Below, piece after piece: positions 1 through 33,025 of a stretch of DNA of 33,025 nt. Location: IMG/VR virus record IMGVR_UViG_3300009103_001114, positions 1 to 33,025 of that record, one strand, 5' to 3'. Position numbers and translations under genes: made by a program. Source of the stretch: a virus. Position 1 is the first letter of the stretch. Each line of letters starts with the position of its first letter. A model generated the notes under the pieces. It had not been told where the DNA came from. It did no database searches and saw only the letters and a list, made by a program, of their open reading frames with translations.

Positions 1-863
1 ATATCTTTCTCATATATATTCGATGGCCATATCACAACAGTTTGCTTGGAGGAGATAGCAGTCTGTATGCGTCTACAGATTTCTGTGCTTCTTGGTTCGT
101 TATCATAAATCCAAATGGGATTGCTAATACCCCAACGACTAACATCAGCATCAGCTCCGCACATAGCAATCGAGTTGCGAATGAACGTGCTGTCGAAAGG
201 TCCTTCTGTAACATAGACTGGAGCTCCTGTTCGGACCTGATCCAATCCGTAGATCTTAGGTGCATCATCATCAAACATTATAGTAATATATTTAACAGGG
301 CTAGGATCTACAGATCTTCCCTGTACCCCAATTAAATTTTTCTTATAGAACAGGGGAATTATAATTCTAGACTCTTTCGGAACATTTTGTCCAAACGTCG
401 GTTTAATCTTATTGATAAATCCTGTAAAGTCTTCCGCCCAGTAAAATCTTTTGGGATCGAGTCTACGCGCTTCGAGATACTCTCTGCCACGTCGTACCTC
501 AGAGCATAAAGGAATGCTGAGTTTCGTTTTAAATTTAGGTTCTTCAAATGTAAAAGTGGGTTCATCTACAACAAAATTACGACCGGTAAATCCATCCTTA
601 AACTTCTCCATTCTATATTGCTTTTGCAATACAGGATCTATATCTTTTAAAAAGTTATTAAAAGACATAGAAGCACCACAATTATGGCATCTAAAATTTA
701 CATTCTCCTTTATCCCGTAAATATAACCTCTAGCCTTGTTACGATGCTTCTTAGAATCACCGCAAAGAGGACAACGAAAATTATAAAGATTAGGCTTTAT
801 TCTCTTAAATTTGGATAATCGAGAAGAAACTAGTCCGACAAACTTGGAATCAACTAGATCCAT
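1..863 (-). CDS. 61: DNA primase, T4 gp61-like (3' end cut by window edge)
   Basis: This frame is open from an ATG at 863 to the window edge (287 codons), so the C-terminus is missing. It matches the T4 gp61 primase, which lays down RNA primers for the lagging strand together with helicase gp41. The N-terminus has a zinc-binding module with Cys31, Cys34, Cys59 and Cys62 (CPLCGDSKK... CHNCG). It is followed by a linker and a TOPRIM-like catalytic part with VTEGPFDS and, further on, IYDNEP, both closely resembling the gp61 motifs. T4 gp61 is 342 residues, so roughly 50 residues should lie beyond the edge. It starts 9 bases after the preceding stop and sits downstream of virion genes, away from gene 41. 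The assignment is firm; only the end is unseen. Confidence 0.93.
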   Translation of the reverse strand, partial: MDLVDSKFVGLVSSRLSKFKRIKPNLYNFRCPLCGDSKKHRNKARGYIYGIKENVNFRCHNCGASMSFNNFLKDIDPVLQKQYRMEKFKDGFTGRNFVVDEPTFTFEEPKFKTKLSIPLCSEVRRGREYLEARRLDPKRFYWAEDFTGFINKIKPTFGQNVPKESRIIIPLFYKKNLIGVQGRSVDPSPVKYITIMFDDDAPKIYGLDQVRTGAPVYVTEGPFDSTFIRNSIAMCGADADVSRWGISNPIWIYDNEPRSTEICRRIQTAISSKQTVVIWPSNIYEKD

Positions 864-872
864 TAGAATGGT

Positions 873-1229
873 CTATTCTATTTTCTGTATTATACTCTGT
901 GGAGGCTGGGAAGTCAACATTGATCCAACTACCCTCTGTCCCACAGGAGATACAACAAAACTTATTATAGCAATCGCACCTGCAATGGTCCACATTTTTC
1001 TTTCTATTACACGCAGACGATCATCTACTGCTTTAAAATCCCTAGAATAATCTTCTCTAATAGATGCAGCATGTGCATGTAAATCTTTATGAAGATGCTC
1101 CACCTTTTCAAAAAGGACTGCATCTATTCTGTCCTGTTTATCTAACTTCTCATCATGGACAGCAATCAGCTTGCCCATTTGTATATTACTATCTACAAAC
1201 TTCTCAACAATTGCATCGTTAACTCGCAC
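873..1229 (-). CDS. Coiled-coil protein with C-terminal membrane segment, holin/XhlA-like layout
   Basis: A 118-residue protein of unknown function. Residues about 20-85 are charged and heptad-like. They are followed by a hydrophobic segment (WTIAGAIAIISFVVSPVG, about residues 87-104) and a short polar tail. A cytoplasmic coiled coil plus one C-terminal membrane helix is the layout of XhlA-type and some holin-associated proteins, so a lysis or membrane role is possible but unproven. The start is GTG at 1229, overlapping the previous gene by 11 bases. A purine-rich AGGAAGAAGG directly before the GTG supports this start, and there is no usable ATG nearby. It resembles the 67-residue protein at 2635-2838 in architecture. 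Confidence 0.72.
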   Translation of the reverse strand: MRVNDAIVEKFVDSNIQMGKLIAVHDEKLDKQDRIDAVLFEKVEHLHKDLHAHAASIREDYSRDFKAVDDRLRVIERKMWTIAGAIAIISFVVSPVGQRVVGSMLTSQPPQSIIQKIE

Positions 1230-1428
1230 CCTTCTTCCTCAACGACCTAGACCATACACCAAGCCTTTTCTTTCTCTTCAACACTTTACCCTTTTCCATT
1301 TCTGGATCAAATCCTGCAACAGGACCTTTTGGATTCGCAGCACTACTAAACCCCTGAGGATTACTACCAGAGACCATCATCTCTTCTCTCAGATATCCAA
1401 TAATCTTATCCAGAAGTTTCTTGGTCAT
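1219..1428 (-). CDS. Small conserved cyanophage-type protein
   Basis: A 69-residue basic protein. The central stretch SSAANPKGPVAGFDP followed by a Lys/Arg-rich tail resembles a small protein that I recall recurring in the late region of T4-like cyanophages. No domain or function is known to me. It overlaps the gene before it by 23 bases and the gene after it by 11 bases, which fits translational coupling. The start is ATG at 1428. It could be a minor virion or assembly protein from its position, but nothing in the sequence proves that. Confidence 0.65.
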   Translation of the reverse strand: MTKKLLDKIIGYLREEMMVSGSNPQGFSSAANPKGPVAGFDPEMEKGKVLKRKKRLGVWSRSLRKKGAS

Positions 1429-1801
1429 TATAAATTTTGTAAAGTTCCTGTAAACAATTAAGATCTACTTGAACATCGTGTATAGAAGACTTAGGATACT
1501 CAGGCAATTTGCCCAGAAACATTACAAAAGTCTTCATAGCAGGCCATAACTCTTCTTCTATCTTAAAAAATAGCATAGGAGTAGTTGCTTCACCAAATAT
1601 ATTATAAAGAATAATAAAATGATTTAATAATAGATGGGTCTTTAACTGACCACTATTTTTATATCGTTTCAGTAATCTCTTTATATATTTAAAGTGATTA
1701 AGATCTTTATCAAAATCTTCCTTGGTCACTGCTTGCGGATTTTCATAATTTTTAATAGCAAACAGGAGGAAATTTTCCTCATTCAATTCATTAAAAATCA
1801 T
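1406..1801 (-). CDS. Conserved hypothetical protein of the cyanophage late region
   Basis: A 131-residue protein starting at ATG 1801, three bases after the stop of the structural gene upstream. It is predicted to be mostly helical, with no membrane segment or signal peptide. The middle contains an ATTPMLFFKIE stretch that I recognise from conserved cyanophage proteins of unknown function. Its C-terminal 23 bases overlap the next gene. Its place behind a virion gene suggests a late-expressed accessory or assembly protein. Family membership is a recollection and not something the sequence alone proves. Confidence 0.75.
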   Translation of the reverse strand: MIFNELNEENFLLFAIKNYENPQAVTKEDFDKDLNHFKYIKRLLKRYKNSGQLKTHLLLNHFIILYNIFGEATTPMLFFKIEEELWPAMKTFVMFLGKLPEYPKSSIHDVQVDLNCLQELYKIYNDQETSG

Positions 1802-1804
1802 TCA

Positions 1805-2581
1805 TTAATTCATATCAGGGTAAGCAGGAGAATTACCAGTGCTAATACCAGACATAGACACTAGTATTTCTTTCTTAATTCTTAAAGTTCCTTGAGCCAT
1901 ATAGGTTTGAACACCAACCCAACCTACACCAGTCTCAAATTGAGTACCTAGAGAGGCATCTACACCACCTGAGGCAACACCATAGATGTAGTTATCATAA
2001 CCACCTTGCCAACTCTTACATGTTAATTCATCATCAGCAGAAATAGCAGCACCAATCGTTGAACCAAGACTAATGGTTGTAGCAGCAATGGAAGAAATGG
2101 GAACATCAACACTGTTATTCAGTATAGTATCACCTGCCTGAAGGAAAGTACTAGCAGAAGAAACGTAAATAAGATCTGTTCCTACTCCAGCAGCAGCATC
2201 AGCAAGTCCTTTAATTGCTAATGTTGTAAGGGAAGGATCAGCATCTAAACGGGCACTAAACGCAGGATCTGTAGCAGTCCATATAGGTTTCTCACTAACA
2301 GTATATTCTACTCCAGCAATTGCAGCACCACTTAAACCATCCGTAGATGCAATAGTAACTTGAAGAGTACTACCAATACTAGCAATTACAGCTTCCCCGA
2401 AATACGTACCTCCATGAGCACCAAAGGTAATGGTGTCTCCAGTTTTTGCTGCACCAATCTGCCCAAAAGTCGTACCTGTGCCTGTCGCAGTCCCGGCCCA
2501 ACCACTCACAACTCTATTACTATAGTCAAGAGTGACGGTGCCACCAGAGCCGACGTTATCTTTATTACCCCAAAGTGCCAT
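1805..2581 (-). CDS. Probable virion structural protein
   Basis: A 258-residue protein rich in Gly, Ala, Ser and Thr with few charged residues, as is common in beta-rich capsid-surface or tail proteins. The N-terminus MALWGNKDNVGSGGTV and the C-terminus GVQTYMAQGTLRIKKEILV...SGISTGN...YP match a class of cyanophage structural proteins. In between are repeating GTxFG / GDTITFG / GSTLQVTI stretches typical of beta-sandwich virion proteins. It begins 53 bases after the upstream stop, and this gap holds a late-promoter-like CATAAATA. Whether it decorates the capsid or belongs to the neck or tail cannot be told from sequence. Confidence 0.78.
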   Translation of the reverse strand: MALWGNKDNVGSGGTVTLDYSNRVVSGWAGTATGTGTTFGQIGAAKTGDTITFGAHGGTYFGEAVIASIGSTLQVTIASTDGLSGAAIAGVEYTVSEKPIWTATDPAFSARLDADPSLTTLAIKGLADAAAGVGTDLIYVSSASTFLQAGDTILNNSVDVPISSIAATTISLGSTIGAAISADDELTCKSWQGGYDNYIYGVASGGVDASLGTQFETGVGWVGVQTYMAQGTLRIKKEILVSMSGISTGNSPAYPDMN

Positions 2582-2615
2582 GTTCTTTCTTCCGTAGAAT
2601 TTCTGTGCTAATGAT

Positions 2616-2623
2616 TATTTATG
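2616..2623 (-). promoter_or_regulatory. Candidate T4-type late promoter (CATAAATA)
   Basis: The minus strand reads CATAAATA here, one mismatch from the T4 late element TATAAATA. It lies in a 53-base intergenic gap, 34 bases before the ATG of the structural gene at 2581. It is outside coding sequence, which makes it more credible than similar strings inside genes. It would be read by gp55/gp33-modified RNA polymerase with the gp45 clamp if the T4 scheme holds. Confidence 0.5.
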
Positions 2624-2634
2624 GAATGAATATC

Positions 2635-2838
2635 TTAGAGATATGCCTTGGAAATGTTAGTCGCAAACCCTATGACAGTAGTACCAGCAGCTAAAACTGC
2701 GGCTGCACCTATCACCCATTTCTCTACAACTTTAAGACGTTCACGCAATTCTTCTTGCTTTTCTTCTAGTCTTTCTATCTTTAATTGCATCACAGTGATA
2801 CGAGTCTCCTGTGTTGCATCAAGTCCTAAATCTGCCAT
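2635..2838 (-). CDS. Small coiled-coil plus C-terminal membrane protein, XhlA/holin-like
   Basis: A 67-residue protein. Residues about 10-40 form a charged heptad pattern (LKIERLEEKQEELRERLKVVE), followed by a hydrophobic helix (WVIGAAAVLAAGTTVIGFA, residues about 42-60). This is the layout of XhlA-type small membrane proteins and of some phage holin partners. It is flanked by virion genes, so a late membrane role such as lysis is plausible, but no endolysin is visible in the window. The start is ATG at 2838, about 22 bases after an ACTAAATA element that overlaps the upstream stop codon. Confidence 0.7.
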   Translation of the reverse strand: MADLGLDATQETRITVMQLKIERLEEKQEELRERLKVVEKWVIGAAAVLAAGTTVIGFATNISKAYL

Positions 2839-2860
2839 GCTATTAAATTACAAGTTGTTT

Positions 2861-2868
2861 TATTTAGT
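2861..2868 (-). promoter_or_regulatory. Weak late-promoter-like element (ACTAAATA)
   Basis: ACTAAATA on the minus strand overlaps the stop codon of the upstream gene and lies 22 bases before the ATG at 2838. It differs from TATAAATA at two positions. The placement mirrors the perfect late promoter at 8871-8878, which also overlaps a stop codon. The match is poor enough that it may be chance in AT-rich DNA. Confidence 0.25.
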
Positions 2869-3424
2869 CGTAGACTTTCTTACCATCCTTTATTCTACCG
2901 GATCCTTTTTTATCATAAAACTTCATTCCATGCTTATGAGTATCTGCCCTGACCTTTTCATTACGTTTTTTAGATTCTCTATCTTTTTCTTTTTTCTTTG
3001 CAGCATCTTTCATAGCTTCCTTTGCACGATTATAAAAAGATCCAAATGTAACCTGTCCTTGACTATATGATGCTTTTACTTCTTCCTTTTTTACTTTCTT
3101 TTTCTTGGAAGATTTTGTCCCAGCATAAGCATTTCCAAAGAGATTATTATCCTGCATGGGAGTAATCTGCTTCTCTTCTTCTTGATACTTCTTATACTTC
3201 TCCTTAGTACCAGGTTTGTAATGTGGTTTTGCACCCTTATTCTTCATAGAATATGCGAGTGCAAATATATTCAAGTTCTTATCAATATCACCACGATCCT
3301 GTGCTCTCTTCATAGCCGCAATAGTCCCACCAATCTTTGATTTGGGTTTATCAGGCTTAGTTTTTTCTTTCTCTGCCTTGGTGTGTCCCCACCCAGGAGG
3401 TGCTACTTCAGTCAGATCCCGCAT
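2864..3424 (-). CDS. Lys-rich virion-associated protein, possible internal capsid protein
   Basis: A 186-residue, very basic protein with many Lys/Glu runs and no membrane segment. It begins MRDLTEVAPPGWGHTK, so an L-T-E sequence lies within six residues of the start. In T4, prohead protease gp21 cuts after LxE or IxE and removes short N-terminal capsid-targeting peptides, so this could be a processed internal protein. Such basic proteins are typically packed with DNA inside the head. The start (ATG 3424) overlaps the upstream gene by 17 bases. Function beyond a likely structural role is unknown. Confidence 0.72.
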   Translation of the reverse strand: MRDLTEVAPPGWGHTKAEKEKTKPDKPKSKIGGTIAAMKRAQDRGDIDKNLNIFALAYSMKNKGAKPHYKPGTKEKYKKYQEEEKQITPMQDNNLFGNAYAGTKSSKKKKVKKEEVKASYSQGQVTFGSFYNRAKEAMKDAAKKKEKDRESKKRNEKVRADTHKHGMKFYDKKGSGRIKDGKKVYD

Positions 3425-4130
3425 TAGAATACTTCCTCGAATACCTACCTTGTGATGACTTCTCTAAATCATCTCTGGTATCTTGTGCTGCAATCTTTGC
3501 TTTATGTGCAGCATATGCTTTCTTCTGTGCTTCAGTAGGAGGTTTGGGAGGATTATCTTTTGTAATAACAGAATCCTTACCATGCTGTTTTCTAAGATTA
3601 GCAACTACAGTATCAAATGCTTTGTCTTCAAACTGAGGATGACCTTTTATGTTCTCCTCTCCACCATGCTTTTTAGCAAGAGCTTTTTTCTTCTTCTCAT
3701 AATCAGGAGATTTAGTATTGTCATACTTTGCCTTTTCTTCAATTTGAACTTCTTCTTTCTTTACTTTCTCTTTCTTCTTAACTGCCTCTAGTTCTCTCTT
3801 TTTCAAAATAGCATCAACCATTGCTTTATGTTGAGCATCACCTAGTTTAGTAATTTGTACTTCATCAATCTGTTCAACAGATTCTTGCTTAATACCAGGG
3901 AATTTCTTTGCTACTTTAGCACGAACCTTGGCTTTTTCCTCTGGAGTACCATGTTGTGATACTAAACTTAAAGCACTACGAGCATGTTTCTCATCAGGAA
4001 TAGGATAAGAACCAGCTTGCTTTCCTTTTGGACCTTCACCTTTACCAGGTAAAGCAAAATCCTTATCAGGTAGTGCTCTCCTCTGATCGGCACTCAACTT
4101 TGCTTCGTTAAATTGCTTAAATGTTTTCAT
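3408..4130 (-). CDS. Virion-associated protein with capsid-targeting-like N-terminus
   Basis: A 240-residue, Lys/Glu-rich protein. The first residues MKTFKQFNEAK resemble the T4 internal-protein targeting peptide (MKTYQEFIAEA). That suggests entry into the prohead and trimming by the gp21 protease. Residues about 14-75 (the DKDFALPGKGEGPKG and PIPDEKHARSAL regions) resemble a small domain found in several phage head proteins. Further possible gp21 sites are QIDE and QIEE. Overlap with the upstream gene is 4 bases (ATGA). It is probably packaged or head-associated; no enzymatic motif is seen. Confidence 0.75.
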   Translation of the reverse strand: MKTFKQFNEAKLSADQRRALPDKDFALPGKGEGPKGKQAGSYPIPDEKHARSALSLVSQHGTPEEKAKVRAKVAKKFPGIKQESVEQIDEVQITKLGDAQHKAMVDAILKKRELEAVKKKEKVKKEEVQIEEKAKYDNTKSPDYEKKKKALAKKHGGEENIKGHPQFEDKAFDTVVANLRKQHGKDSVITKDNPPKPPTEAQKKAYAAHKAKIAAQDTRDDLEKSSQGRYSRKYSNAGSD

Positions 4131-5128
4131 CTTACGTTAGCAGCATACCATTTTTCAAATTCTTCACGTTTCTTATTACCACGAGGTGGCATTCCACGAG
4201 ATGCTTGTCCAGGAATTGCTTCACGCTTTTTCGCTGCTGCACGTTCCTTCCTTTCACCTTCTTCTGGGTTACGCTGGTAACCTTCAATTTTATATTGAAC
4301 ATTACGCATTTCACCTAGTTCAGTAAGTCTTTCAGCTACACCATACCAAAGTTCCTCTTCTCTTTGTGGATCATAAGAATCCTGAACATGAGCGTGCTTT
4401 ACACTCTTCTTGCCTTCTTTCTCCCTAGTAGATCCCTTAGCATGTTCCCAAGGATGACCTGATTTCTGTGCGTCTCTTGCTCCTCTATCACGTTGCCACT
4501 TAGCATAGTCACGTTCTTTCTTGGCCTGCTTCTTCTTACCGTGCTCAGTATCATAAACGGCATCTTCAGTACCTTTCCGTGCCTTATCATAAGCAATAAC
4601 TGCCTTTACCTGATCAGGAGTATCCTTATCCTTCTCAGAAAGCTCAGTTACCTCAAGTAACTCACCACCTATTTCTTTAACTGCTTCTTTAAAATTAGGA
4701 TTAATAACAACTTTATTATTTACTTTTTTCTCTTTGATCTCCTTTTCTGCCTTTTCTTCTGGCTCATCTACAACTTCAATTAAATCTTTAAGATCCTCTC
4801 TCCAATTAGAAATAGCCTCTTTCTTTACCTTTTTATTGGGTGAACCAAAAAGTTTATCTTTCTTACGCTTCTTCTCTTCAACATCAGCAGGATTTAAAGA
4901 GTTTCCCTCCTTATCATATCCCCAATCCTTATCATCTTTCAAATGATCAGCAGCCTTATAAAGAGGTTTGCCAGTTTTTACATTCTTCTTACCTGCTTTC
5001 AAACCTTGATATGCAGGAGTGTTGCCTTTTTTATCAGCAGCAGTCACAGTATATGCTTCTGTCTGAGCAGTTTCTGCGATCTCATCCATGTAAACTTTGG
5101 AGATATCGATCAGTGGATTGTTAGACAT
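4127..5128 (-). CDS. Charged virion-associated protein
   Basis: A 333-residue, strongly charged protein dominated by Lys, Glu and Asp, with low-complexity stretches and no membrane helix or recognisable enzyme fold. The start MSNNPLIDISKVYMDEIA resembles cyanophage late proteins that I associate with the virion. Several LxE/IxE sequences (DLIE, ELLE, ELSE) would be potential gp21 protease sites, although such short motifs are common in acidic proteins. It ends in an ATGA overlap with the next gene. It starts 7 bases after the upstream stop, with a CCTAAATA string at 5156-5163 inside the end of the upstream gene. Confidence 0.73.
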   Translation of the reverse strand: MSNNPLIDISKVYMDEIAETAQTEAYTVTAADKKGNTPAYQGLKAGKKNVKTGKPLYKAADHLKDDKDWGYDKEGNSLNPADVEEKKRKKDKLFGSPNKKVKKEAISNWREDLKDLIEVVDEPEEKAEKEIKEKKVNNKVVINPNFKEAVKEIGGELLEVTELSEKDKDTPDQVKAVIAYDKARKGTEDAVYDTEHGKKKQAKKERDYAKWQRDRGARDAQKSGHPWEHAKGSTREKEGKKSVKHAHVQDSYDPQREEELWYGVAERLTELGEMRNVQYKIEGYQRNPEEGERKERAAAKKREAIPGQASRGMPPRGNKKREEFEKWYAANVR

Positions 5129-5135
5129 TTCAATA

Positions 5136-6392
5136 CTACTTATTTTTTCTATACTTATTTAGGAATTCTTTTATATTAAAGTTATAGATCTTATTTTGTC
5201 CTGGAACTGCTGCTTGAGCATTTTTTCTATATCCAGTAGTTCCTACAAGAGTATTTGGATGATCTTTATCCCTCATACGCCTCTTCATCTTAACTTCACT
5301 GTACTCCATAACATCTCTGATCCAAGATTTGAACATATTTTCTTCTTTTGTCAGACAAATAAGATGATTTGCACCCCTCCGAATGATTCTACCCACCAAT
5401 CCAGTATTTAAACTCTCTACAAGATCACCAATATTAAAAAGTCTATTAGTTATATACTGCTCACGAAGTCCTTTTTGATCATATCTTGGAGCAATTTCCC
5501 ACAATTTATATGATTCTTTCTGTACTTTTTTCTTAACCTTCATTCCAGTACGAGTAGCATCAAAAATGGCCTGAGCATCGGCATCCTTCACTTTTTTAGG
5601 CATTCCTTTCTTAAATGCTGCAAAATCATCGTCCATTACTGCCTTTCTAAGCTTAGAAGCAGACATTCCTTCTACTCCTGAAGCATCTGCATCCCTTACA
5701 CCAGCAGAAATGACCCTAATATTCTCAAAATTATACAAATCTTTGTTATATTTCTGTGCTAAATTCTCAAATTCTGCTTGTCTATCAGCCCCAACGATGA
5801 TATTAACATTATCAAACTCTTCATCTGCAGTAGTTAAGACATCAAAAATAGAAATCATCTCAGAATCATTAATAATTTCCTCTTCAAAATCTGGGAAAAG
5901 TTTTTTCATATAAGAAACCTTCATATCAGGATCCAAAGGATTTTTCTTAGGATCTTGCGTTCTAGAAGGGTAAATTTTCAGTGGACCACCCGCAGCTGCC
6001 TTCCTTGCTGCTTGTAAAAGTTTTTCATGACCTGCAGTAGGAGGATTAAACCGTCCAAATGCCACCGTTAATGTATTATCACCACCCTCAGACCCCTCTC
6101 CTGGGTCTTCCTCTTGTGGTTTTGCCTTCTTGGGCTCTGGTTTTTTCTGTAAAGGAGCACCCGCGAGGTCATCATCAGCACGACGTTTTGCCATTTGCTG
6201 AACTGGACCTTCAGGTGCAGCACCAGGTCTCTTCTTCATGAAGACTAATCTTCCACCTTCTGTCTTGGCGACAAACTTACCACGGTTATCTAACCAACCA
6301 CCGTGTCCATCACTTTTAAGGTTCAATTTACGGGCTTGTTCCTTAGCCCTTGAACCATCAGCCTCTGTTAGAAATTGGAAAAGATTCTTCAT
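5136..6392 (-). CDS. Virion-associated protein with cytidylyltransferase/NMNAT-like domain
   Basis: A 418-residue protein in three parts. Residues 1-50 begin MKNLFQFLTEAD, a capsid-targeting-like peptide with an L-T-E|A cleavage-like site, followed by a GDGHGGW-type segment (SDGHGGW here). Residues about 107-270 are a nucleotidyltransferase domain: FGRFNPPTAGH (112-122) is the HxGH-class signature of cytidylyl/nicotinamide-mononucleotide adenylyltransferases. MSASKLR (233-239) is the matching C-terminal nucleotide-binding motif. Residues about 295-400 form a conserved cyanophage tail with NIGDLVESLNTGLVGRI and MFKSWIRD. An NAD-related or nucleotide-transfer activity delivered with the virion is an inference. 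Position in the late cluster supports a structural role. Confidence 0.8.
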   Translation of the reverse strand: MKNLFQFLTEADGSRAKEQARKLNLKSDGHGGWLDNRGKFVAKTEGGRLVFMKKRPGAAPEGPVQQMAKRRADDDLAGAPLQKKPEPKKAKPQEEDPGEGSEGGDNTLTVAFGRFNPPTAGHEKLLQAARKAAAGGPLKIYPSRTQDPKKNPLDPDMKVSYMKKLFPDFEEEIINDSEMISIFDVLTTADEEFDNVNIIVGADRQAEFENLAQKYNKDLYNFENIRVISAGVRDADASGVEGMSASKLRKAVMDDDFAAFKKGMPKKVKDADAQAIFDATRTGMKVKKKVQKESYKLWEIAPRYDQKGLREQYITNRLFNIGDLVESLNTGLVGRIIRRGANHLICLTKEENMFKSWIRDVMEYSEVKMKRRMRDKDHPNTLVGTTGYRKNAQAAVPGQNKIYNFNIKEFLNKYRKNK

Positions 6393-6413
6393 ACCTATAT
6401 TTAGTGTTTCTTT

Positions 6414-8267
6414 TTAGTACAGTTTGGCGTATGGTCCATACCTACGACCAGCTTTTTCTGCAAGGAAAATTATATCAGTCCAAAATTGATTAAATTTCTT
6501 CTTATCCTTAATAGTAAAAACATAATTTAACCATGTAAGTTGCATTAATTTATTATTAGCAACGTTTGCACCTCTAGGTTTAGGAAATTTAAAAACATGA
6601 GCAAGATTTGCAATAGCTTGTTCGGGAGTAACACCAAAATCTACTTTACCTTTTAAATCTTTTATAATCCCTAAATATTTGGCTTGCTGCTTTTCATCAA
6701 ATGAATCTACATCAGGAATATACTTAAAAGTTCCATCAGCATTTAATAAAGGTTTACCTGTAGATGGATCCTGTTGCACCTCCGCAGCTTTTGTGGGATA
6801 GTTTTGCCATTTTCTTACCCAGCCACTTCCACCTACACAACAACTTTCTGTAAGATCATCTACATAATCTCCTGTTGCTTTACCCATCCTTGCTCCTGGA
6901 TGTAACAAATCCCTTGGTTCAAACTTTAAATTATCAAAAGATCTACTATCAGTACCCTTAATTTGGATCTCAAATGCTTTTTGACCTCCTGAATTAAGAT
7001 ATATCATCGTATCTTGTGTAGCTAATTCATTAGGAGATCCAGCTTTGATACCTAAAGAACATTTTGCGCCTGCAAATGGAAATACAAAACTTTCCATATC
7101 TTTAAAAAATTGCTCTGTAGTATTAACTTCTTTCCATGCAGCTGTATCTGCATCCACCTTTTTCAAAGAAATTCCCTTCACCTTATTATGCTTATACAAA
7201 TCCCTAAAAATAGCATTAAATTGTGCAAGGTTAGCTTGAACTAAACCTGTTTTATTTTTTCCTGAAGAAGGCAAAGCCATCGCATTTTTTATATCTTGTC
7301 TTACCTTTGCCTCATCTTTTATTAACCAAATATCAGCAGGGTTCCAATTATCTTTTTTTGAAATCATAAATGTCTCCCTCACTTCTCGACTAACCCACTC
7401 CATAAAAGACTCATGATCAGGATCCTGGGCAGTATACCAACCAGAAGTATAGCTCTGTACTTTTCCTGCTGTGAAAACTGTCCACTCCCTAGAACTAACT
7501 TTATTCAATAATGTCTTATTCTGTGCTATAAAATTCCTCAACCACTCATCACTTGGTGTAAAAGAATCTTTTCCACTTACCTTTGTCCATATTTTATTCA
7601 ACTCAGACCAAACATGTTTATCACCTTTAATCTGGTCAATTGTAGTATAAGGTGTGTTATTATCAATTGCATTTTTAAAGATTAAAGCAGATCCCAATTC
7701 TTGAATAGTAGTCATGGTTGTTGCTTTAACCCCCTGCTGGCCAGCATCCGTAGGATCTCCAACAAAAGTTCCTTCTCCTACTGACAAAAATTCAATAGGA
7801 TACTCATTATCAATAAAAATTTGTACTCTCGCTTTCCCTTTTTGTCCCCTCCTCCTAGATTGTGTATCACTCATATCATTAATAGGAGCATAATTATTAT
7901 TTGTCCCAAATTCTTCTATTATAGCTTTGACCTGCCAAAAGTCTCCCAATAACCTAATATTTTTAGGTCCAAGTTTTCCCATATGTGGCCACTTACCATC
8001 CCATTCGCTAGGAAAATAATTCCATATCAGCTTAGCCACAGATCTCTTCTTAGTGTCAGGATTATATTTACAAACTTCCTTAAATAAACCTTCAATTAAT
8101 CCTTTAACCTGTTTTTTCTCTATCTCAAATTCTTTTTTATACTCAGCATATTCTTTCTTTCTCTCTGCCTTCAACTCCTTACTTAATTTTGGAGGATCTT
8201 TGGGTTGTGGATCAGGCTTCCAGGCGCTTACAGCTCTAACAATTTGATCAGAGGTCTTAGAAGCCAT
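6414..8267 (-). CDS. Large late-region protein, unknown; possible PD-(D/E)xK-like core
   Basis: A 617-residue protein with no membrane segment. I do not recognise a named family. The N-terminal 60 residues are Lys/Glu-rich. A central region has NPADIWLI (309-316), followed about 55 residues later by KGISLKK (364-370). An Asp in a hydrophobic strand followed by an xxK strand is the arrangement of PD-(D/E)xK nuclease cores (candidate Asp312 and Lys369). This is a motif impression only. A Cys pair (SCCVGGSGW) lies near residue 490. It sits between two virion-associated genes, with 3 bases to the upstream stop, so packaging in or attachment to the particle is plausible. Confidence 0.72.
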   Translation of the reverse strand: MASKTSDQIVRAVSAWKPDPQPKDPPKLSKELKAERKKEYAEYKKEFEIEKKQVKGLIEGLFKEVCKYNPDTKKRSVAKLIWNYFPSEWDGKWPHMGKLGPKNIRLLGDFWQVKAIIEEFGTNNNYAPINDMSDTQSRRRGQKGKARVQIFIDNEYPIEFLSVGEGTFVGDPTDAGQQGVKATTMTTIQELGSALIFKNAIDNNTPYTTIDQIKGDKHVWSELNKIWTKVSGKDSFTPSDEWLRNFIAQNKTLLNKVSSREWTVFTAGKVQSYTSGWYTAQDPDHESFMEWVSREVRETFMISKKDNWNPADIWLIKDEAKVRQDIKNAMALPSSGKNKTGLVQANLAQFNAIFRDLYKHNKVKGISLKKVDADTAAWKEVNTTEQFFKDMESFVFPFAGAKCSLGIKAGSPNELATQDTMIYLNSGGQKAFEIQIKGTDSRSFDNLKFEPRDLLHPGARMGKATGDYVDDLTESCCVGGSGWVRKWQNYPTKAAEVQQDPSTGKPLLNADGTFKYIPDVDSFDEKQQAKYLGIIKDLKGKVDFGVTPEQAIANLAHVFKFPKPRGANVANNKLMQLTWLNYVFTIKDKKKFNQFWTDIIFLAEKAGRRYGPYAKLY

Positions 8268-8270
8268 CGA

Positions 8271-8630
8271 TCACTTCTCCAACATATTCTCTTCTTGATC
8301 TCTCTCCTTGGCCATCCTCTTCCTTTCTTTGGCCTTACGTTGCTCCTCTTTCTCTTGCTTTAATTCATCTCTTAATTCTTTCTTTAAATCCTCTTTCTCT
8401 TTTCTTTTTGCTTCTGCTTCCTTTCTTCCTGCCTCAGCCGCTTGTCTCTGATCTTCTCTTTTCTTTCTATCAGCATCAACCTTATCTTTAATAGCAGCTT
8501 GTCTTTCAGAAGCAGCATCTACCGATTGAGTATCTTGTTGCTGAACCCGAGCCATCTGCTCTTGCTTTTTCTTTGCAAGTTCTTGTCGTCTAGATTCTAT
8601 ATCTTCTGAGAATCTACCATACGTTTTCAT
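8271..8630 (-). CDS. Coiled-coil protein with capsid-targeting-like N-terminus
   Basis: A 119-residue protein almost entirely composed of Lys, Arg, Glu, Gln and Ala, predicted to be one long helix or coiled coil. It starts MKTYGRFSEDI, close to the T4 internal-protein targeting peptide MKTYQEFIAEA, with F-S-E as the possible cleavage site. Such a protein could be a scaffold-like or internal head protein. It begins immediately after the upstream stop (TAAAATG) and is the second gene behind the late promoter at 8871-8878. No catalytic motif is present. Confidence 0.75.
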   Translation of the reverse strand: MKTYGRFSEDIESRRQELAKKKQEQMARVQQQDTQSVDAASERQAAIKDKVDADRKKREDQRQAAEAGRKEAEAKRKEKEDLKKELRDELKQEKEEQRKAKERKRMAKERDQEENMLEK

Positions 8631-8631
8631 T

Positions 8632-8835
8632 TTAGCCTTTGAAGTATGTTTTTATAACCTCAATTTGATCATGATAACGTGCGATCTTATCCAACTCGGT
8701 TTGAATTGCTTCAGTGATATCTGAATGCTCTCCAATACCCATTGGATGCTCCAAGTAAACATTAACGTTTGCCTTATGCTTCTCTATTTCACCAGTGGCA
8801 TGTGCTAAGACTGCCTTCAATAATTGTTCTCTCAT
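8632..8835 (-). CDS. Small conserved cyanophage protein, first gene of the late unit
   Basis: A 67-residue helical protein. The segments MREQLLKA, NVNVYLEHPMGIGEHSD and IARYHDQIEVI resemble a small protein that I recall as conserved in T4-like cyanophages, function unknown. I place the start at ATG 8835 because MREQ is the conserved beginning; an in-frame ATG at 8844 would add three residues. It is the first gene after the perfect late promoter at 8871-8878 and after mazG, so it should be late-expressed with a leader of roughly 20-30 bases. Confidence 0.8.
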   Translation of the reverse strand: MREQLLKAVLAHATGEIEKHKANVNVYLEHPMGIGEHSDITEAIQTELDKIARYHDQIEVIKTYFKG

Positions 8836-8870
8836 GTGTAGCATATCGTTAGGACTATGAGACCTAGTGG

Positions 8871-8878
8871 TATTTATA
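8871..8878 (-). promoter_or_regulatory. T4-type late promoter (TATAAATA)
   Basis: A perfect TATAAATA on the minus strand, in the context CTATAAATACC. It overlaps the mazG stop codon and lies 27-35 bases upstream of the next start codons. It marks the switch from the replication unit to the virion-gene unit. In T4, this element is recognised by gp55-containing polymerase activated by gp33 and the gp45 clamp; gene 45 is present in this window. Confidence 0.85.
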
Positions 8879-9281
8879 GATCTCCTTCTGCACGATTCTC
8901 AGAATGATGAACATCAAATTCACCACCAGGATAACGTGCTTTAAGTTTTTCTACATTCATTTCAATAACTTCATCAAATGTAGTATCAAGTGCCATACAA
9001 GCCTGAGCAAGATACCAACAGATATCTCCTAGTTCACGCTTCATATGAAACACATTCTCTTCATTATAAGGTTTTCCCTGAAGAATAATTTTCTTAACCA
9101 CCTCTGTGAATTCTCCAGACTCTGCTGTTAAACCAAAAGCAGCAGTAATTAATTGTGAAACATTACAATCATGCTCCAACTCTAGAGAATTAGTACGTGC
9201 CAGAAGGGCTGCATAGTCAAGACTCTCTTGACTTGTAACTCCTCTAACAAACTCAACATACTTTTCAGTATCAACTGTCAT
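8874..9281 (-). CDS. mazG: MazG-like nucleotide pyrophosphohydrolase
   Basis: A 135-residue all-helical protein. It carries the MazG-family metal-binding pattern: TAESGEFTEVVKKI supplies the ExxE-type site, and ELGDICWYLAQ supplies the second acidic pair (ELGD). The C-terminus KLKARYPGGEFD is typical of cyanophage MazG. The family hydrolyses non-canonical or ordinary (d)NTPs. A role in lowering host ppGpp has been proposed but cyanophage enzymes appear to prefer dNTPs, so the biological substrate is open. It overlaps the upstream small gene by ATGA and is the last gene of the early-type unit. Confidence 0.93.
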   Translation of the reverse strand: MTVDTEKYVEFVRGVTSQESLDYAALLARTNSLELEHDCNVSQLITAAFGLTAESGEFTEVVKKIILQGKPYNEENVFHMKRELGDICWYLAQACMALDTTFDEVIEMNVEKLKARYPGGEFDVHHSENRAEGDL

Positions 9282-9418
9282 ACCTTCTTCTCCTTTACAT
9301 CTGCAGATGATTTGTGTAATTGCTCTAGTGCAGCAACCACCTCAGGTGTTTCCTCCCACTCCCAAACTTGATTATTTTTAGGATTCTTTTTTTCAACTGT
9401 ATAGGTTTTAAGAGTCAT
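9278..9418 (-). CDS. Tiny protein of unknown function
   Basis: A 46-codon frame running from ATG 9418 to TGA 9278. It is joined by ATGA overlaps to the gene before it (9415-9418) and to mazG after it (9278-9281). That double overlap is the main evidence that it is a real gene. The product begins MTLKTYTVEKK and has a WEWEETPEVVAALEQ stretch, then a Lys-rich end. There is no recognisable domain. It may be translated as part of a coupled 41-mazG message. Confidence 0.68.
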   Translation of the reverse strand: MTLKTYTVEKKNPKNNQVWEWEETPEVVAALEQLHKSSADVKEKKV

Positions 9419-9594
9419 AAGAGTTTTACCTTATCATAAAGTTGAACTACTTCATTGCTAGGATCTGGTACATGAGATAATAAATCTCTTAATGCTACTA
9501 CTTCTTCAGCAGTAAGAGTAAGTCCTCTATTAGTTGTGTATGTTTCAATTGGTGGTCTATAATTACTACCAATTGCTGGATATGGATCGGCCAT
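9415..9594 (-). CDS. Small conserved-looking protein of unknown function
   Basis: A 59-codon frame from ATG 9594 to TGA 9415, starting two bases after the gene 41 stop and ending in an ATGA overlap. The product has a Pro-rich N-terminus (MADPYPAIGSNYRPP) and a helix LTAEEVVALRDLLSHVPDP. It looks like the short proteins between helicase and mazG in related phages, but I know no function. Start and reading frame are supported by tight packing on both sides. Confidence 0.72.
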   Translation of the reverse strand: MADPYPAIGSNYRPPIETYTTNRGLTLTAEEVVALRDLLSHVPDPSNEVVQLYDKVKLL

Positions 9595-9596
9595 GG

Positions 9597-10970
9597 TTAA
9601 AATTTAAAATCCTTAAAATTCTTCTTTGGTTCTTCTTTAAAAGTATACTCTTCTTCCTGTCCACTGTCAACAATATCTTCTTGAGCACTTTGCTCACAAT
9701 CATACAATCTCATCTTAGCACGATCAATTCCTACCACAAATCTCTTAAAGATAGTAGGGTCATTATATCTATTCTTTAATTGCTTAACTAATATCTGATT
9801 CAATCCCTCCAACTCTTCAGTAGAAATAAGAGCAAACATAAGATCAGCGGTAGCTGGAAGTCCAAAAGACTCAGAGGTATCAGTGAGATCAACATCACTA
9901 CTAGCAAAACCAGAGCGAGTAGTCTGAGTAGCGGAAACAATCGGTAAATTTGCTTCGACAGCCAATCCCCTAAGTTCCTCAGCAATCGCTTTAATGTATG
10001 AATATGAATTGACATTAGCATTAGCTCTATACCTAGAGGATGCACATATATTTAAATAATCTATGAATATTATATCAGGTCTAAACGATTTCTTCAATGC
10101 AAGTTCTTGAAGCAATGCTTTAAAGTGTCCACTATGTGCTGCTGCTGTAGGATATTCTTTAATAATTAAAGTTCCTTGAGTCTTCTGAGCAAGATTAGTT
10201 ACCTTACTCTCATACATGGTCTTAGGAAGATCTGTTATATCTTGTATTGGGATATTAAGTAGATTAGCATCGATCCTCTCCGCAATCTTTTCCTCTGCCA
10301 TTTCGAGAGTGATGTAGAGGACGTTCTTTCCCTGGAGCAAAGCTGAGCTTGCCACATGACACATGAATAAAGATTTTCCAACACCTGTGCCAGCGAGAGC
10401 AATGTTGAGAGTCTTATTCGGTAAACCACCTTTCGTAATTTTATTAAAGAATTCGAGATCAAATTCAATCTTGTCTTCCTTCCTGTGGTATGATTCATAT
10501 CTTTTTTCATAATCAATTAGATAGTCATGCCCAATATGAGTATCAAAACTTACTGATAGAGCCTCTGACAAAATCGTGGGAATACTATCACGATTTTTCT
10601 CTTCATCCTTTCCATCAGCAATATGGATAGATTCCATCAATGCCAAATATATAGCACGATCTCGACACCACTTCTCAGTAGTATCTACTAACCAATCAAA
10701 TTCTGTAGGTTGCTCCTCAAGATTAATAATTAACTGAGTAATTTCTTTAAAACCATCATCAGTAATATCTTGACGTTTCTCTGTCTCAATACACAATACT
10801 TCCTTTGTAGCAGGTTGATTATACTCCTGCACAAATTTTATTATTTCCTCGAAGACAATCTTCTGATTTCTATCTTCAAAATAATCTGCCTTAATAAAAG
10901 GAATAACCTTCCGGACATACTCTTCATTATGAAGTAGATTTCTGAGTATTAAAAATTCAACTGTGTCCAT
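9597..10970 (-). CDS. 41: Replicative DNA helicase, T4 gp41-like (DnaB family)
   Basis: A 457-residue DnaB-type helicase. The helical N-terminal domain covers residues about 1-150, and the RecA-like motor follows. Walker A is GTGVGKS (194-200), Walker B-like strand is PDIIFIDYLN, and the later SATQTTRSG motif is typical of DnaB/gp41. The C-terminal tail (KEEPKKNFKDFKF) is charged. It unwinds DNA ahead of the lagging strand and partners primase gp61. Length is close to T4 gp41 (475). I choose ATG 10970; the frame extends to a GTG/TTG further upstream but that would deepen the overlap with the oxygenase gene, which is already 14 bases. Confidence 0.94.
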   Translation of the reverse strand: MDTVEFLILRNLLHNEEYVRKVIPFIKADYFEDRNQKIVFEEIIKFVQEYNQPATKEVLCIETEKRQDITDDGFKEITQLIINLEEQPTEFDWLVDTTEKWCRDRAIYLALMESIHIADGKDEEKNRDSIPTILSEALSVSFDTHIGHDYLIDYEKRYESYHRKEDKIEFDLEFFNKITKGGLPNKTLNIALAGTGVGKSLFMCHVASSALLQGKNVLYITLEMAEEKIAERIDANLLNIPIQDITDLPKTMYESKVTNLAQKTQGTLIIKEYPTAAAHSGHFKALLQELALKKSFRPDIIFIDYLNICASSRYRANANVNSYSYIKAIAEELRGLAVEANLPIVSATQTTRSGFASSDVDLTDTSESFGLPATADLMFALISTEELEGLNQILVKQLKNRYNDPTIFKRFVVGIDRAKMRLYDCEQSAQEDIVDSGQEEEYTFKEEPKKNFKDFKF

Positions 10971-11499
10971 GTGGCATATCAAATACAAACGTTACCCTGG
11001 TTTCATCACCAAGATTCACAGCACCATGTGGCATCTTATTATTAAACCAGAAAAGTGTTCCGGCGTCAACTATAGCAGTTTCATTTCCTACAAAATATTG
11101 ATACTGTCCTGCAATAGACAGATGATATCTATCCCTTGTAAGATAATAAGTCCCTTCATCTATATGAGCACCCACATATCCATCAATAGGGAGAGATAAA
11201 AATCCACACCTATGAACTTCTCTTCCAGGTAATTCTCTGTCTATAATTTTTATAATTTCTGTATGCCTATCCCATGCAGGAGTTGGCCTACTTAATTCAG
11301 AATCACCAACAAAATCCTCTTTCTTTTTTATGGCACCCATTATCAGTTGAAGATTCCCAACTTCTATATCTGCATACCCTCTTTCCAATAAAGTATCAGT
11401 ACCCTTCCTCTGAATATACCAGTCATCAGAATACTCTTCAAGTTGCTCTACTACTTTACTAACATCAATTCCTTTTTTTATAATTTTAATATTTTTCAT
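10957..11499 (-). CDS. 2OG-Fe(II) oxygenase, aspartyl/asparaginyl beta-hydroxylase-like
   Basis: A 180-residue protein with the double-stranded beta-helix signature of Asp/Asn beta-hydroxylases. His112-Ile-Asp114 and His158 supply the Fe(II) ligands. Arg168 (GDETRVTF) is the expected 2-oxoglutarate anchor, and RYHLSIAG and GTLFWFNNKMPHGAVN match the family pattern. The substrate is unknown; homologues hydroxylate protein side chains or free amino acids. It overlaps both gene 41 and the upstream oxygenase gene by 14 bases each and forms a tandem oxygenase pair with that neighbour. It is complete and shows no missing catalytic residue. Confidence 0.87.
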   Translation of the reverse strand: MKNIKIIKKGIDVSKVVEQLEEYSDDWYIQRKGTDTLLERGYADIEVGNLQLIMGAIKKKEDFVGDSELSRPTPAWDRHTEIIKIIDRELPGREVHRCGFLSLPIDGYVGAHIDEGTYYLTRDRYHLSIAGQYQYFVGNETAIVDAGTLFWFNNKMPHGAVNLGDETRVTFVFDMPHGHS

Positions 11500-11974
11500 A
11501 ATTAAAATTTATAACAACTCTCGTCTTCTCATCAGTTTGACTAAATGCAGCATGTCTTAAATTAGAATTAAAAATAACTATTCTATTAGCAACCGTTTTT
11601 ACTTTAGGTCCACGTTCAAACTTAGTATATCCATTACAAGTATTAATATAAAAAATTGCAGTAGTCATATCAGGATAATCTATATGATAAGATCCTCTTC
11701 GACGAAAAAGAGTTCTAGTTCTCAAATTAGATTTGATTCTATACATCCTTCCCAATCTCTCAAATGGTTCCAACAAATAATAATAACAACTCCTTTCTAT
11801 TACAGGGTCAGGATCTAAAAAATGATGACAAAATTGATATCCTTTATCCTTTTTATCATTAAAAGCAATATAATCTTTATAAAACCAAGGAAACTTCTCT
11901 CCCATCATTACGGATTGAAGAGTCTTAAATTTGTGTTCAGTAAGAAAATTATCAATTACCTCAACTGCTTCCAT
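11486..11974 (-). CDS. 2OG-Fe(II) oxygenase family protein
   Basis: A 162-residue protein. The catalytic triad is His97-Ile-Asp99 and His141, with Arg152 (KTRVVINF) as the 2-oxoglutarate-binding residue, in the usual order for the family. The N-terminus EAVEVIDNFLTEHKF is the standard opening of phage prolyl-hydroxylase-like enzymes. I start at ATG 11974, which leaves a 14-base overlap with uvsX; an in-frame ATG at 12001 would add nine residues. The substrate is unknown. It lies between uvsX and a second oxygenase. Confidence 0.85.
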   Translation of the reverse strand: MEAVEVIDNFLTEHKFKTLQSVMMGEKFPWFYKDYIAFNDKKDKGYQFCHHFLDPDPVIERSCYYYLLEPFERLGRMYRIKSNLRTRTLFRRRGSYHIDYPDMTTAIFYINTCNGYTKFERGPKVKTVANRIVIFNSNLRHAAFSQTDEKTRVVINFNYEKY

Positions 11975-12968
11975 AACTAAATTCTTTCTGAGCAATCTCA
12001 TCCAAAGCTTGCATTATATATTCATTAAAATATTTTTCAGGATTTTTATAAATCTCCTTAGCATAAAGTTTCTTACCGTCTATTTCATATCTACCAGCAA
12101 CATTCTTCCACAGTCCCCCAACCTCACCCAATTCTAAGAGGCCATAATACTTATCAAGACCACGTTCATCAAAATATAAACGTATCTCTACTTCTTTATG
12201 CTCTCTAGAGAGTCTCGATTTAGCCGTCTTAGCTTTGATAATGTTCCCAACAACCTCTTTCTGATCCTTTTCCTTTTTCTTACTGAGATAAATGATCGTA
12301 GACGCGGCATATTTGAGACCACTGCCTCCTCCCATTTCTTTAGTAGGGACATAACTGCCGATGACATCGTATGTATGATTCGTAACTATAAGTGGAATGT
12401 TTGCTTGACCCAACTTCAAAGTCAACATCCTAAACGCACCTTTTACAAGTTGGGATTTAGTCATATCCCGAACCTGTTTATCATTAAGAGCGTCAGTTAT
12501 TTCTTTTTCTGTGGAAAGCATTCCCAAAGAGTCTAACACAAACATACAAGGTTTGCGATCTTCTATGGGCATTTGTAGATATTTATCAACTGCCTTGAGT
12601 GCCTTAGTTCGGAATTCCTCAATGGTCACTACATTAATAACCACAAACCTCTTGGTATCAATACCACGACTGTCTAAAAGTGCCCGGTTAATGCTACTCT
12701 CAGTATCAAAGTAGAGTACATAAGCATCGGGATTAGTATCCAAAAAGTTCTTTGCCACTGCGAGAGAGAAAAAAGTCTTTCCTGTACTACTTTCTCCAGC
12801 AATAGCGGTAATGCGCTTGCTAGATACCCCACCAAAAATAGAACCTGAAACGAGTCCGTTAAAAACCAACGAACCCGTATCAATATATTGTTCACTGTCT
12901 GATATATCGGATGCGAGTTGGGTGTAGTCATCACCAATTTCCTTTACTATATCCTTTAAAAAATCCAT
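11961..12968 (-). CDS. uvsX: UvsX RecA-like recombinase
   Basis: A 335-residue strand-exchange protein of the T4 UvsX type. It forms filaments on single-stranded DNA in recombination-dependent replication and repair. Walker A is GESSTGKT (58-65), followed by VLYFDTESS and, as Walker B, CMFVLDSLG. The DNA-binding loop region EMGGGSGLKYAAS is characteristic of UvsX. It is shorter than T4 UvsX (391). ATG 12968 gives an ATGA overlap with the upstream gene; a GTG one codon earlier is less likely. The C-terminus is acidic and helical, as in RecA-type proteins. Confidence 0.95.
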   Translation of the reverse strand: MDFLKDIVKEIGDDYTQLASDISDSEQYIDTGSLVFNGLVSGSIFGGVSSKRITAIAGESSTGKTFFSLAVAKNFLDTNPDAYVLYFDTESSINRALLDSRGIDTKRFVVINVVTIEEFRTKALKAVDKYLQMPIEDRKPCMFVLDSLGMLSTEKEITDALNDKQVRDMTKSQLVKGAFRMLTLKLGQANIPLIVTNHTYDVIGSYVPTKEMGGGSGLKYAASTIIYLSKKKEKDQKEVVGNIIKAKTAKSRLSREHKEVEIRLYFDERGLDKYYGLLELGEVGGLWKNVAGRYEIDGKKLYAKEIYKNPEKYFNEYIMQALDEIAQKEFSYGSS

Positions 12969-13186
12969 CACTTTTTCTTCTTAACAGGTTTATCAGGATA
13001 GTACTGAAATCCATAAGTTTGTTCAGCTAGTTCCTTCAATTGGAAAGTGATCATTTTATCCCAAGGAGTATGAGAATCCATAAGAACAGCAACTTTATCA
13101 TCACTTATTCTCTGAACACAACCAACATAACCATTATAAATGGAACTAGGATTTTTGACAACAACAGTAGTTCCTGGAAGAATCAT
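12968..13186 (-). CDS. NdhS-like small protein (NAD(P)H dehydrogenase subunit S family)
   Basis: A 72-residue SH3-like protein. The pattern ILPGTTVVVKNP, IYNGYVGCVQRISDDKVAVL and WDKMITFQLKEL matches cyanobacterial NdhS. NdhS is the ferredoxin-binding subunit of the photosynthetic NDH-1 complex. Phage homologues exist in cyanophages. A C-terminal KPVKKKK tail follows. If functional, it could tune cyclic electron flow during infection, but phage copies have not been shown to assemble into the complex, to my knowledge. It overlaps the next gene by an ATGA and begins exactly at the stop of the upstream gene. Confidence 0.78.
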   Translation of the reverse strand: MILPGTTVVVKNPSSIYNGYVGCVQRISDDKVAVLMDSHTPWDKMITFQLKELAEQTYGFQYYPDKPVKKKK

Positions 13187-13356
13187 TATATTACCATTCC
13201 TTTTTCTTCACGTAAAGTTTTCTTATAAGGTCCATTCGGGTCCTTCTGTCTTACCTCCTTAACTTCTTTTAATAGATGATAGAGTCTAGCATCACCACCC
13301 AAAGCAAGGGCTTTAACTATTGTCTCTAAATCTTGATCGTTAATTGGTAAATCCAT
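13186..13356 (-). CDS. Small conserved-looking protein of unknown function
   Basis: A 56-residue protein starting at ATG 13356 in a TAATG overlap with the upstream oxygenase gene, preceded by a GGGAG ribosome-binding-like sequence. A longer in-frame start at 13371 is less likely because of this junction. The product has one predicted helix pair (DQDLETIVKALALGGDARLYHLLKEV) and a charged C-terminus. I recognise it only as the kind of small protein seen between polymerase and uvsX in cyanophages. No function can be assigned. Confidence 0.75.
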   Translation of the reverse strand: MDLPINDQDLETIVKALALGGDARLYHLLKEVKEVRQKDPNGPYKKTLREEKGMVI

Positions 13357-13847
13357 TAGGTCTCCCGCCACCAGGCAGTATACGTGTATCTGTTACTAGT
13401 GGCCATGTTGGTCCCATGTAACAAGATTTTACTTTTAAAGAGTACTATTCTTCCTCTTTCAGGTTTAATTAACTTATCATAAATTCTGGTTTCTCCTCCT
13501 TGAAAATCATCATTCAAATAACAAACACAAGTCCAATCAACTTGTCCCCACTGATAAGAATGATTCTCAGAAGTGTCCAGGTGCATCTCACGATATACAC
13601 CACATTCTCTCTTCACTAACTCATCATAATTAAATTTTAAAGAAGGAATTTTCTTCTGCACATAATTAATAAGTTTATTTCTTATGCGAGATTTCCTTCT
13701 ATGAGATGTGGGAGTATCTCTTAACGGAATTAAATGAGCATCATCATGAGTATGACTATTTTGAGAATAATGCTTCTCAAAATAATTAATTAATAAATCA
13801 CATTCACGATGTGATAGAAAACTATCTTCTATGGATAAATCTATCAT
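13356..13847 (-). CDS. 2OG-Fe(II) oxygenase, prolyl-4-hydroxylase-like
   Basis: A 163-residue enzyme with a clear P4H pattern. Fe(II) ligands are His89-Leu-Asp91 and His144, and Arg153 is the probable 2-oxoglutarate-binding residue. The strands CVCYLNDDFQGGETRIY and KPERGRIVLFKS are textbook P4H elements. The N-terminal part is helical. Target could be a protein residue; nothing in the sequence names it. It overlaps the polymerase gene by an ATGA and is therefore probably co-translated with it. It is one of seven 2OG-oxygenase-like genes here and the most canonical of them. Confidence 0.9.
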   Translation of the reverse strand: MIDLSIEDSFLSHRECDLLINYFEKHYSQNSHTHDDAHLIPLRDTPTSHRRKSRIRNKLINYVQKKIPSLKFNYDELVKRECGVYREMHLDTSENHSYQWGQVDWTCVCYLNDDFQGGETRIYDKLIKPERGRIVLFKSKILLHGTNMATSNRYTYTAWWRET

Positions 13848-16333
13848 ACAAAAAATAATTCCAAATTAACCGTTTTTTCTACGTTCCACCCAATAGCATC
13901 CAAGATGATCTTAAGTGGTTCCAAGAAAGCTTTATCAAATTGTAAATCGTAATCGATATATTTGTCAAGGCCAATCTCATGCGGAAAATCCTGAATAAAC
14001 GAAATAATATTCTCGTGAATAATATTTGGTTTCTTCAGGTAGCAGAACTTGATCTTCTCACCATTCTGAATGAGAGAATACTTATTATCCAACTTATGCT
14101 TTTTAACATAGTGGTTGTATAATAATGCACCCCGTATATGTATAGGAGTTCCTTTTGCATAAATTGTAGAATGTCCTCGATACTTAACAACATCGGATGC
14201 AGAACGAGGGAATGCAATATCTTCTGGAGGAAGTTTTCTAAACTCTTTACGAGACTTATCAATAAAATCAATTACTTCATCTTCTGTTCCATTCATCATT
14301 ATCTTTAGGGCATCCTTAATCATCTGACGACAAGGTGCTGGTGTTGAAGACTTAACTGCCTCAATACCCATCATCTTTAACTTAGGTTCTTCATACCTAA
14401 CTCCTTCACTATCCCATACGTTTAGAATATATCTTTTCTTAGCAGTCCAAATACCTCTATCAGCAATGTTCTCCCTCTTCATGAACATTTTTTGGTCGTA
14501 TGCGTTGACATACCTGGCCAATTCTTCGTAAGAACTTTCAATAAAAGGTTCAAATTGAGTTTCACACACCTTGTTAAGGAACCCAACAATGCCCTCATTA
14601 GTTTTCTCTCTCCCCTCGTATACAGCCTCAACCAAAGGGCCCAAATGCAAGTAAATACTATCAGTATCTGAAGCAATAACATAATCTTCACCATCCGTTT
14701 TTAAAATCTTATTCATCTTCAGGTTCATCTTATTCTCTATCCACCGAATAGAGACCTGGCCAGACAATGTAATTGCCTCGGCATTGGCTAACTTATAATA
14801 CCTGAAGTACTGATTGCCGATAGCACCATAAGCACTATTAAGAGATATCTTCTTTGCCATTTGGATATTGTTGCATCTTGCAATTTCCTTCTCCAATGCC
14901 TCAGTGGGGGTCTTCTCATATTCTTGCTTTGCCTCCAACATTTTCTTCTTAAAGATGACACGATCTCCATACATCTTATCCATAAGTTCAGGAAGAAATC
15001 CACGTACATCCTTCCTATACTGTGCTCCATTAGCACAAGTAGCATAATCCTCAGTAATCTCTACCTCTTGATTTAGAAACCTTTCAACGCTTGCGCTGGG
15101 ATGTCTAGTCTCCCTGAGGGTTTCCGGGGAGATATTGTATTGCATAATAAGATGAGGGTAAAGACTATTAAGGTCAAAAGAGACAACCCAATCATAGCGT
15201 CCTGGTTTTGGTTCCTTGACATAAGCTCCTGCGTACTTTTCGTTTTTTGCTGATCTATTCTTTGGAGGAATAACAATATTCCTTTTCTTCAAATAATTAT
15301 AGATGATGGTGTCCCACATACGTACTTGATAGAACACATCATTATAATTAACCTTTGCTTCATATGCCATAGTAAGAGCAAGCTCAATAAGCTTCATCTT
15401 ACCTTCAAGACGGTCAACAAGTTCCACGTCCACTATATTATACTCAATGAACTTCTGCCAACCTTTTGTGTAGAAATCCTTAAAAGTATCAAACTCACTG
15501 TGGTCTAACTTCTTCTGACCTAATTCTACACTAGCAATATAATCAAGACGATATGATTCTTGTGCTTTATATGTAAACTTCTTATAAAGATCAAGATAAT
15601 CTAACTGACATACACCACCCACATCAAATGTTATATGTTTACGACCTTTGATAAAAGTTTCTCCTTCTGATACAAGACCCCATGGAGAAAGTCTCTTCAT
15701 TAACTTCTCACCCAATACTCTATTAATCCTACGAGCAATATATGGAATATCATATAATTGAATATTCCATCCAGTAATAACATCTGGGACATCCTCCATC
15801 CAATAATTAATAAAGGAATTTAATAGAGCATGTTCTGTAGGACAATGATGATAAGTTACATCCTTCCTATCATTCTCAAAGGGTTTAATTCCCCAAGTAA
15901 TGATTTGCTTAGTTGTATAGTCTTGTATTGAGATTGCCAAAATCTCTTCTGAGCACGATTCAACATCAGGGAAACCTTGCTCAGACGCAACCTCAATATC
16001 CAAAGTAACAAGCTTAATTTTAGATATGTCAAACTTGATCTCATCCTCAGGATATTTCTCCGATATATACTGGTAAATATACCGGTCATTCCCGTAAATC
16101 TCAAAATTCTCAATATCCTCATACTTCTTATAGAATTCACGACAATCCCGTACCGTTCCTGGATTAATTGGCTCAACTGAATCTCCACCCAACGTTTTAT
16201 ATTTAGCTTTTCCTTTAGATTTGACAAAGAGAGTGGGGAAAAACTCATCCCTATGCTCATACCTCTTGCCATTTTCAACTCCCCGAACCAAAAATTGATT
16301 CCCAATCAATTGAACATTAGTGTAAAATTTCAT
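13844..16333 (-). CDS. 43: DNA polymerase, family B, T4 gp43-like
   Basis: An 829-residue replicative polymerase. The 3'-5' exonuclease domain shows Exo I DIE (112-114), Exo II around GWNIQLYDIP (188-197) and Exo III around YNIVDVEL (298-305). The polymerase domain shows motif A DLNSLYP (387-393), motif B around KISLNSAYG (495-503) and motif C DTDS (556-559). The C-terminal NLELFFV is the hydrophobic tail expected to bind the gp45 clamp, as in T4. It is slightly shorter than T4 gp43 (898). It has ATGA overlaps with oxygenase genes on both sides. All catalytic acidic residues are present. Confidence 0.97.
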   Translation of the reverse strand: MKFYTNVQLIGNQFLVRGVENGKRYEHRDEFFPTLFVKSKGKAKYKTLGGDSVEPINPGTVRDCREFYKKYEDIENFEIYGNDRYIYQYISEKYPEDEIKFDISKIKLVTLDIEVASEQGFPDVESCSEEILAISIQDYTTKQIITWGIKPFENDRKDVTYHHCPTEHALLNSFINYWMEDVPDVITGWNIQLYDIPYIARRINRVLGEKLMKRLSPWGLVSEGETFIKGRKHITFDVGGVCQLDYLDLYKKFTYKAQESYRLDYIASVELGQKKLDHSEFDTFKDFYTKGWQKFIEYNIVDVELVDRLEGKMKLIELALTMAYEAKVNYNDVFYQVRMWDTIIYNYLKKRNIVIPPKNRSAKNEKYAGAYVKEPKPGRYDWVVSFDLNSLYPHLIMQYNISPETLRETRHPSASVERFLNQEVEITEDYATCANGAQYRKDVRGFLPELMDKMYGDRVIFKKKMLEAKQEYEKTPTEALEKEIARCNNIQMAKKISLNSAYGAIGNQYFRYYKLANAEAITLSGQVSIRWIENKMNLKMNKILKTDGEDYVIASDTDSIYLHLGPLVEAVYEGREKTNEGIVGFLNKVCETQFEPFIESSYEELARYVNAYDQKMFMKRENIADRGIWTAKKRYILNVWDSEGVRYEEPKLKMMGIEAVKSSTPAPCRQMIKDALKIMMNGTEDEVIDFIDKSRKEFRKLPPEDIAFPRSASDVVKYRGHSTIYAKGTPIHIRGALLYNHYVKKHKLDNKYSLIQNGEKIKFCYLKKPNIIHENIISFIQDFPHEIGLDKYIDYDLQFDKAFLEPLKIILDAIGWNVEKTVNLELFFV

Positions 16334-16902
16334 GAAGAACGACGTAGATTAAAAGAAATTGTATGTCTAGGAGTCTTTATTTTATGAGGAGAAACTCCAT
16401 GAAAAACATAAGACGGAAACATTATCATATCTCCTTTTTTTGGAGAAAGATAATAATGAGTTTTACATAACATATCCCATTCTAACACAATACCAAAGTT
16501 TTTGGCTACTTGATTAGTATTAAAAAAATAAAATTGAGCAGAATTTGGAACATGATCTTCTAAAAAAAGAACTGCAGATAAATGAGGAGAATTTGCACCA
16601 CCATCACAATGATCATGCATTTCTTGAAAATATCCTTTATGATAAGTATTTTTCCATATAGATTTCATCTCAAAACCTAAATGACTTACATTCAAATTCT
16701 TTAAAGATAATTCGATTGAAGGTGCAAGAAGTTTATCTAAAGGATGAAAAGATAAATTCTCTACCTTTAATGTGCATAATTCATTCCAAGTACAATCTTG
16801 GTCTTCAGATAATACCACATTCTTACACGCTTCAAAAACTTCCTCCTTATTAGGAATCTGAATTAAAGTATAAAAATCCGTAAGGAAAATAGTCTGAAGC
16901 AT
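16330..16902 (-). CDS. 2OG-Fe(II) oxygenase family protein
   Basis: A 190-residue protein of the phage 2OG-oxygenase type related to Pfam PF13759. The metal site is contained in MHDHCD (His96, His98 and nearby Asp), with the distal His168 in FPSYVFHGVSP. Arg179 in TPRHTISFNL is the probable 2-oxoglutarate anchor. The N-terminal 80 residues are an unassigned alpha/beta region. It sits directly upstream of DNA polymerase with an ATGA overlap and joins the previous gene through TAATG. The substrate is unknown. Confidence 0.83.
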   Translation of the reverse strand: MLQTIFLTDFYTLIQIPNKEEVFEACKNVVLSEDQDCTWNELCTLKVENLSFHPLDKLLAPSIELSLKNLNVSHLGFEMKSIWKNTYHKGYFQEMHDHCDGGANSPHLSAVLFLEDHVPNSAQFYFFNTNQVAKNFGIVLEWDMLCKTHYYLSPKKGDMIMFPSYVFHGVSPHKIKTPRHTISFNLRRSS

Positions 16903-17162
16903 TACTTAGTTAGATCCAAGTATTTCTCCAATAGAGTGGGAGTAGGATCACATAATGTAAGTATCTTATCAGAACTAATCATGAATACATCATCCTTTGT
17001 CACATTAAGTAACCATGGTTCTAAAAGGTTCTCATTCTTAACAATGAATGGATCATGCAATTTACAATCAGGTGCTCCTATATCAATAGCAGCAACCTCT
17101 ACAACCTCACTAATCAGAGTCTGTTGATTTGTCAGTGCTAGTATCTTTATTGTCTTGTCCAT
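16902..17162 (-). CDS. Conserved cyanophage-type small protein, paralogue of its neighbour
   Basis: An 86-residue protein: ILALTNQQTLISEVVEV, CKLHDPFIV, EPWLLNVT, then MISSDKILTLCDPTPTLLEKYL. The same order of elements occurs in the gene upstream (17110-17475): LVLLKSGEDIITDL, KPCVIKM, FPWLPLTP and WLITMVEPTAKLKEMYI. The two look like diverged duplicates of a small beta-barrel protein; an Sm-like fold is possible but not testable by eye. It overlaps that neighbour by 53 bases in another frame, unusually long for this genome. Function is unknown. Confidence 0.78.
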   Translation of the reverse strand: MDKTIKILALTNQQTLISEVVEVAAIDIGAPDCKLHDPFIVKNENLLEPWLLNVTKDDVFMISSDKILTLCDPTPTLLEKYLDLTK

Positions 17163-17475
17163 AATTTACTACGTCCTCAATGTACATTTCCTTTAATTTG
17201 GCAGTAGGTTCTACCATAGTAATTAGCCAATCTGCGGCCACAGGAATTTTAGTTTCTGGAGTTAAAGGTAACCACGGAAAAAGAGAAACTTCATATCCTG
17301 CCTTCTGAGTGTTTCCCTCACTCTCCATAGACTGAGGATTTCTCATTTTAATAACACAAGGTTTATCAAAAAAATATCCTACTACTCTACTCTCTTCATC
17401 TTGCCCCACACGCATTTCAGTAAGGTCGGTAATGATATCTTCACCCGACTTCAATAATACCAATTTAATTGTCAT
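17110..17475 (-). CDS. Conserved cyanophage-type small protein, possible Sm-like beta barrel
   Basis: A 121-residue protein. The first 90 residues look like a small beta-barrel: LVLLKSGEDIITDL then a strand-turn pattern ending FPWLPLTPE, then VAADWLITMVEPTAKLKEMYIE. The last 15 residues are an acidic Ser/Thr/Asp tail, which is the part overlapping the following gene by 53 bases. Proteins of this kind occur beside the DUF1257/DUF2997 genes in cyanophages. It aligns by eye with the 86-residue product downstream, so a tandem duplication is likely. No catalytic residues are evident. Confidence 0.78.
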   Translation of the reverse strand: MTIKLVLLKSGEDIITDLTEMRVGQDEESRVVGYFFDKPCVIKMRNPQSMESEGNTQKAGYEVSLFPWLPLTPETKIPVAADWLITMVEPTAKLKEMYIEDVVNYGQDNKDTSTDKSTDSD

Positions 17476-17478
17476 AAT

Positions 17479-17871
17479 TTAAATCCAACGTGTAACTGTT
17501 AATTCAATGGAGTTATCCTCCATTTCCCATTCTTCTTGGACTTCGAATCCTTCTTCTTTAATAGTAGAATGTATAGTCATTCTAGCATACTGTTGGGTAA
17601 GTTTGTCAATAAACCTATTTACAGGAACATCCAAATCCCAAGCATCAAGCTCAGCAACTAACTCATAACTCTCCATATTCTTATTCCACCTAAAACCAAT
17701 ATCATTCTTTATGGCAACATCAGCAACAAATTCTGGATGTCCTTCTCCATGATCTGGATTATTAATAACCAATTGTTTGTTCTCTTCTATATCATGTCCC
17801 ATTAATTCTAATGCTTCAATCAATTGAGGACGTTCTTTAATTTTAGTTTTAATACAAGTAAAATGTGACAT
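17479..17871 (-). CDS. DUF1257 / Ycf35-like protein
   Basis: A 130-residue protein. MSHFTCIKTKIKERPQLIEAL, FRWN, YELVAELDAWD, PVNRFIDKLTQQYA and a final VTRWI are the landmarks of the DUF1257/Ycf35 family found in cyanobacteria, algal plastids and cyanophages. Function is unknown. It starts in a TAATG overlap with the DUF2997 gene; the two families are typically neighbours in cyanobacteria and cyanophages, which suggests a joint role. Length is as expected for the family. It is a good marker of a cyanobacterial host. Confidence 0.9.
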   Translation of the reverse strand: MSHFTCIKTKIKERPQLIEALELMGHDIEENKQLVINNPDHGEGHPEFVADVAIKNDIGFRWNKNMESYELVAELDAWDLDVPVNRFIDKLTQQYARMTIHSTIKEEGFEVQEEWEMEDNSIELTVTRWI

Positions 17872-18095
17872 TATGGTCCTGGGAAATGCTGCTCTTGAGA
17901 AGAAACTGAAACATGATCATGTTCAACGACACTCCTATACATATCGGCAGTTGGTTCTTTATATAAAACCACTCCAAGTTTTTCTTCGATACGTTCAGTT
18001 AATTTTTCACAATTAGGTCCAGTTACACCCATCACCCTTTCAGTAACAGTGCCATCTTGCCTAATAGTAAATTTAATTGTTTCTTGTTGTGCCAT
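17871..18095 (-). CDS. DUF2997 family protein
   Basis: A 74-residue protein. KFTIRQDGTVTERVMGVTGPNC followed by ELGV-type helix (RIEEKLGVV here) is the DUF2997 pattern. The family is small, of unknown function, and usually encoded next to DUF1257/Ycf35, exactly as here. The C-terminal 25 residues (around SVVEHDHVSVSSQEQHF) are variable. It starts at ATG 18095, 20 bases after purM, in one of the few real intergenic gaps of this unit. Confidence 0.87.
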   Translation of the reverse strand: MAQQETIKFTIRQDGTVTERVMGVTGPNCEKLTERIEEKLGVVLYKEPTADMYRSVVEHDHVSVSSQEQHFPGP

Positions 18096-18115
18096 TTGTT
18101 ACATGATATGCCAAA

Positions 18116-19009
18116 TTATTTAGTTACCTTTCCAATAACCCCATCCATCTCAATTTCAGGAGGAACTATTAGACAGAACCCAATGCCAAGATTGAATACT
18201 TTTCTCATCTCTTCCTCTTCTATCTCACCTGCCTCCTGAATAACATTAAAGATCTCCGGACGTTCCCAAGAAGTATAATCTACCTCTGCTCTCAGACCTT
18301 CTGGGAGACAACGTGGGAGGTTTTCAGGAATACCACCCCCAGTAATATGTGCCATACCTAGAATAGGTATCTCATCCATCAACTCTTTAACTTGTGGCCA
18401 ATAGATTGTTGTTGGTGTAAGTAACTCTGGATGTTCTTTATAAAAGATCTTATGCCTCCACAACATATCATTAATCAAACTATATCCATTACTATGAAGA
18501 CCACTACTGGGTAGACCAACTATCTTATCTCCTGGTTTAATCAATCTCCCATCTATTATTTCATTCTCTTCTACTATACCAGTACAAAATCCTCCCAAAT
18601 CCATATCATAAGAAAAACGACCATGCTCAGCCGTCTCTCCACCAAGAAGATCCATCTCTGATATTTCACATCCTTTGATGATGCCTTTCATGACCTCATC
18701 CAATCTATCATCCAATGTCTTAACAGAGATATAATCCAGAAAATATAATGGTTTAGCACCACATGTAATCACATCATTGACACACATTGCAACGAGATCT
18801 TGACCTATAGTTGTAAAATCATTAGCAATCCGTGCGATATTAATCTTAGTACCGACACCATCAGCACCAGATACTAAGACAGGTTTCTCATACCCTGATG
18901 GAACAGAAAACATACCATTAAACCCACCAATGGTAGGTGCCTTATCCTTTAATCTTTCTACAAAAGCAATCCCTGCTTCTATATCTACACCAGAAGATTT
19001 ATAATCCAT
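18116..19009 (-). CDS. purM: Phosphoribosylformylglycinamidine cyclo-ligase (AIR synthetase)
   Basis: A 297-residue PurM. It makes aminoimidazole ribotide from FGAM with ATP in de novo purine synthesis. Landmarks are SSGVDIEAG near the start, the Gly/Asp-rich ATP site VSGADGVGTKI, MCVNDVITCGAKP, LLGGETAEH, and GLPSSGLHSNGYSL. It is about 50 residues shorter than bacterial PurM (~345), mainly at the C-terminus. Cyanophage copies can be short, and no catalytic block is obviously lost. It overlaps the halogenase gene upstream by 11 bases. Likely boosts purine supply for phage DNA synthesis. Confidence 0.94.
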   Translation of the reverse strand: MDYKSSGVDIEAGIAFVERLKDKAPTIGGFNGMFSVPSGYEKPVLVSGADGVGTKINIARIANDFTTIGQDLVAMCVNDVITCGAKPLYFLDYISVKTLDDRLDEVMKGIIKGCEISEMDLLGGETAEHGRFSYDMDLGGFCTGIVEENEIIDGRLIKPGDKIVGLPSSGLHSNGYSLINDMLWRHKIFYKEHPELLTPTTIYWPQVKELMDEIPILGMAHITGGGIPENLPRCLPEGLRAEVDYTSWERPEIFNVIQEAGEIEEEEMRKVFNLGIGFCLIVPPEIEMDGVIGKVTK

Positions 19010-20108
19010 TTACATATTTCTCCCACAATTGAATACTTTTGGATCCCCAATGACCATACTCCCTTTTATCATCCCAACTCATAGGAGATTTAAAAATAGA
19101 AATAAAATTAGAATCAGGATTAAAGGGAAGTGATTTAGCATACTCCCAAAAAGGGGTATTGTATATTGATCCACTTTGATAGTGCCACAATATAAATGTT
19201 TCCAATTCTCTCATCTTAACCTGAACATCATGATTACACTTTTCCTTTGACACTCCCTCAAATATATGTTGCCATGCAGCTTGAGCAACATTTAAATAAA
19301 AAGATAATGAAGTTGCTTCCATTGGTTCCAAAAATCCAGCCCTATTGCCATTTAAAATAGTTCTTTCTCCATCAAATATATTCTCAGCCATATAATTTTC
19401 AAACGTAAGATCACCATCAATTTCTGGTATATTAAATCTCTCTAAAAAATCATCAGTAGCTTCCTCTTTAGTTGTTATAGTATTATTATACAAATATCCA
19501 TAGGCAGTTCCTTCAATAGTAGGAATAACAAATGTCCACCCATGAGGTGTAGCAACTGTTTTTGTACAATGTAGAGTAGGATCTCTCCCAGTCTTATCCG
19601 AATAAAGTAATACTGAATTTATAGGGTTAATAAGTTTATTATACTTCTCCTTATCTCTACCGTGCCTACCCCTACAATCAAAAATATAATCAGCATCTAT
19701 TTCTTTCTCAGGATCATCTATTTTCTTTCTTTTAACTTTAGACCTTCCAGATTTAACTACCAAATCTGACAATTTCTGTGGAACAAAATGCATGGCTTGT
19801 CCCGTCAGATAAAAATCATGAAAGAATGGTTTTCCTTTCTTACCCCATCCCTCATACATAATACCACTTTTTAAAGTAGCCCCTAACGGATTATCATAAT
19901 ATCCTCCTGTAGCCCAATTTATACCCAAAGCCTGAGTAATAAGGTACATTGGAATAAACGTAGTTCCTTGACCCACCTTTTCCATAGGATGAGTATCAGG
20001 ACTATGATACATTTCTATCTCAAGTTGTCCCTCTTCACTCCAATAATAATAATGCAATGCAGTCATACACCCCGCATTACCAGATCCAATAATAGCAATT
20101 TTTTTCAT
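18999..20108 (-). CDS. FAD-dependent halogenase, short divergent form
   Basis: A 369-residue flavin halogenase-like protein. The FAD dinucleotide-binding motif GSGNAG is at 8-13. A Lys at 80 in GATLKSGIMYEGW corresponds to the catalytic lysine of tryptophan halogenases. FLEPMEATS (249-257) holds the conserved Glu. The halogenase WxWxIP motif is changed to GWTFVIP (180-186), so the second Trp is Phe. It is about 110 residues shorter than the other halogenase in this window (28578-30023). A cyanophage enzyme of this general type (VirX1 of Syn10) is known to iodinate various substrates. The ATG lies only 6 bases after a TAAAAT -10-like box. The substrate is unknown. Confidence 0.85.
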   Translation of the reverse strand: MKKIAIIGSGNAGCMTALHYYYWSEEGQLEIEMYHSPDTHPMEKVGQGTTFIPMYLITQALGINWATGGYYDNPLGATLKSGIMYEGWGKKGKPFFHDFYLTGQAMHFVPQKLSDLVVKSGRSKVKRKKIDDPEKEIDADYIFDCRGRHGRDKEKYNKLINPINSVLLYSDKTGRDPTLHCTKTVATPHGWTFVIPTIEGTAYGYLYNNTITTKEEATDDFLERFNIPEIDGDLTFENYMAENIFDGERTILNGNRAGFLEPMEATSLSFYLNVAQAAWQHIFEGVSKEKCNHDVQVKMRELETFILWHYQSGSIYNTPFWEYAKSLPFNPDSNFISIFKSPMSWDDKREYGHWGSKSIQLWEKYVNGL

Positions 20109-20114
20109 CTACTA

Positions 20115-20143
20115 ATTTTAGCAATAAAAAAGGGACCTGTAAA
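20115..20143 (-). promoter_or_regulatory. Candidate sigma70-type promoter embedded in the terminator
   Basis: On the minus strand TTTACA (20138-20143, five of six matches to TTGACA) is followed by a 17-base spacer and TGCTAAAAT (extended -10; TAAAAT at 20115-20120, five of six to TATAAT). The -35 forms the whole loop of the terminator hairpin, and the spacer is its 3' arm plus the T-run. The predicted start of transcription falls at or next to the ATG at 20108, so the message would be leaderless or nearly so. No other promoter fits in the 16 bases between the terminator and the gene. Confidence 0.5.
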
Positions 20144-20150
20144 GGTCCCT
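20124..20150 (-). terminator. Intrinsic terminator after hsp20
   Basis: The minus strand reads AGGGACC, loop TTTACA, GGTCCCT and then a run of T. It is a perfect 7-bp GC-rich stem with a T tract, immediately after the hsp20 stop. This is the only strong rho-independent terminator I see in the window. It separates the hsp20 transcript from the halogenase-purM-polymerase unit. Confidence 0.92.
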
Positions 20151-20157
20151 CCAATAT

Positions 20158-20589
20158 TTAAAGATAATCTTTCCGAGTATGATGTTCGGGAACAATCTTC
20201 CCTAACTCCACGGAAAGGAGTCCATCCTCAAAGCTGACCGATCGTACCTCTGTATCGTCGGAGAGCGTCCATTGTCTGGTAAAGGAACGTTGGGCCAATC
20301 CTTTGTGGACAAATTCTCCATCATTTTTTGATTCTTCTTTTTTGCCTTCCACAGATAGTTTTCCAAACTCCGTATAGACGGATACTTCATCTTTCTTAAA
20401 CCCCGCAAGGGCGATTTCGAGTCTCGATTCGACATTACTTACTTGTACTAAATTATAAGGTGGATAATTGGAAGTAGTTGTATCATCCCAAAATCTATTG
20501 AGATAGTCATCCATCCCTATGCTGTTCTTGCTAATCCTCTCAAACAATTCAGGAAGATTGGCAGCATGATACCTGGCTAGTGTGCCCAT
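20158..20589 (-). CDS. hsp20: Small heat shock protein, Hsp20 family
   Basis: A 143-residue alpha-crystallin-domain chaperone. The domain spans about residues 47-135: VESRLEIALAGFKKDEVSVY, GKLSVEGKK, then FTRQWTLSDDTEVRSVSFEDGLLSVEL. It ends VPEHHTRKDYL and lacks a clear C-terminal IxI motif. Start ATG 20589 is chosen because AAGGAG (20598-20603) sits 8 bases upstream. An in-frame ATG at 20640 would put the perfect late promoter on top of the start. Hsp20 is a cyanophage signature gene, possibly aiding virion assembly. It is a single-gene unit with its own late promoter and terminator. Confidence 0.93.
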   Translation of the reverse strand: MGTLARYHAANLPELFERISKNSIGMDDYLNRFWDDTTTSNYPPYNLVQVSNVESRLEIALAGFKKDEVSVYTEFGKLSVEGKKEESKNDGEFVHKGLAQRSFTRQWTLSDDTEVRSVSFEDGLLSVELGKIVPEHHTRKDYL

Positions 20590-20647
20590 GATTGTAGCTC
20601 CTTTAAAAGCGAGTTTGTGATTTGTGGACCCCGAAGGCATCCATACC

Positions 20648-20655
20648 TATTTATA
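20648..20655 (-). promoter_or_regulatory. T4-type late promoter of hsp20 (TATAAATA)
   Basis: A perfect TATAAATA on the minus strand (context GCTATAAATAGG) lies 59 bases before the hsp20 start codon, in the 161-base gap after regA. The expected leader of about 50 bases carries the AAGGAG ribosome-binding site. The rest of the gap (20656-20750) holds an imperfect inverted repeat (GTTACCG...CGGTTAAC) of unclear meaning. Confidence 0.85.
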
Positions 20656-20750
20656 GCACAAACCACCAAAAAGTGCAGTGGGGTTAACCGATAAAAGTTA
20701 TACGGTAACAATAACACACAATCCAATAAGCATATATGGAAGTAAAGGAA

Positions 20751-21188
20751 TTAATCAGCATCTTGCGTCTTTCCTTTCTTACCAATATTATACTTCTGTT
20801 CTAAGATCCAATCACCCTTATCTTTATAAGCAAGTACTTTAATTTGATTTAGGGGAGCAATATCAGAAACTGAATCTGGTTTAACTATTGAAATGAGTCC
20901 CCAATCAGCAAGTAAACGAGCAATCCTATTACGTCGTTGTACATCATTAAGTGTGAGATTAGCATGTTTACCATCAAGAGCAAAGAGCTCCTTAAAATGA
21001 ACAATATAATATCTACCTTGCTTATGAAGGATATGACAAGACTGATAGAGTTTTTTCTCTTTCCTCGATGCAACTCCAATTCTTGTAAGTGTTTCACGAA
21101 CCTTTAAAAAATCATCCGGTTCATTAAGAAGAACCTCTACCATTTGGTCTTGCGACCACTTTACTTCAGGTTCTACTGTAGTAGTCAT
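20751..21188 (-). CDS. regA: RegA translational repressor
   Basis: A 145-residue RegA-like protein. In T4, RegA binds start regions of early mRNAs, including its own and those of clamp-loader genes, and blocks translation. Landmarks are DDFLKVRETLTRIGVAS, CHILHKQGRYYIVHFKELFALDG and NDVQRRNRIARLLADWGLI, matching the family order. It is slightly longer than T4 RegA (122), with an acidic N-terminus and a Lys-rich C-terminus. It has an ATGA overlap with gene 62 upstream. The gene is the last of the clamp-loader unit, as in other T4-like phages. Confidence 0.95.
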   Translation of the reverse strand: MTTTVEPEVKWSQDQMVEVLLNEPDDFLKVRETLTRIGVASRKEKKLYQSCHILHKQGRYYIVHFKELFALDGKHANLTLNDVQRRNRIARLLADWGLISIVKPDSVSDIAPLNQIKVLAYKDKGDWILEQKYNIGKKGKTQDAD

Positions 21189-21556
21189 TTCGATCCTCCA
21201 GTTTCAAGTCGTTGTTTAATAAATTCCAGTTGTTGGGTTGATAAGATTTTCAGTGCTTGAGAAGCTTTCTCATTACTATAACCATAGTATTGTTTAACAC
21301 ATTGGAGATCCGTGACTTTTTCCTTACGGAGCCAGGGAGAGAATCTCTTCTTTTTCCTAAGTGTATTTAGATAAAAAGAATATTGCATATCCTTGTCTAG
21401 GTTAGGATACCTATTCATCTCATTAACAAAAAGAATACAATCAAGATGCCCTGAGAGACACCGATTAATAATATAAGGAGAATATTCCTTTATATCTTCT
21501 GATAGATCTTCCTTTGTAAAATTAATAGAATTTAACCAATCCTTTAATTCAGTCAT
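21185..21556 (-). CDS. 62: Clamp loader small subunit, T4 gp62-like
   Basis: A 123-residue gp62 homologue that, with gp44, opens and loads the gp45 clamp. YIINRCLSGHLDCILFVNEMNRYP, MQYSFYLNTLRKKKRFSPW and KQYYGYSNEKASQAL match the cyanophage gp62 pattern. It is shorter than T4 gp62 (187), which is usual for cyanophages. Unusually, its partner gene 44 is not adjacent; about 6 kb of accessory genes lies between. It is bounded by an 8-base overlap with apt and an ATGA overlap with regA. Confidence 0.92.
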   Translation of the reverse strand: MTELKDWLNSINFTKEDLSEDIKEYSPYIINRCLSGHLDCILFVNEMNRYPNLDKDMQYSFYLNTLRKKKRFSPWLRKEKVTDLQCVKQYYGYSNEKASQALKILSTQQLEFIKQRLETGGSK

Positions 21557-22061
21557 AATTAATTAATGATTTAATAGGAACATTAGGAATATTTTGTCTC
21601 CCTTTTAAGAAAGATAATTCTATTATAAACCCACACCCCACCAAATTACCACCCGATCTTTCTATTAAAGATGAAGATGCTTTAACAGTTCCTCCTGTAG
21701 CAAGAAGATCATCAACCAATAATACTTTAGAACCCTTAAAAATATTAGATTGAACCTCTAATTTATCTTGACCATACTCTAAAGTATAATCAACTCCTAT
21801 AACTTTTCCTGGTAACTTACCACCTTTTCTAATTGGAACAAAAGGTATTTTTTCTACTGTAGATAAAGAACTACCAACAATAAATCCTCTAGACTCAATA
21901 CCAGCAATATAATCCGGTTGTAATTCCTCACAAAAAGATCCCAATTGTTTTATTACAAATGTCCAAGCTTCAGGACTTCTCAACAAAGGACATATATCTT
22001 TAAAAAGAATTCCATCTTTTGGAAAATTAGGAATCTCGTCTATGTAATTAGTTAAATTCAT
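21549..22061 (-). CDS. apt: Adenine phosphoribosyltransferase
   Basis: A 170-residue purine salvage enzyme that converts adenine and PRPP to AMP. The 13-residue PRPP motif VLLVDDLLATGGT (113-125) is exact for Apt. IAGIESRGFIVG (52-63) and PIRKGGKLPG (76-85) are the Apt adenine-site and loop sequences, and the N-terminus IPNFPKDGILFKDICPLL is typical. I start at ATG 22061, giving near-normal length (E. coli 183). The longer frame adds 26 hydrophobic residues without homology. It overlaps the nucleosidase gene upstream by 14 bases, suggesting coupled synthesis of two enzymes in one pathway. Confidence 0.94.
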   Translation of the reverse strand: MNLTNYIDEIPNFPKDGILFKDICPLLRSPEAWTFVIKQLGSFCEELQPDYIAGIESRGFIVGSSLSTVEKIPFVPIRKGGKLPGKVIGVDYTLEYGQDKLEVQSNIFKGSKVLLVDDLLATGGTVKASSSLIERSGGNLVGCGFIIELSFLKGRQNIPNVPIKSLINYD

Positions 22062-22566
22062 GATGAAGTAATGTTTGAAAAAGAGTATTGCCTTTATGAA
22101 TATTTTCTTCCCAATCAGAAGCTGAATTTTCATCAGCACTATCAGAAATATATTTAAAGCTTCTAAAATCTATCTCTTGTTTAAGACAGGTTTTAGCAAT
22201 AGCATAAGCTTCCATATCCACAATATCACAATCAATCTCAGGCGTAGATATTGCAAATTTATCTCCTGTCCCACATACAACACCTGGATTACCTATCATT
22301 ATACCACACTCAAAAGGAGTTTGACCAAGTTCACAATTTAATGCTCTAGCATCCATATCCCTATCAACATATCCTGTCACCTCTACTAAACCACTAATAT
22401 CACTTACCGATCCAGCAGATCCAAAATTAATAATAAAATCATACCCATCATTAATTGCTTTCATAGTAGCAATAGTAGCATTGACCTTACCACATCCACT
22501 CAAATAAATGGGATATCCCTCTATCCCTTCTGCTTCCTCTGGAAGAGCAATAACTAATGCAATCAT
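22048..22566 (-). CDS. MTA/SAH nucleosidase-like enzyme (PNP/UDP phosphorylase superfamily)
   Basis: A 172-residue protein aligning by eye with E. coli MtnN: LPEEA (Glu10/11), SGCGKVNA, INFGSAGSV, RDMDA...LGQTP, DMEAYAIAKTC (Met118, Glu119) and ISDSAD (Asp142). The equivalents of the catalytic Glu12, Glu174 and Asp197 of MtnN are present. It would cleave methylthioadenosine or S-adenosylhomocysteine to adenine plus the ribosyl thioether. It is about 60 residues shorter than MtnN, with trimmed loops. Start ATG 22566 gives an ATGA overlap. It is followed directly by apt, which can use the adenine. Futalosine or another nucleoside as substrate cannot be excluded. Confidence 0.86.
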   Translation of the reverse strand: MIALVIALPEEAEGIEGYPIYLSGCGKVNATIATMKAINDGYDFIINFGSAGSVSDISGLVEVTGYVDRDMDARALNCELGQTPFECGIMIGNPGVVCGTGDKFAISTPEIDCDIVDMEAYAIAKTCLKQEIDFRSFKYISDSADENSASDWEENIHKGNTLFQTLLHHEFN

Positions 22567-23201
22567 AATAGTACCCAATTTCCTTCACGTAAATCAGTGG
22601 CAATATCCATTGCAATAGTTATTCTTGGTTTAAATGAATAATGCCTGGTTGTATAATGTGGAATATAAGAAGGAAATATGGTAAGTTGCCCTACACTATT
22701 CTCCTCTTCAATAACATCTGGATCTTGTACAAGATCAAAAGGATTCATATAACAAGTAGATGTGTTATCTGATTGAACAGTAAAATGAGCACTTAAGTAA
22801 CATCTAGAACTAATATCATGCCAATGAACATTTATTTTCTGCCTCCATCGCAGAATATTAACCCAACATCTAGACCAAAGATATTCTGGTGTCTCATTTC
22901 CCAATGCCATATTGTACTCCTTCACATACATTTTAACATACTTTTTTAATAAATTAGTTTCAACAGTATCCCATTCTAACACATTATACTGGGAGAATCT
23001 TGCCGTGGTACTCTTCTTACCAAGACCAGTATATCCATCGGAATATCCCTGAGGTAATTTCTTAATATACTTTTCATTCTCTAAACAAGTCAAAGCTAAT
23101 TTATCAGTCCTTAAAGGAACAGCAGCATACCCAAAAGAAAAATCCCACAAAGGAATATAGGGTGTTTGAGGAGAACTATTAGAAAGCCTTCTTATTCTCA
23201 T
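22563..23201 (-). CDS. 2OG-Fe(II) oxygenase family protein (PF13759-like)
   Basis: A 212-residue protein. The core is WVNILRWRQKINVHWHDISS (metal site His126, His128 and Asp129), YLSAHFTVQ, LTIFPSYIPHYT (distal His182) and KPRITIAMDI (Arg193, 2-oxoglutarate). This is the phage PF13759-like pattern, with the N-terminal 100 residues less conserved. It forms a tandem pair with the oxygenase-like gene upstream (ATGA) and an ATGA overlap with the nucleosidase gene. The substrate is unknown; all candidate catalytic residues are present. Confidence 0.84.
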   Translation of the reverse strand: MRIRRLSNSSPQTPYIPLWDFSFGYAAVPLRTDKLALTCLENEKYIKKLPQGYSDGYTGLGKKSTTARFSQYNVLEWDTVETNLLKKYVKMYVKEYNMALGNETPEYLWSRCWVNILRWRQKINVHWHDISSRCYLSAHFTVQSDNTSTCYMNPFDLVQDPDVIEEENSVGQLTIFPSYIPHYTTRHYSFKPRITIAMDIATDLREGNWVLL

Positions 23202-23701
23202 ATAAAATTATATTTAAATTTATATCCATTTACCAATACTTTTTTTGAAGTAGATTCTTCAGCTCCATGAACAACATGGGAAGGATACATAAGAAGTTTA
23301 TTTTTCTCAGGGGAAACATATTGTCGTTTACCATCAACAATAAAAAAGGTGGCTCCGTCATTAGAATCATTCAAATAAAGCAATGATGAATAATCTTCAG
23401 CATGTATATGATTATGCAATCCCATTTTACCACCTTTTGTATAATCTAACATATGAATATAATTATACAATAACGAATAAGATACAACCTCTTCTACTTT
23501 ATTTTTAATTCTCTCCGCATAAGTAAAAAATTCATTATCCATAAGAGGTAATAAATTTATAGTTCCAAAATATTCCCCATACATCACATTACTTTTACTA
23601 TAAAACTTTTTATGAGCTGAATAATACTTTAACTTTTTTAAGAAAAAGTTAGTAATATCATCATCTACATAAGCAGTTTGAACTAAATCAGTCCAAGACA
23701 C
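23198..23701 (-). CDS. 2OG-Fe(II) oxygenase-like protein, atypical active site
   Basis: A 167-residue protein of the phage 2OG-oxygenase fold: a helical N-terminal half, then LHNHIHAEDYSSLLYLND, ATFFIVDGKR, LLMYPSHVVHG and KKVLVNGYKF. The metal site is within HNHIHAED (His98/His100, Asp103) plus His145. The residue normally Arg for 2-oxoglutarate binding appears to be Lys (153/154). I start at GTG 23701, preceded by the purine-rich GAGGAAGAAG; a TTG at 23725 would add eight residues. No ATG exists nearby. It may be active with altered cosubstrate binding or be non-catalytic. It ends in an ATGA overlap. Confidence 0.76.
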   Translation of the reverse strand: MSWTDLVQTAYVDDDITNFFLKKLKYYSAHKKFYSKSNVMYGEYFGTINLLPLMDNEFFTYAERIKNKVEEVVSYSLLYNYIHMLDYTKGGKMGLHNHIHAEDYSSLLYLNDSNDGATFFIVDGKRQYVSPEKNKLLMYPSHVVHGAEESTSKKVLVNGYKFKYNFI

Positions 23702-23801
23702 AATCTTCTTCCTCTTCTTCCTCAAAAGGAGAAGTGTCTATAATACCTGCATTATACAAACATTCATCCAAGAACATTTGTGCTCTTTCATCTTCAGTCA
23801 T
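23688..23801 (-). CDS. Tiny acidic protein of unknown function
   Basis: A 37-codon frame from ATG 23801 to TGA 23688. It begins in an ATGA overlap with the glycosyltransferase-like gene and overlaps the following oxygenase gene by 14 bases. The product MTEDERAQMFLDECLYNAG ends in a run of six Glu, which arises from the same purine-rich DNA that serves as ribosome-binding site of the next gene. It is probably translated; function is unknown, and it may mainly couple translation. Confidence 0.55.
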   Translation of the reverse strand: MTEDERAQMFLDECLYNAGIIDTSPFEEEEEEDCVLD

Positions 23802-24664
23802 AGTACATGATAAGGATCTATATCCTCACTAACTTCATCTACATCTCTACGTAAATTAGTAAACCTTTCATCAGATTCTGCCATGATCTGTTCACCCTTG
23901 GTCGTGTAATGTATCACAATAGGATTAAAGAACTCCTCATGCTTCTCCTCAATATATCCCTGTGTGACATCTTGAGCACCAAAAAGACCTCCATCTGTAC
24001 CCATCCTACTCAGGATAATCCATAATGCATATTCATCTACTATCCTAGGATTGGGAACTGGATAAGGCATCTTCCCATCCTTTAACTTAAACATTAACTC
24101 AACCAGTTCACCCAGACGATCTATAATATCAAGATGAACCCCCTTATTGAATAACATTACCCCAGTACAATATTTGTAGATGTGTCCCTTACCACCTGCT
24201 TCCTCTATACACTGATCAACATAATCTAATGCTTTTCTTATATTCTTTCCTCCTCCTATATTAGGATCGTGTCGGAATCCAAACTCTTCTCTACCAAACA
24301 CCTCTCTATAATTATAATGATCAAAAAGATATTGAACATCCCCATAGAATACAGTATCAGAATCTAAGTATAAAATATTTGCATCATCAAACTCTCCATC
24401 TTTCTTATCAAAGAACTTAAAATTAAACCATTTATAAATGAATAACATCCCATGACTATACTGTTTTTCAAAAGGTAAAACATTTACATTATGGTGAGTG
24501 CGGAAATAAAGGGGAACAATAGCAGGGTCATCGCAAAAAAGATAAACAGGTATTTCATTATTAAACTCCCTAAGTGAACTAATACTATGATCTAGGCGCT
24601 TCATTTCATGATCATTTATATGATCATTTCTATTCTTTTTATATGAATAAAAAACTACATTCAT
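23798..24664 (-). CDS. Glycosyltransferase-like protein with DxD motif
   Basis: A 288-residue protein with a GT-A-like layout. The N-terminus has NVVFYSYKKN and VYLFCDDP strands, then ILYLDSDTVFYGD with the metal-binding Asp101-Ser-Asp103. Further on are KYCTGVMLFNKG (acceptor-side strand) and IVIHYTTKGE with the His typical of GT8-like enzymes. Sugar donor and acceptor are unknown; possible targets are DNA, virion proteins or host surface glycans. It overlaps the Dam-type methylase by ATGA. The family call rests on motif order only. Confidence 0.75.
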   Translation of the reverse strand: MNVVFYSYKKNRNDHINDHEMKRLDHSISSLREFNNEIPVYLFCDDPAIVPLYFRTHHNVNVLPFEKQYSHGMLFIYKWFNFKFFDKKDGEFDDANILYLDSDTVFYGDVQYLFDHYNYREVFGREEFGFRHDPNIGGGKNIRKALDYVDQCIEEAGGKGHIYKYCTGVMLFNKGVHLDIIDRLGELVELMFKLKDGKMPYPVPNPRIVDEYALWIILSRMGTDGGLFGAQDVTQGYIEEKHEEFFNPIVIHYTTKGEQIMAESDERFTNLRRDVDEVSEDIDPYHVL

Positions 24665-25536
24665 GCCAATGCCAACTCCAATGGAGTTTCTGGTACTATA
24701 GAATAGTTAGTCACCAACAACTCCGTCTTTATATTTTCTGTGGTTCCTTTATCTCCACGATGAGCCATAGAATACCTTAACTTCCATTCCTTAAGATTAT
24801 AACCACTATAAAGTTCTTTAAGACGATCATTAACATTATATGTAATCATAAACTTATGAATACAGTTATATACATCATTAGCAAATCTTTCATGATCAAA
24901 TGATTTATGCATCTCTCTATTCTTTCCATAAAGAAAATCTTTTATATCATAAGGAGGATCTAAAAATATAAATGTATTAGAAGAACCATGAGACTTCATT
25001 AACTCTGAATAATCAAGATTAGTAATCTTCCAATCCTTAATTAACCGAGAAAACTTTGCTAATTTATCTGCTCCTACTAAAGAAAAATTAGAATTAGATG
25101 CTGTTTGGGAAAAAGTACTATTCTCGGTTAATCCAGAATAACTACACTTATTCATGATGAAAAATGCTACTGCTTTTTCAAAATCATCATAAGTATCAAT
25201 CTCTTCCTTATACTTATTAAACAACTCTTTTGCCTTAGCAGTTACTTTATCATTCTCACCTTCATCTAACGTCCTCTGCTTCTCTTCTCGGACCCTCTCA
25301 GAGAGTTCTTCACCCCTATCTCTTAGCTGTATCCAAAAGTTATAAAGGGGAACATATAAATCATTAATCCAAACAGGAACATCTGGATTAGATTTTGTAA
25401 AATCAATTGCAAGTGATCCACCCCCAATAAAAGGTTCTCTATATTCACTAATTACTTGAGGAAACCAAGGAGAAAGAGTCTTAATAGCTTTAGATTTTCC
25501 CCCAGGATATCTTAATGGGGTCTTCAATGCTTTCAT
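24661..25536 (-). CDS. DNA adenine N6-methyltransferase, Dam/D12 class
   Basis: A 291-residue Dam-type enzyme transferring methyl from SAM to adenine N6. TPLRYPGGKSKA at the start and EPFIGGGS (34-41) form the SAM pocket, and DPPY (193-196) is the catalytic motif. FFIMNKCSYSGL and the C-terminal TELLVTNY are also typical of the D12 class. The recognition site (GATC is common) cannot be read from sequence. ATG 25536 gives an ATGA overlap with the upstream gene; a TTG at 25542 would add two residues. It produces SAH, which the nucleosidase encoded downstream in the same unit could remove. Confidence 0.93.
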   Translation of the reverse strand: MKALKTPLRYPGGKSKAIKTLSPWFPQVISEYREPFIGGGSLAIDFTKSNPDVPVWINDLYVPLYNFWIQLRDRGEELSERVREEKQRTLDEGENDKVTAKAKELFNKYKEEIDTYDDFEKAVAFFIMNKCSYSGLTENSTFSQTASNSNFSLVGADKLAKFSRLIKDWKITNLDYSELMKSHGSSNTFIFLDPPYDIKDFLYGKNREMHKSFDHERFANDVYNCIHKFMITYNVNDRLKELYSGYNLKEWKLRYSMAHRGDKGTTENIKTELLVTNYSIVPETPLELALA

Positions 25537-25730
25537 CACCAATCAGGATAATAAGATATTTTAGAAATATATTCGTATATTAAACTCCATCCAAACTCAA
25601 AAGTATTACCCCTCTCATCCTGAAGATAAAAAGGGATATCAGGATGCATCATCTTTGCTCTATAATAATGAGCAACTACATTACAATCGTCATCAATATG
25701 ACGTTCTTTTTCTAATTCCTGTTCAGTCAT
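25536..25730 (-). CDS. Small protein of unknown function
   Basis: A 64-residue acidic protein, starting at ATG 25730 in an ATGA overlap and ending in another with the Dam gene. It contains DDDCNVVAHYYRAKMMHPDIPFY followed by an aromatic C-terminus (SLIYEYISKISYYPDW). There is no membrane segment or known domain. Tight coupling on both sides supports it as a real gene. Function cannot be assigned. Confidence 0.72.
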   Translation of the reverse strand: MTEQELEKERHIDDDCNVVAHYYRAKMMHPDIPFYLQDERGNTFEFGWSLIYEYISKISYYPDW

Positions 25731-25978
25731 TTAACAATCATAGGATGGCCATCACGATCATGGTTATGTCTCCAAAGATCATCTTGCAAATCTAACTCAA
25801 TACTTTCCATTAATTGAAAGAAAGCACCTGACATCACACGGTATCCAGTTCCTACCCATATCTGTCCCAACACTACTGACACGGTAGCAGTACCCCAAAA
25901 AATATAATACCAACGGCTCTTAACTTGTGCTCTCAGTTTAGCAGCTTTTCTTTCTTTTTTTGACATAAATTTTGTCAT
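25727..25978 (-). CDS. Small single-pass membrane protein, cyanophage-type
   Basis: An 83-residue protein. A basic N-terminus (SKKERKAAKLRAQVKSR, residues 6-22) is followed by a hydrophobic helix YYIFWGTATVSVVLGQIWVG (24-43) and an acidic C-terminus. By the positive-inside rule the N-terminus would face the cytoplasm. The sequence RWYYIFWGTATVSVVLGQIW resembles small membrane proteins recurring in T4-like cyanophages; function is unknown. It is joined to both neighbours by ATGA overlaps. Confidence 0.8.
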   Translation of the reverse strand: MTKFMSKKERKAAKLRAQVKSRWYYIFWGTATVSVVLGQIWVGTGYRVMSGAFFQLMESIELDLQDDLWRHNHDRDGHPMIVK

Positions 25979-26223
25979 GGTTTCTCAGGATGTTGAAGTT
26001 GTTCAGTAAGTCTAGCAGGTCCAATAGCAGTCAACTGATGAACGTTAATGGAATCCTTTTCAAATATTGTAACATCAACCTTACCATCTTTGCAAGATAT
26101 CTTTACAGTACCATTACAGTGCCAATCCTCTGGATCATTATAAAACTTATAGACTGGATAAGGATCACGAGTTTGAGCACCTGCTACAACCCTATAATAC
26201 TCTTTGTTTTCTTGCTTGTTCAT
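25975..26223 (-). CDS. Small protein of unknown function
   Basis: An 82-residue protein, start ATG 26223 (a TTG further upstream at 26247 is less likely). It contains EYYRVVAGAQTRDPYPVYKFYNDP, a Cys pair (WHCNGTVKISCKDGKVDVTIFE) and a short helix near the end. It may be a small beta-rich domain. It overlaps the small gene upstream by 32 bases and the membrane-protein gene by ATGA. I do not recognise a family. Confidence 0.74.
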   Translation of the reverse strand: MNKQENKEYYRVVAGAQTRDPYPVYKFYNDPEDWHCNGTVKISCKDGKVDVTIFEKDSINVHQLTAIGPARLTEQLQHPEKP

Positions 26224-26362
26224 TTTGTAATTGCCTCTCAAATTCAAATTTTAATGTAGTTAGTGGTTGAATAAGAAATGATTCCCATTCATTATCCTTG
26301 ATTAAATCTTCAAGGTGTGCAATGTGCTCCAACGCAAATACTAATTTAGTTTCATCATTCAT
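26192..26362 (-). CDS. Small helical protein of unknown function
   Basis: A 56-codon frame from ATG 26362 to TAG 26192, overlapping its neighbours by 8 and 32 bases. The product ([21 protein letters not shown], then NEWESFL, PLTTLKFEFERQLQNE) is a single amphipathic helical protein. Similar short proteins with an NEW..F...PL..LKFE.ERQL pattern occur in cyanophages as I recall them. It fills what would otherwise be a 130-base gap. The frame is well supported, the function is not. Confidence 0.75.
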   Translation of the reverse strand: MNDETKLVFALEHIAHLEDLIKDNEWESFLIQPLTTLKFEFERQLQNEQARKQRVL

Positions 26363-26630
26363 TCTTGGCATTTTTTATATCATATTCTATCACAATTTTC
26401 TTAGATACTCTACCCATTGAATCTAATGTACTGGATTCACTCCACTCCCCCTTTAATAAAGCTGCCATTACATTCTTATCTAAACCACAAAGATTCTCAC
26501 AATTTTCAACAGACTTGCGAACTGATTCTAAACCATCAGGATAGTTCCTAATCTTAAACCCGTGCTTATCTAACTCATTACCTTCCTCATCATACTGTCT
26601 ATCTTTGATGTCTGATTGAAATTCACTCAT
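26355..26630 (-). CDS. Small protein of unknown function
   Basis: A 91-residue acidic protein with an ATGA overlap behind pyrE. It contains [23 protein letters not shown], two Cys (NCENLCGLD), and a C-terminal strand [13 protein letters not shown]. There is no membrane segment, signal peptide or recognised domain. It is translated in the pyrE unit to judge by the overlap; its role there is unknown. Confidence 0.72.
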
Positions 26631-27169
26631 AATTTTAATTTAGAATTTAACATCTCTTCCAAAGTAAATAAAGATTTTAATTCCAGTCCTACTTCTTTCA
26701 TTGCTTCTTCCCCACCTTCCTGCCTGTCTATAATAGCCACAACTCGTTCTACCACATAACCAGCATCCCGTAGTTTTTCTGCTGCTTTAATGGCAGATCC
26801 ACCAGTCGTTACTACATCTTCCAATACTGTTATTTTAGTTCCTTCTGTTGGTAATGGACCCTCTATCCATGCACCTGTTCCATGTCCCTTTGGTTCTTTA
26901 CGTACAATCAATGCATCAATAAGAGTTTTATCTAATGCAGATACTACCGAAACACCACTCACAAGAGGATCAGCACCCAAAGTAAGTCCTGCTACTACTT
27001 GAGTATCAATATGTTCTAACATCAATAAACTAGCAAGAGTAAGTCCCCTCCCATTTAGTGTCACTGGTTTACAATTCACGTAATGTTCACTTGTCTTACC
27101 TGACGAAAGAGTAAATTCCCCTTTCTTATACGCATCTCTCTTTAAGAGATAAAGAAGTTCGTCTCTCAT
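26627..27169 (-). CDS. pyrE: Orotate phosphoribosyltransferase
   Basis: A 180-residue enzyme that makes OMP from orotate and PRPP in pyrimidine synthesis. The catalytic loop motif RKEPKGHG (90-97) and the PRPP motif [12 protein letters not shown] (115-126) are diagnostic. [14 protein letters not shown] near the start and [10 protein letters not shown] are also typical. The usual DD of the PRPP motif is ED here, an allowed variant. Length is close to stand-alone bacterial PyrE (~210) but trimmed. It starts directly after the HNH gene stop (TAAATG). Confidence 0.93.
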
Positions 27170-27640
27170 TTAAACTCCACCATACTTCTTTTCCATTATT
27201 ATATCATAATCGTCCGTCATTGTTTTTTTAAGATGGCACGGTGGACATAATAATTGACACTTATATAATTCAGGTAATGTTTTTTCCCAAGAGTCTTGAG
27301 GATTTACATTAAACCGTTTAGTTTTAGGATCTATATGATCAAACTGAAGATTTTCAGTTGCTCCACATTTAACACATTTATTACCCAACTTATCCTTCAT
27401 TTCCTGTAGCCTTTTCTGTCTTCTCTTTTCCTTTCTTCCATCCTCTTGAAATTTTTTATTATAAGAATCCCTTACTGCTTTACCACCCCTTTCAGCATGC
27501 CACTTTCTATCAGATGCTCTCCTCTTCTCCATGTATTCAGGATCTTCTAATTTTCTTTGTTGATGTCGTGCTTTCTGTTGAGCACATATCTTATCCTTAT
27601 TTTTTCGATAATAAATTTGACTATAAGTTAGTTCCTTCAT
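27170..27640 (-). CDS. HNH endonuclease
   Basis: A 156-residue protein with a long basic N-terminal helix region (residues 1-85, Lys/Arg-rich, probably DNA-binding) and an HNH nuclease at the C-terminus. Cys89-x-x-Cys92 and Cys132-x-x-Cys135 form the zinc knuckles. FDHIDP (100-105) carries the catalytic His102, and CHLKKT closes the motif. Such genes are often homing endonucleases inserted beside replication genes. Here the gene is in an ATGA overlap with gene 44, so it has been integrated neatly into the operon. It stands at the border of the accessory block between 44 and 62. Confidence 0.92.
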   Translation of the reverse strand: MKELTYSQIYYRKNKDKICAQQKARHQQRKLEDPEYMEKRRASDRKWHAERGGKAVRDSYNKKFQEDGRKEKRRQKRLQEMKDKLGNKCVKCGATENLQFDHIDPKTKRFNVNPQDSWEKTLPELYKCQLLCPPCHLKKTMTDDYDIIMEKKYGGV

Positions 27641-28581
27641 TTGAATTCACACTCCACCATAAGTTCAGTTAGACAAGCAAGCATATTTATTTCCTGATCC
27701 GCCACAAATGCACACTGGTATTGATACTTAGCAAGAATAAGGACAGCAGCAGGAATGGTAGAAGGGACGAGGGATTCGTAAAGAGCATTATACACACGAC
27801 GCAAAAGTACAGCAGGATCATTATCCAAGTTATCGACACACCATTTACGTACTTCCGGAAAGTTCTTTTCTTTGAGATTTTTAATGAGATCATTTGTATT
27901 TACATCAGCAAAAGTTGCAAGAATACCAGCATCTATCTTTCCTCCCACCGAGTATCTTTGACACTCATTGAGAATGCGACGCCAATCGGGGAAGTGCTTG
28001 TTAATGAGTTCGAGGAGGACTTTCTTATCACTTTGAATCCGTTCGGTGTCCAAGATCCCGTTAAGTCTTCCGAAAAATTCTGATTGGAGATATGGCTTAT
28101 CTTTTCCTCTGACTCCAAATTCAACGACGGCACATCTGGAATGGAGGGGCTCGATGATTTTATTTTTGTAGTTGCAGGTGAAAATAAATCTACAGTTGTT
28201 TGAAAATTCCTCGATAGATGCTCTAAGTAAGAGCTGGACATCGGGGGTTGTATTGTCTGCCTCGTCGATGATGATGACTTTATGTCTACTGTCAGACGAG
28301 AGGGAAACTGTTGAGGCAAAGTTTTTGGCGTTGTTCCTAACGGTGTCGAGGAACCGTCCTTCATCGGATCCGTTGATAACATAAACATCTACTCCTAATT
28401 GATTACATAAGGCTTTTGCTACTGTAGTCTTACCACATCCTGCAGGACCAGCAAGCAAAAGATTAGGGACTTCACCATGCTTTAAAAAATCAAGAAATGT
28501 CTTCTTGGTTGATTCTGGTAGAATACAATCTTCAATTGTCTTGGGTCGATACTTTTCCACCCAAAGAAATTCATCTCTCAT
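27637..28581 (-). CDS. 44: Clamp loader ATPase subunit, T4 gp44-like
   Basis: A 314-residue AAA+ ATPase. Walker A is GPAGCGKT (45-52), Walker B with DEAD is IIIDEAD (103-109), and SRC (148-150) contains the arginine finger typical of sliding-clamp loaders. The C-terminal collar domain is helical. With gp62 it loads the gp45 clamp. Length matches T4 gp44 (319). It has an ATGA overlap with the halogenase gene upstream and with the HNH gene downstream. Confidence 0.96.
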   Translation of the reverse strand: MRDEFLWVEKYRPKTIEDCILPESTKKTFLDFLKHGEVPNLLLAGPAGCGKTTVAKALCNQLGVDVYVINGSDEGRFLDTVRNNAKNFASTVSLSSDSRHKVIIIDEADNTTPDVQLLLRASIEEFSNNCRFIFTCNYKNKIIEPLHSRCAVVEFGVRGKDKPYLQSEFFGRLNGILDTERIQSDKKVLLELINKHFPDWRRILNECQRYSVGGKIDAGILATFADVNTNDLIKNLKEKNFPEVRKWCVDNLDNDPAVLLRRVYNALYESLVPSTIPAAVLILAKYQYQCAFVADQEINMLACLTELMVECEFK

Positions 28582-30023
28582 AATAAACCAAAACTCTTAA
28601 TAATAGTTTTGTGTGAAACAAATGGCAAATATTTGTAATCACGATCAAACCATTGTAGCATATCAATTACCTGATCTGAAAAGGAAGACATTTCATACTC
28701 TGCTTTAATGGCATCTACATCAAACCATTTAAGTCCATGTAAAATAGGAATGTAATTATTAGCATGAAATAATACCCAAGAACTATCAATGTCTGAGTTA
28801 TGAGGCATTCTATGCTTCCACATATCAAGATTATACTGCAATGAATCTGGAATCTTCAAGTTATTTTTAATCTCTTTCCAAAAAGGAGTATCCTCCTTAG
28901 TAGTAAGATAATGTGCAACAATATAATCAACTATATTGTCATAAATTCCCACTACAATCTCATTATACCTTATATAATCATTTGAGGGAAGCATTGCAGC
29001 CAAAGCAAATACCTGTTGAATACTACTCCCAATAGAAGTTGCTTCTAAAGGCTCAACAAAATTACTAGAAAGACCTATAGCACAACAATTTTTATCCCAA
29101 AATTTTTCTAATCTTCCTGCTTCAAATTTAAAATGTTTAGCATCTCTAATCTTCTGCCCTACATATTTTTCCATCTCCCTATGTGCTTCTCTTTGTGAAA
29201 TAAAATCATCAGAATACACATACCCATTACCAGTCTTTTCCTGTACCGGAATAGTCCATCCCCATCCAGCACTATGAGCAGTTGCTTTAGTCCATAAATT
29301 ATATTCCTCCATCTCTTTAGTCTGAAAAGCCATGGCAGAATTTAAAGGAAGATAATCACTATATGATTTCCACTTAACTCCCAATTTTTTTTGAAGTATT
29401 AACCTACTAAACCCACTACAATCAATATAAAAATCTGAGTAATAATTATTTCTTGTACCACAAAGATATTTGATACTACCGTCATCCTTTAGAAAAATAT
29501 TTTTAATATCATCAACACGAATTTTAATATTTCTCTCAATACATTTCTTATGTAACCATTTATTTAACTTAAAAGTATCAAAATGAAATTGCCGAGTGGG
29601 AGTATTATTAAGATTATTATAAAAAGATAAAGGAGTTTTATTATGCCACATCCAACGTGGATTTAAATCTTTAGGATGATGTTGATTAGCAACTAAATGA
29701 GAATAAACATAATAATAACCTTTATAATTGGAATCAAAAATATCAATTATCGAATGTAAAAAGGGATTATCATCCCATCCCTCAAACATGACCCCCATCT
29801 TAAAGGTGGCACCACACTCACGTATTACCTCAAAGTGATTAAAATCACAATAAGAAATAAAATCATCCCATTGTTCAGTTGACCCCTCACCAACTCCCAC
29901 AATACCAATATTCTCAGATTCAACAATCTCAATATTACATTGTGGGAATCTTTTCTTTAATATAAGTGCCGATACACACCCAGCTGTGCCACCGCCAACT
30001 ACCGTAATGGTATTAATTTTCAT
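28578..30023 (-). CDS. FAD-dependent tryptophan halogenase-like enzyme
   Basis: A 481-residue flavin halogenase. The FAD motif GGGTAG is at 10-15. The probable catalytic Lys75 lies in GATFKMGVMFEGW. The diagnostic GWGWTIP is intact at 253-259, and FVEPLEATS (322-330) holds the conserved Glu. The family chlorinates, brominates or iodinates aromatic rings using FADH2 from a separate reductase, which I do not see here. Start ATG 30023, four bases after the clamp stop; an upstream TTG is unlikely. It sits between clamp and clamp-loader genes. The substrate is unknown. It differs strongly from the shorter halogenase at 18999-20108. Confidence 0.93.
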   Translation of the reverse strand: MKINTITVVGGGTAGCVSALILKKRFPQCNIEIVESENIGIVGVGEGSTEQWDDFISYCDFNHFEVIRECGATFKMGVMFEGWDDNPFLHSIIDIFDSNYKGYYYVYSHLVANQHHPKDLNPRWMWHNKTPLSFYNNLNNTPTRQFHFDTFKLNKWLHKKCIERNIKIRVDDIKNIFLKDDGSIKYLCGTRNNYYSDFYIDCSGFSRLILQKKLGVKWKSYSDYLPLNSAMAFQTKEMEEYNLWTKATAHSAGWGWTIPVQEKTGNGYVYSDDFISQREAHREMEKYVGQKIRDAKHFKFEAGRLEKFWDKNCCAIGLSSNFVEPLEATSIGSSIQQVFALAAMLPSNDYIRYNEIVVGIYDNIVDYIVAHYLTTKEDTPFWKEIKNNLKIPDSLQYNLDMWKHRMPHNSDIDSSWVLFHANNYIPILHGLKWFDVDAIKAEYEMSSFSDQVIDMLQWFDRDYKYLPFVSHKTIIKSFGLL

Positions 30024-30027
30024 TCCA

Positions 30028-30693
30028 TCATCCAAAAGTGGAATCTGGTTCTAATGCAATGTAATAAGTAAGATCATGATTCTTACAAGTGAATCTGGAT
30101 AAAAGTTTCTGAGATACAACAACATCATAAGTTCCTGGAAGAACCTTAATATTTTCTACTTTGAAATTAAAGCAGAATTCATTCTCAGTCTCACCAACAA
30201 CAATCGCAAAATCATTTGAAGTATCATTCTTCTTGTCCCGCACAAGAACCTTAACTACACCATCTTTACCAACTACAGATAAATCAGGCAGTTGATAAAT
30301 GGATGCTGCCTTAAGCAATTTATCCAATTGATCTGTACTTAGATCAAAAGTAGCATCTTCACTTGGAAGAGTAATTGGCTTCTCTGGAGGTGTAATAATT
30401 ACATTAGGATCAGCAAAGAAATAATTAGAACGAGATCTTCCTTCTCTAATAACCACATGACCTTCATTCTGAAAATCAAGTTCAGGATCATGATGAAGAC
30501 CCATCCCATTAAGAAATTGTCCTAAATCATAGATTCCAAAATCTTGAGGAAACTCTTCTTCAACTGTTGCTTCAGCAAGAATATTCTTCATCACACTAAT
30601 AGTACGAAGCCTATTCCCTTGCTTAAAAAGAATTGATTGATTAATAGTCGAAAAGTTTTTGAGTAAAGAGAGAGTTTTGTCAGAAAGTTTCAT
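30028..30693 (-). CDS. 45: Sliding clamp, T4 gp45-like
   Basis: A 221-residue processivity clamp. From MKLSDKTLSLLKNFSTINQSI it aligns with the T4 gp45 N-terminus, and FGIYDLGQFL, FADPNVIITPPEKPI and YYIALEPDST match later strands. The ring tethers DNA polymerase and, in T4, activates late transcription. I start at ATG 30693 because T4 gp45 starts at the same residue; the frame is open upstream to a GTG at 30726, which would add 11 residues and enlarge the overlap. T4 gp45 is 228 residues. It is followed closely by the halogenase. Confidence 0.95.
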   Translation of the reverse strand: MKLSDKTLSLLKNFSTINQSILFKQGNRLRTISVMKNILAEATVEEEFPQDFGIYDLGQFLNGMGLHHDPELDFQNEGHVVIREGRSRSNYFFADPNVIITPPEKPITLPSEDATFDLSTDQLDKLLKAASIYQLPDLSVVGKDGVVKVLVRDKKNDTSNDFAIVVGETENEFCFNFKVENIKVLPGTYDVVVSQKLLSRFTCKNHDLTYYIALEPDSTFG

Positions 30694-31426
30694 AACCACG
30701 GGTCGGAGTTTCATTAGTTTGGCCACTGAAGTAATACAACAGCAAGCAATAGTGCATTGCCTTTAGTATATCACGTTTTGCTTGTCCTTTCTTATCATAC
30801 CGACTCAAATACTTGAGTGCATTAGATCGGCAAAAAGATTCTGCATCACCTACAGAATGGATAAGATCAAGAGTTTGAACATCAGAATTCTCATTCGTAT
30901 AATGTCCTTGATAAGTTGAAGAAACATAATCAGAAAGATCCTTCATACTCTTATCTTCTTGATATTTTCTAAAAGATGATCCTTCAAAATCAGGTCTAGG
31001 TTTTTGATTAACCTCCCAATCATACTCTGGTAATATAGGATTATACCCATCAGCAAAATAATTATCCATCGATAATTCATCATAAGCAGTATTACCACCA
31101 CCACTTAAATAAATATGATCCTCACCAACACCACCATATTCGGTAACTCCACTAATAGCAACAGTATCTGCACCTGCTATCGAACTAAAATTCAAATTAA
31201 TACTATCACTCCCGGTCTCAGAAGTAAAATTAAGATTTAAAGTATCAAATGGATTCTCTGCATCTGGATCATTTCGATCATAATCGAACCAATATTTTGA
31301 TTTTCCTTCATTTCCATCAGTACTAATACCACTCATACCATTCTCCTTAATAGGGTAGGTTTCATCCATTGTTCCATTAATCTCTTCCCATAACAAACTC
31401 CATGCATTAATCATTGTACATTTCAT
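30680..31426 (-). CDS. DUF3310-domain protein with RTX-like N-terminal repeats
   Basis: A 248-residue protein in two parts. Residues about 170-238 look like DUF3310 (also called SaV-like): HYTNENSDVQTLDLIHSVG, AESFCRSNALKYLSRYDKKG, AKRDILKAMHYCLLL. That family is common in phage replication regions with unknown function. Residues about 60-120 contain three spaced G-x-D-x-[IV]-x-[LI] units (TGSDSINL, AGADTVAI, VGEDHIYL); the last is part of GGVGEDHIY, which fits an RTX calcium-binding nonapeptide. This N-terminal part resembles acidic virion proteins. It lies between cobS and the clamp gene, overlapping both by 20 and 14 bases. Confidence 0.78.
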   Translation of the reverse strand: MKCTMINAWSLLWEEINGTMDETYPIKENGMSGISTDGNEGKSKYWFDYDRNDPDAENPFDTLNLNFTSETGSDSINLNFSSIAGADTVAISGVTEYGGVGEDHIYLSGGGNTAYDELSMDNYFADGYNPILPEYDWEVNQKPRPDFEGSSFRKYQEDKSMKDLSDYVSSTYQGHYTNENSDVQTLDLIHSVGDAESFCRSNALKYLSRYDKKGQAKRDILKAMHYCLLLYYFSGQTNETPTRGYETF

Positions 31427-32513
31427 CCTCTAGTTTGTCAAGATCTACATCACCATCGACCTTATCATAAAGTTCAAGGAATGCTTGCTTAGTCTCATCA
31501 TCAAATCTGTTCACACAAACTTGAATAGATTTCATCTTATCATTAAAGATGGCATAAGCACGTAGAATGTGAACAAGACGACGAGTACTAATGATCTCTT
31601 CAATACCACCATCATAGAATGTTTTACGAATAATGTCACCCCAATCTACCAGACGTTTGCAAAAATCAATATCAGTCACCCCAAGAGTTGATGCAACTCT
31701 TCCTAAAATCTTTGTCTCTATTGAAGGAGATGGATAATCTTGCTCAAAGGTTACAGGGAATCTCTCAAGGAATGCTTCATTAAGAACATTAGTTCCAATA
31801 AATCTTCCATCATCAGATCCCTTACCTTTTGTATTAGCAGTTGCAATTACATTAAATCCCTTTGCAGGAGAAACAAACCTACCAATCTTCTTAAGGAATA
31901 TTCCTTTACCCTCAAGGATAGGTTGTAAGCAAAGAATCTTATTGGATGCTAAATCTATCTCGTCTAAAAGGAGGACAGCTCCCCTTTCCAGTGCTTCGAT
32001 AACTGGTCCATTATGCCATACAGTGTTACCATCAATAAGGCGAAACCCACCAATAAGGTCATCTTCGTCGGTTTCGATTGTGATGTTGACACGGATCAGT
32101 TCTCGCTTGAGTTGAGCACAGGCTTGCTCGACTCCAAAGGTTTTTCCATTCCCAGAAAGACCCGTGATAAACGTAGGATAGAACACAGAGGTTTGGAGAA
32201 TGGTCTTAATATCGCTAAAAGGACCAAAGCGGACGAAGGTATCATCTGTTGCGGGTATGAGGTTCTGTTCTAATTTAGGCTCCACTGCAGGTGCAGCAAA
32301 AGAATTCTCAATATTTGCTACTGCTTTTGTTGTTACCTCCAAATTCCACTTACCACGACCAACCTTAAATTGCTCTAATTTCTTTGTAACAGTCTGATAA
32401 GCAATGTCATTCATTACACAGAACCCTCTCACATCAGCAGCAGTGAATTCGGTTCCGTAATTTGCTTTCAGACCTTCAATGATTTCTTCACGAGTCATTT
32501 TGATCTCGAACAT
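31407..32513 (-). CDS. cobS: CobS-like AAA+ ATPase
   Basis: A 368-residue MoxR/CobS-type ATPase. Walker A is GLSGNGKT (118-125) and Walker B is LLLDEID (181-187); a central GxGxF-type sensor region (IATANTKGKGSDDGRF) and SIETKIL follow. The N-terminal about 60 residues form a separate helical domain. In cobalamin synthesis CobS inserts cobalt with CobN and CobT. Cyanophage cobS is widespread, but it lacks the partner subunits here, so it may hijack the host complex or remodel another target. Start is ATG 32513; an ATG at 32498 (MTREE) is an alternative. Confidence 0.93.
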   Translation of the reverse strand: MFEIKMTREEIIEGLKANYGTEFTAADVRGFCVMNDIAYQTVTKKLEQFKVGRGKWNLEVTTKAVANIENSFAAPAVEPKLEQNLIPATDDTFVRFGPFSDIKTILQTSVFYPTFITGLSGNGKTFGVEQACAQLKRELIRVNITIETDEDDLIGGFRLIDGNTVWHNGPVIEALERGAVLLLDEIDLASNKILCLQPILEGKGIFLKKIGRFVSPAKGFNVIATANTKGKGSDDGRFIGTNVLNEAFLERFPVTFEQDYPSPSIETKILGRVASTLGVTDIDFCKRLVDWGDIIRKTFYDGGIEEIISTRRLVHILRAYAIFNDKMKSIQVCVNRFDDETKQAFLELYDKVDGDVDLDKLEDEMYND

Positions 32514-32531
32514 AGTGTGTACGTTTCAATG

Positions 32532-32537
32532 ATTATA
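32532..32537 (-). promoter_or_regulatory. Weak candidate -10 box before cobS
   Basis: The 82-base gap between the oxygenase stop and cobS contains TATAAT on the minus strand 19 bases before the cobS ATG. At the right distance upstream I see no good -35 hexamer, only AT-rich sequence. It is the only sizeable gap at this end of the window, so a cobS-45-44 promoter is expected near here, but this site is tentative. Confidence 0.3.
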
Positions 32538-32595
32538 GTATAGAGGATCATAGAAGATTTTTAATTATATGTGGACACTTTTATAATTGTACATC

Positions 32596-33025
32596 TCATA
32601 TATCTACATCAAAATTAACACTTAATCGATAATTTATATCTGTAGGGCTAGTAGAATGATGAGGAAAAGATCCATCAAATATAACTAATCGATTCTTCTT
32701 ACACTCTATCTTCTTTCTTCTCCACCCCTTCCCAAAAAATGTTGGAGCATCAGAATCATTTACATAATATAAAAGAGTATACTTACCAGAATTAAAAGAA
32801 TAATCTTGATGAGCTCCCATATGAACTCTCCTTTGAGTTCGAGGATGCATATTTATCTTTATTCTACCCACCCTAGATGGGACTATCATTCTCTTATTAA
32901 GCACAGAGCTAACCAAATCATAATAATTACTGCATAATTTGTAATCCAACATTATATGATGGACAAAATAATAATTACCCAAATATACCTGATAATTCAA
33001 ATCATTACCAAAATACCACTCAACC
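32596..33025 (-). CDS. 2OG-Fe(II) oxygenase family protein (5' end beyond window edge)
   Basis: The reading frame stays open to the right edge, so the start lies outside the window; an in-frame TTG at 33000 is not a likely start because the sequence upstream of it (WYFGND) looks like coding sequence of the same protein. About 143 codons are visible. The core is GAHQDYSFNSGKYTLLYYVN (His-x-Asp metal site), APTFFGKGW, LVIFDGSFPHHST (distal His) and INYRLSVNFDV (Arg for 2-oxoglutarate). These residues are present and in order. It lies upstream of cobS, separated by an 82-base gap. Confidence 0.83.
   Translation of the reverse strand, partial: VEWYFGNDLNYQVYLGNYYFVHHIMLDYKLCSNYYDLVSSVLNKRMIVPSRVGRIKINMHPRTQRRVHMGAHQDYSFNSGKYTLLYYVNDSDAPTFFGKGWRRKKIECKKNRLVIFDGSFPHHSTSPTDINYRLSVNFDVDI

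Follow-up and report, generated by a model that had tools for sequence, protein, structure and literature searches.

Adjacent nucleosidase and adenine phosphoribosyltransferase genes as a probable adenine-recovery pair in uncultured T4-like cyanophage relatives

The window (IMG/VR record IMGVR_UViG_3300009103_001114, 33,025 nucleotides) is a T4-like (Kyanoviridae-type), cyanophage-related fragment of an uncultured ocean virus, in which a gene for a short MTA/SAH-nucleosidase-like protein (nuc) directly adjoins a gene for adenine phosphoribosyltransferase (apt). The present sequence comparisons suggest that the two products probably constitute a two-step adenine-recovery pair in some uncultured T4-like relatives of the cyanophages, with MTA or 5'-deoxyadenosine favored over SAH. 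In the proposed pathway, the nucleosidase would irreversibly hydrolyze SAM-derived 5'-deoxy-5'-substituted adenosines to adenine and a 5-substituted ribose, and Apt would combine the adenine with PRPP to give AMP, which would enter the phage nucleotide pool. Such a role would fit the nearby purM and pyrE genes and, in relatives, also purC, gcvP, mazG, and nrdAB. Dam, encoded further along the same run of genes, could add SAH without being a specific partner.

In the window, nuc, apt, and dam are intact, lie on the minus strand, and match family models, in agreement with a preliminary description of this DNA, and the 14-base overlap of nuc and apt noted there is confirmed by direct reading (Table 1). 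Between dam and nuc lie one glycosyltransferase-like gene, which has no family match in Pfam, PHROG, or NCBIfam, and two 2OG-Fe(II) oxygenase genes, while gp62 and then regA are found 3' of apt. The neighboring genes of the run overlap by 4, 4, 4, 14, 8, and 4 bases, the sole gap being one of 72 bases at 23726–23797, and it is therefore plausible that the sequence from dam to regA forms a single transcription unit. The unit shows no excess of promoter-like sites over shuffled sequence. Its genes are co-directional and mostly overlapping, but dam, nuc, and apt do not follow one another immediately, three genes lying between dam and nuc.

Table 1. Genes and features of the window considered in this work
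Feature	Position	Strand	Basis
nuc, short MTA/SAH-nucleosidase-like protein, PF01048 (NP-I) superfamily	22048..22566	-	Pfam, NCBIfam, PDB sequence and fold matches
apt, adenine phosphoribosyltransferase, 170 aa	21549..22061	-	TIGR01090, NF002636, phmmer
nuc/apt 14-base overlap	22048..22061	-	direct reading of the sequence
dam, D12-class N6-adenine DNA methyltransferase	24661..25542	-	PF02086, phrog_56, distribution
Glycosyltransferase-like protein, between dam and nuc	23798..24664	-	ORF list, by eye
2OG-Fe(II) oxygenase-like protein	23198..23725	-	PF13640, slightly below cut-off
2OG-Fe(II) oxygenase	22563..23201	-	PF13759; 4-base ATGA overlap with nuc
gp62 clamp-loader subunit, immediately downstream of apt	21185..21556	-	PF16790, phrog_225
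RegA translational repressor	20751..21188	-	phrog_242
pyrE, orotate phosphoribosyltransferase, further nucleotide gene of the interval	26627..27169	-	TIGR00336, 150 bits (cut-off 106.8)
purM, phosphoribosylaminoimidazole synthetase	18116..19009	-	PF00586/PF02769, phrog_1207

The nucleosidase, counted from its ATG, matches PF01048 with 51.5 bits (Pfam cut-off 25.1), and its PDB sequence and fold matches are all MTAN or futalosine/aminodeoxyfutalosine hydrolases. A Foldseek search with the structure model, which has a pLDDT of 76 and is poor over residues 66–109, gave an E-value of 4.9e-9 and a TMq of 0.71, and among the matches listed 50 out of 50 were MTAN or futalosine hydrolase. The residues E11, M118, E119, and D142 do not vary among the 141 homologues compared (62 from phages and 79 from cellular organisms) and correspond to the catalytic Glu12, Met173-Glu174, and Asp197 of the E. 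coli MTAN. For M118-E119 and D142 the correspondence comes from a HMMER alignment with solved MTANs, while that of E11 with Glu12, which falls outside the alignment, is based on motif and position.

The protein resembles MtnN/Pfs (TIGR01704, PRK05584) in its PF01048 fold, its catalytic Glu, Met-Glu, and Asp, its GQ-x-P segment, and its fold matches, the adenine-binding and catalytic positions being in agreement with MTAN. It differs, however, in length (172 vs ∼230 aa), in the absence of a helix-sized segment that classical MTAN has between the GQTP and GD-x-F motifs, and in K138, which occupies the position of E. coli Arg193. In the 5'-pocket, the subfamily has C or F at the position of Y107 and L at that of F105. 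All curated MTAN cut-offs lie above the scores obtained (38.3 vs 73.8 bits for TIGR01704, 52 vs 169 for PRK05584, and 46.2 vs 152.2 for TIGR01705). The best NCBIfam model is PRK05634 ("nucleosidase", 185 aa, bacteria), a family of similar length with bacterial members repeatedly found beside apt, but here too the score, 79.8 bits over 158 residues, is under the cut-off of 129, and the phage clade stands apart in the tree.

The assignment of Apt (170 aa from the ATG, PF00156) is above the cut-offs of both TIGR01090 (196.1 bits, cut-off 185.85) and NF002636 (210.1 bits, cut-off 125), with a phmmer match of 2.8e-43 to a solved Apt structure. The PRPP-binding loop VLLVDDLLATGGT (DDLLATGGT) is present, as seen in the alignment with solved Apt structures. 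The phage enzyme might be redundant with the Apt of the host, and this was counted against the pairing proposed here.

The two genes stand side by side in the window and in six relatives, and nuc is found on about 8 of the 25 phage contigs that carry apt, compared to 0 of 80 regA-anchored contigs (p ∼3e-6, computed with 8/24). In the relatives, the boundary of nuc and apt varies between a gap of 2 bases and an overlap of 4 bases. The 14-base overlap, which had been taken as a strong sign of joint function, was therefore rejected as conserved evidence. Nor are the two genes always adjacent: in 15 loci nuc abuts gp62 and apt is absent, and many loci have dam-apt-gp62 with no nuc next to apt. The independent occurrence of nuc and apt, which the preliminary description named as an argument against itself, is accordingly observed in part, while their adjacency elsewhere is repeated. 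In addition, nuc was found without any detectable apt in a record of 210 kb (L035). Among the cultured cyanophages examined, a gene for MTA disposal was found in none but C48C1 (OQ984149, Kyanoviridae). This distant tailed phage also has the pair adjacent and overlapping, in the arrangement nrdA-nrdB-apt-nuc, with both genes annotated merely as hypothetical proteins. It differs from the window in the reverse order of the pair, in its location beside the ribonucleotide reductase genes, and in the identities of only ∼40% (nuc) and 32% (apt). No publication on C48C1 was found. Acinetobacter phage MD-2021a was set aside as a phage relative because its gene neighborhood (ileS, ribF, ssu genes) is chromosomal.

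The same two families are adjacent in bacteria, namely in SAR116, LSUCC0096, Rickettsiales, Polynucleobacter, and Pelagibacteraceae. In 80 bacterial loci, apt is the commonest immediate neighbor of nuc, adjoining it in 15 and lying a gene apart in one more, and overlaps of 8–11 bases occur in SAR116 (L189, L190) and Rickettsiales (L217). The bacterial pairs are arranged as apt-nuc or divergently, whereas that of the window is nuc-apt and lies inside a clamp-loader run. In both trees the phage clade is located near marine SAR116, LSUCC0096, and Dehalococcoidia sequences, mostly from linked nuc-apt loci, the placement of nuc being tentative. The repeated bacterial pairing also suggests a substrate class for the short nucleosidase family PRK05634.

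As to this substrate, 38 of the 43 nuc-bearing bacterial genomes have a SAH hydrolase above the cut-off, and in 19 of the 43 nuc is the only PF01048 enzyme. The adjacency of apt is concentrated in the latter group (13/19 vs 2/24 in the others, p = 6e-5). One Pelagibacteraceae locus (L185) has a divergent apt, nuc, and a SpeD-SpeE fusion in this order. The frequent SAH hydrolase, the frequent status of nuc as sole PF01048 enzyme, and this SpeD-SpeE linkage make MTA and/or 5'-deoxyadenosine likelier substrates than SAH, as judged from gene content and order. SpeD is, however, present in only 10 of the 43 genomes, so that MTA from spermidine synthesis is excluded as the general substrate, and SpeD was rejected as a universal MTA source. 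The general substrate may instead be 5'-deoxyadenosine.

The preliminary description had proposed a three-gene unit, in which the nucleosidase clears the SAH produced by Dam, thereby lifting product inhibition, while Apt recovers the adenine. The identity of Dam is clear from PF02086 (110.5 bits, cut-off 22), phrog_56 (E 9e-80), and the DPPY motif (FLDPPYD), although it remains below the TIGR00571 cut-off (105.7 vs 114.85 bits). The three genes share one co-directional run in the window, and they are seen together again in other gp44-gp62 intervals, as dam-nuc-apt (L017), as dam-GT-nuc-apt (L007), or, in many, as dam-apt. There is a marginal enrichment of dam in the presence of apt (10/11 vs 25/47, p = 0.037), and MTAN-type enzymes typically cleave both MTA and SAH. 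We nevertheless consider such a unit rather unlikely, because dam is found in 25 of 47 (53%) gp44-gp62 intervals anyway and is not enriched beside nuc (8/11, p = 0.32), while dam occurs in more than 400 cultured cyanophage records that contain neither nuc nor apt. Conversely, four nuc-bearing records (37–92 kb) give no PF02086 match, dam is 42 kb from the pair in C48C1, the genes observed directly beside the bacterial pairs include no dam, and nuc-bearing bacteria mostly own AhcY for SAH. On these distributions, a specific partnership of dam was rejected as the main reading, and dam is most likely a frequent occupant of the interval, so that of the earlier proposal the adenine recovery by nuc and Apt is retained, on the basis of the phage and bacterial adjacency, the invariant residues, and the fold, but not the supply of SAH by Dam.

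It is also unlikely that nuc and apt occur together only through a shared gain site, by neutral accretion at the insertion hot spots gp44-gp62 and gp43-uvsX. The former interval does contain dam, DruA-like, pyrE, purC, gcvP, glycosyltransferase, oxygenase, and HNH genes, and nuc has a second, unrelated site at gp43-uvsX (26 loci), but C48C1 has the pair at another site in reverse order, and it recurs in diverse bacteria that have no such hot spot. Very unlikely, finally, is a nucleosidase target other than SAM by-products, with Apt recycling the base; such a target could be a modified nucleoside, deoxyadenosine released when the host DNA is degraded, or a defense signal based on adenine. This would be consistent with the compact and divergent subfamily, its changed 5'-pocket, the Lys for Arg193, and the scores under the MTAN cut-offs; the MTAN-like adenine-binding and catalytic positions and the SAM-linked genes near bacterial nuc (SpeD-SpeE, homocysteine S-methyltransferase, and a radical SAM gene) argue against it. 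A defense role was rejected, nuc having no match to the PADLOC models and Apt only a weak partial PRTase match.

A phage nuc-apt pair was not found in the open-access literature, subscription papers and preprints being mostly outside the scope of the search. A phage nucleosidase has already been proposed to serve the SAM cycle, in the Lake Baikal methylotroph phage VP_139 (PMC7678222). There, the MTA/SAH nucleosidase occurs with methyltransferases, purM, and ribonucleotide reductase, as well as with a methionine adenosyltransferase, and no apt partner is described (PMC7678222). The cyanophage speD product acts on SAM, and MTA arises from spermidine synthesis (PMC2984593); SpeD makes the precursor of MTA, unlike nuc, which would remove MTA.

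The analysis corrects a tempting Dam-centered reading of the locus. If the proposed pairing is right, some marine phages would regain adenine from SAM by-products, a purine-salvage addition to the known phage nucleotide-biosynthesis genes. It is possible, though doubtful, that the nuc-apt pair gives wild cyanophages a dedicated salvage of MTA and 5'-deoxyadenosine, which would be a new irreversible route for a host lacking PF01048 enzymes, clearing the inhibitors formed in polyamine synthesis (including that by phage SpeD) and radical-SAM reactions and recovering adenine for phage DNA. If so, phage growth in nutrient-poor ocean waters would be subject to a general and so far overlooked limit, namely the disposal of SAM by-products. 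Synechococcus elongatus is the only control genome with no PF01048 match, and it has a candidate Apt match. In the phages, speD is present in 5 of the 9 nuc-bearing records tested, and in one of these (L053) it lies three genes upstream of nuc.

The window is an IMG/VR virus record of 33,025 bases. Its clamp-loader gene shares 86% identity with the counterpart in a marine single-cell virus and ~82% with the one in Prochlorococcus phage P-SSM2, and the virus is therefore assigned as a T4-like cyanophage relative, presumably with a cyanophage-type host. Its minus strand carries, in order, gp44, HNH, pyrE, small ORFs, dam, a glycosyltransferase-like gene, two 2OG-Fe(II) oxygenases, nucleosidase, apt, gp62, regA, hsp20, a halogenase-like gene, and purM. 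With the apt start given in the table, the nucleosidase/apt overlap noted in the preliminary description is exactly 14 bases. No ribosome-binding site is seen before this ATG in the window, which would fit translational coupling of the two genes. Two tryptophan-halogenase-like genes are present in this one 33-kb fragment (PF04820 was tested for the first), as are several 2OG-Fe(II) oxygenase-like genes, judged by eye.

Coordinates of features in the window and in the compared loci (L-numbers)
Feature	Position	Strand	Remark
Nucleosidase start	window, ATG 22566	-	ATGA overlap with oxygenase gene
apt start	window, ATG 22061	-	within nucleosidase 3′ end
Halogenase-like gene, first	window, 18999-20108
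Halogenase-like gene, second	window, 28578-30035
gp62-regA, one pair	L041:3912-4720
gp62-regA, other pair	L041:8519-9339
gcvP	L035:495-3272		full length
purC	L017:4212-4916		PF01259, before gp44
Nucleosidase with kinase, isomerase, and aldolase genes	L180:2328-5519		marine Alphaproteobacteria

The nucleosidase occurs in at least 63 IMG/VR loci, in three settings: before gp62 (21 loci), between the gp43 polymerase and uvsX (26 loci, several with an adjoining fatty-acid desaturase gene), and, in other phages, next to nrdAB or close to the gene of a peptide deformylase (16 loci). The apt gene is found in at least 26 viral loci, usually as dam-apt-gp62. The only cultured phage with both genes is C48C1 (nrdA-nrdB-apt-nucleosidase, the last two overlapping). 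The two genes adjoin there; that they are always adjacent does not hold, apt lying between nucleosidase and gp62 in only 6 of the 21 loci (7 counting the window). Their co-occurrence is far above background (p about 3e-6, kinship ignored), because the 80 loci of the regA-picked sample held neither gene. The suggestion that dam belongs to the same module fares less well: dam, present in 25 of the 47 complete gp44-gp62 intervals of that sample, shows no enrichment with the nucleosidase (p=0.32) and a marginal one with apt (p=0.037), kinship being ignored in both. All these counts are among the matches listed, mostly on short contigs. One nucleosidase record, Acinetobacter phage MD-2021a (CAKLQH020000009), was rejected; ileS, ribF, and sulfonate genes flank the gene, resembling a bacterial chromosome.

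The Apt scores above two curated equivalog cut-offs, and solved Apts align with it over the full length. The nucleosidase belongs to PF01048. Its top curated model is PRK05634, a nucleosidase family with no assigned substrate, and it scores under that model's cut-off and under every curated MTA/SAH nucleosidase (MTAN) cut-off. Sequence and fold searches lead to MTANs and futalosine-type hydrolases (fold model: mean pLDDT 76, weak at residues 66-109). Across 62 phage and 79 cellular sequences, the positions aligned with the MTAN catalytic Glu, Met-Glu, Asp, stacking Phe, and pocket Pro are essentially invariant, with one phage exception at the Phe, while an invariant Lys stands in place of MTAN Arg193 and the 5′-pocket positions are unlike those of MTAN. 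The protein is thus very likely an adenine-releasing hydrolase, whichever 5′ group it may prefer.

Scanning species genomes turned up 80 cellular loci; apt is the immediate neighbor in 15 and one gene off in one more, these cases spanning SAR116, Pelagibacteraceae, and gamma-, beta-, and other Proteobacteria. Of 43 such genomes, 19 have the short nucleosidase as their sole PF01048 locus, and apt is adjacent in 13 of these 19 versus 2 of the remaining 24 (p=6e-5). SAH hydrolase exceeds its cut-off in 38/43. In a Pelagibacteraceae locus (L185), the nucleosidase has a divergent apt on one side and on the other a SpeD-SpeE fusion, the reaction of which gives MTA; elsewhere it neighbors a homocysteine S-methyltransferase gene (L179), and a radical SAM gene stands beside apt (L216). 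In L180, it follows genes for a PfkB kinase, an IolB-type (IolB/KduI) isomerase, and an aldolase of class II; these are the three kinds of enzyme required to dispose of 5-deoxyribose or methylthioribose, unless they belong to an inositol operon.

In the pathway proposed from family and context, MTA (aminopropyl transfer), 5′-deoxyadenosine (radical-SAM enzymes), and some SAH (methylation) would be hydrolyzed to adenine, which Apt would convert with PRPP to AMP. MTA arises in spermidine synthesis, and MtnN acts on 5′-deoxyadenosine (PMC6302742). The MTA-precursor gene speD, already known from cyanophages (PMC2984593), is found in 5 of the 9 nucleosidase-bearing records tested. Since SpeD occurs in only 10/43 of the cellular genomes, where absences are soft because some are incomplete single-cell or metagenome assemblies, 5′-deoxyadenosine is as likely as MTA to be the general substrate. 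Selection could favor the pair for relieving inhibition, for recovering purine, or on both counts. A phage nucleosidase acting in the SAM cycle has been proposed before (PMC7678222); for its pairing with apt in phages, the open papers searched gave no description.

In the trees, the viral nucleosidases group in one supported clade, with C48C1 and L065 outside on long branches. The Apts of the viruses likewise group in a supported clade, next to those of SAR116, LSUCC0096, and Dehalococcoidia, four of the five neighboring bacterial Apts being nucleosidase-linked. Both trees are quick and moderately supported, so they do no more than suggest that the pair came from a single marine bacterial donor.

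In the gp44-gp62 interval of the regA-picked loci (L098-L177), dam and a gene resembling druA (PF14236, Druantia DruA family) exclude each other: 25 of the 47 intervals have dam only, 15 DruA-like only, 7 neither, and 0 both (Fisher p about 2e-7, kinship ignored). The nucleosidase-bearing L012, L028, and L041 have the DruA-like gene without dam. L041 also contains two different gp62-regA pairs, with the nucleosidase and a gene for glycine decarboxylase between them, which reflects either a real duplication or chimeric assembly of the contig. GcvP (glycine cleavage P-protein, PF02347) is encoded in the T4-like phages L032, L034-L038, and L041, often just 5′ of the nucleosidase, and might supply one-carbon units for making purines and thymidylate. 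Phage purC (SAICAR synthetase) lies just 5′ of apt in L086-L088, and before gp44 in L017.
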